From Devosia sp. 66-14 (GTDB lineage Bacteria; Pseudomonadota; Alphaproteobacteria; Rhizobiales; Devosiaceae): a DNA stretch of 64,000 bases. The notes under the pieces were generated by a model, which was not told the origin of the DNA, searched no databases, and worked only from the letters and a program-made list of their open reading frames with translations. The stretch is from positions 232,073 through 296,072 of the forward strand of contig MKVB01000006.1 of the NCBI GenBank assembly GCA_001899085.1. The letters are read 5' to 3'. The position numbers and the translations under genes were made by a program. Below, one piece after another: positions 1 through 64,000 of this stretch (its first letter is position 1; every line of letters begins with the position of its first letter).

Positions 1-1869
1 GTGCAGTATTCCAGCACGCTCGAGACGGTGCTCAACCAGGCGACCTACACGCCCTGCGGAGACTGCATCGACGCCAAGGGCAACCGTATCGGCTGGAAGG
101 TGAAAGCGGCCAAGCTGATCCAGAACTCCGAGACCAAGACCATCTATTTCGAGCAGCCATCGCTCGAGGTGCTGGGCATCCCGGTGGCCTGGCTGCCCTG
201 GTTGTCGCTGCCCGATCCGAGCGCCAAGCAGAGCAACGGCTTCCTGTTGCCCAGCGTCAACTACAAGGCCGAGTATGGCGGCCGTATCACCGCGCCCTAC
301 TTTATCAATGTCGGCGACGACACGCAGATCCTGCTGGCGCCGTCGCTGATGTCGCGCCAAGGCTTCCTGATGGCGGCCGAGTGGCAGCAGCGCTTCGATT
401 ACGGCACGTTCACGGTCAAGGCGTCGGGTATCTACCAGCTCGATCCGGGTGCCTTCTCGGGAATCGGCAACCGTGAATGGCGCGGCGCCATCCAGAGTTC
501 GGGGCGCTTCGAGCCGGTGGCGGACTGGACCGTGGGCTGGTCGTACAGCGCCTTCACCGACGCCGCCTATTTCGACGATTACGACTTCAACACCGACGAC
601 TGGGTGACCAACGAGGTCTACGCCACCCACCTGAGCAGCGACTTTTACGCCGACGTGCGGCTGCAGCAGTTCCTGAAACTGGGTCAGTTCGGCACCCAGG
701 CTGCCGCCGATTCGGCGCAGGCGCAGCAGGCGGTGACGCTGCCGAACGCGCGCGGCGCGGGATATTTCGACCTCGGCGAATGGGGCCAGGTGCGGGCCAA
801 CGGCAACCTGCTCGGCGTACAGCGGGACGAGGACGCCGCGGCGCTTTATGCCGGCATTCCCTACGTCTTCGGCTACGAGGGCGCCAAGACGCACGCCTCG
901 GGCGAGCTGAGCTGGCAGAACCAGATCATCGCGCCGGGCGGCGTGGTGGTGACGCCTTATCTCGGCCTGCGGGCGGACATCACCAACTACGACAGCGGCG
1001 ACGCGGTCAGCGCGGGCGAGCCGGCCGACCAGTTCCTGTTCGAAGCGACGCCGATCGCCGCAGTGGACTTCCGCTGGCCCTTATTCGCCACCAGCGGGCT
1101 CGACACGCACCTGCTCGAGCCGATCGCGCAACTGGTCTATCGCGGCAGCGACACCTCGCTGGTGGGGATCACCAACGACAACGCGCACAGCTTCGTACTC
1201 GATGACACCAACCTCTTCTCCTATGACCGCTTCACCGGCAGCGACCGGCAGGAAACCGGTCTGCGCGCCAATATCGGGGCGCGCTACCTCGCCAACTTCT
1301 CGGCCGGCCAATGGCTGGAGATCATCGCCGGCCAGAGCTTCCGCCTCGCTGGAGTGAACGCGTTCGGGACGGTCGATCCGGTCAATACCGGCGTCGGCAG
1401 CGGGCTCGAGGACGATGCGTCTTACATCGTGCTCGGAGCGCGCGGCTCGCCCTATGACGGGCTGACGCTGGGCGCCAAGATGCAGCTCGACCCCAACGGG
1501 CCGCGCGTGGCCCGGGCCGGTCTCGGCGGCACCTACGCCGTCGGGCCCTATTCGATCGGCAGCGACTATGTCTACCTGCCGGCGGATCCGGCGACCGGCG
1601 TGGTGGCGGACCAGCACGAGGTGACGGTACGGGCCAGCACGCCGCTGCCGCTCGACTACTGGCGCGCCAATGGCAGCCTGTCGTGGAACGTCGCCGCCAA
1701 TGAATGGCTCGAGGCGCGCGGCGAGTTGATCTACGACGACGGCTTCTTCCTCGCCGGTGGCTTCGCGCAAGCCAACGCGGCGACGCATGAGACCCCCAAT
1801 TCGGTTACGTTCGGCGTGCAGTTCAAACTGAAGGCGCCGGGGGCCGAATTCGGGATCATCAACTATTGA
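1..1869 (+). CDS. lptD: LPS-assembly protein LptD, C-terminal part (5' end outside the window)
   Basis: This is the outer-membrane component of the Lpt machine, which with LptE inserts lipopolysaccharide into the outer leaflet. The frame is open from the first base and ends at TGA 1867-1869, so the 622 visible residues lack the signal peptide and most of the periplasmic beta-jellyroll. The first codon (GTG) is internal, not a start. The visible part begins at the jellyroll/barrel junction (CGDC near residue 18, then the WLPWLSLPDPS stretch). It continues as alternating aromatic and polar beta strands typical of the LptD barrel and ends in an aromatic residue (INY), as outer-membrane barrels often do. 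The surA-like gene follows 129 bp downstream, the common lptD-surA-pdxA-rsmA order of alphaproteobacteria. Confidence 0.93.
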   Translation: MQYSSTLETVLNQATYTPCGDCIDAKGNRIGWKVKAAKLIQNSETKTIYFEQPSLEVLGIPVAWLPWLSLPDPSAKQSNGFLLPSVNYKAEYGGRITAPYFINVGDDTQILLAPSLMSRQGFLMAAEWQQRFDYGTFTVKASGIYQLDPGAFSGIGNREWRGAIQSSGRFEPVADWTVGWSYSAFTDAAYFDDYDFNTDDWVTNEVYATHLSSDFYADVRLQQFLKLGQFGTQAAADSAQAQQAVTLPNARGAGYFDLGEWGQVRANGNLLGVQRDEDAAALYAGIPYVFGYEGAKTHASGELSWQNQIIAPGGVVVTPYLGLRADITNYDSGDAVSAGEPADQFLFEATPIAAVDFRWPLFATSGLDTHLLEPIAQLVYRGSDTSLVGITNDNAHSFVLDDTNLFSYDRFTGSDRQETGLRANIGARYLANFSAGQWLEIIAGQSFRLAGVNAFGTVDPVNTGVGSGLEDDASYIVLGARGSPYDGLTLGAKMQLDPNGPRVARAGLGGTYAVGPYSIGSDYVYLPADPATGVVADQHEVTVRASTPLPLDYWRANGSLSWNVAANEWLEARGELIYDDGFFLAGGFAQANAATHETPNSVTFGVQFKLKAPGAEFGIINY

Positions 1870-1998
1870 GTTCGATCGACGCAATCGATCGGGTATGCAA
1901 CTTCTCCTGATCCCGGCCCAACCGATTTTGGCCGTATTCTTCCAACATTGAGTTGGCCGAGCCGGGGGCGATCCGGTGGCCTTCCCAAAGAACTGAAA

Positions 1999-2886
1999 AT
2001 GGTGACGACAATGCTCCGCCTCATCGCTGCAATGCTGATCGGCTTAACCCTGAGCGTCATGCCGGCTTTTGCCGCGACCAAGGTGACGGTCAACGGCGTG
2101 CCGATTTCGGATATCGAGATCGCCCAGCGCACCAAACTGCTGGCGCTCGAAGGCGGCGGCGGCACCAAGAAGGCGATGGAGCAGTTGATCGACGAGCAGC
2201 TGCAGATCCAGGAAGCCAAGCGGATGAACATCGTCATCTCCGACCAGCAGGTCGATGACGCGTTCCAGCAGGTCGCCCGCAACATCAAGGTGTCGACCGA
2301 CAAGCTGCGCCAGATCCTGCAGCAGGCCGGCGTCAACATGGACACCATGCGGGCCCGCCTGCGCGCCGCCATCGCCTGGCAGCAGGTCAGCGGCATGGTG
2401 GTCGCCTCGCGCGTCAAGGTGTCGGACCTCGACCTCGAGAAGGCTGCCGAAGCCAAGCTCGACCAGGCCTCGAGCTATGACTACATCCTCAAGGAAATCC
2501 TGTTCATCAGCACGGCAGGCAATGCCTCGGCCCGCACCGGCCAGGCCAACAAGTACCGCGCAGCGTTCAAGGGCTGCGACAGCGCCGTGCAGGTGTCGCT
2601 GAACTTTACCGACGCCGCGGTGCGCGACATGGGCCGCCGCCACGCCACGCAGTTGCCGGACGCCCTGGCCAGCGAGCTGGCCAAGCTGAACGTCGGCGGC
2701 ATCACCAAGCCGCGCGTCACCGAAGCCGGCGTGTCGATGCTGGCGGTCTGCGCCAAGAACGAGGCGCGCGACACCACGTTCCTCAAGAACAAGCTGCGCA
2801 ACGAGCAGGGCAGCGAGGCGATGAAGACCGAGGCCGAGAAGTTCAAGGCCGAGCTGCGCCAGAAGGCCAAGATCATCTACAGCTAA
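1999..2886 (+). CDS. SurA-like periplasmic chaperone / peptidylprolyl isomerase
   Basis: Predicted periplasmic chaperone for outer-membrane protein folding, about 295 aa. ATG 1999 (or 2011) gives a clean Sec signal peptide, a hydrophobic run ending in MPAFA, before the mature ATKVTVNGVPIS. The next 130 residues match the SurA N-terminal domain, including the TKLLALEGGG and AMEQLIDEQLQIQEAKR helices. The C-terminal half lies where a parvulin domain would be, but I see no clear rotamase signature, so isomerase activity is uncertain. An in-frame TTG at 1948 would add 17 residues ahead of the signal peptide and is less likely. It sits between lptD and pdxA, its usual place. Confidence 0.85.
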   Translation: MVTTMLRLIAAMLIGLTLSVMPAFAATKVTVNGVPISDIEIAQRTKLLALEGGGGTKKAMEQLIDEQLQIQEAKRMNIVISDQQVDDAFQQVARNIKVSTDKLRQILQQAGVNMDTMRARLRAAIAWQQVSGMVVASRVKVSDLDLEKAAEAKLDQASSYDYILKEILFISTAGNASARTGQANKYRAAFKGCDSAVQVSLNFTDAAVRDMGRRHATQLPDALASELAKLNVGGITKPRVTEAGVSMLAVCAKNEARDTTFLKNKLRNEQGSEAMKTEAEKFKAELRQKAKIIYS

Positions 2887-3046
2887 CGGAGTGTTGCCGG
2901 CCCGGCGGGAAAACGCCGGGCTTCGCGACAGTTTGGCTTAGCAAGTCCATGTCAGGAGCCGTTCGGCGCCAGGTCGAACGGCTCTAGGTCAGTCGGCAGC
3001 GACGGACCGGGGCGGCGCCGCTGCGACGCGAACATACGAGGACATC

Positions 3047-4075
3047 TTGGCCGACACCCACCAGCCGCTTGCCGTCAGCATGGGCGAACCCGCGGGCATC
3101 GGACCCGACCTGGTCCTGCGCCTCTACGCCAGGCGCGCCGAACTCGGGCTGCCCCCCTTCATCGTCTATGGCCACATCGATTTCCTGCGCGCCCGCGCCG
3201 CGCGCCTGCGGCTGCCGATCGCGCTGACCGAGAGCACCCCACTCGACGCAGGCGCGCATTTCGACGAGGCGTTGCCGATCGTGCATGTCGACGGGCTGGT
3301 GCCCGACAAGCCGGGCGAGCCTACGCCGCTGTCGGGCAAGGTGGTGATCGAGTCGATCTCCCGCGCGGTGGAGGCGAGCCTCACCGGGGAATGCCGCGCC
3401 ATCGTTACGGCGCCGATCCACAAGGCGGCGCTCTACTCGGCAGGTTTCAAGTATCCGGGCCATACCGAGTTCCTCGCAGCGCTCTGCGCGCAAGGCGAGT
3501 CAGTTCCCACGCCGGTGATGATGCTGGCGCACGAGGCCTTGCGGGTCATCCCGGCGACGATCCATGTGCCGATCCGTGCGGTGCCGGCGCTCGTGACGTT
3601 CGAACTGGTGGTCACCACCGGACGGATCGTCGCGCACAGCCTGCGCACCCGCTTCGGCATTGCCGAGCCGCGGATCGGCTTTGCCGGGCTCAACCCGCAC
3701 GCCAGCGAGGGCGGCAATATCGGCACCGAGGACTATGACACCGTCGGCCCGGCCATCGCGCATCTGCAGCACGAGGGGATCCTGGCCGAAGGCCCGATGC
3801 CTGCCGACACGCTGTTCCACCTGCCGCACTGGCGGAAGTACGACGCCGTGGTCGCGATGTATCACGACCAGGCGCTGATCCCGATCAAGACCGTGGCGTT
3901 CGACCAGGCGGTGAACGTGACGCTCGGCCTGCCGATCGTCCGCACCTCGCCTGACCATGGCACCGCCTTTGACCTGGCAGGAACCGGCAAGGGCTCTGAC
4001 GCGAGCTTCCTCAATGCGATCCGGCTGGCCGATGAGCTGACCGGCGGCGTGGCGCAACGGGCGGCGGCGCAGTAG
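3047..4075 (+). CDS. pdxA: 4-hydroxythreonine-4-phosphate dehydrogenase PdxA
   Basis: Oxidises 4-phosphohydroxy-L-threonine in the DXP-dependent pyridoxal phosphate pathway; cytosolic, metal- and NAD-dependent. The 342-aa product has the family opening SMGEPAGIGPD (residues 11-21), TAPIHK (121-126), the metal-site HTEF at about 139 and the late MYHDQALIPIK segment with a second metal ligand. Its length is normal for PdxA. The start is TTG 3047, preceded by GAGGA at 3038-3042; no ATG gives the whole conserved N-terminus. It lies 160 bp after the surA-like gene and upstream of rsmA, with the convergent DUF305 gene between them. Confidence 0.95.
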   Translation: MADTHQPLAVSMGEPAGIGPDLVLRLYARRAELGLPPFIVYGHIDFLRARAARLRLPIALTESTPLDAGAHFDEALPIVHVDGLVPDKPGEPTPLSGKVVIESISRAVEASLTGECRAIVTAPIHKAALYSAGFKYPGHTEFLAALCAQGESVPTPVMMLAHEALRVIPATIHVPIRAVPALVTFELVVTTGRIVAHSLRTRFGIAEPRIGFAGLNPHASEGGNIGTEDYDTVGPAIAHLQHEGILAEGPMPADTLFHLPHWRKYDAVVAMYHDQALIPIKTVAFDQAVNVTLGLPIVRTSPDHGTAFDLAGTGKGSDASFLNAIRLADELTGGVAQRAAAQ

Positions 4076-4122
4076 GGCACCGTCGACGGGCCGCCGCAGG
4101 CGGCCCGTCCGCTCCGATATGG

Positions 4123-4557
4123 CTATTGCGGCTGCTTTTCCAGCCAGGCCCGCATGTCGGCGATTTCCTTTTCCTGGGCGGTGATCACCGCCTGCGCCAT
4201 CTCCCGGACCCACGGGTCATCGCCATGCTTCAGTTCGGCCTTGGCCATGTCGATGGCGCCCTGGTGGTGCGGGATCATCGAGCAGACGAACGCCACATCG
4301 ATATCGCTGGCTGTGCCGCCGGCCATCATATCGGTGTTCATCGCATCCATACCGGCCATCAGATCGGCGTGGGCCGGCGATGCGCCCTGATCATGTTGCA
4401 TGGCCATGGGCGCTGCCGCGGCCGGAGCATTGGCGAGGCAGATCGGCGGCAGGCCCGCAGCAGGGGCGGCGGCGCCGTGGCCGGCATGGCTCTCCTGCGC
4501 GACGGCCGGAAGGGTTAGCGCCAGCAGCAGGGCGGCGGCAACAACGGACTTGTGCAT
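4123..4557 (-). CDS. DUF305 secreted protein, probably copper-related
   Basis: A 144-aa exported protein of the DUF305 family, some members of which bind copper in the periplasm. A Sec signal peptide ends at about residue 21 (LPAVAQ). Met/His-rich segments follow ([24 protein letters not shown]), then the family motif [16 protein letters not shown] and a C-terminal helix ending LEKQPQ. ATG 4557 is preceded by AAGGAG on the minus strand. A MerR/CueR-like promoter lies about 60-80 bp upstream and supports metal induction. The gene points against pdxA and rsmA and looks like an independent unit. Copper is inferred from the family, the Met/His content and the promoter. Confidence 0.85.
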
Positions 4558-4615
4558 CTTGGTCTCCTTGGACGTCTCCGCCCCGAGCAGGGGGCGGCCA
4601 TGTCCTCGTTCCTGC

Positions 4616-4639
4616 ACCTTCCCACCATGGCAAGGTCAA
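4616..4639 (-). promoter_or_regulatory. MerR/CueR-like operator-promoter of the DUF305 gene
   Basis: On the minus strand a TTGACC -35 box (4639-4634) runs into the dyad ACCTTGCC-N5-GGGAAGGT (4636-4616), whose arms match at 7 of 8 positions. This resembles the ACCTTCC-type dyads and overlong spacers of CueR-controlled copA promoters. The -10 box (near 4614-4609) is weak, as expected for an activator-dependent promoter. No MerR-family gene is in the window. Confidence 0.55.
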
Positions 4640-4682
4640 GCGCCCATTTGCCTTCCCCGCTAAATCCGCTATCCCCGGTGCC

Positions 4683-5513
4683 ATGCAGATCGACAACCTT
4701 CCCCCGCTTCGCGAGATCATCGCCGCGCATGACCTGAGGGCCAGAAAGGAGCTCGGGCAGAACTTCCTGCTCGATCTCAACCTGACGGCGCGCATCGCGC
4801 GGGTCGCCGGCCCGTTGCAGGCCGCAACCGTGATCGAGGTCGGGCCCGGCCCAGGCGGGCTGACGCGGGCGCTGCTGGCTGAAGGCGCGAAGAAAGTCAT
4901 CGCCATCGAACGGGATGAGCGCACCCTGCCCGCCCTGGCACAGATCGCCGAAGCCTATCCCGGGCGGCTGGAGGTGATCTCCGGCGACGCGCTGGAGGTC
5001 GATTACGCGGCGCTGGCCGACGGCCCTACCCGCATCGTTTCGAACCTGCCCTACAATATCGGCACCGAGCTGCTGACCCGCTGGCTCACGGTCGAAAGCT
5101 GGCCGCCGTTTTTCGAGAGCCTGACGCTGATGTTCCAGCGTGAGGTGGCCGAGCGCATCGTCGCCAAGCCGGGCGACAACCATTACGGCCGGCTCGGCGT
5201 GCTGTGCGGCTGGCGCACCGATGCGCGGATCGCCTTCAACGTCGGTCGCGAAGCGTTCACCCCACCGCCAAAGGTCACCTCCAGCGTGGTGCACCTCAAG
5301 CCAAAGCCGACCGATGACGGCGTCGCCGTGCGCGACCTCGAAGCGGTGACCCGGGCGGCGTTCGGGCAGCGCCGCAAGATGGTGCGCCAGAGCCTCAAAT
5401 CGCTCGGCGTGCCCATGGAGCCCCTGCTGGCCGCCGCCGAGCTCAGGGGCGACGAGCGCGCCGAGGTGTTACCGGTCGAGACGTTCCTGAAGCTGGCGCG
5501 GGCGCGGCGCTGA
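4683..5513 (+). CDS. rsmA: 16S rRNA (adenine(1518)-N(6)/adenine(1519)-N(6))-dimethyltransferase RsmA
   Basis: Dimethylates two adjacent adenines in helix 45 of 16S rRNA during 30S maturation, using SAM. The 276-aa product has the [10 protein letters not shown] start region, SAM motif [17 protein letters not shown], motif II IAIERD and the catalytic NLPYN motif near residue 122, and it ends in the small C-terminal domain with [16 protein letters not shown] chose ATG 4683 because it places the conserved N-terminus correctly; upstream in-frame codons run into the DUF305 promoter. Its stop overlaps the next start by one base (TGATG at 5511-5515), suggesting coupled translation. Confidence 0.95.
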
Positions 5514-5770
5514 TGGGCGGCGTGATCGCCATCGTAGTGGCGCTGCTGGCGTTCGGCATTCCGATCGCCGTGCCGCTATTCGCGCAGCGCTGGCGGACGC
5601 TGGTCCTCCTGCTGGTGCTGGGCGTGCTGTTCTTCGGCTGGGTGACCCTGGACCTCGCCGCGCCCGACGGCATCACGCAGGCACTCGGGCCGTTCACCTT
5701 CGGCCTGATGCTGTTCGGCTTCGCCGCCGGGGCGATCGCCAAGTTCGTGATGCTGTTGTCGCGGCGATAA
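5513..5770 (+). CDS. Small hydrophobic membrane protein, function unknown
   Basis: An 85-aa protein with three predicted membrane segments (about residues 4-22, 29-47 and 58-81) and a basic end (SRR). I do not recognise a family. ATG 5513 overlaps the rsmA stop codon by one base, so it is very probably co-translated with rsmA. Codon use is like its neighbours. Confidence 0.6.
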   Translation: MGGVIAIVVALLAFGIPIAVPLFAQRWRTLVLLLVLGVLFFGWVTLDLAAPDGITQALGPFTFGLMLFGFAAGAIAKFVMLLSRR

Positions 5771-5787
5771 CGCGGTGCGGTGATGAC

Positions 5788-6081
5788 TCAGCCGCTGACG
5801 GTCGGGCGTGTCACCGCGCCGTCGCCGCTGATTTCGATCTCGGCGACCGAAACGGTGCGTTTGAGGATGGCCGCCGCCTTGACCAGCAGCGCGGTCTTGA
5901 TTTCCGACGGGCTCATCTTGTCATGGGTGTTGGCCCAGACACGCAAAGTGAGGTTGTGATCGAAGATCTCGGGAGCACGCGTCTCGCGCAGCAAGACCTT
6001 CACCTTGGCCTGGGTCCGATCAGCAAAGGTCGGATGCCGATGCATCTCGTCGATGCTGCACGCTTTCACTTCGAACGGCAT
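5788..6081 (-). CDS. Conserved-looking small protein, function unknown
   Basis: A 97-aa soluble protein beginning MPFEVKACSIDEMHRHPTF. The middle (RVWANTHDKMSPSEIKTALL) and the Val/Ile-rich end suggest a compact alpha/beta fold; no signal peptide or membrane segment is visible. I chose ATG 6081 because GGGGGA lies about 7 bases upstream; an in-frame TTG at 6087 is the alternative. It converges on the small membrane gene and sits downstream of gmk on the same strand, with a 183-bp gap holding a DnaA-box match. Confidence 0.6.
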   Translation of the reverse strand: MPFEVKACSIDEMHRHPTFADRTQAKVKVLLRETRAPEIFDHNLTLRVWANTHDKMSPSEIKTALLVKAAAILKRTVSVAEIEISGDGAVTRPTVSG

Positions 6082-6167
6082 GCTCAAGTCCCCCGCGAGG
6101 GTAGGTTCCGCTCAATTCCGACGTTCCGAAACTGTAGCCAAGCGAACCATCCACAGATGCCAGAGGC

Positions 6168-6211
6168 TTATCCACAGGCAGCTGTCGGAAGAGTTAAGGT
6201 GCACCCTTAAC
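6168..6211. other. DnaA-box match and 7-bp inverted repeat between gmk and the next gene
   Basis: The 183-bp gap at 6082-6264 contains an exact TTATCCACA (6168-6176) and, 21 bp before it, CCATCCACA (6148-6156), a two-mismatch version. Just downstream is a perfect inverted repeat, GTTAAGG-TGCAC-CCTTAAC (6193-6211). It may include the promoter of the minus-strand 97-aa gene. No replication-origin genes are near. Confidence 0.35.
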
Positions 6212-6264
6212 GATTTGATTGCGCCTTGATGACGCTTGGAGGCTCGCAACCCTCCGGACTCTTG

Positions 6265-6903
6265 TTAAAGAGAGTCTATCTGATCCTGCAAGTCTTTGAC
6301 GAACTTATCCAATTGGATGAAGCGCGGGCGGGCGAGACGAGCTGCTGCGAGAATAGTGCGAACGCGCGAGGTGGAATCCTCGAGATCCTCGTTGACCAGT
6401 ACATAGTCGTACTCGTTGTAGTGCTGCATCTCGATGCGGGCGTTCTTCAGCCGCTTGTCGATGGTGCCGGCGCTGTCCTGCGCGCGACGCTCGAGGCGCT
6501 TGCGCAATTCCTTGATCGAGGGCGGCAGGATGAAGATGGTCACCATGTCGGGGCGGCACTTCTCGTAGAGCTGCAGCGTGCCCTGGAAATCGATGTCGAA
6601 CAGGATGTCGCGGCCGGCCGACAGCCGCTCCTCGACCCGCGAACGCGGCGTGCCATAGAAATTGCCGTGGACTTCGGCGCTCTCCAGCAGCTCGCCGTCC
6701 TCGCGCATCTTCTTGAAGGTCGGCACGTCGATGAAGTGATAGTGCTTGCCGTCGATCTCGTCGGTACGGCGGGCACGCGTGGTCACCGAGACCGACAGCG
6801 CGATGTTCGGATCATCCTCGAACAGGGCGCGGGAGATCGATGATTTGCCCGCCCCGGACGGCGAGGCGAGAACCAGCATCACTCCGCGTCGCGTGAATTC
6901 CAT
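6265..6903 (-). CDS. gmk: Guanylate kinase
   Basis: Phosphorylates GMP to GDP with ATP in the cytosol. The 212-aa product shows the P-loop ASPSGAGKSS (residues 13-22), the GMP-binding stretch SVSVTTRARRTDEIDGKHYHFID, the FYGTPRSRVEE segment and the ILPPS turn. Length is normal. ATG 6903 has an AAAGGA ribosome site upstream on the minus strand. It is the last gene of the fabD-fabG-acpP-fabF-mltG-yicC-gmk run, 60 bp after yicC, matching the common yicC-gmk linkage. Confidence 0.96.
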   Translation of the reverse strand: MEFTRRGVMLVLASPSGAGKSSISRALFEDDPNIALSVSVTTRARRTDEIDGKHYHFIDVPTFKKMREDGELLESAEVHGNFYGTPRSRVEERLSAGRDILFDIDFQGTLQLYEKCRPDMVTIFILPPSIKELRKRLERRAQDSAGTIDKRLKNARIEMQHYNEYDYVLVNEDLEDSTSRVRTILAAARLARPRFIQLDKFVKDLQDQIDSL

Positions 6904-6963
6904 TCGTATTTCGTCCTTTTGCCCTGCGCATGGCGCTCGGCCGCTTCGCGGCGCTCGCCGGGG

Positions 6964-7854
6964 TCACTCGATATTCTGGACCTGCTCGCGGAGCTGATCG
7001 ATCACGGCCTTCAGATCGAGGCCGATGGCTGTCAGGGCCACGTCGTTGGATTTGGAGCAAAGCGTATTCGCTTCGCGGTTAAATTCCTGTGACAGGAAGT
7101 CGAGCTTGCGACCCACCGGGCCGCCGCTCGCGAGCAGCTGGCGGGCCGCGGCAATGTGGGCGCCGAGCCGGTCCAACTCCTCGCGGATATCGGCCTTGGT
7201 GGCCAGCAGCACGGCTTCCTGCGCCAGCCGCTCGTCGGACAGGGTCGGGCTCGCCTCGCTGAGATCGGCGACCTGCTGCCGGAGGCGGGCGAGGATGGCA
7301 TCGCGACTGCGGCCGGGATGGATTTCGGCCGCCTTGGTGAGGGCAGCGATCTCGTCGATGCGCTCGGAGAGGATCGCAGCGATGCGCGCCCCCTCCTCGC
7401 GCCGTGCCGCGGCAAGGCCGGCCACCGCTTCGGCGACCGCGGTCAGGATGGCAGCGCTGAGCGCCTCTTCGTCATCGGCCGAGAGCGCGGTCTCGTGCTG
7501 CTCCAGCACACCGCGCAGAGCGAGGATGCCGTCGAGACGCGGCTTGTCGGCGTCGAGACGACTCTCCAGCCATCTGAAGCCTTCGAGGACCGCTTCGAGC
7601 GCCTGATGGTTGACGACGACGCGGCCGCCCTCGCCTTCGCGATCGACAGTTAGCGACACTGTCAGCGAGCCGCGGGTGATCGACTTGCCGATCACCCTGC
7701 GGATTTCGGCCTCCAGCACATCGAAGCCCGCAGCCAAGCGCAACCGCAGGTCGAGGCCGCGGCCGTTGACCGACTTGATCTCGACGGTAAAGCCGACGCC
7801 CGGCAGCGCACCGGCGGCGCGGGCATAGCCGGTCATGCTGGCGAGTGGCGCCAT
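6964..7854 (-). CDS. YicC/YloC family endoribonuclease
   Basis: A 296-aa member of the YicC family, whose E. coli member is reported to be an endoribonuclease acting in RNA turnover. It opens with LASMTGYARA, carries the conserved SVNGRGLDLRLRL stretch near residue 30, and ends with the family signature FLSQEFNREANTLCSKSND followed by a helix (KAVIDQLREQVQNIE). The start ATG 7854 shares a base with the mltG stop (TAATG), so the two are translationally coupled. It is upstream of gmk, as in many proteobacteria. Confidence 0.92.
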   Translation of the reverse strand: MAPLASMTGYARAAGALPGVGFTVEIKSVNGRGLDLRLRLAAGFDVLEAEIRRVIGKSITRGSLTVSLTVDREGEGGRVVVNHQALEAVLEGFRWLESRLDADKPRLDGILALRGVLEQHETALSADDEEALSAAILTAVAEAVAGLAAARREEGARIAAILSERIDEIAALTKAAEIHPGRSRDAILARLRQQVADLSEASPTLSDERLAQEAVLLATKADIREELDRLGAHIAAARQLLASGGPVGRKLDFLSQEFNREANTLCSKSNDVALTAIGLDLKAVIDQLREQVQNIE

Positions 7855-8996
7855 TACTGCGCGGGCTCGACGGGTTCGCCGGCGTCCTCGGCCTGCTGGG
7901 CTTCCAGCGCTTCCTTGGCGGCCTCGGCATCGGCCTCGGCCGCTGCCTTGCGGTAGAGCGCCACGTTCTTCCGATGCTGCGCATAGGTCTCGGCGAACAG
8001 GTGCCCGTCGGACGGGCTGGCGCTCTTAGCGACGAAATAGAGATCCTTGATCGCCGCCGGGTGGGCGACGGCGCGCAGCGCATCCTCGCCGGGATTGGCG
8101 ATCGGGCCGGGCGGCAGGCCGTCGATCTGGTAGGTGTTGTACGCCGTCTTGGCCTTGAGTTCGGACGAGGTCGGGCTGCGGTTCAGCACCGCCTTGCCCT
8201 CGGTGACGCCATAGAGGACCGTCGGGTCGGTCTGCAGGCGCATGTTCTTCTTCAGCCGGTTGATGAACACGGCGGCGACCTGCGGGCGCTCGCTGGCCAC
8301 ACCGGTCTCCTTCTCGACGATCGAGGCCATGGTCACCAGCTCGGCCGGCGACTTGATCACCGCGTCGATGGCGGGGTCGCGGCCGGCCCAGATCTCGTCG
8401 ACCTTCTTCTTCATCTCGGCCTGCATCTTTTCGAGCACCGAGGCGCGCGTGTCGCCGGGGAAGAAATCGTAGCGCACCGCGAGCAGCGTCCCTTCGGCGG
8501 GGATCGGCACCAGCTCGCCGGTGAGGTTCGGCCCCTCGGCATTCAGCCGTTCGGCCACCTGGAACGAGGTGTCGCCGGGAATGACGTTGACGAAGAAATC
8601 GAGCGGCTTGCCCTCGGTGATCTCGGTGAGGATATCCGCCATCGAGGCATTGGGTTGCAGCGCATAGACGCCGGCCTTGATGCTGCCCTGCTTCTTGAGG
8701 CCGATCGAGCCGGCGCGGAAAATCAGCGAACTCGGGATCAACTGGCCCTGTGGAATGAGGCCCTGCTCTTCCAGCCGTTGCGCCGTGGTGCCGATCGAGG
8801 CGCCCTTCTCGACGACAAAGTTGGTCTCGGCCTTCACTGCGCCGGGGGCATAGAACTGGTTGGCGGTGTAAAGGAAGACGCCGACGACGACGAGGATGCC
8901 GAGAACGAGCAGGGTGAGCAGCGCGTTGATGACACTGAGCAAGCCGCCGCCCCGCCGTTTCTTGCGGGCTCGTTTCTCGCTGCGCTCGTTAGCCAT
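7854..8996 (-). CDS. mltG: Endolytic murein transglycosylase MltG
   Basis: Inner-membrane lytic transglycosylase that cleaves nascent glycan strands and is thought to set their length. The 380-aa protein has a very basic cytosolic N-terminus (RSEKRARKKRRGGG), one membrane segment at about residues 21-43, LysM-like and YceG folds, and the catalytic motif ASIVEKETG with its glutamate near residue 220, followed by VFINRLKKNMRLQTDPTVLYG. The C-terminus (about 325-380) is an Ala/Glu-rich extension. It lies 90 bp after fabF and overlaps yicC by one base. Confidence 0.95.
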   Translation of the reverse strand: MANERSEKRARKKRRGGGLLSVINALLTLLVLGILVVVGVFLYTANQFYAPGAVKAETNFVVEKGASIGTTAQRLEEQGLIPQGQLIPSSLIFRAGSIGLKKQGSIKAGVYALQPNASMADILTEITEGKPLDFFVNVIPGDTSFQVAERLNAEGPNLTGELVPIPAEGTLLAVRYDFFPGDTRASVLEKMQAEMKKKVDEIWAGRDPAIDAVIKSPAELVTMASIVEKETGVASERPQVAAVFINRLKKNMRLQTDPTVLYGVTEGKAVLNRSPTSSELKAKTAYNTYQIDGLPPGPIANPGEDALRAVAHPAAIKDLYFVAKSASPSDGHLFAETYAQHRKNVALYRKAAAEADAEAAKEALEAQQAEDAGEPVEPAQ

Positions 8997-9086
8997 CGGT
9001 CGGACCTCCAGAAACGCGCACTAATCGCTTGAAAAATGACATCAATACGAACCCGGCCGCCGCTGCGGCGTCCAGGTCCGGTTGCT

Positions 9087-10355
9087 TCAGTTCGCCTTGC
9101 GGAAGATCAGCGAGGCATTGGTGCCGCCAAAGCCGAAAGAATTCGAGAGGGCGACGTTGACCTCTTTCTTTCTGGGCGTGTGGGGAACCAGGTCGATCAC
9201 CGAATTGACCGAGGGATTGTCGAGATTGATGGTCGGCGGGACGATGCTGTCGCGCATGGCGAGCAGGCAGAAGATCGCCTCGACGGAGCCAGCCGCGCCA
9301 AGCAGGTGCCCGATGGCCGACTTGGTGGAGCTCATCGCCGCCTTGGGTGCGGCATCGCCCAGCATGCGGGTCACCGAGCCCAGTTCGATCTCATCGCCGA
9401 GCGGCGTCGAGGTGCCGTGGGCATTGATGTAGTCGATCTCGGAGGGGTCGATGCCGGCGCGCTTGATCGCCATCTGCATGCAGCGGAAGCCACCATCGCC
9501 GTCCTCTGAGGGGGCGGTGATGTGGTAGGCGTCGCCGCTCAGGCCATAACCGATGACTTCGCCGTAGATCTTGGCGCCGCGGGCCTTGGCGCGCTCGTAT
9601 TCCTCGAGCACGACGATGCCGGCGCCCTCGCCCATGACGAAACCATCGCGGTCCTTGTCGTAGGGACGCGAGGCCTTCTCGGGCTGGTCGTTGAAGCCGG
9701 TGGACAGCGCGCGGCAGGCCGCGAAGCCGGCGATCGAGATGCGGTTCACCGGCGATTCAGCGCCACCGGCCACCATAACGTCGGCATCGCCCAGCATGAT
9801 GAGCCGGGCCGCATCGCCGATGGCGTGCGCACCGGTCGAGCAGGCCGTCACCACCGAGTGGTTCGGGCCCTTCAGGCCGAAGCGGATCGAGACATTGCCC
9901 GACGCCATGTTGATGATGCGGCCCGGGATGAAGAACGGGCTGACGCGGCGCGGGCCCTTCTCGTGCAGGATGATCGAGGTCTCGTAGATCCCCCCGATAC
10001 CCCCGATGCCCGAGCCGATCAGCGTGCCGATGCGGTGCTTTTCTTCTTCGGTCCGAGGTTGGACGCCGGCGTCTTCGATGGCCTGCGTCGCCGCCGCCAT
10101 GGCGTAGACGATAAAAGGATCAACCTTGCGTTGCTCCTTGGTGTCCATCCACTCGTCGGGGTTGAACTTGCCGTCGGCGTAGCTGCCCAACGGGATCCGG
10201 TGGGCGATCTGGCAAGCGATATCGTCGACCTGGAAGTCGTCGATGCGCTTGGCACCGCTCCTGGATGCGAGGATGTTGGCCCAGGTTGGTTCGATCCCAC
10301 AGCCCAAAGGGCTGACGATCCCCATCCCGGTGACGACGACGCGGCGCAGTTCCAT
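9087..10355 (-). CDS. fabF: Beta-ketoacyl-ACP synthase II FabF
   Basis: Condensing enzyme of fatty-acid elongation that joins malonyl-ACP to acyl-ACP. The 422-aa product has catalytic Cys172 in TACSTGAH, the first histidine in NAHGTSTPLGD and the second in KSAIGHLLGAAG, plus the glycine-rich ending NSFGFGGTNASL. Length fits FabF. It follows acpP after a 27-bp gap on the same strand and is followed by mltG, the usual acpP-fabF-mltG order, so one transcript is likely. Confidence 0.96.
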   Translation of the reverse strand: MELRRVVVTGMGIVSPLGCGIEPTWANILASRSGAKRIDDFQVDDIACQIAHRIPLGSYADGKFNPDEWMDTKEQRKVDPFIVYAMAAATQAIEDAGVQPRTEEEKHRIGTLIGSGIGGIGGIYETSIILHEKGPRRVSPFFIPGRIINMASGNVSIRFGLKGPNHSVVTACSTGAHAIGDAARLIMLGDADVMVAGGAESPVNRISIAGFAACRALSTGFNDQPEKASRPYDKDRDGFVMGEGAGIVVLEEYERAKARGAKIYGEVIGYGLSGDAYHITAPSEDGDGGFRCMQMAIKRAGIDPSEIDYINAHGTSTPLGDEIELGSVTRMLGDAAPKAAMSSTKSAIGHLLGAAGSVEAIFCLLAMRDSIVPPTINLDNPSVNSVIDLVPHTPRKKEVNVALSNSFGFGGTNASLIFRKAN

Positions 10356-10382
10356 CGAAGAAGAGCCGTTAGCTGTCGGCGA

Positions 10383-10619
10383 TCAGCCGACGGCCTTGGT
10401 CAGATAGGCGACGGCGTCGCCGAAGGTCTGGATCGATTCCGCGGCATCGTCCGGGATCTCGACGTTGAACTCTTCTTCGAAAGCCATGACCAGCTCGACC
10501 TGATCGAGCGAATCCGCGCCCAGATCGTCGATGAAGCTGGCTTTATCGACGACCTTTTCCGCATCAACGTTCAGGTGTTCGACCACGATCTTGCGGACGC
10601 GATCAGCGATATCGCTCAT
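10383..10619 (-). CDS. acpP: Acyl carrier protein
   Basis: Small acidic carrier (78 aa) that holds growing fatty acyl chains on 4'-phosphopantetheine. The attachment serine is Ser37 in [18 protein letters not shown], the canonical DSL site. A strong ribosome site (AAGGGAAG) precedes ATG 10619. It has a 296-bp gap in front of it, probably with its own promoter, and leads fabF by 27 bp. Confidence 0.97.
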
Positions 10620-10915
10620 ATTTGACTTCCCTTGTTACCAAACAGGTTGTTCGTTCGTACGCGGCCCCAGACACCGGAACTGTCCGGGCCCACCGACCTT
10701 TGCCGCCGTTCGCGACAGACTGTAGGCGCGGCTTCGTACCCTCGCAAGTACGGGCCGAACCCGAAATCAGGGCGGAGGTAACATACTTCCCCCGCCATTG
10801 CCATATTGCGCAAGGCCCGGTTTCCCCAGCCTTCGGCTCCGATACACCTTTCTTTTGTCGCGCTCGCGAACCGCAGAAGTCTACGGCTTTTGCCGCTGGC
10901 GCTCCGACAATCGGA
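10620..10915. other. fabG-acpP intergenic region with a dispersed palindromic repeat copy
   Basis: A 296-bp gap without a convincing gene. It should hold the acpP promoter and leader (minus strand). At about 10874-10905 is a degenerate copy of a repeat with core GTCTACGGCTTTTGCC followed by GGCGCTC; related copies lie at 15229, 43188 and 44872. No terminator with a T-run was seen. Confidence 0.4.
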
Positions 10916-11656
10916 TCAGAGCATCACCATACCGCCGTTGACGTTCAACGTGTGGCCGGTGATGTAGCCGGCCTCGTTGCTGGCGAGGAAGACCACTGCG
11001 GCGGCAACCTCGTCGGCGGCGCCGAGCCGGCCGGCCGGCACCTTACCCAGAATGCTTTCGCGCTGCTTATCGTTCAATTCGTCGGTCATGGCCGAGCCGA
11101 TGAAGCCGGGCGCCACGGTGTTGACGGTGATGTTGCGCGAGGCGACCTCATAGGCCAGCGCCTTGCTCATGCCGATGAGGCCGGCCTTGGACGCGGCATA
11201 ATTGCCCTGCCCCGGGTTGCCGACGACGCCGACCACCGAAGTGATGCCGATGATGCGGCCGAAACGCTGCTTCATCATGCCGCGCAGCACGGCGCGGGTC
11301 AGGTGGAAGGCCGAGGTGAGGTTCACCGCCAGCACCTCGTCCCACTCTTCATCCTTCATGCGCATGAAGAGGTTGTCGCGAGTGACGCCGGCATTGTTGA
11401 CCAGGATATCGATGCCACCCAGCGCCGCCTCGGCCGAGGGGATGAGCTTATCCACCGCATCGAGGTCGGAGAGGTTGGTGGGCAGGATCGGGTGATCGCC
11501 ACCGCCGAGCAGGTCGCGGGTCTCTTCGAGGGCGCCGACGCGGGTGCCGCTCAGCGCGACGCGGGCGCCCGAAGCCGCCAGCGCCTTGGCGATTTCACGG
11601 CCGATGCCGCCCGAAGCGCCGGTAACGAGGGCGCGTTTGCCCGTCAGATCAAACAT
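10916..11656 (-). CDS. fabG: 3-oxoacyl-ACP reductase FabG
   Basis: NADPH-dependent reduction of 3-oxoacyl-ACP in fatty-acid synthesis. The 246-aa short-chain dehydrogenase has the cofactor motif TGASGGIGREIA (12-23), NNAGVTRDN, the catalytic serine in GITSVVGVVG and the YAASKAG Tyr/Lys pair, and it ends with the family NVNGGMVML. A GAGGAG ribosome site precedes ATG 11656. It lies 26 bp after fabD on the same strand, in the canonical fabD-fabG-acpP order. Confidence 0.96.
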   Translation of the reverse strand: MFDLTGKRALVTGASGGIGREIAKALAASGARVALSGTRVGALEETRDLLGGGDHPILPTNLSDLDAVDKLIPSAEAALGGIDILVNNAGVTRDNLFMRMKDEEWDEVLAVNLTSAFHLTRAVLRGMMKQRFGRIIGITSVVGVVGNPGQGNYAASKAGLIGMSKALAYEVASRNITVNTVAPGFIGSAMTDELNDKQRESILGKVPAGRLGAADEVAAAVVFLASNEAGYITGHTLNVNGGMVML

Positions 11657-11682
11657 TTACGGACTCCTCAGGAGAAACTGAT

Positions 11683-12633
11683 TCAAGCGCCGAGTTCGGC
11701 GAGGAACGCATCGAGATCGGCCGGCGTACCGATCGATACCGCCGCCGTTTCCGGGGCGATGCGCTTGGCGAGGCCGGAAAGCACCTTGCCCGAGCCGAGC
11801 TCGACCAGCTGGGTCACACCGCCATCTTTCACCAGCCAGCCGACGCATTCGGTCCAGCGCACCATGCCGGTGACCTGCTCGACGAGGCGCTTCTTGATCT
11901 CTTCGGGGTCGGTGATAGGCTTGGCCAGCACGTTGGCGACCACCGGCACGACCGGGGCGTTCACCGTAACCTGGTTGAGCGCATGCTCCATGGCGTCGGC
12001 GGCCGGGCGCATCAGGGCGCAATGGAACGGTGCGCTGACCGGCAGCGGCAAAGCGCGCTTGGCACCGGCCGCCTTCAGGAGCTCGATGGCACGGCCGACC
12101 GCGCCGGCATGGCCCGAGATCACCACCTGACCGGGAGCATTGTCATTGGCGACGCCGCAGACTTCACCGTCCTCGGCGTCGTTGGCGGCGCGCAGCACGG
12201 TTTCAAGATCGAGCCCGATGATCGCCGCCATGGCGCCCTGCCCGACCGGCACGGCCTGCTGCATGGCCTGGCCGCGGATCTTCAGCAGCCGCGCCGCATC
12301 GGCGAGGCTGAACGCGCCGGCCGCCGCCAGCGCCGAATATTCGCCGAGCGAATGGCCGGCGACATAAGCGGCATTGTCCTTGAGCGAGAAGCCGCGGCTC
12401 TCGAGCACGCGCGTCACCGCGACGGAGACCGCCATCAGCGCCGGCTGGGCGTTCTCGGTGAGGCGCAGCGTCTCATCCGGGCCTTCGAACATGATGGCGG
12501 AAAGCTTCTGGCCCAGCGCGTCGTCGACTTCGGCGAAGACGTTGCGGGCCTCCTGGTAGGCGTCGGCAAGGTCCTTGCCCATGCCGACGGCCTGGCTGCC
12601 CTGCCCCGGAAAGGTGAATGCGCGCTTGGTCAA
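11683..12633 (-). CDS. fabD: Malonyl-CoA:ACP transacylase FabD
   Basis: Moves malonyl from CoA to ACP, the first committed step for the fab genes downstream. The 316-aa product has FPGQGSQAVGMG at residues 8-19, the nucleophile Ser95 in GHSLGEYSA, and the late histidine region SAPFHCALMRPA. The start is TTG 12633 (TTG-ACC-AAG-CGC) with GGAGG about 10 bases upstream; no ATG fits the conserved N-terminus. First gene of the fatty-acid block. Confidence 0.95.
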   Translation of the reverse strand: MTKRAFTFPGQGSQAVGMGKDLADAYQEARNVFAEVDDALGQKLSAIMFEGPDETLRLTENAQPALMAVSVAVTRVLESRGFSLKDNAAYVAGHSLGEYSALAAAGAFSLADAARLLKIRGQAMQQAVPVGQGAMAAIIGLDLETVLRAANDAEDGEVCGVANDNAPGQVVISGHAGAVGRAIELLKAAGAKRALPLPVSAPFHCALMRPAADAMEHALNQVTVNAPVVPVVANVLAKPITDPEEIKKRLVEQVTGMVRWTECVGWLVKDGGVTQLVELGSGKVLSGLAKRIAPETAAVSIGTPADLDAFLAELGA

Positions 12634-12747
12634 GGTGGTGGCCTCCGCTGTTGTTCTTCGTCGTTGAAGCCGAGCCTAAGCCCCGCCCGGACAGGCGTCC
12701 AGTTGGCGGCGGCGTTTGCAGGAGGGGGATGGCAAAGTCAAGGCGGG

Positions 12748-13704
12748 CTAGTCGAACTTCACCGCCGTCGTGTTGGCGCCGCAGAGCAGCACGCCGACCT
12801 TTTCGCCGGGCGCCGGCACATAGCGTCCAGAGAGGACGGCGGCCATGGCCGCGGCGCCACCCGGCTCGACCGCCACGCGCAGCACGTCCCAGATGGCCTG
12901 CTGCGCCGCGACGATCGCCGCGTCGGTGACCAGCACCGAACGATCGATGAATCCCGAGAGCGCGAAGCTGAGGCTACCGATGCGACGGGCGCCGAGGCTG
13001 TCGGCCGCAACCCCGCTCACCGGCACGTCGACAGGGCGGCCCGCGGCGATGGCCTCGTGCAAGGTCGGCGCCCTCTCCGGCTCGACGCCGATAATGCGCA
13101 CGCGCCCGGCAGCGGCTGCGGCGATGCCGCCGATCAGCCCGCCACCGCCCACCGCCACCAGCAAGGTGTCGAGCCCCGGCGCCTGCTCGAGCCATTCGAG
13201 CCCGACAGTGCCCTGCCCGCACAGCGTCTCGAACATGTCGTAGGCATGGATCTCGGTCAGGCCACGTTCGGTCGCGAAGGCATGGCTCGCGGCATAGGCA
13301 TCAACATAGGTGTCGCCGCCAACGACGATCTCGGCCCCATATTGCAGGATGCGATTGATCTTGGCCTCGGACGAGATGCGCGGCACGTAGATATGGGCCT
13401 TGATGCCGAGCCGGTGCGCCGCATAGGCGACGGCGGCACCATGATTGCCGCCCGAAGCCGCCACCACGCCGCTCGCCGCGCCAGGCCGCATCAACAGGTT
13501 GGCAAAGGCGCCGCGCGCCTTGAAGGTGCCGGAGTGCTGCATGAACTCGAGCTTGAAGGAGAACGGTGCGCCGGAGAGCCCGAAATCGGCAGCCGCGACC
13601 TCGATAACCGGCGTGCGTCGGATGTGCGGGCGGATCACCGCATCGGCGGCGCGGATCGCGTTGCGATCGGGCGGAGCAGACGCGACAGCTTCGGTGGTGG
13701 TCAT
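12748..13704 (-). CDS. Threonine/serine dehydratase-like PLP enzyme
   Basis: A fold-type II PLP enzyme of the serine/threonine ammonia-lyase group, 318 aa, without the C-terminal regulatory ACT domain of biosynthetic IlvA, so probably catabolic or a related lyase or racemase. Lys62 in SGTFKARGA is the expected Schiff-base lysine, ASGGNHGAAVAYAA binds the PLP ring region, and VGGGGLIGGIAAAA is the phosphate-binding glycine loop. ATG 13704 gives MTTTEAVASA; in-frame codons further upstream overlap the divergent small gene. It precedes fabD by 114 bp on the same strand but need not be co-transcribed. The exact substrate cannot be told from sequence. Confidence 0.85.
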   Translation of the reverse strand: MTTTEAVASAPPDRNAIRAADAVIRPHIRRTPVIEVAAADFGLSGAPFSFKLEFMQHSGTFKARGAFANLLMRPGAASGVVAASGGNHGAAVAYAAHRLGIKAHIYVPRISSEAKINRILQYGAEIVVGGDTYVDAYAASHAFATERGLTEIHAYDMFETLCGQGTVGLEWLEQAPGLDTLLVAVGGGGLIGGIAAAAAGRVRIIGVEPERAPTLHEAIAAGRPVDVPVSGVAADSLGARRIGSLSFALSGFIDRSVLVTDAAIVAAQQAIWDVLRVAVEPGGAAAMAAVLSGRYVPAPGEKVGVLLCGANTTAVKFD

Positions 13705-13785
13705 GGCGGTCCCGGCGAGTTTATCATAGTGGAGCCGCCCGGCCTGCCTAGCGCAAGTGTCGGGACGATGAAAGAGGCGGCGACG

Positions 13786-13983
13786 ATGGGCAAGATCAAC
13801 TCTGAGTGGCACCGCGAACACAGGATGCCGGCCAATGCCACCAGGGCACAGCGCGCCGCCTGGCACTACGAGCATGCGCAGCACTGCGGCTGTCGGGCGC
13901 TGACGCCATCGATCACCTCGTTGCTGGTGTCGGAGGGATATGAGATTCCGAGGCGAGCCGGGGAAGCGGCGGCATCAGACTGA
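13786..13983 (+). CDS. Small Cys/His-rich protein (65 aa), function unknown
   Basis: A short protein starting MGKINSEWHREHRMP with a dense pattern of His, Trp and Cys: WHREHRMP, ATRAQRAAWHYEHAQHCGCR. This resembles small uncharacterised proteins I have seen in other bacteria, and the HxxHCGC cluster could bind metal. ATG 13786 follows AAAGAGG at a good distance; an in-frame ATG at 13768 is the alternative. It is divergent from the dehydratase gene and convergent with the next small gene (2 bp apart). No function is assigned. Confidence 0.7.
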   Translation: MGKINSEWHREHRMPANATRAQRAAWHYEHAQHCGCRALTPSITSLLVSEGYEIPRRAGEAAASD

Positions 13984-13986
13984 CCT

Positions 13987-14175
13987 TCAATCGAGCGGTG
14001 GGATCTCCCGCTCGGACGGCGTGGGGCCTGGGTTCAGCAGCGGATCGCGCCACACCGGCATCCCCGGCAACTGCCCTTCCGGCAGTTCCTTCTCGGTCGG
14101 CTCGGCATCGGGAATGTCCGACGGGATGGCGTCGGGTTGGGTCGCGGGAGGCGTCGGCTTTCTGCGGTCGGTCAT
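13987..14175 (-). CDS. Small proline/glutamate-rich protein, function unknown
   Basis: A 62-aa hydrophilic protein, likely disordered (many Pro, Asp and Glu; KPTPPATQP, DIPDAEPTEKELPEG), with no membrane segment. ATG 14175 has AAGGAGA just upstream on the minus strand, the main reason to call it. It is convergent with the Cys/His-rich gene (3-bp gap) and divergent from rpsF. Confidence 0.5.
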   Translation of the reverse strand: MTDRRKPTPPATQPDAIPSDIPDAEPTEKELPEGQLPGMPVWRDPLLNPGPTPSEREIPPLD

Positions 14176-14467
14176 GGTGGTCTCCTTATCAGGGAGAAAG
14201 GTCCGGAGCGCCGATATCGTTCCGCTGCTGCCGCCCTGGTCTGCCCACGAATCCCGTGGCGCTTGCCTTCTGCAGGCTTTTCCCCTATAGCCCGCCTCGC
14301 ATTCGTTCGGCCGGGGGCTGAACGGAGGGTTGGTGTATTTTGCCAGCAGGGTTCGCCCGTCCTCCCGTGTTCCCGCTCTTTAGAAGACTGCTTTGATCGC
14401 CTTTCCGGCTTCAAAGGGGCTCCGCGCCGAGTGGAAGTGTTGTGAACCAACTTGAAGGAAGGCGCTT
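14176..14467 (+). promoter_or_regulatory. Leader/promoter region of the rpsF operon
   Basis: A 292-bp gap without a gene. It must carry the rpsF promoter; no single -35/-10 pair is convincing. In the proximal leader (about 14401-14440) a CCTTT/AAAGG stem and nearby CCG triplets could be an S6:S18-binding control element, but I cannot fold it with certainty. The ribosome site AAGGAAGG lies at 14455-14462. Confidence 0.35.
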
Positions 14468-14881
14468 ATGGCCCTTTACGAACACATTTTCCTGGCTCGC
14501 CAGGACGTCTCCCCCACGCAGGTGGAAGAGCTGACCGCGGCTCTGACCGAAGTGCTCACCAACGGTGGCGGCAAGGTCACCAAGAACGAGTACTGGGGCC
14601 TGAAGTCGCTCTCGTACCGCATCAAGAAGAACCGCAAGGCGCACTACACCCTGCTCAACATCGACGCCCCGCACCAGGCTGTGGCCGAGATGGAGCGCCA
14701 GATGGGCATCAATGAAGACATCCTGCGCTTCATGACCATCCGGGTGGATGAGCTCGAGGAAGGCCCGTCGGCCATGATGCAGAAGCGCGACCGCGATGAC
14801 GACCGCGGCGACCGTCCGGGCGGCCCGCGTGGCGACCGTGGTGGTTTCGACCGCGGCGACCGCCGCCCGCGCCGCTTCTAA
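14468..14881 (+). CDS. rpsF: 30S ribosomal protein bS6
   Basis: Central-domain 30S protein that pairs with bS18. The 137-aa product opens [16 protein letters not shown] and has the [22 protein letters not shown] stretch typical of bS6. Its C-terminal tail from about residue 100 is highly charged and repetitive ([29 protein letters not shown]), longer than in E. coli and common in alphaproteobacteria. A strong AAGGAAGG site precedes ATG 14468. rpsR follows 22 bp later. Confidence 0.97.
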
Positions 14882-14903
14882 TCTCACGGAAGGATAAGCC
14901 AAG

Positions 14904-15158
14904 ATGGCCATCAAAGACCTGACCACGACCACGGCCCGCCGTCCGTTCCAGCGCCGCCGCAAGACCTGCCCGTTCTCGGGCCCGAACGCCCCCAAGATCG
15001 ACTACAAGGACGTTCGCCTGCTGCAGCGCTACGTGTCGGAGCGCGGCAAGATCGTCCCCTCCCGCATCACTGCGGTTTCCGCCCTGAAGCAGCGCGAACT
15101 GGCCAAGGCCATCAAGCGCGCCCGCTTCATCGGCATCATGCCCTACGCCGTTCAGTAA
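14904..15158 (+). CDS. rpsR: 30S ribosomal protein bS18
   Basis: An 84-aa basic ribosomal protein that forms a heterodimer with bS6 on 16S rRNA. Signature [37 protein letters not shown], ending [13 protein letters not shown]. The start has GGAAGGA upstream. It sits between rpsF and rplI, and a long hairpin follows at 15180-15204. Confidence 0.97.
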
Positions 15159-15179
15159 GAACCGGCCCAGGGACTCGCT

Positions 15180-15204
15180 GGAGCTGCCGATCGTCGGCGG
15201 CTCC
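15180..15204 (+). other. Stem-loop between rpsR and rplI
   Basis: GGAGC-T-GCCGA-TCG-TCGGC-G-GCTCC forms an 11-pair stem with a single T/G wobble and a 3-base loop. There is no T-run, so it is more likely an RNA processing or stability element, or an attenuator in the 136-bp rpsR-rplI gap, than a simple terminator. Confidence 0.5.
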
Positions 15205-15228
15205 TAACTGCCTCCCCGGACGCGATCA

Positions 15229-15262
15229 GGAAAGTTGCAGACTTTTCCGGTTCGAGAGCGTC
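15229..15262. repeat. Dispersed palindromic repeat copy
   Basis: Core GGAAAGTTGCAGACTTTTCC (15230-15249), an imperfect palindrome followed by GGTTCGAGAGCG. Related copies near 10874, 43188 and 44872 share the AAGTC/GACTTTTCC core and an AGAGCGC-type flank. It lies in the rpsR-rplI gap. Confidence 0.45.
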
Positions 15263-15294
15263 TCACCAAGGGCAGGACAGCAAAGGACAGATAA

Positions 15295-15873
15295 ATGAAA
15301 GTCATTCTCCTCGAGCGTATCGGCAAGCACGGCCACATCGGCGACGAAGTGTCGGTGAAGGACGGTTTCGCCCGTAACTTCCTGCTGCCGCAGCAGAAGG
15401 CGCTGCGCGCCACCGAAGCCAACCGCAAGCGGTTCGAGCGCGACCGCGCCGATATCGAGCAGCGCAACCAGGAGCGTCGCGAAGCCGCTGCGGGGATCGC
15501 GTCGGGCCTCAATGGCAAGTCGGTGATCATCATCCGCCAGGCCGGCGAAACCGGCCAGCTCTACGGCTCGGTGTCGTCGCGTGACGTGGCCGATGCGCTG
15601 ATCTCGGACGGCTTTACCGTTTCGCGTTCGCAGGTCGACCTCGCCAACCCGATCAAGACCGTCGGCGTTCACTCGGTGCCGCTGCACCTGCACGCCGAAG
15701 TTGCGGTGTCGATCACCGTCAACGTCGCCCGCTCGGAAGACGAGGCCGCCCGCCAGGCCTCCGGTGAAGATCTCACCGCGATCAACTACGACGACGAAGC
15801 TGCCGAAGAATTCGCAGCCGGCCAGGCCGAAGTCGGCTCCGCCGCATCCGAGGCCTTTGGCGACGACGAGTAA
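15295..15873 (+). CDS. rplI: 50S ribosomal protein bL9
   Basis: Two-domain 23S rRNA-binding protein. The 192-aa product has the N-domain signature [32 protein letters not shown], a long connecting helix ([21 protein letters not shown]) and the C-domain with [16 protein letters not shown]. The acidic Ala/Glu-rich C-terminus (about 160-192) is an extension seen in alphaproteobacteria. ATG 15295 is correct by homology. An intrinsic terminator follows 24 bp after the stop. Confidence 0.97.
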
Positions 15874-15897
15874 GAACGTATCGCATCGATGCGCGAG

Positions 15898-15930
15898 AAG
15901 GCCGGGAGCGATCCCGGCCTTTTTTGTTTT
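15898..15930 (+). terminator. Intrinsic terminator of the rpsF-rpsR-rplI operon
   Basis: Perfect 10-bp stem AAGGCCGGGA / TCCCGGCCTT with loop GCGA (15898-15921), running into TTTTTTGTTTT. The same stem core and loop recur after the outer-membrane protein gene at 16890. Confidence 0.92.
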
Positions 15931-16182
15931 CTGGCGGGTTGGATCCGCAACGACAGCTGCAATCGTCAACAGGGTGCGCCGGCTGTCCGCCGGCCCGACC
16001 ATCGGCCTGCAACCCAACGTCATGCGGAGAATTGAGGCCGAGAGCAATTCCGGGCTTTTGTTCGGGACGCGACTATTGCACCGGAGACACAGTTTGGCGT
16101 TTCATTGTTGTATGTCGATGGAATGGACTGGAACTGGTGGAAACGCCCTGACATATTCGCCGCACATTCTTTGGGGGATAAA
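15931..16182. other. Gap upstream of the outer-membrane protein gene
   Basis: After the terminator there are about 250 bp without a recognisable gene. A short GCCGGC-TGTCC-GCCGGC hairpin lies near 15988-16004. The rest is slightly AT-richer than the neighbours and presumably holds the promoter of the beta-barrel gene. An in-frame ATG at 16123 leaves open a longer version of that protein. Confidence 0.4.
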
Positions 16183-16866
16183 TTGATCAGATTCGCTATT
16201 GCCGCACTTGGTGTGGCGCTGCTCTCCGGCACTTCGGCCATGGCCGCTGACCTCGTGGTGAACGAGCCGGTCGCCGAGGTGGCGGCGGTTTCCAACGGGT
16301 TCTACGCAACGTTCTTCGCCGGCGGCTCGTTCGCTTCGGGTGATACGACTGTCGATGTGGTCCCCGGCTTTGGCTTCACCCTGGAGACCGACCTCGATGG
16401 TGGCTTCATCATCGGTGGTGCCATCGGTACGACGCTGCACGAGAACCTGCGCGGCGAAATCGAGTTCTCTTACATTCAGGCCGATGTCAACAGCTTCGCC
16501 AACACCCCGGTTCCCGATGACGCCGACCTGACCAGCACTGGTTACAACGTGCTGGCGAACCTGTGGTACGACTTCACCAATGACAGCGGGTTTACGCCTT
16601 ACATCGGCGCCGGCGTCGGCTATGGCAAGACGTCGGTTTCGGGCGACCTGCCGGGCGAAGTGACCGCCAGCGGCCTGCTCTATCAGCTCGGGGCGGGCGT
16701 GAAGTTCGATGTGGCCGATAACATCGCGCTGGACGTAGGCTATCGTTATCGTGTGCTTTCGGATGCGGACACCGAGGTCGACGGCCTGATGGTGCCTCCG
16801 GGCGTGGACGTGAAGACCGATGCGGTGAACCACATCGTGCAGGCCGGTATCACCTTCGGGTTCTAA
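16183..16866 (+). CDS. Outer-membrane beta-barrel (porin-like/OmpA-barrel) protein
   Basis: A 227-aa secreted protein. With TTG 16183 as start it has a clean signal peptide (IRFAIAALGVALLSGTSAMA) and GGGGGA at 16173-16178; ATG 16123 would add 20 residues ahead of the signal. The mature part is an 8-strand-type barrel of the Omp25/Opacity family: NGFYATFFAGGSF, IIGGAIGTTLHENLRGEIEFSY, YNVLANLWYDF, GFTPYIGAGVGYGK, IALDVGYRYRVL, and the terminal IVQAGITFGF ending in Phe for BAM recognition. Similar proteins are major surface antigens or structural proteins in rhizobia; the specific role here is unknown. It has its own terminator. Confidence 0.85.
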   Translation: MIRFAIAALGVALLSGTSAMAADLVVNEPVAEVAAVSNGFYATFFAGGSFASGDTTVDVVPGFGFTLETDLDGGFIIGGAIGTTLHENLRGEIEFSYIQADVNSFANTPVPDDADLTSTGYNVLANLWYDFTNDSGFTPYIGAGVGYGKTSVSGDLPGEVTASGLLYQLGAGVKFDVADNIALDVGYRYRVLSDADTEVDGLMVPPGVDVKTDAVNHIVQAGITFGF

Positions 16867-16889
16867 GCCAGCCCGATCAGAGTTGCGCA

Positions 16890-16919
16890 GAGGCCGGGAG
16901 CGATCCCGGCCTCTTGCAT
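16890..16919. terminator. Terminator-like hairpin between two convergent genes
   Basis: GAGGCCGGGA / TCCCGGCCTC with loop GCGA (16890-16913), nearly the same stem as at 15898-15921, followed by a weak T-rich end (TTGCATTT). It separates the outer-membrane protein gene from the convergent SRPBCC gene, so it could act in both directions. Confidence 0.7.
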
Positions 16920-16920
16920 T

Positions 16921-17397
16921 TCAGCGCCCCTCGGCCAGTACCTTGAGACCGGCCAGCCAGGAGGCGATCTGCGCTTCCAGTTGCGCGTCGGTGATGGCTT
17001 GCAGGGCGAGCGGACCGCTCATCGATTCTGTTGCGTGCAGCCTGGTTTCCGAACCAACACCTTCGAAACGATAGATGTGCACGGCCTCGAGGCCCGCGGC
17101 CTGCGTGGACCAGGTCAGGAGATGCCCCGGCTCTGCTCGGGCAAAACGTGAGCGGACCGGGACCGCACCGGCGGACCAGGTGAAGGCGCCGTCCTCCAGC
17201 GGCACCACGTCGCGGACATCGTCTCGAACCTGCGGCCAGTTCGACACGTCTCGCAACAGCCCCCAGACCAGGTCGGGCGGGCGAGCGATCGTTACCGTCC
17301 CCGATGCAGAAGCTGCTGCCCCGGGATCAAGCCGTGCAGCGCTGGCGAACGCCCAGGCCGAGGTTTCCTCAATCCGAACCATCCCGTCATTGATCAT
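16921..17397 (-). CDS. SRPBCC (START/polyketide cyclase-like) family protein
   Basis: A 158-aa protein of the SRPBCC fold, a helix-grip cavity that binds hydrophobic ligands. Visible features: GTVTIARPPDLVWGLLRDVSNWPQV, the typical strand-helix opening with a Trp before the PQV; then the concave sheet (SRFARAEPGHLLTWSTQ, YRFEGVGSETRLHATESM) and the long C-terminal helix. ATG 17397 is favoured because AAGGG lies 6 bases upstream; ATG 17403 is in the same frame. It is divergent from the TetR gene, with a perfect palindrome 25 bp upstream of its start, so it is probably that regulator's target. Ligand unknown. Confidence 0.8.
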   Translation of the reverse strand: MINDGMVRIEETSAWAFASAARLDPGAAASASGTVTIARPPDLVWGLLRDVSNWPQVRDDVRDVVPLEDGAFTWSAGAVPVRSRFARAEPGHLLTWSTQAAGLEAVHIYRFEGVGSETRLHATESMSGPLALQAITDAQLEAQIASWLAGLKVLAEGR

Positions 17398-17409
17398 GAT
17401 CATCCCTTG

Positions 17410-17440
17410 TCGATACAGCATATCGATACACTGTATCGAT
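17410..17440. promoter_or_regulatory. Palindromic operator between SRPBCC and TetR genes
   Basis: ATCGATACA-C-TGTATCGAT (17422-17440) is a perfect 9-bp inverted repeat around one base. A third half-site, TCGATACAG, lies at 17410-17418 and pairs with CTGTATCGA at 17431-17439. Size and position fit a TetR-family operator controlling the divergent pair, very near the SRPBCC start. Confidence 0.75.
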
Positions 17441-17514
17441 TCGAGGCGATCGTCAAACCTATGGTCGAACGACGTCGGGGTGCTAAGGAATGCTGACCAT
17501 CAGCCGCGGAGACC

Positions 17515-18273
17515 GTGTTGGCCGGCGACGACATCGACAGCTCACTTGCCGGGACCATCGCGCTGCTGTGGAGCGACCATGCCCGCCCGGTCGGGCGGAG
17601 CGGGCTGACCATCGACGACTTCGTCGCAGCGGCCACCGAGCTGGTATGTTCGCAAGGCCTTGAAGGGCTATCGATGCGCGCCATCGCAATGCGCCTTGGC
17701 GTGCGGACGATGGCCACCTACAGCTTCGCCCCAGGCAAGGCGGCGCTTCTGGCGCTGATGGTCGACCGGGCCTATCGCAATCTCTATCCGGCCGGCGCCT
17801 TGCCCTGCGGCCGCAACTGGCGCATCGGTCTGACCCAGATTGCCGAGGCGAACCATAGGCTGTTTCTCGCCAATCGCTGGCTGCAGACGGCGCGCCCTGC
17901 TCGCTCGCCGATGGGACCACACGAAATCCAGAAGAACGAGACCGAACTGGCGGTGCTCGAGGGCATCGGCCTTACCGATTTCGAGATGGAACAGGCGCTG
18001 GCCACCGTGCTCAACCATGCCGCCAATACCGCAGCGCTGCAATCAGGGCTGCTGGCGGAGCGGGAGCAAACCGGTCTCGGCGATCCGGAGTGGTGGCGAC
18101 AGGCAATGCCGCAGCTGGAGCGGTTCGTCGACCCCAACCGGTTTCCGCTCACGGCGCGGGTCGGCCGGGCCGCCACCGAAGCGAGGCAAGGCGAGTTCTG
18201 GGGTGAGCGGGCTTTTCGCTTCGGTCTCGAACGCCTGCTGGATGGGATCGAGGCGCTGATCGCCGGCCGCTAG
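17515..18273 (+). CDS. TetR/AcrR family transcriptional regulator
   Basis: A 252-aa one-domain repressor-type regulator. The HTH is at about residues 32-80: LTIDDFVAAATELVCSQGLEGLSMRAIAMRLGVRTMATYSF, with the usual TetR recognition helix. The longer C-terminal ligand domain (NHAANTAALQSGLLAERE and after) fits the TetR C-terminal class 1 group. Start GTG 17515 has GGAGA just upstream. It is divergent from the SRPBCC gene with palindromes between, so autoregulation is likely. Its stop shares the four bases CTAG (18270-18273) with the convergent cytochrome b561 gene. Confidence 0.88.
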   Translation: MLAGDDIDSSLAGTIALLWSDHARPVGRSGLTIDDFVAAATELVCSQGLEGLSMRAIAMRLGVRTMATYSFAPGKAALLALMVDRAYRNLYPAGALPCGRNWRIGLTQIAEANHRLFLANRWLQTARPARSPMGPHEIQKNETELAVLEGIGLTDFEMEQALATVLNHAANTAALQSGLLAEREQTGLGDPEWWRQAMPQLERFVDPNRFPLTARVGRAATEARQGEFWGERAFRFGLERLLDGIEALIAGR

Positions 18274-18803
18274 GCGGCGCCCACGCCCATCCGCGACAGC
18301 AGCCGGTCGCGGCGGATGAACTGGTGGTACAGCGCCGCCCCGATGTGGAGGGCGAGCAGGCCCAGCATCAGGCGCGTGGCGATGCCGTGGACGGCGCGCG
18401 GCAGCACCGTTTCGAGGTTTGGAAGCGTAGCCGAGCCGATAATGGCCGGCAGCGCTCCCGAGAGGATGATCGTGGCGATGCCGCTCGAGGCCGTCACCAG
18501 CACCACCGCGTAGAGCGCAAAGTGCACGGCCCTGGCTGTGAGTTTCTGCCAGTTCGGCTGATCGGCCGGGAGCGCCGGATGGCGGTCGGCGACCAACCAC
18601 CAGACGATGCGCAGCAAGGTCAGCAGCAGCACCCCTGCCCCCAGCGGAAGGTGCGCCCGCAGCAAGGCAAGCTTGGCCGCAGGGTCAACCTGCGCGGCGG
18701 CCAGAAGGCCGGTGACAAACAGCCCGACGATCATCAGGGCGGTGAGCCAATGGATGGCGATGGCGACGCTGCCATAACGGGTCGAACTGCTCTTGATCGA
18801 CAT
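18270..18803 (-). CDS. Cytochrome b561-type integral membrane protein
   Basis: A 177-aa four-helix di-haem b cytochrome of the prokaryotic b561 family, moving electrons in the inner membrane. Haem ligand histidines lie in RYGSVAIAIHWLTALMIV (helix 1), LRAHLPLGAGVLLLTLLR (helix 2), AVHFALYAVVL (helix 3) and AVHGIATRLMLGLLALHIGAALYH (helix 4). ATG 18803 has AAGGAGG upstream. It is divergent from the MarR gene, with two palindromes in the 73-bp gap, suggesting MarR control. The physiological acceptor is unknown. Confidence 0.9.
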   Translation of the reverse strand: MSIKSSSTRYGSVAIAIHWLTALMIVGLFVTGLLAAAQVDPAAKLALLRAHLPLGAGVLLLTLLRIVWWLVADRHPALPADQPNWQKLTARAVHFALYAVVLVTASSGIATIILSGALPAIIGSATLPNLETVLPRAVHGIATRLMLGLLALHIGAALYHQFIRRDRLLSRMGVGAA

Positions 18804-18839
18804 GGAGGCCTCCTTGCGTTTCGCTTGCATTCGGATTTA

Positions 18840-18873
18840 CATAGCACACTATGGAATTAAATAGCAAGCTATA
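18840..18873. promoter_or_regulatory. Tandem MarR-type palindromes between cytochrome b561 and MarR genes
   Basis: Two dyads lie exactly 20 bp apart (two helical turns): CATAG-CACA-CTATG (18840-18853) and ATAGC-AA-GCTAT (18861-18872). A further GCTATG half-site overlaps the MarR start. They sit in the most AT-rich stretch of the gap and probably bind the adjacent MarR-family protein. Confidence 0.7.
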
Positions 18874-18876
18874 CAC

Positions 18877-19311
18877 ATGAGCTATGTTCGCGAAACCTCG
18901 GCCGGTTACCTCACCAACTGGGCGGCGAGGCTGTTCGCGCGCGCCATCGAGCGGCGGCTGGCGGGTGGGAATTCCGGTCCGATGCCGGTGTTCTTCGCGT
19001 TGCAGGACGGAGGCGCGATGACGCAGAAGGCGCTGGCGCAGCTCGCCGCGGTGGAGCAGCCGACCATGGCCAACACGCTCAGCCGCATGGAACGAGACGG
19101 GCTGGTGCTGAGGACACCTGACCCGAACGATCGGCGCAGCGCCCGGGTGTCGCTGACGCCGCTTGGCCGCGAGCGGGCCAAGGCAGCTTTCGTTTCCGCC
19201 CTCGAGGTCAACGGCATCGCGACCGATGCCCTAGAACCCGAAGAGCGCGAGCTGTTCTACGGAATGATGCGCCGGATCATCGCGGCGCTGGAGCGCGACG
19301 CCGCGGTATGA
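18877..19311 (+). CDS. MarR family transcriptional regulator
   Basis: A 144-aa winged-helix dimeric regulator. The recognition helix and wing are visible: AQLAAVEQPTMANTLSRMERDGLVLRTPDPNDRRSARVSLTPLG (about 50-95), with the DxRS wing tip. Flanking helices form the dimer part. ATG 18877 follows directly on the AT-rich operator region and no strong ribosome site is visible. Divergent from cytochrome b561, which may respond to redox or phenolic compounds as for other MarR members; that is inference from the family. Confidence 0.88.
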   Translation: MSYVRETSAGYLTNWAARLFARAIERRLAGGNSGPMPVFFALQDGGAMTQKALAQLAAVEQPTMANTLSRMERDGLVLRTPDPNDRRSARVSLTPLGRERAKAAFVSALEVNGIATDALEPEERELFYGMMRRIIAALERDAAV

Positions 19312-19505
19312 GGGGTACGAATCGGCGGCCGACATGACCGCACGAATGCAAACGCGCCGCCTTGGTTTCCCCCGCTTTCAACACTAACCACAGGCGTCGT
19401 CGCGATGACCCGATTCGGCCACCGCAGCGTCACATTTTCTAGTCGTCCGGGCCGGTGCCGCTGGTAAACCAATCCTTACACTTTGGGAGGAGACTTCGAG
19501 TCGCC

Positions 19506-20996
19506 ATGGCCGACAACAACGTGCATCGCCTGCGTCCGGAAGACGAGAAGGGCTTCCGCCTTGCGCCCCACAACGTGGAGGCGGAGCAGGCTTTGCTCGG
19601 AGCGATCCTGGTCAACAACGAGGCGTTCTACCGGGTCAGCGACTTCCTCGTGCCCGAGCATTTCTACGAGCCGATCCACCGCACCATCTATGAGGTGCTG
19701 GCCAAGATCATCCGCGCCGGCAAGACCGCGACGCCGATCACCGCCAAGACCTACCTCGCCGACGCGCTGACCGCCGAAGTGACCATGCCGCAGTATCTGG
19801 CGCGGCTGGCGGCGGAGGCAACGACGGTGCTGAACGCGGCCGATTACGGCCAGTCGATCTATGATCTGGCGATCCGCCGCAACCTGATCCAGATCGGCGA
19901 GGAGATGGTGCAGATCGCCTACGACTCCGATGTCGAGGCGACGGCCAACAAGCAGATCGAAGAGGCCGAGAAAGCGCTGTTCGACCTGGCGGAAAAGGGC
20001 CGCTACGATGGCGGCTTCCAGAGCTTTTCGGCGGCCCTGACCGAAGCCATCAAGATGGCCGGCGAGGCCTATGGCCGCGACGGCACGCTGTCGGGCACCT
20101 CGACCGGGCTCACCGATCTCGACCGGCTGATGGGCGGGCTGCAGCGCTCCGACCTGATCATCCTCGCGGCACGTCCCGCCATGGGCAAGACCTCGCTCGC
20201 CACCAACATCGCCTTCCATGTGGCCAAGAGCTTTCGCGGCGAAGTGCAGGCGGATGGGCATTCAAAGACCGTCGACGGCGGGCATGTCGGCTTCTTCAGC
20301 CTCGAAATGAGCGCCGAGCAGCTGGCGACCCGTATTCTCGCCGAGCAGGCCGAGATCTCCTCGTCCGACATCCGGCGCGGCAATATCCACGAGAGCCAGT
20401 TTTCCAAACTGGTCGACACCTCGAACCTGATGGCGCAGGTGCCGCTCTATATCGACGATACCGGCGGCATCTCGGTGGCACAGCTCGCCGCCCGCGCCCG
20501 GCGCCTGAAGCGCCAGAAGGGGCTCGACCTGTTGATCGTCGACTACCTGCAGCTGCTCAGCGGTTCCTCCAAGAAGGCGAGCGAGAACCGCGTGCAGGAA
20601 CTGACCGAGATCACCACCACGCTCAAGGCCCTGGCCAAGGAGCTGGAAGTGCCGATCATCGCGCTCAGCCAGCTCAGCCGACAGGTCGAAAACCGCGACG
20701 ACAAGCATCCTCAGCTTGCGGACTTGCGCGAATCCGGTTCCATCGAGCAGGACGCCGACGTGGTGCTGTTTGTGTATCGCGAGGAATATTACCTCAAGAA
20801 CAAGGAGCCCAAGGAGGGTACGCCGGAACACATGGCGTGGCAGGGCGAGATGGAACAGGTGCACGGCAAGGCCGAAGTCATCATCGGCAAGCAGCGTCAC
20901 GGCCCCACGGGCACCGTGCAGGTGAGCTTTGAGGCGCAGTTCACGCGCTTCGGCAACCTGGCGCGAGCCGACTACCTGCCCGAAAGGATGGAATAG
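19506..20996 (+). CDS. dnaB: Replicative DNA helicase DnaB
   Basis: Hexameric 5'-3' helicase of the replication fork, 496 aa. The N-terminal domain opens RLAPHNVEAEQALLGAILVNN; the linker leads to a RecA-like core with Walker A ARPAMGKTS (about residue 220), SLEMSAEQLATR, Walker B LLIVDYLQLLSG and the arginine-finger region. GGGAGGAGA at 19485-19493 is about 12 bases from ATG 19506, slightly far, but no better start exists in frame. Its stop overlaps the alr GTG by one base. Confidence 0.96.
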   Translation: MADNNVHRLRPEDEKGFRLAPHNVEAEQALLGAILVNNEAFYRVSDFLVPEHFYEPIHRTIYEVLAKIIRAGKTATPITAKTYLADALTAEVTMPQYLARLAAEATTVLNAADYGQSIYDLAIRRNLIQIGEEMVQIAYDSDVEATANKQIEEAEKALFDLAEKGRYDGGFQSFSAALTEAIKMAGEAYGRDGTLSGTSTGLTDLDRLMGGLQRSDLIILAARPAMGKTSLATNIAFHVAKSFRGEVQADGHSKTVDGGHVGFFSLEMSAEQLATRILAEQAEISSSDIRRGNIHESQFSKLVDTSNLMAQVPLYIDDTGGISVAQLAARARRLKRQKGLDLLIVDYLQLLSGSSKKASENRVQELTEITTTLKALAKELEVPIIALSQLSRQVENRDDKHPQLADLRESGSIEQDADVVLFVYREEYYLKNKEPKEGTPEHMAWQGEMEQVHGKAEVIIGKQRHGPTGTVQVSFEAQFTRFGNLARADYLPERME

Positions 20997-22135
20997 TGAT
21001 GGCGGCACCGGCCATTGCGACCGGTTACGGCGGGCGACTGACGGTCGACCTGGGGGCGCTGAAGCGCAACTGGCAGGCCCTCGACAAGGTGAGCCGCGGC
21101 GCGCTGACCGGCGCGGTGGTGAAGGCCGACGCCTATGGCACCGGCATCGCCCAGGCCTCGCGCGCCTTTTACGAGGCCGGTGCCCGCTTCTTCTTTGCCG
21201 CAACGCCCGACGAAGGCATCGCAGTGCGGGCGGCGTTGCCCGAGGACAGCCACATCTTCATCCTCTCGGGGCTCTACCCCGGCTCGGCGCCGCTCTATGT
21301 CGGCGAGCGGCTGATGCCGTGCCTTGCCTCGATTCCCATGCTGGAGGAATGGCTGCAGGCCTGCGCCGCCTCCAACCAGGCACTGCCGGCGGCGCTGCAT
21401 TTCGACACCGGCATCAACCGGCTCGGCTTCCGGCTCAACGAGACCTCGATCGTCAAGCGGCTGGTCGACTCGATCGGCTACGCGCCGCAGATGATCATGA
21501 GCCACCTGGCCTGCGCGGACACCCCGGCGCATGAGAAGAACCGCACGCAGCTGGCGCTGTTCACCTCGGTGATGGCCCAGTTCCCTGGCGTTCCGGCCTC
21601 GCTCAGCAACTCGGCCGGGCTGATGAGCAACCGCGAGAACCATTTCCAGATGGTTCGCCCGGGCATTGCGCTCTATGGCGGCCGCGCCGTCGCCGGCCGG
21701 CGCAACCCGATGGCCCCGGTGGTGACGCTGGAGGCGCCGGTGCTGATGACCAAGGACGTCAAGACCGGCGAAACAGTCGGCTATGGCGCCCTGCAGACGA
21801 TGTCGCGCGACAGCCGTCTCGCCATCGTCGCCATCGGCTATGCCGACGGCTTCTTCCGCTCGCTGAGTTCGTCCAACAATCACCGCGGCACGCATGTGGT
21901 GATCCAGGGCCAGCCCTGCCCGGTGGTGGGTCGGGTGTCGATGGACATGATCGGGGTCGACATCACCGACCTGCCGCGGCCGCCGGCGCCGGGCGAGATG
22001 GTCGAGATCATCGGCAAGCAGGTCACCGTCGACGACCATGCCGATATCGCCAACACCATCGGCTATGAAGTGCTGACCAGCCTCAAGGGCCGCTACTCGC
22101 GCAACTATATCGAGAGCGCCGCGCCGACGGCTTGA
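20996..22135 (+). CDS. alr: Alanine racemase
   Basis: PLP enzyme that makes D-alanine for peptidoglycan. The 379-aa product has the PLP lysine Lys43 in AVVKADAYGTG, HFDTGINRLGF, the MSHLACAD stretch and, at the second active-site region, VGYGALQ with the catalytic tyrosine, followed by AIVAIGYADGF and GRVSMDMIGVD. Start GTG 20996 overlaps the dnaB stop (TAGTG); ATG 20999 is equally possible. Probably co-transcribed with dnaB. Confidence 0.95.
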   Translation: MMAAPAIATGYGGRLTVDLGALKRNWQALDKVSRGALTGAVVKADAYGTGIAQASRAFYEAGARFFFAATPDEGIAVRAALPEDSHIFILSGLYPGSAPLYVGERLMPCLASIPMLEEWLQACAASNQALPAALHFDTGINRLGFRLNETSIVKRLVDSIGYAPQMIMSHLACADTPAHEKNRTQLALFTSVMAQFPGVPASLSNSAGLMSNRENHFQMVRPGIALYGGRAVAGRRNPMAPVVTLEAPVLMTKDVKTGETVGYGALQTMSRDSRLAIVAIGYADGFFRSLSSSNNHRGTHVVIQGQPCPVVGRVSMDMIGVDITDLPRPPAPGEMVEIIGKQVTVDDHADIANTIGYEVLTSLKGRYSRNYIESAAPTA

Positions 22136-22154
22136 GCGGGAGGAAGGGACGGCT

Positions 22155-23147
22155 GTGACAGCGCTGCACTTCGCAACCCGGCTCAATTCGTTCGCCTCGC
22201 GACCGGACGCCGCATGGCCCGGGCTTACGGGAAAGCCGAGCGTCCTGCAGCTGACCGCGCGAGCGGCGACGGCGACCGGACTGACGCATGTCGATCTGAA
22301 TTATCCTGATCACCTCGGCGCCGGCGTCGCTGCCACGGCGCAGGGCATTCGCGACCTGGGGCTGGAGATCAACGGCCTCGCGATGCGTTACTACACCGAG
22401 CCGGCGTTCAAGATCGGCGCATTCACCAATCCAGACCCCGCGATTCGACGCGCCGCCATCGACCTGACCAAGCGTGGCATCGATGCGGCGCTCGAGGCAG
22501 GCGCGCCGCTGATGACGCTGTGGCTGGGTCAGGACGGCTTCGACTACGCGCTGCAGGCGAACTACGACCGATTGTGGTCGATGGAGATCGACGGCATCCG
22601 CGAGGTGGCGGCGTACCAGCCGGAATGCGACATCAGCATCGAGTACAAGCCGAACGAGCCGCGCTCCTATTCGCTGCTGCCCGATTGCGCGACGACACTG
22701 CTGGCGATCCGTGAGATCGGGCTTGCCAACCTGGGCGTGACTCTCGATTTCGCCCATTCTCTCTATGCTGACGAGCAGCCGGCTTTTGCCGCCGCACTGA
22801 TCGCACGCCACAGCCGACTGCTCGGCGTGCACCTCAATGACGGTTACGGCAAACGCGATGACGGGCTGATGGTGGGCGCGGTCAACACGCTCAAGACGAT
22901 CGAGCTGCTGCGCCAGGTTCGACATGACGGCTACCAGGGGCCGATCTACTTCGACACCTTCCCCGATATGACCGGGCTCGACCCGGTGCACGAGTGCTCG
23001 GTCAACATCGCCACCGTGACCTCGATGATGGCCGTGGTCGACCGGCTCGATGCGTCCAACAGCCTGGACGAGGCCATGGCGCGACAGGACGCGGTATCGG
23101 TGCAGGCGATCGTGCAGGCCGCGTTGTCCGCGCCGCGGCCCGCATGA
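22155..23147 (+). CDS. Xylose isomerase-like TIM-barrel protein (sugar phosphate isomerase/epimerase family)
   Basis: A 330-aa protein of the AP-endonuclease-2/xylose-isomerase-like TIM barrel superfamily. Barrel landmarks: VDLNYPDHL, GLEINGLAMRYY, AAIDLTKRGIDAALEAGAPLMTLWLGQDGFDY, the metal-site glutamate in ISIEYKPNEPRS, LGVTLDFAHSLYADEQPA (Asp/His), LLGVHLNDGYGKRDD and GPIYFDTFP. The HLNDG and FDTFP parts resemble L-rhamnose isomerase-like enzymes. GTG 22155 starts 19 bp after alr. Its stop overlaps the next gene by 4 bp (ATGA), pairing it with a sugar kinase. The sugar is unknown. Confidence 0.8.
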   Translation: MTALHFATRLNSFASRPDAAWPGLTGKPSVLQLTARAATATGLTHVDLNYPDHLGAGVAATAQGIRDLGLEINGLAMRYYTEPAFKIGAFTNPDPAIRRAAIDLTKRGIDAALEAGAPLMTLWLGQDGFDYALQANYDRLWSMEIDGIREVAAYQPECDISIEYKPNEPRSYSLLPDCATTLLAIREIGLANLGVTLDFAHSLYADEQPAFAAALIARHSRLLGVHLNDGYGKRDDGLMVGAVNTLKTIELLRQVRHDGYQGPIYFDTFPDMTGLDPVHECSVNIATVTSMMAVVDRLDASNSLDEAMARQDAVSVQAIVQAALSAPRPA

Positions 23148-24010
23148 GCAACACTGTCGTCGTCTTCGGCAGCCTGCACTACGACATCACCGTCCAGACC
23201 CAGGCCTGGCCACAGCAAGGCGAAACGGCCGTCGGCCAATCCTGGGCGCCGAAGCTCGGCGGCAAGGGGCGCAATCAGGCGGTGGCGGCGGCGAGGGCGG
23301 GCGCCAGCGTGGCAATGATCGGCGCCATCGGCGATGACCAGTTCGGCGCGGCGTTGCGAGCCGATCTCGACGGTCGGAGGATCGACCATTCGCGCCTGCG
23401 CGTGATCGCTGGGGCGGGTTCGGGGATGAGCGTCGCGCTGTCGGACAAGACCGGCGACTACCGCGCGGTGATCGTCTCCGGCAGCAATCTGGCACTCGGC
23501 GCAGCAGATGTTCCGGACGCCTCGTTCTGGTCGGACACTCGCGTGCTGATCCTGCAGAACGAGGTCCCGGACCCGGCCAACACCTTGGCTGCCGGCGCAG
23601 CTCGCGCATCGGGCAGCCTGGTCATCCTCAACGCCGCCCCTGCCCGGCCGCTGAGCGCCGATCTCGCGGCGCAGGTCGATCTGCTCGTTGTCAACGCCGG
23701 TGAAGCGGCGACCCTCGCCGGGTCACCCGAACCTGGCACCCTCAACGAGGCAAAGTCGGCGGCGCTGCTTCTCGCGCGCAGCTTCCCGCAAGTGATCGTG
23801 ACGGCCGGGGCGGCCGGGCTGGTATTTGCCGCTGGTGACGAAACCCTGCTGATCGCCGCGGAGCCGGTCGCCGTGATCAGCACGCATGGCGCGGGCGATG
23901 CCTTTGTCGGCACGCTGGCCGCCGCGTTGGCTGGTGGGGTCGCCATGGGCACGGCGCTGTCCAGGGCCAACCATGCGGCGGCCGTGCTGGTGTCGGGCCA
24001 GGCTCACTAG
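23144..24010 (+). CDS. PfkB family sugar kinase (ribokinase-like)
   Basis: A 288-aa carbohydrate kinase. PfkB signatures: VVVFGSLHYDITVQT at the N-terminus, the GG-motif PKLGGKGRNQAVAAARAG (about 38-55), and the catalytic STHGAGDAFVGTLAAAL with Asp as base (about 246). ATG 23144 overlaps the isomerase stop (ATGA), so translation is coupled; the pair may isomerise and phosphorylate the same sugar. Ribokinase is the closest resemblance, but a nucleoside or deoxysugar substrate is possible. Confidence 0.85.
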   Translation: MSNTVVVFGSLHYDITVQTQAWPQQGETAVGQSWAPKLGGKGRNQAVAAARAGASVAMIGAIGDDQFGAALRADLDGRRIDHSRLRVIAGAGSGMSVALSDKTGDYRAVIVSGSNLALGAADVPDASFWSDTRVLILQNEVPDPANTLAAGAARASGSLVILNAAPARPLSADLAAQVDLLVVNAGEAATLAGSPEPGTLNEAKSAALLLARSFPQVIVTAGAAGLVFAAGDETLLIAAEPVAVISTHGAGDAFVGTLAAALAGGVAMGTALSRANHAAAVLVSGQAH

Positions 24011-24188
24011 GCCGCCACCTCACGCGCTGCGCCCGGTTGCCTTGCACAATTGCGAGCGCTAGCCTGCCGAGGGCCGCTCCAGCCAAACCTGCCGCCGGGT
24101 TGAAGGGAGCTCTGCGGACAGCTTGCGACCGACCTCAGCCCTGGTCGACGCGTAATCGGCGGACGTCGACCCAGAGATGAGGTCTGGC

Positions 24189-24560
24189 ATGCCGTTTGGA
24201 GTTACGCCGTTTACGCGCGCAGGACTGCTATCGATCAAGCACGCGGTCCGCGACCGCTACCCGCAGATCAAGTCTGGGCACTTCGACGAGGCGATGGCCT
24301 ATGCCTTGGGGTTCGATACCTATGCTGCGATGCTCCCGGTAATCGAACTGGCCGAGAAGTCGAGTGACATGTCGGCGGTGGCGAAACCCGACTGGTTCCT
24401 CGTGCGGCTGAACGATCTTGGATACGACCTCAACGAAATGAAGCCGCTAAGTGCCTTCCTCTGGAGCCTGCCGATGGAGTTTGCGATGTCGGTGATGGCA
24501 ACGGAACGCACCGAACGCGCCAGGTCGCTGCTCTCGCCCAAGGCGGCCAATGATGGCTGA
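24189..24560 (+). CDS. Hypothetical protein upstream of a P-loop kinase
   Basis: A 123-aa soluble protein: GVTPFTRAGLLSIKHAVRDRYPQIKSGHFDEAMAYALGFDTYAAM. The pattern of a helix followed by EAMAYALGFDTYAAM resembles short helical recognition repeats, but I cannot name a family. ATG 24189 has GAGG about 5 bases upstream; ATG 24177 is alternative. It overlaps the next gene by 11 bp, so the two are probably co-expressed. The 178-bp gap before it holds no other gene. Confidence 0.6.
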   Translation: MPFGVTPFTRAGLLSIKHAVRDRYPQIKSGHFDEAMAYALGFDTYAAMLPVIELAEKSSDMSAVAKPDWFLVRLNDLGYDLNEMKPLSAFLWSLPMEFAMSVMATERTERARSLLSPKAANDG

Positions 24561-25044
24561 CGATGTGCGGATATTGATCACCGGCAATAGCGGGTCGGGC
24601 AAGACCTGGCTGGGCGAGCGGCTGTCTGAGCGCCTGACGGTGCCGCTGGTGCGCCTCGATGATGTCTATTGGCAGGATGCCTATGGCGGCAAGGAACGCG
24701 ACAAGCAGGTGGTGTTCGACGAGGTGGCCGAACGTGCGACCGAGGGGTCGTGGGTGATGGAGGGCGTCTATGGCTGGCTGTTGCCGGCCGCCCTGCCCCG
24801 CGCCACCGAGTTCATCTTCCTCGACCTGCCCCTCGATGAGTGTCTCGACAATGTCCGCCGTCGCGGCGGCCAGGGGGCGGAAGACGAGGCGTTTGCGGCC
24901 CTGCTGGCCTGGGCAGCCGAATACCCCAACCGGCAGAACGCCAACTCCCGGCAGGCGCATCAGCGGATATGGGATGGTTTCGGTGGAGCCAAGCGCATCC
25001 TGCGCAGCCGCGCCGAGCTGGACGAGAACGTCCTGCAACGCTGA
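24550..25044 (+). CDS. P-loop nucleotide kinase-like protein (adenylate kinase/topology-modulation-like)
   Basis: A 164-aa P-loop NTPase. Walker A is ITGNSGSGKTW (about residues 10-20), followed by LDDVYWQDAYGGKERDKQ and FIFLDLPLDECLDNVRRRGGQG, a layout like the FlaR/topology-modulation ATPases and small kinases. No dedicated substrate motif is clear. ATG 24550 (or 24553) overlaps the previous gene. Convergent with the histidine kinase gene (1-bp gap). Confidence 0.75.
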   Translation: MMADDVRILITGNSGSGKTWLGERLSERLTVPLVRLDDVYWQDAYGGKERDKQVVFDEVAERATEGSWVMEGVYGWLLPAALPRATEFIFLDLPLDECLDNVRRRGGQGAEDEAFAALLAWAAEYPNRQNANSRQAHQRIWDGFGGAKRILRSRAELDENVLQR

Positions 25045-25045
25045 T

Positions 25046-26374
25046 CTAGCTGCCCAGCACGATCCGGGCCGTAAACCCGTCGGCGTGACCGGGACGTGGC
25101 GACAGCAGCTCAAGCCGGCCGCCGACCTGCCGGGTGATGCTCTCGACAATGGCGAGGCCGAGGCCCGAGCCGGGGGCCTCGGCGCTGCCCCGCTCGAACC
25201 GACGCGCCAGCACCGCGAGACGATCGCCGGGCACGACCGGCCCGGCGTTGCTCACCTCGACAAAACCCGCGCCGACCGCGATCTCGACCGGGCCGCCGGA
25301 TGGCCCGTGCAGCTGGGCATTCTCGAGCAGGTTGCGCATGACGATGCCGAAGGCATCGAGGTCGAGCTGGGCGACGAGGCGGGCCCCGGGCGCCACCACC
25401 AGGGTGAGCCGCGGCCCGAAGGCGCGCTGCGCGTCGGCAGCGATCAGCCGCAAAGCCGGCAGCAGGTCGATCGGCTCGGCAAGCCGCGCCACCCCGGCCT
25501 CGGCCCGGGACAGCGCCAGCAGCTTGTCCGCCAGGGTCGATAGCCGATGCAGGGATTCCTCGACCCGGCGGGCCCGGGCCTGCGCCGCATGCCCGGCCAG
25601 TTCGTCCACCAGGCGCTGGGCCTGGGCGAGGCTGCCGGCGATCGGCGTGCGCAACTCGTGCGCGCTGTTGGCGGCAAGGGCGCGCTCGGCGTCGAAGGCG
25701 CCACGCAACCTGAGCAGAAGGCCGTCGATCGCGCTGGAAATGGGGCGCAGTTCCTGTGGGGCCGTCGCGTCTCCCACCGGCTCGAGGTTGGCGACGTCGC
25801 GGCGCGCCACCTCGTTTCCCAGCCGATGCAGCGGCCGCATACCACGTTCGACGGCCCAGCGGATCCCGAGGATCGATGCGGGGATCAGCAGAAGCAGCGG
25901 CAATAGCAGTGCTGCGGCGCTGCCCCAGAGCGCGGCGTTCCGCCGTTCCACCGACTCGGCCACCTGGATGTAAAGGCCGGAGCGCGGGTCGCCCGTGGTG
26001 TAGATCCGCCATGGCGAGGCCGTGACGAACCCCTCGACGAGCGGCGCGGCAAAAGGCTCCTCAGGTGCGTCGTGCGACCGCATGCGCAGGCCATCGGCAT
26101 CGCGCACCTGGTAGACCACGTACTCCCCCCGCCCTGACTCCGGCAGGCCCGGATGCCGACCGCCCGGGTCGTGGTCGCCATCGGTGTCATCGGTCAGCCC
26201 GTCAATGGCCAGCGGCAGAACACGTTCGGCAGTTTCGCGCAGCCCGCCGTCGAGCGTGCGCTCCAGTTCGCTGCGGACAACAAGCATGGTGACGAGGCCG
26301 CCAAGCAGCCACAGGGTCGTCGCGCCGACGGTCAGCACCAGCACGAGATGACGGGTGATGCTGGGCTGGCTCAC
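25046..26374 (-). CDS. Sensor histidine kinase (QseC/PmrB-like)
   Basis: Inner-membrane sensor kinase, 442 aa. N-terminal membrane segment about 8-31 (VLVLTVGATTLWLLGGLVTML), a periplasmic region with a GDHDPGGRH acidic/His stretch (about 63-73) that could bind metal ions, a second membrane segment about 158-178, HAMP, HisKA with the phospho-His in ANSAHELRTPIAGSL, and HATPase_c with NLLENAQLHG and GSGLGLAIV. Start GTG 26374 overlaps the regulator's stop (GTGA). It forms a two-component operon with the regulator, divergent from PepSY/cytochrome b genes that it may control. Confidence 0.9.
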   Translation of the reverse strand: MSQPSITRHLVLVLTVGATTLWLLGGLVTMLVVRSELERTLDGGLRETAERVLPLAIDGLTDDTDGDHDPGGRHPGLPESGRGEYVVYQVRDADGLRMRSHDAPEEPFAAPLVEGFVTASPWRIYTTGDPRSGLYIQVAESVERRNAALWGSAAALLLPLLLLIPASILGIRWAVERGMRPLHRLGNEVARRDVANLEPVGDATAPQELRPISSAIDGLLLRLRGAFDAERALAANSAHELRTPIAGSLAQAQRLVDELAGHAAQARARRVEESLHRLSTLADKLLALSRAEAGVARLAEPIDLLPALRLIAADAQRAFGPRLTLVVAPGARLVAQLDLDAFGIVMRNLLENAQLHGPSGGPVEIAVGAGFVEVSNAGPVVPGDRLAVLARRFERGSAEAPGSGLGLAIVESITRQVGGRLELLSPRPGHADGFTARIVLGS

Positions 26375-27030
26375 GGCGGCGCCAGCCGGTAGCCGAGGCC
26401 GCGCACCGTGTGGATCACGCCGGCTTCCAGCTTCCGGCGCAGCCGGCTGACATAGACCTCGACGGCGTTGCTTTCGACCTCGTCGCCAAAGCCGAACAGC
26501 GCATCTTCGAGCTGCGCCTTGGAGACCAGCGTTCCCGGGTGCTGCGCCAGGCGTTCCAGTACGGCCCATTCGCGGGCCGAGAGCTCGACCGGCCGACCCG
26601 ATACCGTCGCGACACGGCGCGGCGCATCGACCTCGAGAGGGCCGATCACCAGCAAGGGATTGGGGTTGCCGGCATAGCGGCGGCCGACGGCGCCGAGCCG
26701 GGCCAGCAGTTCGCCCAGATCGAACGGCTTGACCAGGTAGTCATCGGCTCCGGCGTTCAGCCCATCGATGCGCATGCTCAGCTGGTCCATCGCCGTGGTG
26801 ATGATCACCGGCGTGGTGTCGCCCTGGCGTCGCAGCGCCCGCAGGAACTCGAGCCCGCGCCCGTCGGGCAGGTTCAGATCGAGCAGGAGCACATCGTAGG
26901 GCATGGCGAAGCGGGCGGCCTCGGCTGCGTCGAGCCGACGGACCCAGTCGGTCGCATGGCCATTGGCGACCAGATGATCGCGGACCGCCTGGCCGAGCAT
27001 GTCATCGTCCTCCACCAGCAGCAGCCGCAT
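26371..27030 (-). CDS. OmpR-family response regulator
   Basis: A 219-aa two-domain regulator. The receiver domain opens MRLLLVEDDDMLGQ with acidic pocket EDD, the phospho-Asp in VLLLDLNLPDGRG (about residue 51), the conserved Thr in VIITTAMD and Lys in DYLVKPFDLGEL. The winged-helix DNA-binding part (about 125-219) ends VYVSRLRRKLEAGVIHTVRGLGYRLAPP. ATG 27030 gives the true receiver N-terminus. It is coupled to the kinase by a 4-bp overlap. Confidence 0.93.
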   Translation of the reverse strand: MRLLLVEDDDMLGQAVRDHLVANGHATDWVRRLDAAEAARFAMPYDVLLLDLNLPDGRGLEFLRALRRQGDTTPVIITTAMDQLSMRIDGLNAGADDYLVKPFDLGELLARLGAVGRRYAGNPNPLLVIGPLEVDAPRRVATVSGRPVELSAREWAVLERLAQHPGTLVSKAQLEDALFGFGDEVESNAVEVYVSRLRRKLEAGVIHTVRGLGYRLAPP

Positions 27031-27080
27031 CGCAGATCTCCGAACACGGGCCCCGCATGCCACGCGATCCTGACACGAAC

Positions 27081-27160
27081 CTTACGCGGGACCGGGCAAG
27101 CCGTCAGCACGGCGTAAGCGAGCTCAGCCAAACCGGTGCCGCCGGCGACAGGCCGGTGCC
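27081..27160 (+). promoter_or_regulatory. Candidate response-regulator sites in the divergent promoter
   Basis: The 147-bp gap between the regulator and PepSY genes contains the inverted pair CTTACGC (27081-27087) / GCGTAAG (27112-27118) and a direct repeat CCGGTGCC at 27133-27140 and 27153-27160, exactly 20 bp apart. They are candidate binding sites for the adjacent OmpR-type regulator. AAAGGGA precedes the PepSY start. Confidence 0.4.
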
Positions 27161-27177
27161 ACGAAAGGGAAATCCCG

Positions 27178-27441
27178 ATGAAGAAGATGCTCGCCCTGGC
27201 GCTCGTCGCCGCAACGCTGGTCACGCCGGCCTTCGCTGCCGACGTGTGCAACGTTGCCGCCGCAAAGGCTCAACCCAAGGATGCGCTGAAGGCGCAGCTC
27301 GAAAAGGATGGCTGGGCCGTCAAGCAGATCAAGGACGACAAGGGCTGCTACGAGGTCTACGCGAGCAAGGCCGACGGCACCCGGATGGAGAACCTGTTCG
27401 ACCCCGAAACGCTGAAGATGCTCGATGTCGAAGCCGATTGA
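27178..27441 (+). CDS. PepSY domain-containing secreted protein
   Basis: An 87-aa exported protein. A Sec signal peptide (MKKMLALALVAATLVTPAFA) is followed by a short PepSY-like domain: DALKAQLEKDGWAVKQIKDDKGCYEVYASKADG, ending in NLFDPETLKMLDVEAD, plus two cysteines that could form a disulfide. ATG 27178 has AAAGGGA at the right distance. It overlaps the cytochrome b gene by 17 bp. PepSY proteins beside a b-type cytochrome and a QseC-like two-component system are a familiar arrangement, probably redox- or metal-related. Confidence 0.88.
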   Translation: MKKMLALALVAATLVTPAFAADVCNVAAAKAQPKDALKAQLEKDGWAVKQIKDDKGCYEVYASKADGTRMENLFDPETLKMLDVEAD

Positions 27442-27982
27442 GCCAAGAGGCAAGATCCTGGTGTGGGACCCGCTGGTGCGGGTCCTGCACTGGGGGCTGG
27501 CCGCCAGCATCGCTGCGGCGTGGCTGACATCGGGGCATCCCAAGGGGCTGCACCAGCTGGCGGGATACGTTGCCGGGGCGCTGATCGTCGTCCGGGTCGG
27601 CTGGGGGCTGTTCGGCCCGGGGCATGCGCGGTTCCTGAGCTTCGTGCGCGGGCCCAGGGCGACGTTGGGCTATCTGCGCGACATCACGCGCGGCGCCGAG
27701 CGGCGGCATATCGGGCACAACCCGGCCGGCGGCGCCATGGTGGTGGCGCTGATCGCGACCGTTGCCGCGCAGGTGACGGTCGGCTGGCTGCAGACCACCG
27801 ACGCGTTCTGGGGCGCCGAATGGATCGAGGTGCTGCATGCGGCGCTGGCGCGGCAGATCCTGGTGCTGGTGGCCCTGCACCTGGGCGGCGTGCTGATCGC
27901 CAGCCTCCGCCACCGCGAGAACCTGCCGCTGGCGATGATCACCGGCCGCAAGCGCGAGGCGACAGAGGACGACGTGGGGTGA
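27425..27982 (+). CDS. Cytochrome b/b561 family membrane protein (Ni/Fe-hydrogenase b-subunit-like)
   Basis: A 185-aa four-helix b-type cytochrome. Conserved positions: VWDPLVRVLHWGLAASIAAAW with the first haem histidine, GLHQLAGYVAGALIVVRVGWGLFG with the second, GHNPAGGAMVVALI in the middle and LHAALARQILVLVALHLGGVLIASLRHREN at the end. Helices near residues 17-35, 43-64, 101-122 and 138-160. It is co-expressed with the PepSY protein (17-bp overlap) and would link it to the membrane electron pool. Partner unknown. Confidence 0.88.
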   Translation: MSKPIEPRGKILVWDPLVRVLHWGLAASIAAAWLTSGHPKGLHQLAGYVAGALIVVRVGWGLFGPGHARFLSFVRGPRATLGYLRDITRGAERRHIGHNPAGGAMVVALIATVAAQVTVGWLQTTDAFWGAEWIEVLHAALARQILVLVALHLGGVLIASLRHRENLPLAMITGRKREATEDDVG

Positions 27983-27993
27983 GCGGTCGCGCT

Positions 27994-28764
27994 TCACCCC
28001 TCCATGATCAGGTCATGCAGCCCGCCGGTCATGATGCCGCCCTCGACTGGCAGGTTGATGCCGGTGATCCAGGAGGCGTCGGCTGAAGCGAGGAAGGCGA
28101 CCGCCGCGGCGATGTCCTCGGGCTCGCCGATGCGGCCGAGCGGGTATTTGCGGGCGCGCTTGCCGCCATCGTCTTCGCGAACCGTCCAGTTGCGGGTGCG
28201 GATGGTGCCGGGGCTGATCAGGTTGAACCGTACCCCGCGGCTGCCATAGCGGGCCGCGAAGTTCTTGGTGAGGATTTCGAGACCGGCCTTCGCCGCCGAG
28301 TAAGCGTAGCCGCCAAAGGCCCATTCGCCATTGATCGAGCCGATGCTGACGACATTGCTGCCCGGCCCGGCGGCGATGAGGGCCGGCAGGGCGGCGCGAA
28401 CGCAGCGAAACGCACTGGTGAGATTGACGTTCAGCTTGCGCTCGAACAGCTCATCGGAGATCTCGCCCAGTGCCGGCTCATCCCAATCGCCACCGGCGGT
28501 GTTGACGAGCACGTTGAGCTGGCCGAAACGGCCGACGGCATCGGCAATCGAGGCGTCGACCGCGGCACGGTTGGTGAGATCGCAGACGGTTGCGAAGGCG
28601 CGGTGGCCCATCGCGACAAGCTCGGCGGCCACTGCCTCGGCCGCCGGGCCGTCGATATCGGAAACGGCGACCGCGGCGCCTTCAGCCGCAAGCCGCAATG
28701 CGGTGGCCCGGCCGATGCCGTGCCCTGCCCCGGTGACGTAAACCGCCTGCCCTTCGAACCGCAT
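27994..28764 (-). CDS. SDR family oxidoreductase
   Basis: A 256-aa classical short-chain dehydrogenase. Cofactor motif VTGAGHGIGRATA (10-22), the Asp after strand 2 (SDIDGP) suggesting NAD, NTAGGDWD in place of NNAG, catalytic serine in VSIGSINGEW and the YSAAKAG Tyr/Lys pair. ATG 28764 gives the normal SDR N-terminus. It is divergent from the VOC protein gene, with a large symmetric operator between, so the two are probably induced together in catabolism of an unknown compound. Confidence 0.88.
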   Translation of the reverse strand: MRFEGQAVYVTGAGHGIGRATALRLAAEGAAVAVSDIDGPAAEAVAAELVAMGHRAFATVCDLTNRAAVDASIADAVGRFGQLNVLVNTAGGDWDEPALGEISDELFERKLNVNLTSAFRCVRAALPALIAAGPGSNVVSIGSINGEWAFGGYAYSAAKAGLEILTKNFAARYGSRGVRFNLISPGTIRTRNWTVREDDGGKRARKYPLGRIGEPEDIAAAVAFLASADASWITGINLPVEGGIMTGGLHDLIMEG

Positions 28765-28833
28765 GCCCGCACTCCTCAGTCTTGAAAAGACGGGCACCCT
28801 AACGGCAGCAGCGCGATCGAGCCAACCCACGTC

Positions 28834-28892
28834 TTGACAGCCGGCGATCACTCGTATTCAACAATCGTGTTGATCAACAATTTCGTTGAATA
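28834..28892 (+). promoter_or_regulatory. 38-bp symmetric operator and -35 box upstream of the VOC gene
   Basis: A -35 hexamer TTGACA lies at 28834-28839. The dyad spans 28855-28892: outer arms TATTCAAC (28855-28862) and GTTGAATA (28885-28892) are perfect, and a perfect 12-bp palindrome TGTTGATCAACA (28868-28879) sits exactly in the middle, with 5 bp on each side. It presents four TCAAC/GTTGA half-sites. It fits a repressor site over the promoter; the regulator is not adjacent. Confidence 0.75.
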
Positions 28893-28904
28893 CAGGAGCA
28901 CGTC

Positions 28905-29381
28905 ATGTCGCGGAAGCAGCCGACTTTCACCCAGACCATGCAGCTGGGCATCGTGGTGCCTGATCTCGAGGCGGCAGTGCGCGCCTATGAAGAGCAATAT
29001 GGCATCGGGCCATGGGACTTCATGGAGATCGGGCCAGAGAATGCCGAGAACGTGCTGGTCGACGGCCAGCCTGCGCAATGGAAATCGCGCATCGCCATGA
29101 CCATGGTGGGCGGCGTGATGTGGGAATTGATCGAACCGCAGGACGAGGCCGACATGTTCGGTCGGTTCCTCGCCGAGCGCGGCGGTGTCGGCGGCGTGCA
29201 CCATGTCGCGGTGCGGACGCCCGACTTCCGGCAGACGCTGGCGAACCAGGCGGCGCGGGGCGGCCGCTCGATCCTCAGTGGCAGCTTCACCGGCATCGAG
29301 GTGCACTACCTCGACAGCGCGCCCGATATCGGGGTGATCCTCGAAGTGTTCAGCGGCATGCCCGACCTGGCCGGCGCATAG
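28905..29381 (+). CDS. VOC (glyoxalase/dioxygenase-like) family protein
   Basis: A 158-aa protein with two beta-alpha-beta-beta-beta modules of the vicinal-oxygen-chelate fold: TMQLGIVVPDLEAAVRAYEEQYGIGPWDF, then GVHHVAVRTPDFRQTLANQAARGG, with likely metal ligands His in HHVAV and Glu in IGVILEVFSG. It resembles methylmalonyl-CoA epimerase-like or catechol-type VOC enzymes, but the substrate is not clear. ATG 28905 has CAGGAG upstream. Divergent from an SDR gene with the 38-bp operator between. Confidence 0.85.
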   Translation: MSRKQPTFTQTMQLGIVVPDLEAAVRAYEEQYGIGPWDFMEIGPENAENVLVDGQPAQWKSRIAMTMVGGVMWELIEPQDEADMFGRFLAERGGVGGVHHVAVRTPDFRQTLANQAARGGRSILSGSFTGIEVHYLDSAPDIGVILEVFSGMPDLAGA

Positions 29382-29387
29382 GTCGCT

Positions 29388-30446
29388 TCATGGCCCAGCC
29401 GCGCCGAGTGCCCATTGCAGCACCGGATCGCGACCGGCAATGAAATCGGCACGTGTCATGTCGATCCGCTGGTCCGGCTGGAACGTCACGTCCTGCTCGG
29501 CGCCAAAACGGTAGAGCCGTGTGGCCGCCGAAACCCTCAGTCCGGAGGCCGGCAGCGTGAACCAGCCATTCTCCTGGTAGCCATGGGGGCGCGCGCCGAT
29601 CGGTTCGCCCACCAGGATCGCTTCGGTCTCACGGTGAAAATCGATGGCGTTGACCATGCTGGCCGAAAAAGTGCGACGACCGACCAGCACGAAGAGCTGG
29701 CCGGCGACCAGCCCCAACAGTTCGATGGGAACCAGCAGCCATTGCCGCCCGGCGAGAAAGTTGCCGCCGCCGTTCTGCCTGAGATCGACGACGAGCCGGT
29801 CGGCTGGTCGCTGCGCCAGCGTTTCGAACAGCCGGCCGGCATTGGCCTCGAGCCCGTCATAGGAACGGAACTGGACATAGACCGCATCCTGGTCGGCAAG
29901 CCGCGAGAACCAGAACGGTTCAGCCATTCGCTGCATCGACAGCGGGGCGGCCTCGGCGGTCAGCAACGGCGCCTCATCTGCCGCGAGCGTCGTCACCGAC
30001 TCGCGCCCGCCGGCATCGACGCAATGGAAGACAGGCGCGATCCCGAGGGCCGCCAGCACCTGCGGCTCGCGCATCAGCTCGACGCTCCGCGCCAGGATGT
30101 ATCCCTGGTTTTCGCCCTGCGGGATGAGCCCTTGGAGGCGGCCCTGCACCGCCGCCGCAGGATGGTCGCCGATGGCCGTTATGCGGGCGCCGATCAGGGC
30201 TCGCTGCGCCGCCGCGGCGCGAATGACCGTCAGCTCTTCGCCGAACCAGCAGAACTCGGCCGGAAGTTTCGGTCGTGGCGGTGCGACGACGAAGGTATGG
30301 CCGTCGCCGATACTGGCGGCGATGCCGCGCAAACTGACGAGTGCGGCGTCGTCGGACAGCTCGGGCAGCCGACGGGAAAGCTCGGCCACCTTCGCCTCGA
30401 ACGCCGCCTGCGTGATGAGATGGAATGGGTGCCGGTGACGGGTCAC
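29388..30446 (-). CDS. S41 peptidase-like protein; true start may be an ATC codon at 30500
   Basis: A protein of at least 352 aa with a C-terminal S41/tail-specific protease-like domain: VDLRQNGGGNF (strand and turn), LFVLVGRRTFSASMVNAIDF with the candidate catalytic serine, and VGEPIGARPHGYQENGWFTLP. Such non-secreted S41-like proteins are often annotated as peptidases without proven activity. From GTG 30446 the N-terminus lacks a ribosome site. The frame stays open upstream, and GGGGAGA precedes ATC 30500, which adds 18 residues (IDWQADLAHLADGI and so on) that look like real protein. Coordinates here use GTG; see findings. Confidence 0.75.
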   Translation of the reverse strand: MTRHRHPFHLITQAAFEAKVAELSRRLPELSDDAALVSLRGIAASIGDGHTFVVAPPRPKLPAEFCWFGEELTVIRAAAAQRALIGARITAIGDHPAAAVQGRLQGLIPQGENQGYILARSVELMREPQVLAALGIAPVFHCVDAGGRESVTTLAADEAPLLTAEAAPLSMQRMAEPFWFSRLADQDAVYVQFRSYDGLEANAGRLFETLAQRPADRLVVDLRQNGGGNFLAGRQWLLVPIELLGLVAGQLFVLVGRRTFSASMVNAIDFHRETEAILVGEPIGARPHGYQENGWFTLPASGLRVSAATRLYRFGAEQDVTFQPDQRIDMTRADFIAGRDPVLQWALGAAGP

Positions 30447-30668
30447 GATGCCGTCGGCCAGGTGCGCGAGGTCCGCCTGCCAGTCGATGACGCTTGCGAT
30501 GGTCCGTCTCCCCGGTCGTCGATCGCGCCGACACTAGGGCATTTCGCCCTATGGTTGAATCGGCGAAATGCTCAAGGTCCTTGGCGTGCTGGTGTTTCTG
30601 CCGGCGGCGCCTTGACGTTGCCGGGCCCGGTGATCATCTGCGGCGTCTGAGCACAACGCAGGTAGCCC

Positions 30669-31340
30669 ATGACCCCTCCATTTTCCGGCTCTGCCGTCCA
30701 TTCCTATGCCGACGGGCCGCCACGGCAGGTCCCCGGCTTCCACGGCCTGCACCGGATGGCGCGCATGCTGCTGGCCGAACGGGTTCCGGCCGATGGCCGG
30801 GTGCTCGTCCTCGGGGCGGGTGGCGGGCTGGAGCTCAGGGCGTTCGCCGAGGCGCAGCCCGGCTGGTCGTTCGACGGCGTCGATCCGTCGGCGGACATGC
30901 TGCGGCTGGCTGCGGAGATGACCTCCCCTTACGCCGATCGGATTCGACTGCATGAGGGCTATATCGCCGACGCGCCGGAAGGACCGTTCGACGGGGCGAC
31001 ATCGATCCTGACATTCCATTTCATTGCACGGGCGCAACGGCTGGAAACACTGCGGCAGCTGCATCGTCGGCTGAAGCCGGGGGCGCCATTGGTGCTGGCC
31101 CATATCAGCTTCGCCCAGACCGAGCCGGAGCGCTCAATGTGGATCGCGCGGCACGTGGCGTTCGGCGCGCCCGACGGGGTCGACCCGGCGCAGCTGCAGA
31201 GTTCGCGCGAGGCGATCGGCACCCGGCTTTCCATCCTCGCCCCGGAGGACGAGGAAGCGATGCTGCGCGAAGCAGGATTTTCGGGTGTCAGCCTGTTCTA
31301 TGCCGGGCTGAGCTTCCGCGGCTGGGTGGCCTATGCCTAG
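30669..31340 (+). CDS. Class I SAM-dependent methyltransferase
   Basis: A 223-aa methyltransferase. Motif I is VLVLGAGGGLELRAFAEAQPGW (about 44-64) and the acidic residue ending strand 2 is in FDGVDPSADMLRLA. LTFHFI (motif IV region), LKPGAPLVLAHISF (post-motif) and a C-terminal lid with EAMLREAGFSGVSLFYAGL follow. It resembles small-molecule methyltransferases; substrate unknown. ATG 30669. A 128-bp gap separates it from the divergent S41-like gene's putative ATC start. Confidence 0.85.
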   Translation: MTPPFSGSAVHSYADGPPRQVPGFHGLHRMARMLLAERVPADGRVLVLGAGGGLELRAFAEAQPGWSFDGVDPSADMLRLAAEMTSPYADRIRLHEGYIADAPEGPFDGATSILTFHFIARAQRLETLRQLHRRLKPGAPLVLAHISFAQTEPERSMWIARHVAFGAPDGVDPAQLQSSREAIGTRLSILAPEDEEAMLREAGFSGVSLFYAGLSFRGWVAYA

Positions 31341-31410
31341 CAGCGCGGCCGCGGCCGTCGGCCAGGCGAGCAATGGAGGAGGACGGTCTTAACCGCCCTC
31401 CCCTCGCCGA

Positions 31411-32625
31411 TCATGGGCGCACGATACCGCCGTCGCGGCGGCGATCCTCGGCCATGTAGTGCGACTTGGCGGCCTTGTCCGGGTCGAGCAGCGCTTCGGC
31501 CTTCTTCACATCGATATCGATGCCGAGGCCGGGCTGCTCGTTGCCGTAGAGATAACCGCCTTCAAGGGTGGCATGGCCGGGGAACAGCTCATATTCCTCG
31601 GGCTTGAAGTGGTTCTCTTCCTGGATGCCGAACGCGGTCGAAGCGAGATCGACATGCATGGCGGCCATCTGGTTGACGGGGTCGTTGTCGCCACCTTCCT
31701 GCCAGGCGGTCTGCACGCCGAACCATTCGCACAGCGTCGCGATCTTGCGCGCCTGGGTGATGCCGCCGCCCTTCGAGATGCGGACGCGAACGAAATCGAT
31801 CAGCCGCTCGGTGATCAGCGGCAGGTATTCGTGCGGGTTGACGAACAGCTCGCCCATCGCCTGCGGCGTGGCGCATTGCTGGCGTACCTGGCGGTACCAG
31901 CCGACCTGCTCGGGAGAGAGCAGATCCTCGAGGAAGTACAGCCGGTAGGGTTCGAGGAGCTTGGCCAGTTGCACTGCATTGGTGGGCGCGAGGTGCTCGT
32001 GCACGTCGTGGGTGAATTTCGGCCCCCAGCCGAGTTTGTCGCGCAGGTGCGCGAACATCTCGGGGATGGCCTGCAGGTAGGCATCGTCGTCGAAGGCCTT
32101 GTCCTGCGGCCAGTGACCTTTGGGGCCGCGGGCATTGGCGCGGTCGAGGAAGCCGCCGCCGCCGTAATTGCCGAGCTGGCAGCGGATGACGGTATAGCCC
32201 TCCTCCCAGTAGCGCCGCACATCGTCCTCGAGCTCGGTGAGCGAGTTGCCCTGGGCATGGGCATAGGCGGCGACGGCGCTGCGGGTCTTGCCGCCGAGCA
32301 GCTGGTAGACCGGCATGCCGGCCTCCTTGCCCTTGATGTCCCAGAGCGCCATGTCGATGCCGGCCTGCGCGGTGTTGCCGATGGCTTCGTTGCGCCAGTA
32401 GCTCTGGGTGTAGACGGACTGCCAGATATCCTCGATGCGGCTGACGTCGCGACCGATCAGCAGCGGCGTGACGTTCTCGATCGCTGCCTGCACCACCTTG
32501 GCGCGATAGTGATCGGAGGCCGAGCCGATGCCGTAGAGGCCCGGCTGGTCGGTCAGAACCTTGACGAACAGCCAGGTGCCGTCGGCGCGCGTGCGGATCG
32601 TCTCGATCCCGGTGATCTTGGTCAT
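31411..32625 (-). CDS. ManD-type mannonate dehydratase (enolase superfamily)
   Basis: A 404-aa enolase-superfamily enzyme of the D-mannonate dehydratase (RspA/ManD) group, which dehydrates D-mannonate to 2-keto-3-deoxygluconate. Metal and catalytic landmarks: FTHDVHEHLAPTNAV (Asp ligand and the nearby His), YFLEDLLSPEQ (Glu ligand), MGELFVNP (Glu ligand) and DFVRVRISKGGGITQARKIA. The length matches ManD (about 400). ATG 32625 follows GGAAGAG. Family members differ in activity (mannonate, gluconate or none), so the substrate is probable rather than certain. Confidence 0.85.
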   Translation of the reverse strand: MTKITGIETIRTRADGTWLFVKVLTDQPGLYGIGSASDHYRAKVVQAAIENVTPLLIGRDVSRIEDIWQSVYTQSYWRNEAIGNTAQAGIDMALWDIKGKEAGMPVYQLLGGKTRSAVAAYAHAQGNSLTELEDDVRRYWEEGYTVIRCQLGNYGGGGFLDRANARGPKGHWPQDKAFDDDAYLQAIPEMFAHLRDKLGWGPKFTHDVHEHLAPTNAVQLAKLLEPYRLYFLEDLLSPEQVGWYRQVRQQCATPQAMGELFVNPHEYLPLITERLIDFVRVRISKGGGITQARKIATLCEWFGVQTAWQEGGDNDPVNQMAAMHVDLASTAFGIQEENHFKPEEYELFPGHATLEGGYLYGNEQPGLGIDIDVKKAEALLDPDKAAKSHYMAEDRRRDGGIVRP

Positions 32626-32753
32626 CTCTTCCCTATGTGAGCTTGTGCCGGCCGCTGGTCGGGCCGTTCGGAGTCGCGAGACGATGAGCTTGGCAATGCC
32701 CGGCGCCGGAGGCAAGTTGGGCGAAGGTCGAGCGCGCGGCTTTCACGCAATTT

Positions 32754-32774
32754 GTTCTCTTTTTGTTCTTGACT
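32754..32774 (+). promoter_or_regulatory. LexA-type SOS box and -35 upstream of the 2H phosphoesterase gene
   Basis: GTTC-TCTTTTT-GTTC (32754-32768) fits the alphaproteobacterial LexA consensus GTTC-N7-GTTC exactly, followed at once by TTGACT (32769-32774), a near-consensus -35. The gene starts at 32828. A second box lies 711 bp further on, before radA. Confidence 0.6.
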
Positions 32775-32827
32775 GCCGCTCAGCCTCACTGGTTCCTTAG
32801 CCGTCCCTGAAACGGAGGACCGATGAG

Positions 32828-33442
32828 ATGACCGACCTGCCACAGCTGTCGATGTTCGCTGAGGACACGCGGCCGCTCAAGTCCATCAGGGTGCCGCCGC
32901 GACAGGGCCGCGACCCGGTGTTCTTCGCCGTGCTGGTGGGCGGCGCGATCCGGCCCGTATTGCAGCAGATCGTCGACGAGCAGCGGCGCCTCAACGGGAT
33001 CACCGCGGCACTGCTGCCGGCGACGACGCTTCACATCTCGCTGGTCGGCGTCGGCTTCTACCAGGAGTTGAGCGGCAGCGACCTGGCGGTCGCAATGGCC
33101 GCCGGCGACGCCATCGGCTTCCAGCCGTTCGACGTCGCCTTCACCCGGCTTGCCAGCTTCCGTCGCAAGGTCGGCTCGCCACCGCTGGTGCTGCGCCCCG
33201 GTTCGGACACACCGCTGGTGGAACTGGCGCGCCTGTTGCGCTGGGGCATGCTGGAGCGCGGCTTCGAAGTGCGCTCGGCGCCCAGCGAGGCGTTCCACCT
33301 GACGCTCTGCTACGATCGGGTGAATGCACCCGAACTGGTGCTGGAGCGGCCGCCGACGCTGCGGGTGGATGGGTTCGCACTGGTGCGGAGCTTTTATGGG
33401 CAGGGACGATATGAGGTGATCGGGGAGTGGCCACGACGGTAG
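32828..33442 (+). CDS. 2'-5' RNA ligase / 2H phosphoesterase family protein
   Basis: A 204-aa protein of the 2H phosphoesterase superfamily (LigT-like), whose members act on RNA 2',3'-cyclic or 2'-5' phosphodiester ends. Both His-x-Ser/Thr motifs are present: TLHISLVG (about residue 69) and FHLTLCYD (about 158), as expected for the two-histidine active site. ATG 32828 follows ACGGAGG. It precedes radA by 90 bp on the same strand. A LexA-type box 60 bp upstream suggests DNA-damage induction. The RNA substrate and role in repair are unknown. Confidence 0.82.
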   Translation: MTDLPQLSMFAEDTRPLKSIRVPPRQGRDPVFFAVLVGGAIRPVLQQIVDEQRRLNGITAALLPATTLHISLVGVGFYQELSGSDLAVAMAAGDAIGFQPFDVAFTRLASFRRKVGSPPLVLRPGSDTPLVELARLLRWGMLERGFEVRSAPSEAFHLTLCYDRVNAPELVLERPPTLRVDGFALVRSFYGQGRYEVIGEWPRR

Positions 33443-33464
33443 TCGGCTGGCCGCCCCGCAGCAC

Positions 33465-33498
33465 GTTCACTCTTCGTTCTTGTCTTTGCTCTTATAGT
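33465..33498 (+). promoter_or_regulatory. LexA-type SOS box and -10 upstream of radA
   Basis: GTTC-ACTCTTC-GTTC (33465-33479) exactly matches GTTC-N7-GTTC. A TATAGT -10 box lies at 33493-33498, so a bound repressor would cover the -35 region. radA starts at 33533. Confidence 0.6.
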
Positions 33499-33532
33499 CG
33501 GCTACCTCTCGTCGACTCCCAGGGGCATCTTC

Positions 33533-34921
33533 ATGGCGCGTACCAAAACCTCTTATGTCTGCCAGGCCTGCGGCGCTCTGACCACCAAGTGGCAGGGGCG
33601 ATGCGAGGCGTGCGGCGAGTGGAACACCATCGTCGAGGAAATCGTCGATTCGGGCGTCGGGGCCGGGCCGAAATCGGCGATCGCCGGGGGCCGGCCGATC
33701 GAACTGCTGCCGCTGGCTGGTGAAACCGAGACCGCGGCGCGGGTGGAGACCGGGATCGGGGAGCTCGACCGGGTGACCGGCGGCGGCTTCGTCATGGGTT
33801 CTGCGGTGCTGATCGGCGGAGATCCGGGCATCGGCAAATCCACGCTGCTGCTGCAGGCGGCCGCGGCGCTGGCCGAACGCGGGCGCCGCATCGTCTATGT
33901 CTCGGGCGAAGAGGCGGTGGCGCAGATCAGGCTGCGGGCGCAACGGCTGGGGCTGGGCGACCGCGCCGTGCTGCTGGCCTCGGAAACCAATGTCGAAATC
34001 ATCCTCGCGACGCTGCAGAACGGGCCGCCGCCTGACCTGGTGATCATCGATTCGATCCAGACGCTGTGGACCGACCGGGTCGAGAGCGCTCCAGGTACCG
34101 TCACGCAGGTGCGCACCTCGGCCCAGGCCCTGACCCGTTTCGCCAAGAAATCCGGCGCGGCGGTGGTGCTGGTCGGACACGTCACCAAGGACGGGCAGAT
34201 CGCCGGCCCCCGGGTGGTGGAACACCTGGTCGATGCGGTGCTGTATTTCGAAGGCGACGCCAGCCATACGTTCCGCATCCTGCGCGGGGTGAAGAACCGC
34301 TACGGCGCCACCGACGAGATCGGCGTGTTCGAGATGTCGACGCTTGGCCTGCGCGAGGTGGCCAATCCATCGGCGTTGTTCCTCGACCAGCGCGACAAGG
34401 ACGCCGCGGGCTCCGCGGTGTTCGCCGGCATGGAAGGCACGCGCCCGATGCTGTGCGAAGTACAGGCGCTGGTCTCGCCCTCGCCGCTGGGCACGCCGCG
34501 GCGCGCGGTGATCGGCTGGGATTCGTCGCGGCTGTCGATGGTGCTGGCGGTGCTGGAAACGCGCTGCGGGGTGCGGATCGGCGCCAACGATATCTACCTC
34601 AATGTCGCGGGCGGGCTGAAGATCAACGAGCCGGCGGCCGACCTAGCCGTGGCGGCGGCGCTGATCTCGTCGCTGACCGGCTCGCCGCTCCCCTCATCCA
34701 ACGTCTATTTCGGCGAGATCTCGCTGGCTGGCGGAGTACGGCCGGTGGCCCATGCGGCACAGCGCCTGCGCGAGGCGCAGAAGCTCGGTTTCCAAGGGGC
34801 GGTAACCGGCCGGCTGGGCAAGGGCGACGTGCCCAACGGCATTGCGGTGGGCGAGTATGCCGAGCTCGCAGAGCTCATCGGACGCATCGCGGCCCGCGGT
34901 CAGCGGCAGGCGGCGGAGTAG
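33533..34921 (+). CDS. radA: DNA repair protein RadA
   Basis: RecA-like ATPase that promotes branch migration in recombinational repair. The 462-aa product has a four-Cys zinc finger (Cys10, 13, 24, 27), Walker A GGDPGIGKST (about 95-104), the RadA motif KNRYG (about 256) and a C-terminal Lon-protease-like domain (GGLKINEPAADLAVAAALISS, FGEISLAGGVRPV). Length is normal. ATG 33533 gives the correct finger. Preceded by a LexA-type box; cvpA and purF follow, a common order. Confidence 0.96.
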   Translation: MARTKTSYVCQACGALTTKWQGRCEACGEWNTIVEEIVDSGVGAGPKSAIAGGRPIELLPLAGETETAARVETGIGELDRVTGGGFVMGSAVLIGGDPGIGKSTLLLQAAAALAERGRRIVYVSGEEAVAQIRLRAQRLGLGDRAVLLASETNVEIILATLQNGPPPDLVIIDSIQTLWTDRVESAPGTVTQVRTSAQALTRFAKKSGAAVVLVGHVTKDGQIAGPRVVEHLVDAVLYFEGDASHTFRILRGVKNRYGATDEIGVFEMSTLGLREVANPSALFLDQRDKDAAGSAVFAGMEGTRPMLCEVQALVSPSPLGTPRRAVIGWDSSRLSMVLAVLETRCGVRIGANDIYLNVAGGLKINEPAADLAVAAALISSLTGSPLPSSNVYFGEISLAGGVRPVAHAAQRLREAQKLGFQGAVTGRLGKGDVPNGIAVGEYAELAELIGRIAARGQRQAAE

Positions 34922-35047
34922 CGCTTTGGCCACGCTTCCTGCTTTCCGTGAACATCGGCCATGCGCCCCTTCCTACGTGCTTGGCTTTGCCACGATTAAT
35001 GGTTACACGGGACCTTGAAGCAGGTCCCCAGGGGCGGATTTTCTACA

Positions 35048-35695
35048 ATGTTGACTGCATTCGACGTCGGCATCGGCGTTCTCGTCCTGATCTCGGCGAT
35101 TCTGGCTACGGCACGTGGATTCACGCGTGAAATCCTGTCGTTAGCGACCTGGGCCGGCTCCGCGGCGATCGCCGCCTATGCCTATTTCAACCACAAGGAA
35201 ATCGCGCGCGGCTACATTGCCGAGCCGATCGTGGCAGACATCGTGACGGTGCTGGGCACCTTCATCGTGGCGCTGATCATCCTGCACCTGATCACCATGC
35301 GGATCGCCGATTTCGTGGTCGACAGCCGCATCGGGCCGCTCGACCGCACGCTCGGTTTCATCTTCGGCGTCGCCCGCGGCGTGCTGATCGCAGTGATCGT
35401 GGTGGTGTTCGGGCTGTGGCTGATGCCGGCGAACCTGCCGTCCTGGGCCGCCGAGTCGCGTTCGCTGCCGATCCTGAGAAATTTCGGCGACAGCCTGATT
35501 GCGTTGCTGCCCCCCGATCTCGAAAAGCAGGTTACCGATCTGCTGCATCGCGGTGCCGGCGGCACGGGCGAGGATGCCTCGCCTGACGACGTGCCCGCGC
35601 CGGATGCCGACGTGCCCAACGACGAGGGCACCGATCAGCTGGAGAATGATGCGCCGCTGGAGCCGCCGACCGACGGAGCAGCCGCCAGAACCTGA
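35048..35695 (+). CDS. cvpA: CvpA family membrane protein
   Basis: A 215-aa integral membrane protein of the CvpA (colicin V production) family, commonly found before purF. Membrane segments at about residues 3-22, 27-47, 61-83 and 98-120; the family stretches TARGFTREILSLATW and IGPLDRTLGFIFGVARGVLI are present. The C-terminal 60 residues are an acidic Pro/Asp-rich tail. ATG 35048 starts at the first membrane segment; a TTG at 35015 is in frame. The family is linked to cell-envelope homeostasis; its molecular role is unclear. Confidence 0.9.
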   Translation: MLTAFDVGIGVLVLISAILATARGFTREILSLATWAGSAAIAAYAYFNHKEIARGYIAEPIVADIVTVLGTFIVALIILHLITMRIADFVVDSRIGPLDRTLGFIFGVARGVLIAVIVVVFGLWLMPANLPSWAAESRSLPILRNFGDSLIALLPPDLEKQVTDLLHRGAGGTGEDASPDDVPAPDADVPNDEGTDQLENDAPLEPPTDGAAART

Positions 35696-35787
35696 TGAAA
35701 TTCGGGTGAGCGCATTGCATATTCGTGACCGGGGCCGCATCTGCGGTCCCGTCTTCTTTGGACCGTTCTGAAACCAAAGGTGCCCGC

Positions 35788-37278
35788 ATGACCCAAAACG
35801 CCAAGCCGATCGCGGAGTGGGACCATGATACACTGCGCGAAGAGTGCGGCGTCTTCGGCATCCTCGGCCACCCCGAGGCGGCAACCCTCACGGCGCTCGG
35901 GCTGCATGCGCTGCAGCATCGCGGCCAGGAAGCGGCCGGTATCGTCAGCTTCGACGGCAAGCAGTTCCATTCCGAACGCCAGCTCGGCCTGGTCGGCGAC
36001 CACTTTACCGACCCGGCCACCGTCGGGCGGCTGCCCGGGCATCTCGCCATGGGCCATGTGCGCTACTCGACCACCGGCGAGACGATCCTGCGCAACGTGC
36101 AGCCGCTGTTCGCCGAGCTGGAAGTGGGCGGCATCGCCATTGCCCATAACGGCAACTTCACCAACGGGCTGACGCTGAGAAAGCAACTGATCTCGCAGGG
36201 CGCGATCTGCCAGTCGACCTCGGATACCGAGGTGGTGCTGCATCTCATCGCCCGCTCGAAAAAGGTCGCCTCCTCCGATCGCTTCATCGATGCGCTGATG
36301 CATCTCGAGGGCGCTTTCGCGCTGGTGGCGATGACCCGCACCAAGCTGATCGGGGCCCGCGATGCCAACGGCATCCGTCCGCTGGTGCTGGGCGATCTCG
36401 ACGGCAAGCCGATCTTTGCGTCGGAAACCTGCGCGCTCGACATCATCGGCGCCAAGTTCGTGCGCGATGTCGAGAACGGCGAAGTGGTGATCTGCGAAAC
36501 GCAGCCCGACGGCAGCATCACCATCGACTCGGTGAAGCCGTTCGCGCCGCGGCCCGAGCGCATCTGCCTGTTCGAGTATGTGTATTTCGCCCGTCCGGAC
36601 TCGATCGTCGCCGGCCGCCCGGTTTATTCGGCGCGCAAGCGCATGGGCATCAACCTCGCCAGGGAAGCGCCGGTCGAGGCCGATGTCGTGGTGCCGGTGC
36701 CCGATGGCGGCACGCCCGCGGCGATCGGCTACGCCCAGGCGAGCGGCATCCCGTTCGAGCTGGGCATCATCCGCAACCACTATGTCGGGCGCACCTTCAT
36801 CGAGCCGACCCAGTCAATCCGGGCCTTCGGCGTCAAGCTCAAGCACTCGGCCAACCGGGCCGAGATCGAAGGCAAGCGTGTCGTGCTGATCGACGATTCG
36901 ATCGTGCGCGGCACCACTTCGGTCAAGATCGTGCAGATGATCCGCGATGCCGGCGCCAGCGAGGTGCATATCCGCGTCGCCTCGCCGATGATCTTTCACT
37001 CCGACTATTACGGCATCGACACGCCGGATCCGGAGAACCTCATCGCCAACCAGCACCCCGACCTCGAATCGATGTGCCGCTTCATCGGTGCGGATTCCCT
37101 GGCGTTCCTCTCGATCGACGGGCTCTACGACGCGGTCGGCGGGGTGAAGCGCAATCCGCTGAGCCCGCAATTCACCGACCATCACTTCACCGGCGACTAC
37201 CCGACCAAGCTCACCGACCTAAATGGCCGCGGCAAGAACGATCCCAAGACGCTGTCGCTGATGAAGGAAGCGAGCTGA
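35788..37278 (+). CDS. purF: Amidophosphoribosyltransferase PurF
   Basis: First committed step of purine synthesis: PRPP plus glutamine to phosphoribosylamine. The 496-aa product has the Ntn nucleophile Cys20 in EECGVFGI, implying removal of a 19-residue propeptide, then HRGQEAAGI, GHVRYSTTG, and the PRPP site VVLIDDSIVRGTTS (about 367-380). The cysteine-rich metal site of B. subtilis-type enzymes is not obvious. ATG 35788 fits the family. A perfect GCGCCGGC hairpin follows the stop. Confidence 0.96.
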   Translation: MTQNAKPIAEWDHDTLREECGVFGILGHPEAATLTALGLHALQHRGQEAAGIVSFDGKQFHSERQLGLVGDHFTDPATVGRLPGHLAMGHVRYSTTGETILRNVQPLFAELEVGGIAIAHNGNFTNGLTLRKQLISQGAICQSTSDTEVVLHLIARSKKVASSDRFIDALMHLEGAFALVAMTRTKLIGARDANGIRPLVLGDLDGKPIFASETCALDIIGAKFVRDVENGEVVICETQPDGSITIDSVKPFAPRPERICLFEYVYFARPDSIVAGRPVYSARKRMGINLAREAPVEADVVVPVPDGGTPAAIGYAQASGIPFELGIIRNHYVGRTFIEPTQSIRAFGVKLKHSANRAEIEGKRVVLIDDSIVRGTTSVKIVQMIRDAGASEVHIRVASPMIFHSDYYGIDTPDPENLIANQHPDLESMCRFIGADSLAFLSIDGLYDAVGGVKRNPLSPQFTDHHFTGDYPTKLTDLNGRGKNDPKTLSLMKEAS

Positions 37279-37282
37279 CCGG

Positions 37283-37305
37283 GCGCCGGCCTGTCACGCC
37301 GGCGC
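37283..37305 (+). terminator. Stem-loop after purF
   Basis: GCGCCGGC-CTGTCAC-GCCGGCGC is a perfect 8-bp stem with a 7-base loop, 4 bp after the purF stop. There is no T-run, so termination is uncertain; it may be a 3' stability element. Confidence 0.5.
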
Positions 37306-37420
37306 GCAGCCACTCGATGTCATCATCACAGCTGGTGCGAACGGAATGGATTCCGGGCGCGCGACGGGATGACGCCGGGTTTGTAGTCGCGCCCATGGAC
37401 CTTCCGCCGCATCGCCAACG

Positions 37421-37447
37421 GAGATTCCCGCTTTCGCGGGAGTGACG
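37421..37447. repeat. REP-like palindrome (TCCCGCTTTCGCGGGA), copy 1
   Basis: The 16-bp hairpin core at 37426-37441 is identical to that at 38290-38305, and the GTGACG flank is typical of a widespread bacterial intergenic repeat (GGATTCCCGC...GCGGGAATGAC type). A related degenerate stretch (GGATTCCGG...GGGATGACG) lies just before it at about 37347-37375. Confidence 0.65.
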
Positions 37448-37489
37448 CCGTGGGTAGAAGCAGCCAGCGTTTTCAACGGAACCTCACGC

Positions 37490-38221
37490 ATGACAACCTC
37501 CCTCGCCGGCAAGATCGTCCTCGTTACCGGCGCATCGCGCGGCATCGGCTACCAAGCGGCGCTCGAGGCGGGACGACGCGGGGCGCATGTGATTGCGGTG
37601 GCGCGCACCATTGGCGGGCTCGAGGAGCTCGACGATGAAATCCAGAAAGCCGGCAGCAGCGCCACGCTGGTGCCGATGGACCTGCTGGAGTTCGACGCCA
37701 TCGACCGGCTGGGGCTGGCGATCTTCGAGCGCTGGGGGCATCTCGACGGGTTCGTGGCCAACGCGGCGATGCTGAGCGAGTTGCGGCCGCTGGCGCATGT
37801 CGAGCCCAAGGAGTTCGACAAGCTGATGGGCCTCAACGTCACCGCAAATTACCGGTTGGTCCGCTCCCTCGACCTGCTGCTGCGCCAATCGGCGGCGGGC
37901 CGCGTGGTCTTCGTCTCCTCGTCGTCGGCGCATTCGGCGCGCCCCAACTGGGGCCCGCATGCGGCCAGCAAGGCTGCCGTCGAAGCATTGGCCAAGAGCT
38001 ATGCGGCCGAAGTCGGCGGCATCACGCCGGTGCGGGTCAATGCATTCTACCCGGGCGCCGTGCGCACCGCGATGCGGGCCAAGGCGATGCCGGGTGAAAA
38101 CCCCGACACCCTGCCCCGTCCCGCGGTGCTGGCCCCCAAGCTGATCGATATGATCGCGCCCGAGTTCACCGAGAACCGCATGCTGTTCGACTGGGAAAAG
38201 TCGGAGCTGCGGCCGCTGTAA
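37490..38221 (+). CDS. SDR family oxidoreductase
   Basis: A 243-aa classical short-chain dehydrogenase: VTGASRGIGYQAA (13-25), VANAAMLSELRPL in place of NNAG, VFVSSSSAHSARPNWGPHAASKAAVEAL with the catalytic Ser; the usual Tyr position reads His-Ala-Ala-Ser-Lys, so the Tyr of the YxxxK pair appears replaced by His. It ends with the unusual ENRMLFDWEKSELRPL. ATG 37490. REP-like palindromes flank the gene on both sides. The closest resemblance is to YciK-like SDRs of unknown substrate. Confidence 0.85.
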   Translation: MTTSLAGKIVLVTGASRGIGYQAALEAGRRGAHVIAVARTIGGLEELDDEIQKAGSSATLVPMDLLEFDAIDRLGLAIFERWGHLDGFVANAAMLSELRPLAHVEPKEFDKLMGLNVTANYRLVRSLDLLLRQSAAGRVVFVSSSSAHSARPNWGPHAASKAAVEALAKSYAAEVGGITPVRVNAFYPGAVRTAMRAKAMPGENPDTLPRPAVLAPKLIDMIAPEFTENRMLFDWEKSELRPL

Positions 38222-38285
38222 GCGCCCGTCTCCCCGGATACCGAGAAAACGGAGATCAGCCTTCGGCCGTGTGCCCCCTGAGCGG

Positions 38286-38310
38286 AGGTTCCCGCTTTCG
38301 CGGGACTGCC
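38286..38310. repeat. REP-like palindrome, copy 2
   Basis: TCCCGCTTTCGCGGGA (38290-38305), identical to copy 1 at 37426-37441 and in the same orientation; the pair brackets the SDR gene. It lies in the 99-bp gap between convergent genes. Confidence 0.6.
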
Positions 38311-38320
38311 AGGGAAGCGG

Positions 38321-39625
38321 CTAGTTCAGCCGCGTCACCATGATCTTGTCGATGCGGCGGCCGTCGAGGTCGAGCACTTCGAAACGCCAATGGCCGCGCT
38401 CGAAAGTCTCGCCCACCGCCGGCAGGTGGTTGAGCTCGGCCAGCACGAAGCCGGCGACGGTCTCGAACTTGGCGTCCTTGGGCACAGGAACGCCCAGATG
38501 CGCCTGGAACTCGTCGACCTGCATCCAGCCCGAGACGAGGAACGAGCCGTCCTCGCGGGTGACATAGGCCTTCTCGTCGCCCTCTTCTTCCTGGAAAGCG
38601 CCGGTGATCGCCTCGAGGATGTCGCCCGGGGTGACGATACCTTCGAAATGACCGTACTCGTCAAAGACCAGCGCCATGTGCACCAACGAGCCGCGGATGG
38701 CCTTCAGGACGTCGAGAGCGCTGGAGCGATCCATCACCACGGGCGCCTGCTTGACCAGCGTGCGCATGTCGAGCGGCGTGGCGGAGAGCACGTTCTCGAC
38801 CAGATCCTTGCGGACGATCACGCCGACGATCGAGTCCACGGCGCCGTCCTGCACCGGCAGCACCGAGTGACGGGTGGCACGAAGCTTTTCGATCATTTCC
38901 TCATGCGTCTCGCTCAGATCGAGGAGCTCGACATCGAGGCGCGGCGTCATCAGGCCACGCGCCGAGCGATCGGCAAGGCGCATGACACCCGAGATCATGT
39001 GGCGTTCCTCGGTCTCGAGCACGCCGGCGTGCTCGGCCTCGGCGATGAGGGTCTTCACCTCTTCATCGGTCACCCGTTCATCGGCCTCACCGCTCTGACC
39101 GAGCAGGCGCAGCACCAGTTTGCCGGAAATATCCAGGAACCAGACCAGCGGCGCGGCGATCGACGCGATGAACGCCATGGCGGGCGCAACGCGGGCCGCA
39201 ACGCCTTCCGAATCGCGCAGGGCGACCTGCTTGGGCACCAGTTCGCCGATTATCAGTGACAGATAGGTGATGATGATGACGACGATGCCGACGCCGAGCG
39301 GCGCGGCAACCGATGGATTGATGCCGGCGCCGGCCAGCGTCGCGCCCAGCCGTTCACCGAGCGTGGCGCCCGAAAAGGCGCCCGAGAGGACGCCGACGAG
39401 GGTAATGCCGATCTGCACCGAGGAGAGGAACTTGCCAGGATCTTCCTGGAGTTTCAGTGCGACGGAGGCGCCGCGCTTGCCTTCAGCGGCGAGAACTTTG
39501 AGGCGCGCAGGGCGGGACGAGACCACCGCCAGTTCGCTCATTGCAAGCAGGCCGTTGACCAGTGTCAGGACGGCGACAATCAGGATTTCGAGGAACAATG
39601 TCGTTTCAAGGTTGCGGCCCCGCAC
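38321..39625 (-). CDS. CNNM/CorC-type hemolysin-family membrane protein
   Basis: A 434-aa membrane protein: an N-terminal CNNM/DUF21 transmembrane domain (segments near 12-30, 68-90, 108-128, 150-172), two CBS domains (about 210-330; LMTPRLDVELLDLSETHEEMIEKLRATRHSVLPV) and a C-terminal CorC_HlyC transporter-associated domain (GSFLVSGWMQVDEFQAHLG). Such proteins affect magnesium/cobalt efflux or membrane-stress tolerance; the old name hemolysin is historical. The best in-frame start is GTG 39625, but no ribosome site is clear, and TTG codons a little downstream are possible. Confidence 0.88.
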   Translation of the reverse strand: MRGRNLETTLFLEILIVAVLTLVNGLLAMSELAVVSSRPARLKVLAAEGKRGASVALKLQEDPGKFLSSVQIGITLVGVLSGAFSGATLGERLGATLAGAGINPSVAAPLGVGIVVIIITYLSLIIGELVPKQVALRDSEGVAARVAPAMAFIASIAAPLVWFLDISGKLVLRLLGQSGEADERVTDEEVKTLIAEAEHAGVLETEERHMISGVMRLADRSARGLMTPRLDVELLDLSETHEEMIEKLRATRHSVLPVQDGAVDSIVGVIVRKDLVENVLSATPLDMRTLVKQAPVVMDRSSALDVLKAIRGSLVHMALVFDEYGHFEGIVTPGDILEAITGAFQEEEGDEKAYVTREDGSFLVSGWMQVDEFQAHLGVPVPKDAKFETVAGFVLAELNHLPAVGETFERGHWRFEVLDLDGRRIDKIMVTRLN

Positions 39626-39660
39626 TCAGCATCGGGTCGCTTAAGAGGCGCGGAGTATAG

Positions 39661-41697
<2,037 letters not shown>

Positions 41698-41740
41698 GAG
41701 AGTTGGCGGTGGCGGCCGCTGTCACAGTGACCGCCGCCGA

Positions 41741-43171
41741 TTACTTCTCGCTCTTGTCGAACGGGTTCTTGCCGCCACGCACCCACAGCCGGATCGGCGT
41801 GCCGGGCATGTCGAAGGCATCGCGCAGCCCGTTGATCAGGTAGCGCTGGTAGGTGTTGGGCAGCACTTCGGGCCGCGAGGCGAACAGGATGAAGCTCGGC
41901 GGCCGGATCTTGGCCTGCGTCATGTAGCGCAGTTTCAGGCGGCGTCCCGACACGGCCGGCGGTGGATGGCTCTCGGTCATGCCGCTGAGCCAGCGGTTGA
42001 GCCGAGCCGTCGAGACGTGGCTGTTCCACTTGCGCTCGATGGCGAAGATCGCCTGCATCAGCTTGTCGATATTGCGGCCCTGCAGACCCGAGATGGTAAC
42101 CAGCGGGATGCCCTTGAGCTGCGGCAGATACCGCTCGCACTGCTCGCGCAATTCGGCGAGCTTGGCGTTCTTGTCCTCGATGGTGTCCCACTTGTTGACG
42201 GCGATGACCATCGCCCTGCCCTCGCGCTCCACCAGGTCGGCGAGCGTCAGGTCCTGCTTTTCGAACGGGATCTGCGCATCGAGCAGCAGCACGACGACTT
42301 CGGCATACTGGATCGAGCGCAGGGAATCGCTGACTGCCAGTTTCTCGAGCTTTTGTTCGATGCGCGCCTTGCGGCGCATGCCGGCGGTATCGACGAGGTT
42401 GATGGTCCGCCCCTCATACTCCCAGGGCACGAGGATGGAGTCGCGGGTAATCCCGGCTTCCGGGCCGGTCAGCAGGCGCTCCTCGCCGACCATGCGATTG
42501 ATCAGCGTGGACTTGCCGGCATTGGGGCGACCGATGATCGCGACATTGAGGTGACGCTTGGGATCCCAGCGCTTGACCGGACCATCTTCGGTCGAGCCGT
42601 CATCCTCGGGCAGGTCGACATCGACCTCGGGCATCACATCCAGCGATGGCGCTTCGGCCTGGGCCTTCTCGGCAGCGGCATCGACGGCTTTCGAGACGAT
42701 CGCGTGGAGGTCGGCCAGGCCCTGCCCATGCTCGGCGGAAAGCGCTACGGGCTCACCGAAGCCGAGATTGTAGGCTTCCAGCAGCCCCGGCTCGGCCGAC
42801 TTGCCCTCGGCCTTGTTGCCGATCAGGTGCACATCCTTGCCGGCGCGGCGCAGCACCTGGGCAAAGCGCTCGTCCAGCGGCGTGACACCGGCCTTGGCGT
42901 CGATCATGAACAGGATGACGTCGGCATCGCGAATGGCGATCTCGGTCTGCTGACGCATCCGGTCTTCGAGCGAGCCGTCGGTCTTGTCCTCGTAGCCGGC
43001 GGTGTCGAGCACCTTGAAGCGCAGGTCACCGATACGGCCCTCGGCCTCGCGGCGGTCGCGCGTCACGCCCGGCGTATCATCGACGAGGGCGATCCGGCGG
43101 CCGACGAGCCGGTTGAACAGCGTCGACTTGCCGACATTCGGACGGCCGACAATGGCGACGGTAACGGTCAA
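41741..43171 (-). CDS. der: Ribosome biogenesis GTPase Der (EngA)
   Basis: A double-GTPase factor for 50S maturation, 476 aa. G domain 1: VAIVGRPNVGKSTLFNRLVG (5-24), DTAGYE and NKAEGK; G domain 2: VAIIGRPNAGKSTLINRMVG (about 210-229), LVDTAGMRRKA and VNKWDTI; C-terminal KH-like domain with the RGGKNPFDKSEK end. The start is TTG 43171 (TTG-ACC-GTT); no ATG fits. The YfgM-like gene lies upstream on the same strand, as in many bacteria. Confidence 0.95.
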   Translation of the reverse strand: MTVTVAIVGRPNVGKSTLFNRLVGRRIALVDDTPGVTRDRREAEGRIGDLRFKVLDTAGYEDKTDGSLEDRMRQQTEIAIRDADVILFMIDAKAGVTPLDERFAQVLRRAGKDVHLIGNKAEGKSAEPGLLEAYNLGFGEPVALSAEHGQGLADLHAIVSKAVDAAAEKAQAEAPSLDVMPEVDVDLPEDDGSTEDGPVKRWDPKRHLNVAIIGRPNAGKSTLINRMVGEERLLTGPEAGITRDSILVPWEYEGRTINLVDTAGMRRKARIEQKLEKLAVSDSLRSIQYAEVVVLLLDAQIPFEKQDLTLADLVEREGRAMVIAVNKWDTIEDKNAKLAELREQCERYLPQLKGIPLVTISGLQGRNIDKLMQAIFAIERKWNSHVSTARLNRWLSGMTESHPPPAVSGRRLKLRYMTQAKIRPPSFILFASRPEVLPNTYQRYLINGLRDAFDMPGTPIRLWVRGGKNPFDKSEK

Positions 43172-43187
43172 TCGAGACCCCAGTACT

Positions 43188-43226
43188 TAGAGCGCTTCAG
43201 GAAGAGGTCGCGAGACCTCCCCCTGT
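43188..43226. repeat. Dispersed palindromic repeat copy
   Basis: AGAGCGCTTCAGGAAGAGGTC then a GCGA loop and GACCTCCCCC form a hairpin (GGAAGAGGTC / GACCTCCCCC, some mismatches). It shares its flank AGAGCGCTT and its layout with copies near 10874, 15229 and 44872. Lies between der and the YfgM-like gene. Confidence 0.45.
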
Positions 43227-43263
43227 TCAAAGGCGCGGCGAAATCAAGGCCGGAGCCGCGAAC

Positions 43264-44166
43264 TCAGTTCGCGGGCGCGGCAGGTGCGTCGGTCGTTGCG
43301 GGAGCGTCGGTGGCGGGCGCCGGAGCGGCCTCCATCGCCGGAGCCGCTTGCATCGCAGGCGCCTGCATGGCGGGCGCTTCCATGGCCGGAGCTTCAGCCG
43401 CCGGAGCGGTGTCGAGTGCCGGAGCATCGCCGACCGACGTCTCGGCCGGAGCCGCCGTGGCGGGATCGACGACGGCGGGGGTTGCGGCCGCAGCCTCGGC
43501 TGCCGGCGCAGCGACGCCTTCGGCCGTCAGCTGGGCGAGGTAGATGTTGATGCGGGTGCGCAGTTCCTGGCTGGCCTGCGCATCGTTGGCCGCATCCTCG
43601 AAGCTCTGGCGGGCGCCGGCGAGATCGCCGGCCTTGTACTTCACGAGGCCAATGGCTTCGCGCGCCGCATTGCGCATGGCGCTGGTGGGGCCGACGAGAC
43701 CACCGACACGCTGCTCGACCTGGGCGACATCGCCACCATCGACCAGGAGGTTGGCGGCCAGGACAAGCGCCAGTTCGCGCAGGTGCGCGTTGGGCTGGCC
43801 GGTCGACAGCGCGTCATAGGCGGCTACGGCTTCGGCGGTCTTGCCCTGGGAAGCCAGCAGCGCGGCTTCGCGGAAGCGCGCCAACGTGGGGTAGCCGGCG
43901 TGATTGGCGGCAATCACCTCATCGAGCGCCTTCTTGGCGGCGTCGGCATCGGTGCCGTCAGCCAGCTGCAAGGCGGCATAGAACTGATCCGACGACTGCG
44001 CCGAGTTGGAGTTCTGCCACCAGTCCCAGCCCTCTTTCGCCGCCACGAGCAGAACGATGGCGACGGCCGCGCCGATGACATAGGGGCCGAACTGGCGCCA
44101 CAGGTTGCGCGCGCGGTCGCTGCGCAGTTCCTCGTCGATCTCGCGGATGATGTTTTCGTTGGACAT
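43264..44166 (-). CDS. YfgM-like tetratricopeptide-repeat membrane protein
   Basis: A 300-aa protein with a short cytosolic N-terminus (SNENIIREIDEELRSDRARNLW), one membrane segment at about 31-49 and a helical TPR-like domain (ALQLADGTDADAAKKALDEVIA, YPTLARFREAALLASQGKTAEAVAAYDAL), as in YfgM, an ancillary SecYEG-associated factor. The last 90 residues are a low-complexity Ala/Pro/Met tail with repeats of APAMEAPAMQ type, unusual and probably disordered. ATG 44166. It precedes der, matching the usual yfgM-(bamB)-der order with bamB missing here. Confidence 0.8.
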   Translation of the reverse strand: MSNENIIREIDEELRSDRARNLWRQFGPYVIGAAVAIVLLVAAKEGWDWWQNSNSAQSSDQFYAALQLADGTDADAAKKALDEVIAANHAGYPTLARFREAALLASQGKTAEAVAAYDALSTGQPNAHLRELALVLAANLLVDGGDVAQVEQRVGGLVGPTSAMRNAAREAIGLVKYKAGDLAGARQSFEDAANDAQASQELRTRINIYLAQLTAEGVAAPAAEAAAATPAVVDPATAAPAETSVGDAPALDTAPAAEAPAMEAPAMQAPAMQAAPAMEAAPAPATDAPATTDAPAAPAN

Positions 44167-44286
44167 GAAGCTCAAGTGAAACGGGGTCGAATTCGGCCGC
44201 ACCATAGTGATGGGACCGCGCGAATGCAAACCCGTACACACGCAGCTCTCGAGGCAGGCGAAACGCTCGCTGCACGGATGAGCCAG

Positions 44287-44356
44287 GCTCGCCGGGCGGA
44301 CGAGCTGCGCTCGCCGTGGGCGGACGAGGCGAGCTCGCCGTGGGGTAACGAGCGCG
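44287..44356. repeat. Three tandem copies of a ~22-24 bp repeat
   Basis: Units GCTCGCCGGGCGGACGAG (44287), GCTCGCCGTGGGCGGACGAG (44309) and GCTCGCCGTGGGGTAACGAG (44333) follow each other in the 277-bp divergent gap between the YfgM-like and L,D-transpeptidase genes. No gene is convincing in that gap. Confidence 0.65.
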
Positions 44357-44443
44357 TGAGGGAGCAGATGCCAGCGACCAAATTAATCTCTGCGCAACGG
44401 CCTTGCGCCAAGCTTTCGCCAGCGCCAGTACGAGTCATTGAAG

Positions 44444-44863
44444 ATGTTCAGTCGCGTTTTACTTCTTCTCGCGTTCTTCGCCATTGCAACGCCCGCCGCC
44501 GCAGCCAACGTTTCCATCGTCATCGACCTCTCCGACCAGCACATGCGCGTATCGGTGGGCGGTGCGCCGAAATACAGCTTCGATGTTTCGACCGGCCGCA
44601 AGGGATATGCCACGCCCAAGGGCACCTATGGCGTGCAGCGGATGTACACCGAGTACTATTCCAGGAAATACGACTGGGCGCCGATGCCCTACTCGATCTT
44701 CTTTCGCGGTGGTTACGCCATCCACGGCACCTATGACACCAAACGCCTCGGCGGCGTCGCCTCGCATGGCTGCATTCGTCTGTCGCCCGAGAACGCGCGG
44801 CGGCTCTACAACCTGGTGCTGCAGCACGGCAGCGGCAATGTCAGCATCCGGGTGAAGGCCTAG
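44444..44863 (+). CDS. L,D-transpeptidase (YkuD domain)
   Basis: A 139-aa secreted enzyme that makes 3-3 peptidoglycan cross-links or anchors proteins to the wall. Signal peptide MFSRVLLLLAFFAIATPAAAA, then the YkuD domain: VIDLSDQHMRVSVGGAPKYSFDVSTGRKGYATPKG, His94 in YAIHGTYD and the catalytic SHGCIRLS with Cys110. ATG 44444 gives the signal peptide; a TTG 6 bases earlier is in frame. Short but complete for the family. Confidence 0.92.
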   Translation: MFSRVLLLLAFFAIATPAAAANVSIVIDLSDQHMRVSVGGAPKYSFDVSTGRKGYATPKGTYGVQRMYTEYYSRKYDWAPMPYSIFFRGGYAIHGTYDTKRLGGVASHGCIRLSPENARRLYNLVLQHGSGNVSIRVKA

Positions 44864-44871
44864 GGGGCCCT

Positions 44872-44905
44872 TCAAAAGTCTGCGGCTTTTCCCGAGGCGC
44901 TCTAA
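44872..44905. repeat. Dispersed palindromic repeat copy
   Basis: AAAAGTCTGCGGCTTTTCCC followed by GAGGCGCTCTAA, similar to the copy at 10874-10905. It lies in the 92-bp gap between the L,D-transpeptidase and deacetylase genes. Confidence 0.45.
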
Positions 44906-44955
44906 CTCGCGCCATAGAGGTCGGCTATGATGGCCGGCATCCATGGGGGACCTCC

Positions 44956-45678
44956 TTGCTGTACCGAGCCCTGCGCCTTGCAGTCTTTGCCGTTGCGCTG
45001 TCGAGCCTGCCCGCCCAGGCCGATACCCTGGTCGAGCCGCGCCTCCACATCACTCCCGGCGGGCCCCAGTCGCCACAGGTGGCGTTGACGCTGGACGCCT
45101 GCTCGGGCGCGATCGACCACCGCATCCTCGACGTGCTGGTGGCCAGGGCGATCCCGGCGACGATCTTCGTCACCGGTCGCTGGCTGCGGCGCAACCCGGA
45201 GACGGTGCAGCTGTTGCTCCAGCATCCCGACCTGTTCGAGCTCGAGGACCACGGCCTGAACCATGTGCCGGCGGTTATCGGCACGCAGAAGCCCTATGGC
45301 ATCACCCCTGCCGGCACCGCGGCGGCGGTGGCGGCGGAGATCGAGGGCGGCGCGCTGAGCATCGGCAAGGCCGGCGGCCCGGCGCCGCGTTGGTACCGCG
45401 GCGCCACCGCGCTCTACAGCCAGGATGCGCTCAAACTGATCCACAAGCTGGGCTATCGCACCGCCGGCTTCTCGCTCAACGCCGACCTCGGCGCCAGCGT
45501 CTCGGCGTCAGTGGCCGCAGCCCGGATCGGCAGAGCGCAGGACGGCGACGTGATCATCGCCCATATCAACCAACCCAGGCGGGCGGCCGGAGCCGGCGTG
45601 GCGCTCGGCGTCGAGGACCTGCTGTCCCGCGGCTATCGCTTCGTCCGGCTGGCCGATGTCGCTGAACTCGACGACTGA
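44956..45678 (+). CDS. Polysaccharide deacetylase family protein
   Basis: A 240-aa probably exported NodB-fold protein. An N-terminal hydrophobic stretch (ALRLAVFAVALSSLPAQA) acts as signal peptide. The metal triad is visible: Asp in VALTLDACSG (about 47) and the H-x3-H of EDHGLNHVPA (about 98-102). YRGATALYSQDALKLIHKLGYRTAGFSLN and DGDVIIAHINQPRRA complete the fold. TTG 44956 is the start, with GGGGGA at 44946-44951. Substrate could be peptidoglycan or an exopolysaccharide; not determinable here. Confidence 0.85.
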   Translation: MLYRALRLAVFAVALSSLPAQADTLVEPRLHITPGGPQSPQVALTLDACSGAIDHRILDVLVARAIPATIFVTGRWLRRNPETVQLLLQHPDLFELEDHGLNHVPAVIGTQKPYGITPAGTAAAVAAEIEGGALSIGKAGGPAPRWYRGATALYSQDALKLIHKLGYRTAGFSLNADLGASVSASVAAARIGRAQDGDVIIAHINQPRRAAGAGVALGVEDLLSRGYRFVRLADVAELDD

Positions 45679-45731
45679 CGGGCGCCGAGCCAGTCTGCGG
45701 CTCCCGCCAACTCTCCCAGGCGCCTGACGTC

Positions 45732-45773
45732 GAAACGCCGGCCGCCCTCTGTGAAACGTCGGTCGCCCTCAGT
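45732..45773. repeat. Two tandem 21-bp repeats
   Basis: Copies at 45732-45752 and 45753-45773, both of the form GAAACGyCGGyCGCCCTCwGT with 3 differences. The second ends on the stop codon of the ybaN-like gene. Function unknown. Confidence 0.7.
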
Positions 45774-46174
45774 CATTGCGACGGATTCGGTCGCGACAGG
45801 ACGTACCAGGCGCAGGCGCCGAAGACCGCAAGGACGAACAGCGCGAGCGGCAGGTCCGGGCGGGCGCCGATCAGGAACAGCACGTAGCCCAGCACCATGC
45901 CGGCCGTGGCCAGCGTCTTGCCACGCCGCGAGATCGCGCCTTCGGCGCGCCAGGCCTTGATGGTGGGGCCGAAGCTCTTGTGATTGAGCAGCCAGTCTTC
46001 GATGCGGCGATTGGAGCGGGCAAAGCAGCCGGCCGCGAGAATGACGAAGATGGTCGTCGGCATCAGCGGCAGGAACGCGCCGATAATGCCGAGCGCCAGC
46101 AGGACGAAGCCGGCGACGAGGTAGCCGAGGCGTACCATGCCGGCCGAAACACCATTCGGGCGATCCTGCTTCAT
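45773..46174 (-). CDS. YbaN/DUF454 family inner-membrane protein
   Basis: A 133-aa small membrane protein of the DUF454 (YbaN) family. Signature region: GYLVAGFVLLALGIIGAFLPLMPTTIFVILAAGCFARSN, then RRIEDWLLNHKSFGPTIKAW, and two more membrane segments at about 88-107 and 110-127. Function unknown; often near haem or metabolic genes. ATG 46174. It follows the fucosidase gene by 7 bp on the same strand, suggesting one transcript guaA-fucosidase-ybaN. Confidence 0.85.
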   Translation of the reverse strand: MKQDRPNGVSAGMVRLGYLVAGFVLLALGIIGAFLPLMPTTIFVILAAGCFARSNRRIEDWLLNHKSFGPTIKAWRAEGAISRRGKTLATAGMVLGYVLFLIGARPDLPLALFVLAVFGACAWYVLSRPNPSQ

Positions 46175-46181
46175 CAGATCA

Positions 46182-47588
46182 TCACCCGACCACCCCGGCG
46201 CTGATGACCCGGTTGCTCAGCCGCGCCCGACCGCGAGCAGCAGTGACCGACAGCCTGACGGCTGTCGTCTCCACCGGCGAGAAATGGAGGATGCGGCGAT
46301 AGCCCACCGAGGCGCATTCCGCCAGCGCAAGCCACCGACCATCGGCGGCCTGGGCTTCCACCGTCAGCTGTTCGACCTGCTGGCCCAGCGCAATGTCTTC
46401 CTCGACGATCACGGCACCGACCCGCCTCGTTTCCGGCCACGACAGAACGAGGCTGCCGCCATTGGCGTCGATGATCCAGGCGCCTTCCTGGTCCAGCGCA
46501 CCGGCAGGCGACAGATCGGCGGTTGCGGCGATATCGGCGCCATAAAGCTCGGCGATGCGCTTTCCCAGCTGTGACAAGACAAGCCGATCCGGCGCGGACA
46601 CCAAGCCGGCGCGGTCGGGCGGCACGTTGAGCAGGAACGTCGCGTTGCCCCCCACTGACGCACAGTAGATGTCGAACAGTTCGTCGGCGGAGCGGACCTC
46701 GGCATCTTCCTTGGCGTGGTGGAACCAGCCCGGCCGGATCGAAGTGTTCACCTCTGCGGGATACCAGACGAGCCGATCGCTCGAGGCGGTGATGGTTGCC
46801 CGGCTCCCCAGGTCCTGTTCGTCCGAGCGCACCATGCGGGAGAACTTGCCGTCGTCGACCTGCTGCGAATTGGAGGCGGTCCGTTCGGCGTCGAGCAGCG
46901 CAGCGGGAACGACGCTCCACTCATCGGGCCGGGTATGGCCGGCCTCGTTGCCGCACCAGCGCACGTCGGGGCCGCAGACGCTGATCACGGCGTCGGGCTG
47001 CAACTCTCGCACCACGGCAAAGTAGCGGTCCCAATCGTAATATTGCTTCCTGCCGGCCGCGCCTTCGCCATTGGCGCCGTCGAACCAGACCGAAAAGATC
47101 GGGCCATAACCCGAGAGCAGTTCCCGCAATTGCGCGACGAAAAAGTCGTCGTAGCCAACCCCGGTGCCGTAGGCGGGCTCCGTGCGGTCCCATGGGGAGA
47201 GATAGACGCCGAACTTCATGCCGCGACGCGCGCAGGCCGCCGAGACCTCGGCGACAAGGTCACCACGACCGCCTCGCCATGGGCTGGACGCCACCGAGTG
47301 CCGGGTCACCGCGCTCGGCCACAGGCAGAACCCGTCATGGTGCTTGCAGGTGAGGATCAGGCCGCGCATGCCGGCAGAGGCGAGGCTCTCCACCCACTGG
47401 TCCGCATCGAGGTGCGCCGGATCGAACAGAGCCGGGTCCTCGTGCCCGAGGCCCCATTCCCGATCGGTCATGGTGTTCATGCCGAAATGGATGAAGCCGT
47501 AGAACTCGAGCTGCTGCCAGGCCAGCTGCCGCGGCGATGGCCGGACGGCAGAAGCCTCGGCGATACGGCTGACCGAGCTCACTCCCAC
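46182..47588 (-). CDS. GH29 alpha-L-fucosidase
   Basis: A 468-aa glycoside hydrolase of family 29 that removes alpha-L-fucose. The N-domain has [49 protein letters not shown] and the nucleophile region [13 protein letters not shown]; a beta-sandwich domain forms the C-terminal third. There is no signal peptide, so it is probably cytosolic and acts on imported fucosides. GTG 47588 overlaps guaA by 10 bp; GTG 47582 (4-bp GTGA overlap) is equally plausible. An accessory sugar gene behind guaA is unusual. Confidence 0.9.
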
Positions 47589-49147
47589 TCGATGGTGCCG
47601 GGCGGCTTCGACGTCACGTCGTAGACCACCCGGTTGATGCCGCGCACCTCGTTGATGATGCGGGTGGCGGCGCGGCCGAGGAAGTTCATGTCGTAGGGGA
47701 AGAAATCCGCGGTCATGCCATCGACCGAGGTCACAGCGCGCAGCGCGCAGACGAACTCGTAGGTGCGGCCATCGCCCATGACGCCCACGGTCTGCACCGG
47801 CAGCAGCACGGCGAAGGCCTGCCAGATCTTGTCGTAGAGCCCGGCCTTCCTGATCTCGTCGAGATAGATGGCATCGGCACGGCGGAGGATATCGAGCTTC
47901 TCGCGGGTCACGCCGCCCGGCAGGCGGATGGCGAGGCCGGGTCCGGGGAACGGATGGCGACCGACAAAGCGATCCGGCAGGCCGAGTTCGCGGCCGAGCG
48001 CCCGGACCTCGTCCTTGAACAGCTCGCGCAGCGGCTCGACCAGTTGCATGTTCATGCGATCCGGCAGGCCGCCGACATTGTGGTGCGACTTGATGGTGAC
48101 CGAGGGGCCGCCCGAGAAGCTGACGCTTTCGATGACATCGGGGTAGAGCGTGCCTTGGGCGAGGAACTGCGCCCCGCCGAGCTTTTTGGCTTCCTCCTCG
48201 AACACCTCGATGAACAGCCGGCCGATGGTCTTGCGCTTGGTCTCGGGGTCCGCCTCGCCCTCGAGCGCGCCGATGAACTTGTCCGCGGCATCCACGTGGA
48301 CCAGCGGGATGTTGTAGTGATCGCGGAACATCGAGACGACTTCGTCGGCCTCGTTCATCCGCATCAGGCCGTGGTCGACGAACACGCAGGTCAGCTGGTC
48401 GCCGATGGCTTCGTGGATCAGGATCGCGGCGACCGAACTGTCGACGCCGCCGGACAGGGCGCAGATCACCCTGCCCTTGCCGACCTGGGCGCGGATCTTG
48501 TCGATGGCGCGCTGGCGATAGGCCGACATGGTCCAGTCGGACTTGAGCCCGACGATGTTGTGCACGAAGGATTGCAGCAGCTTGCCGCCATCCGGCGTGT
48601 GCACCACCTCGGGGTGGAACATGGTGGTGTAGTAGCGCTTGCGCTCATTGACGGCGATGGCGAAGGGGGCGTTCTCGGAGGTGCCGACAACGGTGAACCC
48701 CTCGGGCAGCTCGGTGACGCGGTCGCCGTGGCTCATCCAGACCGGATAGCGTCCGCCGACCTTCCAGAAGCCGTCGAACAGCGGGCTCTGTTCCCTGATT
48801 TCGACATCGGCCCGGCCGAATTCGCGGGCGTGACCGCCCTCGACCTTGCCGCCCTGCTGCAGCGCCAGGGTTTGCTGGCCGTAACAGATGGCGAGGATCG
48901 GCACGCCCGAGTCGAAGACCTCCTGCGGGGCGCGAGGGCTGCCTTCGTCGGTCACCGAGGCGGGGCCACCCGAGAAGATCACTCCTTGCGGCTTCAGCCG
49001 GGCGAACGCCTCGGCGGCGCTCTGGAACGGGTGAATTTCGCAATAGACGCCGGTCTCGCGCAGGCGGCGCGCGATCAGCTGGGTCACCTGGGACCCAAAA
49101 TCGATGATGAGAATGGACTCGGCGGGGGCGGCGGCGATGTCTGTCAT
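47579..49147 (-). CDS. guaA: GMP synthase (glutamine-hydrolysing)
   Basis: Amidates XMP to GMP. The 522-aa product has a class I glutamine amidotransferase domain with Cys88 in AICYGQQ and the HPEVVH histidine, an ATP pyrophosphatase domain with the P-loop [10 protein letters not shown], and the C-terminal dimerisation domain ending PPGTIEWE. Length is standard. ATG 49147. It is followed by the fucosidase and ybaN-like genes; guaB, its pathway partner, is about 9 kb away on the same strand. Confidence 0.97.
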
Positions 49148-49185
49148 GCGCGGGAAATAAAGCCCGGCCGGGGATTGTGCAAGCC

Positions 49186-49890
49186 TTACGCGGGTTGGTT
49201 GATCGGCGCCTGATCGTTCGAGCGGGTCAGCTTGCCGGCGAGGTTCTTGTTGAGCGCCGATTCGAGGGTGCGCCGCAGCTGCGCGTCATTGCCGATGGCT
49301 GCGGTCAGCTTGGCCTGATCGAACACCAGAGCGCGGGTCCGCTTGACCACCGTGGCGGTCGCACTGGCCGGATTGCCGGAGAGAAAACTCAGCTCGCCGA
49401 TGTAGTCGCCCGGGCCACAGATGGCGACGACACGGTCGGCATGCTCCACTTTGACGATGCCGTCGGCGATGTAGACCAGCTGCGGCACCGCCTCCCCCTC
49501 ATTGGTCAGGGTCTTGCCCGGCTCCAGCCGCTCCAGGTCGGCCAGGTCGAGCAGGCGCTTGATGGCGCTGCGATCGACGGTGTCGGGCATGTTGTCGGCG
49601 AAGTGCTGGTGCTCCTCGTCGAAGCGATGGTGGTACTCGTAGTACCAGATGATCAGCAGCTGGACGACGTTGACGAGTACGAAGATCGTCTCCCACAGCA
49701 CGCTTACCGGATCGAGCACGAAGAACGCCCGATAGACGATCTTGGCGAGGCCCGAAGCCACGGCAAGGATGCGCAGGGTCACCATGCGACGCATCAGCAT
49801 CGAGGCGATCAGCAGGAAATAGGTGAAATGGCCGAACAGGATGACGGGGTCGGAGAGACCCCGCAGCAGTTCGTCAAGCAAGCTCGTCAT
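49186..49890 (-). CDS. Three-helix membrane protein with a cNMP-binding-like domain (Popeye-like layout)
   Basis: A 234-aa protein with three membrane segments (about 14-32, 36-54, 62-83) followed by one cyclic-nucleotide-binding-type domain (about 105-225: [49 protein letters not shown]). This is the domain order of Popeye proteins. The phosphate-binding cassette lacks the usual Arg: it reads PASAT with Ala175, where the neighbouring cNMP protein has PRSAT. It may bind a different ligand or none. ATG 49890. Ends 38 bp from guaA; same strand as the next cNMP gene. Confidence 0.8.
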
Positions 49891-49921
49891 CTACTCGATC
49901 CCAGAACCATGCCGGCGGATT

Positions 49922-50299
49922 TCAATCACCGGGCAGAGCCTCATTCGCCCGGCGCAGCCGCTCAACCAGAACGCGCATGACGCTGAGGCCGAAATACGGG
50001 GCCTCGCTGATCATGAACAGGAACTGCTTCTCGCTCACCGGAGTCACCACGCAATCGGTGTCGGCCAATACGGTGGCGCTGCGCGGGCCGGCGTCGATCA
50101 GGGCCATCTCGCCAAACACTTCGCCCTCGCCCAAAGTGTCGAGGGTGCGATTGCCCAGGCGTACCTGTACTTTGCCTTTGCGGATGACGAAGAACTCGTG
50201 CGCGCTGTCACCAGCGTTGAAGATCACCTGCCCCGCCAAGAAACTCCGTGTCTCGTCGTTCGCCCGATCCAGTAAACCGAAATCCGTGAACATGTTCAT
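49922..50299 (-). CDS. Small stand-alone cyclic nucleotide-binding domain protein
   Basis: A 125-aa protein that is almost only a cNMP-binding domain: GQVIFNAGDSAHEFFVIRKGKVQVRLGNRTLDTLGEGEVFGEMALIDAGPRSATV, with the phosphate-binding Arg73 and Glu64 present. It has no HTH, so it is not a Crp-type regulator; it may be a soluble sensor or partner. ATG 50299 is favoured (GGGGTGG upstream); ATG 50314 would add five residues. It is 31 bp from the membrane cNMP gene and divergent from the STAS gene. Confidence 0.85.
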   Translation of the reverse strand: MNMFTDFGLLDRANDETRSFLAGQVIFNAGDSAHEFFVIRKGKVQVRLGNRTLDTLGEGEVFGEMALIDAGPRSATVLADTDCVVTPVSEKQFLFMISEAPYFGLSVMRVLVERLRRANEALPGD

Positions 50300-50314
50300 G
50301 CCGGCCACCCCCAT

Positions 50315-50483
50315 TGCCAGTCATGCGGTTCGCATGCCGCCCCCATCGATTTCAACGACGGAAACTGGCACTGTCACAGAACTGGTCGTCGAACTGTCAT
50401 CTGACCGTTACATTTCCCTGTCCATAAACAGTATTCGTCCGGCCGGCGGGGCGTTTGCCGGTGCAGAGCAAGGGAGCACTGGT
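50315..50483. promoter_or_regulatory. Divergent promoter region of the signalling cluster
   Basis: Contains repeated ACTG-type words: AACTGG at 50363-50368 and 50380-50385, ACTGTCA at 50370-50376 and 50393-50399, and CTGT-N6-ACAG at 50419-50432. They may be binding sites for an unidentified regulator. AAGGGAG lies before the STAS start. Confidence 0.35.
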
Positions 50484-50822
50484 ATGGAATGGAAGGTCGT
50501 CGACGCCGGTAACGGCATTACCCTCGTCGAACTGAGCGGACGCATGGACGTCGCCGGCGCGCTGCTGGTCGATCCGGCCTTTGCCGAAGTCGCCCGCGAC
50601 AACACAAGCGTCATCGTCGATCTCGCCAAGGTAGATTTCCTCGCCTCGCTCGGCATCCGCACGCTGGTCAGTGCGTGCAAGACGCTGCGCGCCAAGAATG
50701 GCGGCATGGTGCTGCTGACCCCGCAACCCAATGTCGAGCAGGTCCTGCGCTCGAGCGGCATCGATACGATCATCCCGATCGTGATGACGCGCGAAGAGGC
50801 AGAGGCCGGCGTGCTGGCCTGA
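50484..50822 (+). CDS. STAS-domain anti-anti-sigma factor-like protein
   Basis: A 112-aa single STAS domain, as in RsbV/SpoIIAA-type antagonists. Visible: GITLVELSGRMDVAGA, then VIVDLAKVDFLASLGIRTLVSACK with the phosphorylatable Ser55, and a last strand-helix. In the family, the unphosphorylated form binds the kinase/anti-sigma partner. It is followed after 2 bp by a HATPase protein and then by a SpoIIE-type phosphatase, a complete partner-switching set. ATG 50484 follows AAGGGAG. Confidence 0.92.
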   Translation: MEWKVVDAGNGITLVELSGRMDVAGALLVDPAFAEVARDNTSVIVDLAKVDFLASLGIRTLVSACKTLRAKNGGMVLLTPQPNVEQVLRSSGIDTIIPIVMTREEAEAGVLA

Positions 50823-50824
50823 CG

Positions 50825-51280
50825 ATGAGCGCCACGCAGCCGCACCGCGCGCAGTTTCCCGGCACCATCGACGGTGCCGTGACGGCGTCGAGCTGGCTGC
50901 ATGGCGTGGCTGAGCGCGAGGCTCTGCCCGGCAAGCTGGTGTTCGCGCTCGAGGTCTGCCTCGAGGAACTCTTCACCAACGTGGTTCGCCATGGCGGCCG
51001 CGGTCGCGACGCGGCGCCACTCTCGGTCGATGTCGGCCTGTCGGTCGAGGGCAACGACGTCGCGATGTATATCGAAGACAACGGCAAGTCGTTCGACGTG
51101 TCGCAGGCCCCGGCCCGGCCGATCCGCCGCCCGCTCGAAGAAGTCATGCCGGGCGGCCTGGGCATGCAACTGATCCGCAGCTTCAGCAAGGAGCTGCTGT
51201 ACGAGTCACGACCCGACGGCAACCGGGTCATCCTGAAGTTCTTGCGGCAGGAACAAGCGGGGTCTACAGCGGGAGCTTGA
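50825..51280 (+). CDS. RsbW/SpoIIAB-like ATP-binding (HATPase_c) protein
   Basis: A 151-aa GHKL ATPase of the anti-sigma/serine kinase type: EVCLEELFTNVVRHGG (N box with Asn52), AMYIEDNGKSFDVS (G1 box) and GGLGMQLIRSFSKELLYE (G2 box). Such proteins phosphorylate the STAS partner and sequester a target. No sigma factor is encoded nearby, so the sequestered partner here is unknown. ATG 50825 is 2 bp after the STAS stop. Could act without kinase activity. Confidence 0.9.
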   Translation: MSATQPHRAQFPGTIDGAVTASSWLHGVAEREALPGKLVFALEVCLEELFTNVVRHGGRGRDAAPLSVDVGLSVEGNDVAMYIEDNGKSFDVSQAPARPIRRPLEEVMPGGLGMQLIRSFSKELLYESRPDGNRVILKFLRQEQAGSTAGA

Positions 51281-51292
51281 CACGAGACTGTC

Positions 51293-52609
51293 ATGAGCCC
51301 TGCCGACCGCGCGATGAACCGCTACACCCTGACGAGGACCGCCGACGTCGGCATCGGCGCCCTCGATGCTTTGCTGCGCCGGCGGACGCCGGTTCGGTAC
51401 GCGCCCGGCGAGGTGCTGGTCCGCCAGGGCGAGATCAGCGAGTTCGCCTATTTCGTGGCCGAGGGATCGGTCGCGGTCTACGCCGAGTCGGATTACGAGC
51501 GGGTGCAACTCGCCGCGCTCGACGCGCCGCGACTGATCGGCGAGTTGGGCGTGCTCGCCGGTTACCCGCGCACGGCCACGATCGAGGCGACCACGCCGCT
51601 CATGGTCTACCGGCTCACCGGCGAGGAACTGACCGAGGTCGGGCGGCAGGCACCGGAGTTTCTGTTCTCGGTGATCAGCCAGTTGGGCCGACAGCTCGAC
51701 GGCATGAACCGGGCGCTCAGCCTTTACGGCAACGCGCTTTCGGCGCTCGAGCGGCGCGAGTTCGACTCGCGCATTCTCGACGAACTGGCGCACCCCTCAC
51801 CGCAACTGGTGACCTTCGCCAACACCTTCAAGCGTTTTGCCGAGCAGATCGTCGACAAGCGCCGGCAGAGCGATGAACTGGCCAGCGCCGCGATCATCCA
51901 GCGCTCGTTCCTGCCGCGTCCCGAACTGCTGAGGCCGGTGGAAGGGCGGGTCGAGCTCAGCGCTTCCATGCGACCGGCCCGCGACGTGGGGGGCGACTTC
52001 TACGACTATTTCATGCTCGGTCGGCACAAGCTCGCCATCGCTATCGGCGACGTGTGTGGCAAGGGGATCCCCGCGAGCCTCTTCATGTCGGTGGCGATCA
52101 CCACGCTGAGAAGCGCAGCTGCCGAGGAGAAGACCATCGAGGCGACGCTCGCGCGTATCAACACCAGCCTTTGCCGAGACAATGACGCTTCGATGTTCGC
52201 CACCCTGTTCTTCGCCGTACTGGACACCCGGACCGGAGAACTCGAGTACGGCAATTGCGGGCACAACGCGCCCTATGTGCTCTCTGCCGGCGGGCGGCAA
52301 AGCCTGCCGACGACCGGTATTCCGGTGGGGCTGATCGATGGACGATCCGCCAAGGTCGGGCGCCTCAGGCTCTCGCCGGGCGACCTGCTGGTGACCTTTA
52401 CCGACGGCGTTACCGAAGCGATGGACCCGCGGCAGGAGCAGTTCGGCAACCAGCGGTTCGAGGCGCTGCTTGACGCCGCCGCCGGTGCCCGACCGGCGGA
52501 CCTTCTCCCCTCGATCCTCGGTGCAGTGGACGACTTCGCCGCAGGCGAAGAGCAGGCCGACGACATCACCTGCCTGGCGCTGCGGCTGATGCAGGCGCCG
52601 CGCGACTGA
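51293..52609 (+). CDS. SpoIIE-type PP2C phosphatase with an N-terminal cNMP-binding domain
   Basis: A 438-aa signalling phosphatase. Residues about 30-140 form a cNMP-binding domain with intact phosphate-binding cassette (LIGELGVLAGYPRTAT, Arg93), then a coiled-coil linker (about 150-205, QIVDKRRQSDELASAAIIQRSF) and a SpoIIE/PP2C domain (about 215-435) with metal-binding Asp in RDVGGDFYDY and IAIGDVCGKG, FTDGVTEAM and the final ADDIT. It presumably dephosphorylates the STAS protein 470 bp upstream when the nucleotide signal changes. ATG 51293. Confidence 0.92.
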   Translation: MSPADRAMNRYTLTRTADVGIGALDALLRRRTPVRYAPGEVLVRQGEISEFAYFVAEGSVAVYAESDYERVQLAALDAPRLIGELGVLAGYPRTATIEATTPLMVYRLTGEELTEVGRQAPEFLFSVISQLGRQLDGMNRALSLYGNALSALERREFDSRILDELAHPSPQLVTFANTFKRFAEQIVDKRRQSDELASAAIIQRSFLPRPELLRPVEGRVELSASMRPARDVGGDFYDYFMLGRHKLAIAIGDVCGKGIPASLFMSVAITTLRSAAAEEKTIEATLARINTSLCRDNDASMFATLFFAVLDTRTGELEYGNCGHNAPYVLSAGGRQSLPTTGIPVGLIDGRSAKVGRLRLSPGDLLVTFTDGVTEAMDPRQEQFGNQRFEALLDAAAGARPADLLPSILGAVDDFAAGEEQADDITCLALRLMQAPRD

Positions 52610-52729
52610 GGATCGCCAGCACCTCGGCGATGTCACGCATGGGGTTGCGTCAGGCACCGTCCGGATGCCAAATGAAATCGATTGCACGATGAACCGCACG
52701 GCAGATGCGGCGTGCCGGCGAGGGGAGCA

Positions 52730-53965
52730 ATGACCGACAACCGTCTGAATGGCGCCGATTTCGTGCGCGCCGCCGCCTGCCTCACGGTGCTGTTTCACCA
52801 CCTGGCGCAGCGGATGAGCTGGCAGGACCAATTGGCCGGCGTCGAGTGGTTCCGGATCTTCGCGCAGATCGGCACGTTCGGCGTGGCGATGTTCTTCGTG
52901 CTCTCGGGCTTCCTGCTGTCACGGCCATTCTGGCGGGCGCTGGATCGCGGCGAGCCCGCCCCGTCGCTGCGCATCTACGCCATGCGCCGGGCGGCCCGCA
53001 TCCTCCCGGGCTTCTGGCTGGCGCTGCTGGTCACGTTCGTGCTCAGCATCACGGTGTTCGGCGCGGTGCTCGATGGACAGCTGCTGCTGCGGCTGGCGGC
53101 CGGCATTTTCACGGTCGCCGACTGGCACTGGGTGACGCTGTTCCCGGTCGAGGTCAACGGGCCGCTCTGGTCGATCAGCTTCGAGGTCACCTCATACTTG
53201 CTGCTGCCGCTGGGCTTTGCCGCCCTGTTCTTCATCGCCCGGTGGGCCGGCACGGGCTGGCAATCGCGGCTGATGTGGCTGGGCGTGATCGGCCTCGCTC
53301 TCGTCGCGCACTGGCTGTTCGTCCAGCTCTACCGCGTCGATACCTATCAGCGCGGCTGGGACTACGGACTGATCGGCGGCGCCAAATCCTGGATGCCGCG
53401 CTTCAACCCGTTCGGCTTTTTCGCCATGTTCGCCATCGGCGCGCTGGCCGGCGGGCTGCAGGTGCGGTGGGCCAAATATCGCAACGCGCTGTTCGACGCG
53501 ATCGGGCTGGCGGGGCTGGCCTGGGGGATTTACCTGATGGATCGGCAGCTCTCGGCCGAGACCGCCGATGGCTGGGGCTGGCTCGGCGTGCCCTACGGCT
53601 TCCCGTGGTTCGTGCTGGCGGTGGGACTGTTCCTGTCCGCCGCGCCCTCGAGTGTGCTGCTGGGTCGGCTGCTCGACAACCCGGTGACGCGCTATATCGC
53701 CAGGATCTCGTTCGGCATCTACATCTGGCACTATCCAGTGCTGGAGCTGGTGCGGCTCTACTGGGACCCGCAGATCGACCACGGACAGGCGGCGGATCCG
53801 GTGCGTTTCGTCGTCACGTGCAGCCTCATCACGGTGATCACTTTGACCGTGGCGCACCTGTCGTATCATCTGGTGGAGAACCCGGTGATTCAGTGGGCGC
53901 GCGGCACGGAACGGCGCAGCGCGGGTTCGGCGAGCCTTTCCCAGAACTCTGCAGTAGCGGGATGA
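52730..53965 (+). CDS. Acyltransferase family 3 membrane protein
   Basis: A 411-aa integral membrane acyltransferase (about ten helices) of the OafA/NodX type, modifying a surface sugar. The conserved opening NGADFVRAAACLTVLFHHL contains the family His pair, GVAMFFVLSGFLLS is the second landmark and ISFGIYIWHYPVLEL the last. ATG 52730 follows GGGGAG. It lies 120 bp after the phosphatase and 4 bp before the DUF1349 gene, so those two probably form an operon; the target could be LPS or an exopolysaccharide. Confidence 0.9.
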   Translation: MTDNRLNGADFVRAAACLTVLFHHLAQRMSWQDQLAGVEWFRIFAQIGTFGVAMFFVLSGFLLSRPFWRALDRGEPAPSLRIYAMRRAARILPGFWLALLVTFVLSITVFGAVLDGQLLLRLAAGIFTVADWHWVTLFPVEVNGPLWSISFEVTSYLLLPLGFAALFFIARWAGTGWQSRLMWLGVIGLALVAHWLFVQLYRVDTYQRGWDYGLIGGAKSWMPRFNPFGFFAMFAIGALAGGLQVRWAKYRNALFDAIGLAGLAWGIYLMDRQLSAETADGWGWLGVPYGFPWFVLAVGLFLSAAPSSVLLGRLLDNPVTRYIARISFGIYIWHYPVLELVRLYWDPQIDHGQAADPVRFVVTCSLITVITLTVAHLSYHLVENPVIQWARGTERRSAGSASLSQNSAVAG

Positions 53966-53969
53966 CCTG

Positions 53970-54545
53970 ATGAAAACCGGCAAGACCTTCTGGCGCAACC
54001 AGCCGCCCTTCTACGAGGAACGCGGCGGGACCCTCCTGGTGCGAACCGGCCGGGACACCGACTACTGGAACAACACGTTCTATGGCTTCAAGCACGCCGA
54101 TGGGCACTTTCGCGCCACCGCCGTCGCCGGCGATTTCAGCTTCGAAGTCAGCTTCCATGCCAATTACCAGCGGCTCTACGACCAGGCTGGGGCGATGCTG
54201 TTCGTCGATGGCGAGAACTGGATGAAATGCGGGGTCGAGTTCACCGACGGCGCCATGCATTTCTCGGTCGTGGTGACCCGCGACGACCAATCCGACTGGT
54301 CGGTGCTGAAACTCGATCGCCCCATCGGCAACACGGTGACCTTGCGGCTCACCCGGCATGCCGAGGCGCTGCGCGTGCAGTTGCAGGATGTGGACGGCGG
54401 CTGGCAGCTGGTGCGGCTGTGCTTCCTCGGCATGGGCGAGACGGTGGAGGTGGGACCGATGACCTGTTCGCCGACCGGCGAAGGGCTGGAAGTCAGCTTC
54501 ACGCGCCTCGAACTCGGCGAGCCGATCTCGCGCGAGCTGCACTAG
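53970..54545 (+). CDS. DUF1349 concanavalin-like protein
   Basis: A 191-aa protein of the DUF1349 family (once called regulation of enolase 1), a beta-sandwich fold: DTDYWNNTFYGFKHADGHFRATAVAGDFSFEVSFHANYQRLYDQAGAMLFVDGENWMKCGVEF. No signal peptide. It may bind or modify a carbohydrate. ATG 53970 is 4 bp after the acyltransferase stop, suggesting co-translation. Function not established. Confidence 0.85.
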   Translation: MKTGKTFWRNQPPFYEERGGTLLVRTGRDTDYWNNTFYGFKHADGHFRATAVAGDFSFEVSFHANYQRLYDQAGAMLFVDGENWMKCGVEFTDGAMHFSVVVTRDDQSDWSVLKLDRPIGNTVTLRLTRHAEALRVQLQDVDGGWQLVRLCFLGMGETVEVGPMTCSPTGEGLEVSFTRLELGEPISRELH

Positions 54546-54568
54546 GCAGAGGACATCCCCTGCCCTAG
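54542..54568. terminator. Hairpin spanning the stops of convergent genes
   Basis: CTAGGCAG-AGG / CCCCTGCCCTAG pairs with one mismatch and one bulge around the loop ACAT. It covers the stop codons of the DUF1349 and tspO-like genes, so it could act in both directions. Confidence 0.45.
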
Positions 54569-55050
54569 TTCAACGTCGCGATGGCGAGGTTCAGCAGGCT
54601 GGCGAAACCGACCCAGGCCGCATAGGGGATGAACAGCCAGGCCGAAACCCGATCCCGGTCCCAGCGATTGGCCATGAACCACAGCGTGAGCGCGAAGATC
54701 GCGATGATCACGACGAAGGCCGGCCAGAGCAGGTGCAGCGAGAACCAGATCGGCGACCAAAGCCAGTTGAGCGCCATCTGCCCGTACCACAGCTTCATCC
54801 CCATGCCGTTTGGTTCGCTCAGAAAAGTGCGCCAGCCGGCAAAGGCGATCAGCACATAAAGGGCGAACCAGACCGGGCCGAACACCCAGTTCGGGGGATT
54901 GAACGGCGGCTTGGCGAGGCCGGCATACCATTCGCCGGGCGCGGTGGTGACGCCGATGGCGGCGCCTATGCCGATTACCACGGCAAGAAAGACCGCCAGC
55001 AGAATCAAGGCGCGCGGAGTTTTGAGGTCGGATGCTGTGAGCGTGCTCAT
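54565..55050 (-). CDS. TspO/MBR family tryptophan-rich sensory protein
   Basis: A 161-aa five-helix membrane protein of the TspO family, which binds porphyrins and affects tetrapyrrole and stress responses. Motifs: TTAPGEWYAGLAKPPFNPPNWVFGPVWFALYVLIAFAGW, QMALNWLWSPIWFSLHLLWPAFVVI, RDRVSAWLFIPYAAWVGFASLLNLAIATLN. ATG 55050 is the start. No photosynthesis genes are nearby; the role is probably regulatory or in stress. Downstream of a small unknown gene on the same strand (31-bp gap). Confidence 0.92.
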   Translation of the reverse strand: MSTLTASDLKTPRALILLAVFLAVVIGIGAAIGVTTAPGEWYAGLAKPPFNPPNWVFGPVWFALYVLIAFAGWRTFLSEPNGMGMKLWYGQMALNWLWSPIWFSLHLLWPAFVVIIAIFALTLWFMANRWDRDRVSAWLFIPYAAWVGFASLLNLAIATLN

Positions 55051-55081
55051 GCCGGCTGAAACGCACGAGGCCGCTTCAGGT

Positions 55082-55489
55082 TCACTCCGCCCCAGTGCAA
55101 TCGGCCGTGATATCGAGCGTGAACTTGCCGCCCTGGCCCTCGGCGTCGGCGTAGACGATATCGACGACCCGCTCATCGGCAGCCCATAGCGGGTAAGCGT
55201 TGGACAGCATGGCGTGGTTGCCGGTGAGGGGAACGCGGCAGGAGCGACGCGATTTGCTGCCGTCGGCGGCGGTGCTCTCGGCGATGACCTGGCGCTCACA
55301 ATTCGCTTCGGCGCAATGCTCGCCGACATCGAGGGCAACGCGGCCCGAGGGCGAGACGAACTGGTGCCTGGCCGTGGCGGCGCCCGGCAAGGCGAACCAG
55401 ATCAATGCGCCGACGATCAGCAGGAACGCGAGCGAGCCGAGCGCGAAGATCAGCAGGGGCGAGACGCTGCCGGCCTCGTCGCGGATCAC
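55082..55489 (-). CDS. Single-pass membrane protein, function unknown
   Basis: A 135-aa protein with one membrane segment (about 14-35, LIFALGSLAFLLIVGALIWFA) and an exported domain with four Cys (CAEANC, CRVPL, DCTGAE), likely two disulfides, and SPSGRVALDVGEH. No family recognised. GTG 55489 overlaps the rsmB stop by 4 bp (GTGA), so it is coupled to rsmB. Start is inferred from that overlap. Confidence 0.6.
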   Translation of the reverse strand: MIRDEAGSVSPLLIFALGSLAFLLIVGALIWFALPGAATARHQFVSPSGRVALDVGEHCAEANCERQVIAESTAADGSKSRRSCRVPLTGNHAMLSNAYPLWAADERVVDIVYADAEGQGGKFTLDITADCTGAE

Positions 55490-56781
55490 TTCGAGCGCTC
55501 CATGGCGATGCAATAGAAGCCGTCGGTACCGGTAAGCCGCGGGGTCAGCGATACGCCACCTTCCGGTGAGAAGCGGGCCCGGAGCCTGGTGCCGGAGAAA
55601 GCGCTCATCCACAGCTTGTTGCCGGCGATGGCCGTGAATTCCGGATTGGCCTCGAGGAAAGCCGAGGCCTGCCGGGCGTTCTCCTCGGGCAATACCGAGC
55701 AGGTAATGTAAACCAGGGTGCCGCCCGGTTTGAGGTAGCGCGCCGCATCGATGAGGATGACGCGCTGCTCCTCGACGCGCCCGGCCAGTTGCTCGGGCGT
55801 CAGCTTCCACTTGGCGGTCGGCTGGCGACGCCAGGTGCCTGTGCCGGTGCATGGCGCATCGACCACCACGCGATCGAGCTTGCCGACGAGATCGTCGAGC
55901 GCCCCCTCGCCCGGCGCGCGCACCTGCACGTTGCGGGCGCCGGCCCGCTTCAGCCGGTCATAGATCGGGGCGAGCCGGGTCCGGTCGCTGTCATAGGCGA
56001 AAATCTGGCCGCGATTCTGCATCGCCGCGGCCATGGCGAGGGTCTTGCCCCCGGCCCCGGCGCAGAGGTCGAGCACCTGCTCGCCACCGCGCGCACCGGC
56101 CAGCGCGGCAACGATCTGGCTGCCGAAATCCTGCACCTCGAACCAGCCCTTGATGTAGCCCTCTTCGCTCTGCACGTTCGGCGTGCGGCTGTCGCGCTCG
56201 CCGGCGGGGAAGCGGATCCCCTCGGGGATAATGGCTGCGGCCTCGGGGGCAAAGCGCCCGAGCGCCCGCAGCGCCTTGTCGCGGTTGGCTTTCAGCGTGT
56301 TGACGCGCAGGTCGAGCGGCGGCCGGCCGGAGAGATCGTGCGCCTCGGCGACCCAGTCCTCGCCAAAGCTCTCGGCGAGATGCGGCGCGACCCATTCGGG
56401 CACATCGGCGCGCACGAAGTCGGGCGCCCCGGCGAGCGGATCGGCGGCGGTCAGCCTTGCCACTTCGTCCGGCTCGATCGCGGCCGGGGCGAAGCGATCG
56501 CCCTCGAAGCTCGCATTGAGCTCATCGATGTTCTCGCCCCATTCGCGCACCACGACGCTGAGCACCAGCGCCCGCGGCGTGTCCGACCCCATGGCAAAGG
56601 CGTGCGAGCTTCTGCGCCGCAGCGCGTCGTAGACGAGGTTGCCGATAGCGGCGCGGTCGCCGGCGCCGGCGAAGCGGTTACCGAGCCCCCAGGCCTTCAA
56701 CGCCTCGGCTACCGGGCGCTTATGCGCATCGATATCGGCAAGCACAGCGATGGCGGCAGCGATCCGGCCGGGCAGTCTCAT
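55486..56781 (-). CDS. rsmB: RsmB/NOP family 16S rRNA cytosine-C5 methyltransferase
   Basis: Methylates a cytosine of 16S rRNA. The 431-aa product has an N-terminal NusB-like RNA-binding part (about 1-130), SAM motif VLDLCAGAGGKTLAMAAAM, the catalytic VDAPCTGTGTWRR and TCSVLPEENARQ cysteines, and the FDPEGG-like end (RFSPEGGVSLTPRLTGTDGFY). Assignment to RsmB rather than another NOP2-type enzyme is by resemblance. ATG 56781. Coupled to the small membrane gene by a 4-bp overlap. Confidence 0.88.
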   Translation of the reverse strand: MRLPGRIAAAIAVLADIDAHKRPVAEALKAWGLGNRFAGAGDRAAIGNLVYDALRRRSSHAFAMGSDTPRALVLSVVVREWGENIDELNASFEGDRFAPAAIEPDEVARLTAADPLAGAPDFVRADVPEWVAPHLAESFGEDWVAEAHDLSGRPPLDLRVNTLKANRDKALRALGRFAPEAAAIIPEGIRFPAGERDSRTPNVQSEEGYIKGWFEVQDFGSQIVAALAGARGGEQVLDLCAGAGGKTLAMAAAMQNRGQIFAYDSDRTRLAPIYDRLKRAGARNVQVRAPGEGALDDLVGKLDRVVVDAPCTGTGTWRRQPTAKWKLTPEQLAGRVEEQRVILIDAARYLKPGGTLVYITCSVLPEENARQASAFLEANPEFTAIAGNKLWMSAFSGTRLRARFSPEGGVSLTPRLTGTDGFYCIAMERSK

Positions 56782-56833
56782 GCGAAGATCCTCTTCTCGT
56801 CAGCCGCGTCCGTGACACGATGCGGCACGCGGA

Positions 56834-57217
56834 TCAAGGGCGCGACGCGACGGCCTGGAAGTGGCAGACATTGACCCAGTTGCCGCTGAAGTCCCGGAAA
56901 CTGAAGTGGCTCATCCCGCCCGATTGCTCGATCGGCGTTGCCTCGCTGCCGGCAGCGGTAATTTCGGCGTGCAGCCGGTCGGGATCGGCGGTGAAGAAGT
57001 TGAACGCCGGATGGGCCGCCCGGTCGATCGCCTCAGCCTTCACCAATGTCAGGGCCGTACGGTCGCGCGGCGCTTCACCGGGAAAGCGCAGGGCGACGTA
57101 GTCCGCCTCCTCGAACACCGTCTCCAGACCGAACAAGCGGCGATACCAGTCTGCCGCCGCCACAGGCTCGAGCGCCGGAACGAAGATCGTATCGATGCGT
57201 GAAACCAGCGCCATCAT
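56834..57217 (-). CDS. VOC family protein (glyoxalase-like)
   Basis: A 127-aa single VOC module pair: ALEPVAAADWYRRLFGLETVFEEADYVALRFPG, FNFFTADPDRLHAEITAAGSEATPIEQSGGMSHFSFRDFSGNWVNVCHF. No standard metal triad is certain. ATG 57217 overlaps the MAPEG stop codon by 4 bp (ATGA) and GGGGGA lies just before it, so it is translationally coupled to MAPEG. The role is unknown; the MAPEG link suggests small-molecule detoxification. Confidence 0.78.
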   Translation of the reverse strand: MMALVSRIDTIFVPALEPVAAADWYRRLFGLETVFEEADYVALRFPGEAPRDRTALTLVKAEAIDRAAHPAFNFFTADPDRLHAEITAAGSEATPIEQSGGMSHFSFRDFSGNWVNVCHFQAVASRP

Positions 57218-57654
57218 ATTCCCCCAGCCGCGAACAGCAGCCGTATCACGAGATCGAGCCAGAACGCACAGAGCAGCACCAGGCCAATGAAATAGGCGGT
57301 GAAGCGGCGGACCACGTGGTTGTCGGTGATGTGCACGAAGGCATGCAGGTAGCGCGAGATGACGAACAGCCAGACCAGCGCCACCTCGAACAGGGTCGGG
57401 CCGAAATAGAGCGCCAGCCCGGCCCCGACATAGAACAGCACCGGCAACTGGAACTGGTTGTCGAAAGCGTTCGAGGCCTGCCACTCACGCTTCGGCCAGC
57501 CCTTGCGCTCGAGTGCGATATCGTCGATCCGCACCTCGCCCTTCATCACCATCGGGATGCGGATGGTGCCGAGGTACCACAACAGCCCCAAAGCGAGTGC
57601 GCCCTGGGCGAGGATGGCAGCGATCAACCAAAGCGCGTTCGGGGTGACGTTCAA
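57214..57654 (-). CDS. MAPEG family membrane protein
   Basis: A 146-aa four-helix membrane protein of the MAPEG (eicosanoid and glutathione metabolism) superfamily: ALWLIAAILAQGALALGLLWYLG, AFDNQFQLPVLFYVGAGLALYFGP and YLHAFVHITDNHVVRRFTAYFIGLVLLCAFW. The FxNQFQ-x-PVLFY motif is characteristic. Start TTG 57654. Bacterial members are of uncertain enzymatic role. Follows a REP-like hairpin and precedes a VOC gene it overlaps. Confidence 0.88.
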   Translation of the reverse strand: MNVTPNALWLIAAILAQGALALGLLWYLGTIRIPMVMKGEVRIDDIALERKGWPKREWQASNAFDNQFQLPVLFYVGAGLALYFGPTLFEVALVWLFVISRYLHAFVHITDNHVVRRFTAYFIGLVLLCAFWLDLVIRLLFAAGGI

Positions 57655-57680
57655 TCGCGGGCCTCGCTGCTTGGGGGAGC

Positions 57681-57718
57681 CACCGGGTCGTTCCCGCGAA
57701 AGCGAGAATGACCCGGTG
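57681..57718. repeat. REP-like hairpin between guaB and the MAPEG gene
   Basis: Arms CACCGGGTCGTTC / GAATGACCCGGTG differ at one base, around the CCGCGAAAGCGA core, which is the inverse of the TCCCGCTTTCGCGGGA element near 37426. It may also help end the guaB transcript. Confidence 0.65.
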
Positions 57719-57747
57719 GAGTTGGCAGCAACGGAGCAACCGGGCTG

Positions 57748-59370
<1,623 letters not shown>

Positions 59371-59541
59371 TCACCGCAAAGCTGCTGTGCGCCGCCCCAC
59401 GACCTTCCACAACTCCCAACGGCCGATTGGCTCCGCTCCCCCGGAGCGCTACACTGTCCCTCGCGGACGCGCCTTTCGGTCGCGAGGAAACGCACCGGGA
59501 GGACGTCGCCAGAGGAACAAATCAAGAACGAGGAGGAGTAG

Positions 59542-61593
59542 ATGGCAAACGACAACGGCAGACAAGCCGGGCCCCGGTGCATCGCGCTGGTGGGGCCGTT
59601 CGCGAGCGGCAAGACTTCGCTGCTCGAAGCGATCCTCATGCGCACTGGGGCCATTACCCGACAAGGCAATGCCAAGGACGGCAACATGGTGGGCGATGCC
59701 TCGCCGGAAGCTCGTTCCAACGGCATGAGCGTCGAGGTCAACGTCGCCGAAACCGAGTTCATGGGCGACCGCTACACGTTCATCGACTGCCCCGGTTCGG
59801 TCGAATTCCAGTATGAGTCCCTGGCCGTGCAGGCCGGGTGCGACATGGCGGTGGTGGTGGCGGAAGCCGACCCCAAGAAAGTCGCGGCGCTGCAACTGAT
59901 CCTCCGGGATCTCGAAGCACGACAGCTGCCGCACCTCATCTTCCTCAACAAGATCGACAAGCTCTCCGGCCAGGTGCGCGATATCCTCACCATGCTGCAG
60001 CCGGCGAGCCGGGTGCCGCTGGTGCTGCGGCAGCTGCCGATGACCAAGGGCGGCGTGGTGACCGGCTGCATCGACCTGGCGCTGGAGCGGGCGCATGTCT
60101 ACCACGAAGCCAAACAAAGCGAGATCATCGCCCTGCCCGATGGAGACAAGGCCGACGAGGTCGCGGCACGTACGGCGATGCTCGAGCAGATCGCCGATTT
60201 CGACGACGTGCTGATGGAGCAGTTGCTCGAGGATGTGCAGCCGGAAAAAGACCTGATCTTCAAGGACCTGGTCGATGAGATGCGGGCCGGCAAGATCTGT
60301 CCGGTGTTCATCGGGTCGGCCGAGCACGGCAACGGCATCACCCGATTGCTCAAGGCGATCCGCCACGAAGCGCCGACGGTGCGGGAGACCCGTGCCCGGC
60401 TCGGGCTCGCCGACGGGCCCGGCGCCGTGGTGCAGGTCATGAAGACCATGCAAACCGCCCGCAGCGGCAAGATGTGCGTGGCGCGCGTGCTCAGCGGCTC
60501 GGTTGCCGACGGCGCGACGCTTCGCTCGGCCGATGGCCGGGAGAGCAAGGTCTCCGGCATCTTCCGGGTGACGGGCCAGGAGACGCAGAAACGCGAGGCG
60601 GCACGGGAGGGCGAAACGGTGGCGCTCGGCAAGGTCGAAGCCGCCCGCACCGGCGATACGCTGGCGGCTGGCCGCCTGGTGCCTGACCTGATGCCGCTGC
60701 CCGAGAGCATGCCCATGATGGCGATGGCCGTGTCGCCGCGCGAGCGCAAGGACGACGTGCGGCTGTCGACGGCGCTGCAGCGTATCCTCGAAGAGGATCC
60801 CTCGCTGCACCTGACCCAGGTTCCCGAAACCGGCGAAACCGTGCTCGAGGGCCATGGCGAGATGCACCTGCGGGTGGTCATCGAGCGGCTCACCGGGCGA
60901 TATGGCGTCCCGGTCACCACCTCGGTGCCGCGCATCGCCTATCGCGAGACGATCCGCAAATCCGCCAATGTACGCGGCCGGCACAAGAAGCAGTCGGGCG
61001 GGCACGGGCAGTTCGGCGATGTGGTGCTGACCATCAAGCCGCTGCCGCGCGGCGGTGGGCTGGGCTTTGAGGAGAAAATCACCGGCGGCGTGGTGCCCCG
61101 CCAGTATATCAGCTCGGTGGAAGCCGGGGTACGCGAGTATTTCGGCATGGGCGGCCCGCTCGGCTTCCCGGTGGTCGATGTCGCGGTGACGCTGACCGAT
61201 GGCTCGTACCACACGGTCGACTCGTCCGACATGGCGTTCCGGCAGGCGGCGCAGATCGGCATGCGGGAAGGCATGCCGCAATGCGAACCCGTGCTGCTGG
61301 AGCCGGTCATGGAGGTGACGGTGCACTGCCCGAGCGACGCGACGGCCCGCATCAACGCCATCCTGCCGCGCCGACGCGGCCAGATCGTCGGCTCCGACAC
61401 CCGCGAAGGCTGGGACGGCTGGGACGATGTCCGCGCCTATGTCCCGGCTTCCGAGATGCAGGACCTGATCATCGAGCTACGCTCGGCCACCGCCGGCGTC
61501 GGCAGCTTCGAACAGGAGTTCGACCACCTGGCGGAGATCGGCGGCAGGTTGGCCGAGGAAGTGGCGAGCAAGTATGGGAGGCAGGTGGCTTAG
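59542..61593 (+). CDS. EF-G-like translational GTPase paralogue with altered G motifs
   Basis: A 683-aa protein of the EF-G superfamily, distinct from housekeeping FusA. P-loop GPFASGKT (18-25), G3 motif DCPGS (82-86; EF-G has DTPGH), NKIDK as G4, and an intact domain IV tip region HGQFGDV. The catalytic His of G3 is Ser86, and the switch I Thr region reads NGMSV. So GTP hydrolysis may be slow or absent, and the role may be regulatory or ribosome-protective. I recall such variants in rhizobia. ATG 59542 follows GAGGAGGAG. Divergent from guaB. Confidence 0.88.
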   Translation: MANDNGRQAGPRCIALVGPFASGKTSLLEAILMRTGAITRQGNAKDGNMVGDASPEARSNGMSVEVNVAETEFMGDRYTFIDCPGSVEFQYESLAVQAGCDMAVVVAEADPKKVAALQLILRDLEARQLPHLIFLNKIDKLSGQVRDILTMLQPASRVPLVLRQLPMTKGGVVTGCIDLALERAHVYHEAKQSEIIALPDGDKADEVAARTAMLEQIADFDDVLMEQLLEDVQPEKDLIFKDLVDEMRAGKICPVFIGSAEHGNGITRLLKAIRHEAPTVRETRARLGLADGPGAVVQVMKTMQTARSGKMCVARVLSGSVADGATLRSADGRESKVSGIFRVTGQETQKREAAREGETVALGKVEAARTGDTLAAGRLVPDLMPLPESMPMMAMAVSPRERKDDVRLSTALQRILEEDPSLHLTQVPETGETVLEGHGEMHLRVVIERLTGRYGVPVTTSVPRIAYRETIRKSANVRGRHKKQSGGHGQFGDVVLTIKPLPRGGGLGFEEKITGGVVPRQYISSVEAGVREYFGMGGPLGFPVVDVAVTLTDGSYHTVDSSDMAFRQAAQIGMREGMPQCEPVLLEPVMEVTVHCPSDATARINAILPRRRGQIVGSDTREGWDGWDDVRAYVPASEMQDLIIELRSATAGVGSFEQEFDHLAEIGGRLAEEVASKYGRQVA

Positions 61594-61649
61594 GACGGCA
61601 CTGTGTTGACAGCGTCCGCCTGCGTTGATCCGATGCTTCGGGGGCGCAG

Positions 61650-61946
61650 GTGGACAAACAGTTCTTCGTCTACATGATGGCGAGCGGCAAGCGCGGCACG
61701 ATCTACACCGGCGTGACGTCCGACCTTGTGGGTCGTGCCTGGCAACATCGGACCCACGCGATCGCCGACAGCTTCACCGCGAGATACGGCGTGACGCGAC
61801 TGGTTTGGTTCGAAGAGCAGGGCGATGCCGAGTCCGCAATCACCCGTGAGAAGCGGATCAAGGAGTGGCGGCGGGCGTGGAAGGTCGAGCTGATAGAGGC
61901 AACCAATCCGAGGTGGGATGATCTGTGGGACGAGATTGTCGGCTAA
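61650..61946 (+). CDS. Small GIY-YIG nuclease domain protein
   Basis: A 98-aa stand-alone GIY-YIG domain (UPF0213/YhbQ-like, in the SLX1/UvrC fold). Y in FFVYMMA (residue 8) and the IYTGVTSD motif (18-25) form the GIY-YIG pair; an Arg-rich helix follows (GRAWQHR), and the catalytic Glu is in REKRIKEWRRAWK (about 67). NPRWDDLWDEIVG is a typical ending. No extra domain is present. Start GTG 61650 lacks a strong ribosome site. A large inverted repeat of REP-like sequence follows 42 bp after its stop. Confidence 0.85.
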   Translation: MDKQFFVYMMASGKRGTIYTGVTSDLVGRAWQHRTHAIADSFTARYGVTRLVWFEEQGDAESAITREKRIKEWRRAWKVELIEATNPRWDDLWDEIVG

Positions 61947-61987
61947 GTCTCCCCTGCGACATCTGCGGGTGTCCCGATATCCCATCA

Positions 61988-62145
61988 CCCACCGGCCGTC
62001 ATCCCGGCGAACGCCGGGACCCACTGCTCGAACGGTAGGGTATGCACGGACCGCGCCGGTCCTTCACAGCAAGGTCGGATGGTTACGCGCTGGTCGAACA
62101 GCCTGAGCACTGGGTCCCGGCGTTCGCCGGGATGACGACCGGTGG
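61988..62145. repeat. Long inverted repeat of REP-like sequence
   Basis: Arm 1 at 61988-62029 and arm 2 at 62105-62145 are about 41 bp, inverted and differ at 2-3 positions; each contains CCCGGCGAACGCCGGGA or its complement, itself a hairpin. They flank about 75 bp with no gene. Whole element 158 bp, just downstream of the GIY-YIG gene and before the minus-strand gene that starts at 63514. Confidence 0.85.
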
Positions 62146-62197
62146 TTGTGGCGAGATTTGTGCCTACCACAGACCCGCGGGTCTAAGCACCATTACC

Positions 62198-63514
62198 TCA
62201 CGCCTCGACGGCAGCAGCCTTCACCGGTTCCGGCAGATCCAGCGCCTCGATCTTCTGGATCAGCGGCTCGATCCGCTCGACGGCGTCGATGTGGCGCTGC
62301 TCCATGACGAAGTTCACCGTCATGAATTCGCGACCGGGGCAGAAGGTGGCGATGTTGGAGGCCGGGTGATAGGCGCCGCAATAGATCGGCTCCATCATCC
62401 ATTGGGTCACCGGCCCGAGCGTGCGGTGCGGCGGCACCAGGGTCAGCACCGTGTCGATGCGGCCCGAGAAGCGCCAGAAGCGCGGGCCGTAAAGGAACGG
62501 GAACCAGCTGTGAAGCTTCCTGTGCATGGCGAACAGCGCCAGCACCTGGGTCTGGAACGAGGTGATGTCCTTGTTCTCGATCTGGCTGACGACATCGTCC
62601 ACCGAGCGGACATACTCGACGAAATCGGCCTTGTAGGGGAACTTCGCCTGCAGCGCCCGGACCCGGAAGAAATCGTCGTCGGCATCGGTACGGCGGGTAT
62701 CGAGCATCGTATAGGCCGCGGCGATCACCGCCTCGTTGAGGCGCCGGTCGGTATCGGAATGAAGCGCGTGGGTGACCACCGCGAAATAGAGCGAGCGCTG
62801 GCGCACGCCCAGCCGGCTCGCCAGCTTGCGCAGCCGATCGCGACGCAGCGGCAGGGTCTTGAAGCCGAACGGCTTGTCGGGGGGCGACAGGATGTGGGCA
62901 AAGAACAGGTGCAGCGAAACGCCGATGCCGGCCTGCAGCGCGCCCTTCAGCCGGTCGCCGAAGCTGACCTTGTTTTCCTTGTTGGACTGGATGCCGTGCC
63001 CGGCGGTCTGCGAGCGCGACAGGAGCGCCGAGTCCGAGCCTTCGAGCACGCAATGCGCGGCGCGCACCTGGATCACCGAGATGCGGCCTTCGGCGTCAGG
63101 CCCATCTTTCAGCGTCGCCGCCATGAAGCGGAACAGCGGCAGATCGGGATGGTCGAAGATGTCGGCGCTTTTGCTGAGCCACTTGTCCGGGTAGCCGTCA
63201 AAACTGTCGACCAGCTCCACCGAGGTGATGGCGTCGAGTTGGCTCTCGGTGAAGGGATGGCCCGGACGGGCGCCGACAAAACCGTGCGTCAGTTGCGGCG
63301 CCAGCGCCACCACCTGCGTCACCAGTTCCTTCAGCTTCGCCTTGTCGAACCGCTCCCTGGAGAAGGCGGTGAAAAAGATCGTGTCCTTGCCGGCGTACAA
63401 GAACCACTGGAAGTTGGTGAACAGCGCCTGCGGGTTCTTCTGCACTGCTGCAAAGGCGAGGTCGAGCGCCTCGGCATGATTGCTGGCGAAGCTCGACGAC
63501 GAAAAGCTCTTCAT
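62198..63514 (-). CDS. Acyltransferase-like protein (WS/DGAT- or condensation-like), tentative
   Basis: A 438-aa soluble protein. VRAAHCVLEGSDSALLSR (about 150-165) resembles a degenerate HHxxxDG motif of wax-ester synthase/condensation enzymes. GPVTQWMMEPIYCGAYHPASNIATFCPGREFMTVNFVMEQRHIDAVERIEPLIQKIE near the end fits that fold's last domain. The N-terminus (FASNHAEALDLAFAAV) has no signal. The family call is tentative; the reading frame itself is solid (ATG 63514). Function unknown. Confidence 0.65.
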   Translation of the reverse strand: MKSFSSSSFASNHAEALDLAFAAVQKNPQALFTNFQWFLYAGKDTIFFTAFSRERFDKAKLKELVTQVVALAPQLTHGFVGARPGHPFTESQLDAITSVELVDSFDGYPDKWLSKSADIFDHPDLPLFRFMAATLKDGPDAEGRISVIQVRAAHCVLEGSDSALLSRSQTAGHGIQSNKENKVSFGDRLKGALQAGIGVSLHLFFAHILSPPDKPFGFKTLPLRRDRLRKLASRLGVRQRSLYFAVVTHALHSDTDRRLNEAVIAAAYTMLDTRRTDADDDFFRVRALQAKFPYKADFVEYVRSVDDVVSQIENKDITSFQTQVLALFAMHRKLHSWFPFLYGPRFWRFSGRIDTVLTLVPPHRTLGPVTQWMMEPIYCGAYHPASNIATFCPGREFMTVNFVMEQRHIDAVERIEPLIQKIEALDLPEPVKAAAVEA

Positions 63515-63680
63515 GGTTCAACCCGAACGAAATGTGGCCTCAATAAGCCACGTGTTGGCTTGAGGGGTCAATCGCATAGCATCCGAGCTATTAATGACTG
63601 AGCTACGTGTTGCGTTGCGGCCCTCAGGCCCTTAAAGCTCACCCAGATAGTTTCAATCCTAACATTGCCTCGAAAAGAGG

Positions 63681-63689
63681 CCCCCCCCC
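63681..63689 (+). repeat. Homopolymeric run of nine C before the MFS start codon
   Basis: AAGAGG (63675-63680, a good ribosome site) is followed by exactly nine C and then GTG 63690. A change in tract length would alter the spacing between ribosome site and start. Confidence 0.8.
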
Positions 63690-64000
63690 GTGCGCATCAT
63701 CCCCCTCGTCCTTGCGGTCGCGCTGTTCATGGAAAACATGGACTCGACCGTCATTGCGACCTCGCTGCCGGCGATCGCGGCAGATATCGGGGCCGAGCCG
63801 ATTTCGCTGAAGCTGGCGCTCACCGCGTATTTCGTGGCGCTCGCCATCTTCATCCCGCTGTCGGGCTGGATGGCCGACCGGTTCGGGGCCAAGAACATCT
63901 TCCGCGTCGCCATCGTGGTGTTCATGATCGGCTCGATCTGCTGCGCCTTCTCGGATTCGCTGCTGACGTTCGTCCTGGCGCGCTTCCTGCAAGGCATTGG
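63690..64000 (+). CDS. MFS exporter of the DHA2 type, N-terminal part (3' end outside the window)
   Basis: First 103 residues of a multidrug-efflux-type transporter: IIPLVLAVALFMENMDSTVIATSLPAIAADIG (helix 1 with the DHA2 motif MDxTVIxxSLP), then LTAYFVALAIFIPLSGWMADRFGAKNIFRVAIVVFMIGS with the MFS motif between helices 2 and 3. The gene continues past the window end. GTG 63690 is preceded by a C9 tract after AAGAGG. A hairpin and an ATAGC-N6-GCTAT palindrome lie upstream (63576-63591). Confidence 0.88.
   Translation, partial: MRIIPLVLAVALFMENMDSTVIATSLPAIAADIGAEPISLKLALTAYFVALAIFIPLSGWMADRFGAKNIFRVAIVVFMIGSICCAFSDSLLTFVLARFLQGI

Follow-up and report, generated by a model that had tools for sequence, protein, structure and literature searches.

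A putative cyclic-nucleotide-gated STAS partner switch beside a guaA-Popeye locus in Devosia sp. 66-14

In this study, a window of 64,000 nucleotides from Devosia sp. 66-14 was analysed, and three adjacent genes in it, here called C, D and E, encode, slightly more probably than not, a partner switch of the RsbV/RsbW/RsbU type in which a cyclic nucleotide, in all likelihood cAMP, would gate the phosphatase E. A preliminary description of this DNA had reported five genes, with A and B divergent from C-D-E around 50.3-50.5 kb, and the coordinates and strands obtained from open reading frames and Pfam agree with it (Table 1). It had also proposed a STAS/HATPase/SpoIIE phospho-switch with a CNBD on its own phosphatase, which the Pfam domains and intact key residues bear out. 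Its further statement that it could match the combination to no described system goes somewhat too far, as C-D-E follows the known RsbU/V/W plan with a different sensor; judging from sequence, what seems new is the cyclic-nucleotide sensor placed on the phosphatase. A CNBD-gated STAS switch was not described in the open-access papers covered by our non-exhaustive literature search.

Table 1. Features of the locus, with positions in the window
Feature	Position	Strand	Basis
guaA (GMP synthase), often adjacent to A, outside the switch	47579..49147	-	flanking-gene scan
A: Popeye-like, N-terminal hydrophobic helices and C-terminal CNBD-fold domain	49186..49890	-	ORF, Pfam
B: stand-alone CNBD, canonical cassette FGEMALIDAGPRSAT, upstream of A	49922..50314	-	ORF, Pfam
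B/C divergent intergenic region	50315..50483	no strand	searched for CRP-type sites
C: STAS protein, RsbV/SpoIIAA type	50484..50822	+	Pfam, Ser55
D: HATPase_c_2 Ser/Thr kinase, RsbW/SpoIIAB type	50825..51280	+	Pfam, N-box
E: CNBD, linker and SpoIIE-type PP2C phosphatase, cassette IGELGVLAGYPRTAT	51293..52609	+	Pfam, conserved residues

The domain assignments of the five proteins have E-values far beyond chance: cNMP_binding in A (1.7e-14) and B (1.8e-21), STAS in C (6.3e-17), HATPase_c_2 (PF13581) in D (5.6e-20), and both cNMP_binding (2.0e-15) and SpoIIE (PF07228, 2.0e-50) in E. According to the ORF coordinates, C and D are separated by 2 bp, D and E by 12 bp, and A and B by 31 bp, and A lies 38 bp upstream of guaA on the same strand. 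The key residues of the switch are intact. Ser55 of C, presumably the phospho-acceptor, is invariant in 6/6 loci, as are Glu48 and Asn52 of D, which we take to be the N-box residues of a HATPase kinase, and the acidic residues D235, D253, D371 and D424 of E, presumably the metal-binding ones, are invariant in 7/7 proteins. The canonical phosphate-binding cassette (Glu + Arg) is present in both E and B, and its Glu84 and Arg93 are kept in all seven E proteins.

The preliminary description had treated all five genes as one functional unit; their distribution does not support this, as they are largely not kept together in relatives. Among 19 genomes of the genus, A was found in 14, a homologue of B in 7 and E in 3. 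Of the 11 genus genomes having A without E, seven carry A next to guaA (G001, G002, G003, G004, G011, G014, G015), and G013 shows the same gene block with its contig ending inside A. Outside the genus, two other families contribute three genomes in which an A homologue stands immediately upstream of guaA, and in a third family the two genes lie about 1.3 kb apart. G001 and G017 have the B-A pair but no switch, and C-D-E occurs without adjacent A or B in G061, G213 and G280. A and B seem to belong to an older neighbourhood that is tied only loosely to the switch. E itself was found alone in G587, with no STAS or HATPase match in 18 kb, and without them on a 3.9-kb contig of G021. The scans with E matched 31 genomes at class level and 8 at phylum level; only the window's genome (G000) and G587 in the former, and G000 and G061 in the latter, had matches covering the CNBD of E, the remaining ones beginning at model position 91 or beyond.

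It is quite possible, at somewhat below even chance, that the neighbourhood is composite throughout, A and B having no functional tie to a switch that was inserted or retained beside an older guaA-Popeye locus, which would leave the C-D-E operon as the sole unit. The excess of A over E in the genus, the recurrence of A near guaA inside and outside the genus, and the C-D-E sets of G061, G213 and G280 all speak for this. However, B and A adjoin E in all three genus genomes that have E, though only seven of the 19 carry a B homologue, and CHASE2/class III cyclase genes lie beside Popeye homologues in 4 of 29 scanned Popeye loci without an adjacent switch. The cyclase gene is nearly whole only in L168; in the other three a contig end truncates it, leaving the CHASE2 part in L164 and L280 and the catalytic part in L279. 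Of 46 Popeye match rows outside the window's own genome, 18 were retrieved.

With respect to the output of the switch, none of the 12 flanking proteins scanned with Pfam has a sigma-factor domain, nor was one noticed on visual inspection of the genes called around L151 and L152. The output may nevertheless be an unlinked sigma factor, D being an ordinary anti-sigma factor of which only the genomic position is unusual. We regard this as possible, though somewhat doubtful. RsbW and SpoIIAB are the nearest models and solved structures to D, and C scores 66.6 bits against the anti-sigma antagonist superfamily TIGR00377, above the cut-off of 53.45. Besides the scanned neighbourhoods, the non-sigma outputs described for the same plan, as in SiaABCD (PMC9239204, PMC7647112), weigh against it.

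E is recurrently linked to CHASE2-class III cyclase genes and to DUF3307. Such a cyclase stands beside full-length E in three of eight loci (L016, L151, L152) but is absent from all 100 SpoIIE loci that served as controls (80 + 20), giving Fisher p values of 0.017 against the 20 controls and 2.7e-4 against all 100, for loci that are not independent. If any class III cyclase is counted, p is 0.058 against the 20 same-class controls, one of which has a class III cyclase without a CHASE2 match (catalytic part only, model 422-690). The 80 controls are the best 80 matches of the E search over genome contigs, mostly unrelated SpoIIE proteins and mostly from other phyla; the 20 are SpoIIE-only matches from the class-level scan, without a CNBD. 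Locus lengths were 3.9 to 64 kb for E, 9.5 to 17 kb for the 20 controls and 3.1 to 17.2 kb for the 80. The single match of the cyclase model among the 80 controls (29 bits) falls inside a SpoIIE protein and was not counted. Four CNBD-SpoIIE loci among the 80 have no CHASE2 cyclase, and the comparison of 3/8 with 0/4 (p = 0.49) involves too few loci to tell. The scan HMMs were built partly from loci later scanned, so matches there are partly by construction; control loci were not used in building. Because gene calling was incomplete in low-GC loci, the counts rest on six-frame scans; in one of these, the CNBD-SpoIIE count of 10 of 11 consisted of Popeye/CNBD cross-matches rather than phosphatases.

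The window's genome, like G012 and G061, carries the cyclase and the switch on different contigs. Its contig C3 has a FecR-CHASE2 cyclase-DUF3307-CNBD block, three of whose four genes lie beside the switch in G280 (without FecR) and in G213 (without the stand-alone CNBD), and G012 has FecR-cyclase-DUF3307. The CNBD protein of C3 and the CNBD protein next to the switch of G280 share 43% identity over 156 residues. The cyclase has K in TIDKFIGD and S in FDYSALGD, which we take to be adenylate-type residues. Tentatively, and with more doubt than confidence, a complete and undescribed pathway could be drawn, in which an envelope signal through FecR would reach the CHASE2 adenylate cyclase, cAMP and the CNBD-gated SpoIIE phosphatase, and then the STAS/HATPase switch. 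The client would in this case be non-transcriptional, perhaps the cyclase or else the DUF3307 and Popeye-like membrane proteins that recur beside the cyclase.

In the mechanism proposed for the gated partner switch, the CHASE2-class III cyclase, whose gene adjoins the switch in some relatives, would produce cAMP upon an envelope signal. The CNBD of E would bind cAMP and alter the PP2C activity, activation being assumed, dephosphorylated C would capture the kinase D, and the usual client of D, with its gene elsewhere than at this locus, would be set free. A and B would form a separate cNMP pair that shares the neighbourhood and possibly the messenger, not obligate parts of the switch. Since the window's genome has 17 CNBD stretches, cAMP may serve many receptors there. 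Six intergenic regions, of which three separate B from C, the one in the window included, gave no CRP-type box with at most 2 mismatches; Clr-like matches appeared in two of these regions and required 2 mismatches.

In many Crp-Fnr members the CNBD has a ligand other than cAMP or a structural role, and the ligand of such a domain is not readable from sequence. The CNBD of E may be no cAMP sensor, having another ligand or a structural role while the switch answers something else. The switch of G010 (94% complete), where no CHASE2 match was found, would fit this, as would the CNBD of PycTIR, described as binding cUMP (PMC11224242). We consider it rather unlikely, given the cassette residues retained throughout the E proteins and the link between E and the cyclase.

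The Popeye-like protein A matches the POPDC1-3 model (PF04831) at E=3.3e-5 and 24.5 bits, under the 28.1-bit cut-off, and its homologue in L280 reaches 28.2 bits. The likeness to vertebrate POPDC1-3 extends to 20/23 A homologues at E of 0.01 or better (best 7.9e-9), whereas the DSPE and FQV[ST] motifs, given for POPDC as DSPE and FQVT/S (PMC6562197), are absent from 23/23. In all 23, the Arg of the phosphate-binding cassette is replaced by Ala; by its sequence, the cassette of A is degenerate and lacks the Arg of a canonical cNMP receptor. The earlier proposal of one switch fed by three cNMP domains is weak in this light, and only the CNBD of E is physically joined to the switch. A single-sequence AlphaFold model of A had a mean pLDDT of 51.7 (N-terminal helices about 80, CNBD below 50), and was dropped as a query for fold search. 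The Popeye-like family is present in 44 of 397 genomes of the order (threshold E 1e-25), and bacterial Popeye proteins were not described in the open-access papers searched, again non-exhaustively. It is highly improbable that A and the cyclase form a Pycsar-like anti-phage system of membrane CNBD effector and nucleotide cyclase: A does have the TM+CNBD layout, and the CNBDs and the C3 cyclase match PADLOC Pycsar models, but these matches are confined to the CNBD or to the catalytic domain of the cyclase, A shows no TIR and has lost its cassette Arg, FecR and CHASE2 indicate envelope sensing, and the housekeeping gene guaA is kept beside A.

If the gated switch is true, cAMP would control protein phosphorylation directly through a STAS partner switch, beyond CRP-type transcription factors. 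The candidate sensor, cyclase, receptor and switch are all named by the loci, so the chain could be reconstructed in vitro. Should the full pathway be true, its cAMP network would include the bacterial Popeye-like proteins as membrane partners, with implications for the original role of the Popeye domain. The family is not rare in the order, sits beside guaA or CHASE2/class III cyclase genes, and gives a way to study a relative of human POPDC, a family that has been linked to muscle and heart disease.

With reference to known systems, C-D-E shares with RsbU/RsbV/RsbW and SpoIIE/SpoIIAA/SpoIIAB a STAS protein with conserved Ser, an N-box HATPase_c_2 kinase and a PP2C/SpoIIE phosphatase in one row; it differs in the CNBD as sensor of the phosphatase, in that no sigma factor was found among the scanned neighbouring proteins, and in the cyclase linkage of some relatives. 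SiaABCD of Pseudomonas aeruginosa and the proposed PP2C/stas_STYK/c-di-GMP pathways of Campylobacterota resemble it in the phosphatase-kinase-STAS set, the non-sigma output and the tie to a second messenger, as far as they are described in PMC9239204 and PMC7647112. Their output is a diguanylate cyclase or c-di-GMP enzyme, whereas at C-D-E the class III cyclase would more plausibly act on the input side, and no GGDEF match was found in the 12 flanking proteins, unlike the adjacent diguanylate cyclase of SiaABCD. The Campylobacterota cluster of FecR, CHASE2 adenylate cyclase, PDE and TPR has the same FecR and cyclase neighbours, and L280 also has TPR, but section 9 of PMC9239204 names no STAS switch with it. 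Finally, CyaD1/CyaD2/CyaK, Clr and the FecR-domain protein SMc02177 of Sinorhizobium meliloti (PMC5498481, PMC13001267) likewise combine a CHASE2-class III cyclase with nearby genes for a FecR-domain protein and a cAMP receptor; the receptor described there is a CRP-type transcription factor, whereas in C-D-E it would be the phosphatase of a STAS switch.

In the window, the preliminary description placed five genes in a divergent layout, and open reading frames together with Pfam matches bore out their coordinates and strands. Here A is a Popeye-like gene with a cyclic-nucleotide-binding domain (CNBD) fold, B a stand-alone CNBD, C a STAS protein, D a HATPase_c_2 kinase and E a CNBD-SpoIIE phosphatase; C-D-E is called the switch.

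The five genes of the cluster and their Pfam matches
Gene	Positions	Strand	Pfam matches
A	49186-49890	-	cNMP_binding; also POPDC1-3 (PF04831), below that model's cut-off
B	49922-50314	-	cNMP_binding
C	50484-50822	+	STAS
D	50825-51280	+	HATPase_c_2
E	51293-52609	+	cNMP_binding + SpoIIE

Because the gaps are only 2 bp (C-D) and 12 bp (D-E), C, D and E likely form one operon. The 12 flanking proteins scanned comprised alpha-fucosidase, guaA, DUF454, polysaccharide deacetylase, TPR_21, acyltransferase, DUF1349, TspO, rsmB, MAPEG, guaB (IMPDH) and one without a family, and no sigma-factor domain was found among them. The GC content of the genome (G000) is about 65%. About 14 kb left of the window (contig C6, 217504-218166, minus strand), STAS and CNBD stretches apparently share one 621-aa open frame, whose product is probably a SulP-type transporter.

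The idea that the five genes make one conserved set did not survive, as they are mostly not kept together: among 19 genus genomes, A is present in 14, homologues of B in 7 (with only 50-55% identity in G003, in G013 and for the second copy of G017) and E in 3 (G000, G010 and G012), in each of which B and A adjoin E. All B matches among 101 relatives fell within the genus. The order guaA-A-B was observed without C-D-E in G001, as was B-A at another site in G017, and C-D-E occurs without adjacent A or B in G061, G213 and G280. Where A is found without E (11 genus genomes), it adjoins guaA in seven, lies on a cut contig in the same gene block as the guaA-linked loci in G013, and is located elsewhere in G005, G008 and G017. 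Given the separate distributions of A, B-A and C-D-E, the cluster is thus layered: A, often linked to guaA, is the older layer, and the pair B-A and the module C-D-E are the others.

In several families, guaA (GMP synthase) has a Popeye-like gene immediately upstream and in the same orientation (window 47579-49890 and, from other families, loci L153, L154 and L155); in L156 it lies about 1.3 kb from guaA, and guaA was not found in the remaining 14 of the 18 Popeye loci fetched out of 46 non-own match rows. Since the guaA matches of L155 (4238-5811, minus strand) fall in two frames, this gene carries a frameshift or an assembly error. Three Popeye-like copies, two of them separated by an acyltransferase gene, were noticed in G010 (L014, 1831-5458).

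Full-length E was detected in 5 of 101 relatives (7 further genomes giving SpoIIE-domain matches only), in 4 of 397 order genomes, in G000 and G587 among 385 class genomes and in G000 and G061 among 398 phylum genomes, these samples overlapping and their cut-offs differing. In total, eight loci were obtained (G000, G010, G012, G021, G061, G213, G280 and G587). Outside the phylum, a related row HATPase_c_2 - CNBD-SpoIIE - STAS was seen in Oscillochloris (L039, 7493-9632), and in Herpetosiphon (L103, 7383-9227) CNBD, SpoIIE and HATPase matches share one open frame, possibly a single-protein version of the switch.

Judged by sequence, the switch appears intact. E has four acidic residues that do not vary across 7/7 homologues and are taken, after the SpoIIE family, to be the metal site; Ser55 of C (6/6) is presumably the phospho-acceptor, as in SpoIIAA, and the N-box Glu48/Asn52 of D (6/6) presumably the catalytic residues, as in SpoIIAB. 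RsbW and SpoIIAB are the solved structures closest to D. In E, Glu84 and Arg93 of the phosphate-binding cassette (IGELGVLAGYPRTAT) are conserved in 7/7, and the cassette of B has both Glu and Arg. The Arg position of the A cassette is Ala in 23/23 homologues, with Glu retained in 22, which makes cAMP binding by A in the ordinary mode unlikely. PF04831 matches 20 of these 23 homologues (E-value 0.01 or better), and none of the 23 has DSPE or FQV[ST], the motifs of eukaryotic Popeye proteins (PMC6562197); A looks like a distant Popeye-like relative and is, by these motifs, not a Popeye protein.

As a possible messenger source, a CHASE2-class III cyclase gene was observed beside E in three of the eight loci (L016, L151 and L152); in L151 and L152 a DUF3307 gene separates it from the switch. 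Ahead of the cyclase, L152 has a FecR gene and L016 a FecR-like fragment, the latter recognised by a custom model only, without a Pfam match. CHASE2 cyclase, FecR and DUF3307 were all absent from the control loci, namely the best 80 SpoIIE loci among the matches listed (four of them CNBD-bearing) and 20 same-class SpoIIE loci; the cyclase model matched one of the 80 (29 bits, within a SpoIIE protein) and, by its catalytic part alone, one of the 20. For the CHASE2 linkage, Fisher tests gave p = 0.017 with the 20 as controls and p = 2.7e-4 with all 100, or 0.058 and 0.001 with any class III cyclase counted; all are rough, since the loci differ in length and are related to one another. In G000 itself, FecR, CHASE2 cyclase, DUF3307 and a CNBD protein are grouped on contig C3; three of these four genes stand beside the switch in G280 (FecR missing) and in G213 (stand-alone CNBD missing). 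Between the CNBD proteins of C3 and G280, identity is 43% over 156 residues; with B, each shares 32% over about 100. In G012, FecR, cyclase and DUF3307 run to a contig end; in G061, FecR and the CHASE2 cyclase lie on a different contig from the switch. A second CHASE2 protein of G000 (contig C4) gave no cyclase motif. In G010 the switch is present without any CHASE2 match, which counts against an obligate link.

Popeye-like genes were also noticed near CHASE2 or cyclase genes, in 4 of 29 scanned Popeye loci without an adjacent switch (18 + 11). The order cyclase-FecR-DUF3307-Popeye occurs in L168 and L164, whose Popeye homologues were retrieved with A alone as query, the cyclase gene of L164 being cut after its CHASE2 part. 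In L280, a locus in G005, FecR and a CHASE2 gene truncated at the contig end are found close to the Popeye gene; in L279 the Popeye gene adjoins a cyclase catalytic part cut on the other side. These neighbourhoods make A a possible member of the same cAMP network, without tying it to this switch in particular. Between the Popeye-like gene and the TPR-FecR-CHASE2 row of L280 lies a glutaminase-STAS-CNBD fusion (1297-3129, minus strand), and in L157 (2601-5417) a protein one gene away from a Popeye-like gene has a start that looks TIR-like by eye.

In the mechanism we propose, cAMP made by the CHASE2 cyclase would bind E, whose phosphatase activity on phosphorylated STAS would shift (activation is our assumption); STAS would then bind D and release the client of D. 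The substrate type of the cyclase, presumably adenylate, is judged by the K of DKFIGD and the S of FDYSALGD.

By type, the C-D-E core is an RsbU/V/W switch that carries a CNBD sensor and has no sigma factor among the scanned neighbours. No paper joining a STAS-type switch with CHASE2-cyclase cAMP signalling was found among the open-access literature matches listed. SiaABCD and related proposals have such switches acting on second-messenger enzymes (PMC9239204, PMC7647112), and the CHASE2 cyclases CyaD1/D2/K of S. meliloti signal through cAMP to the CRP-type Clr (PMC5498481, PMC13001267).
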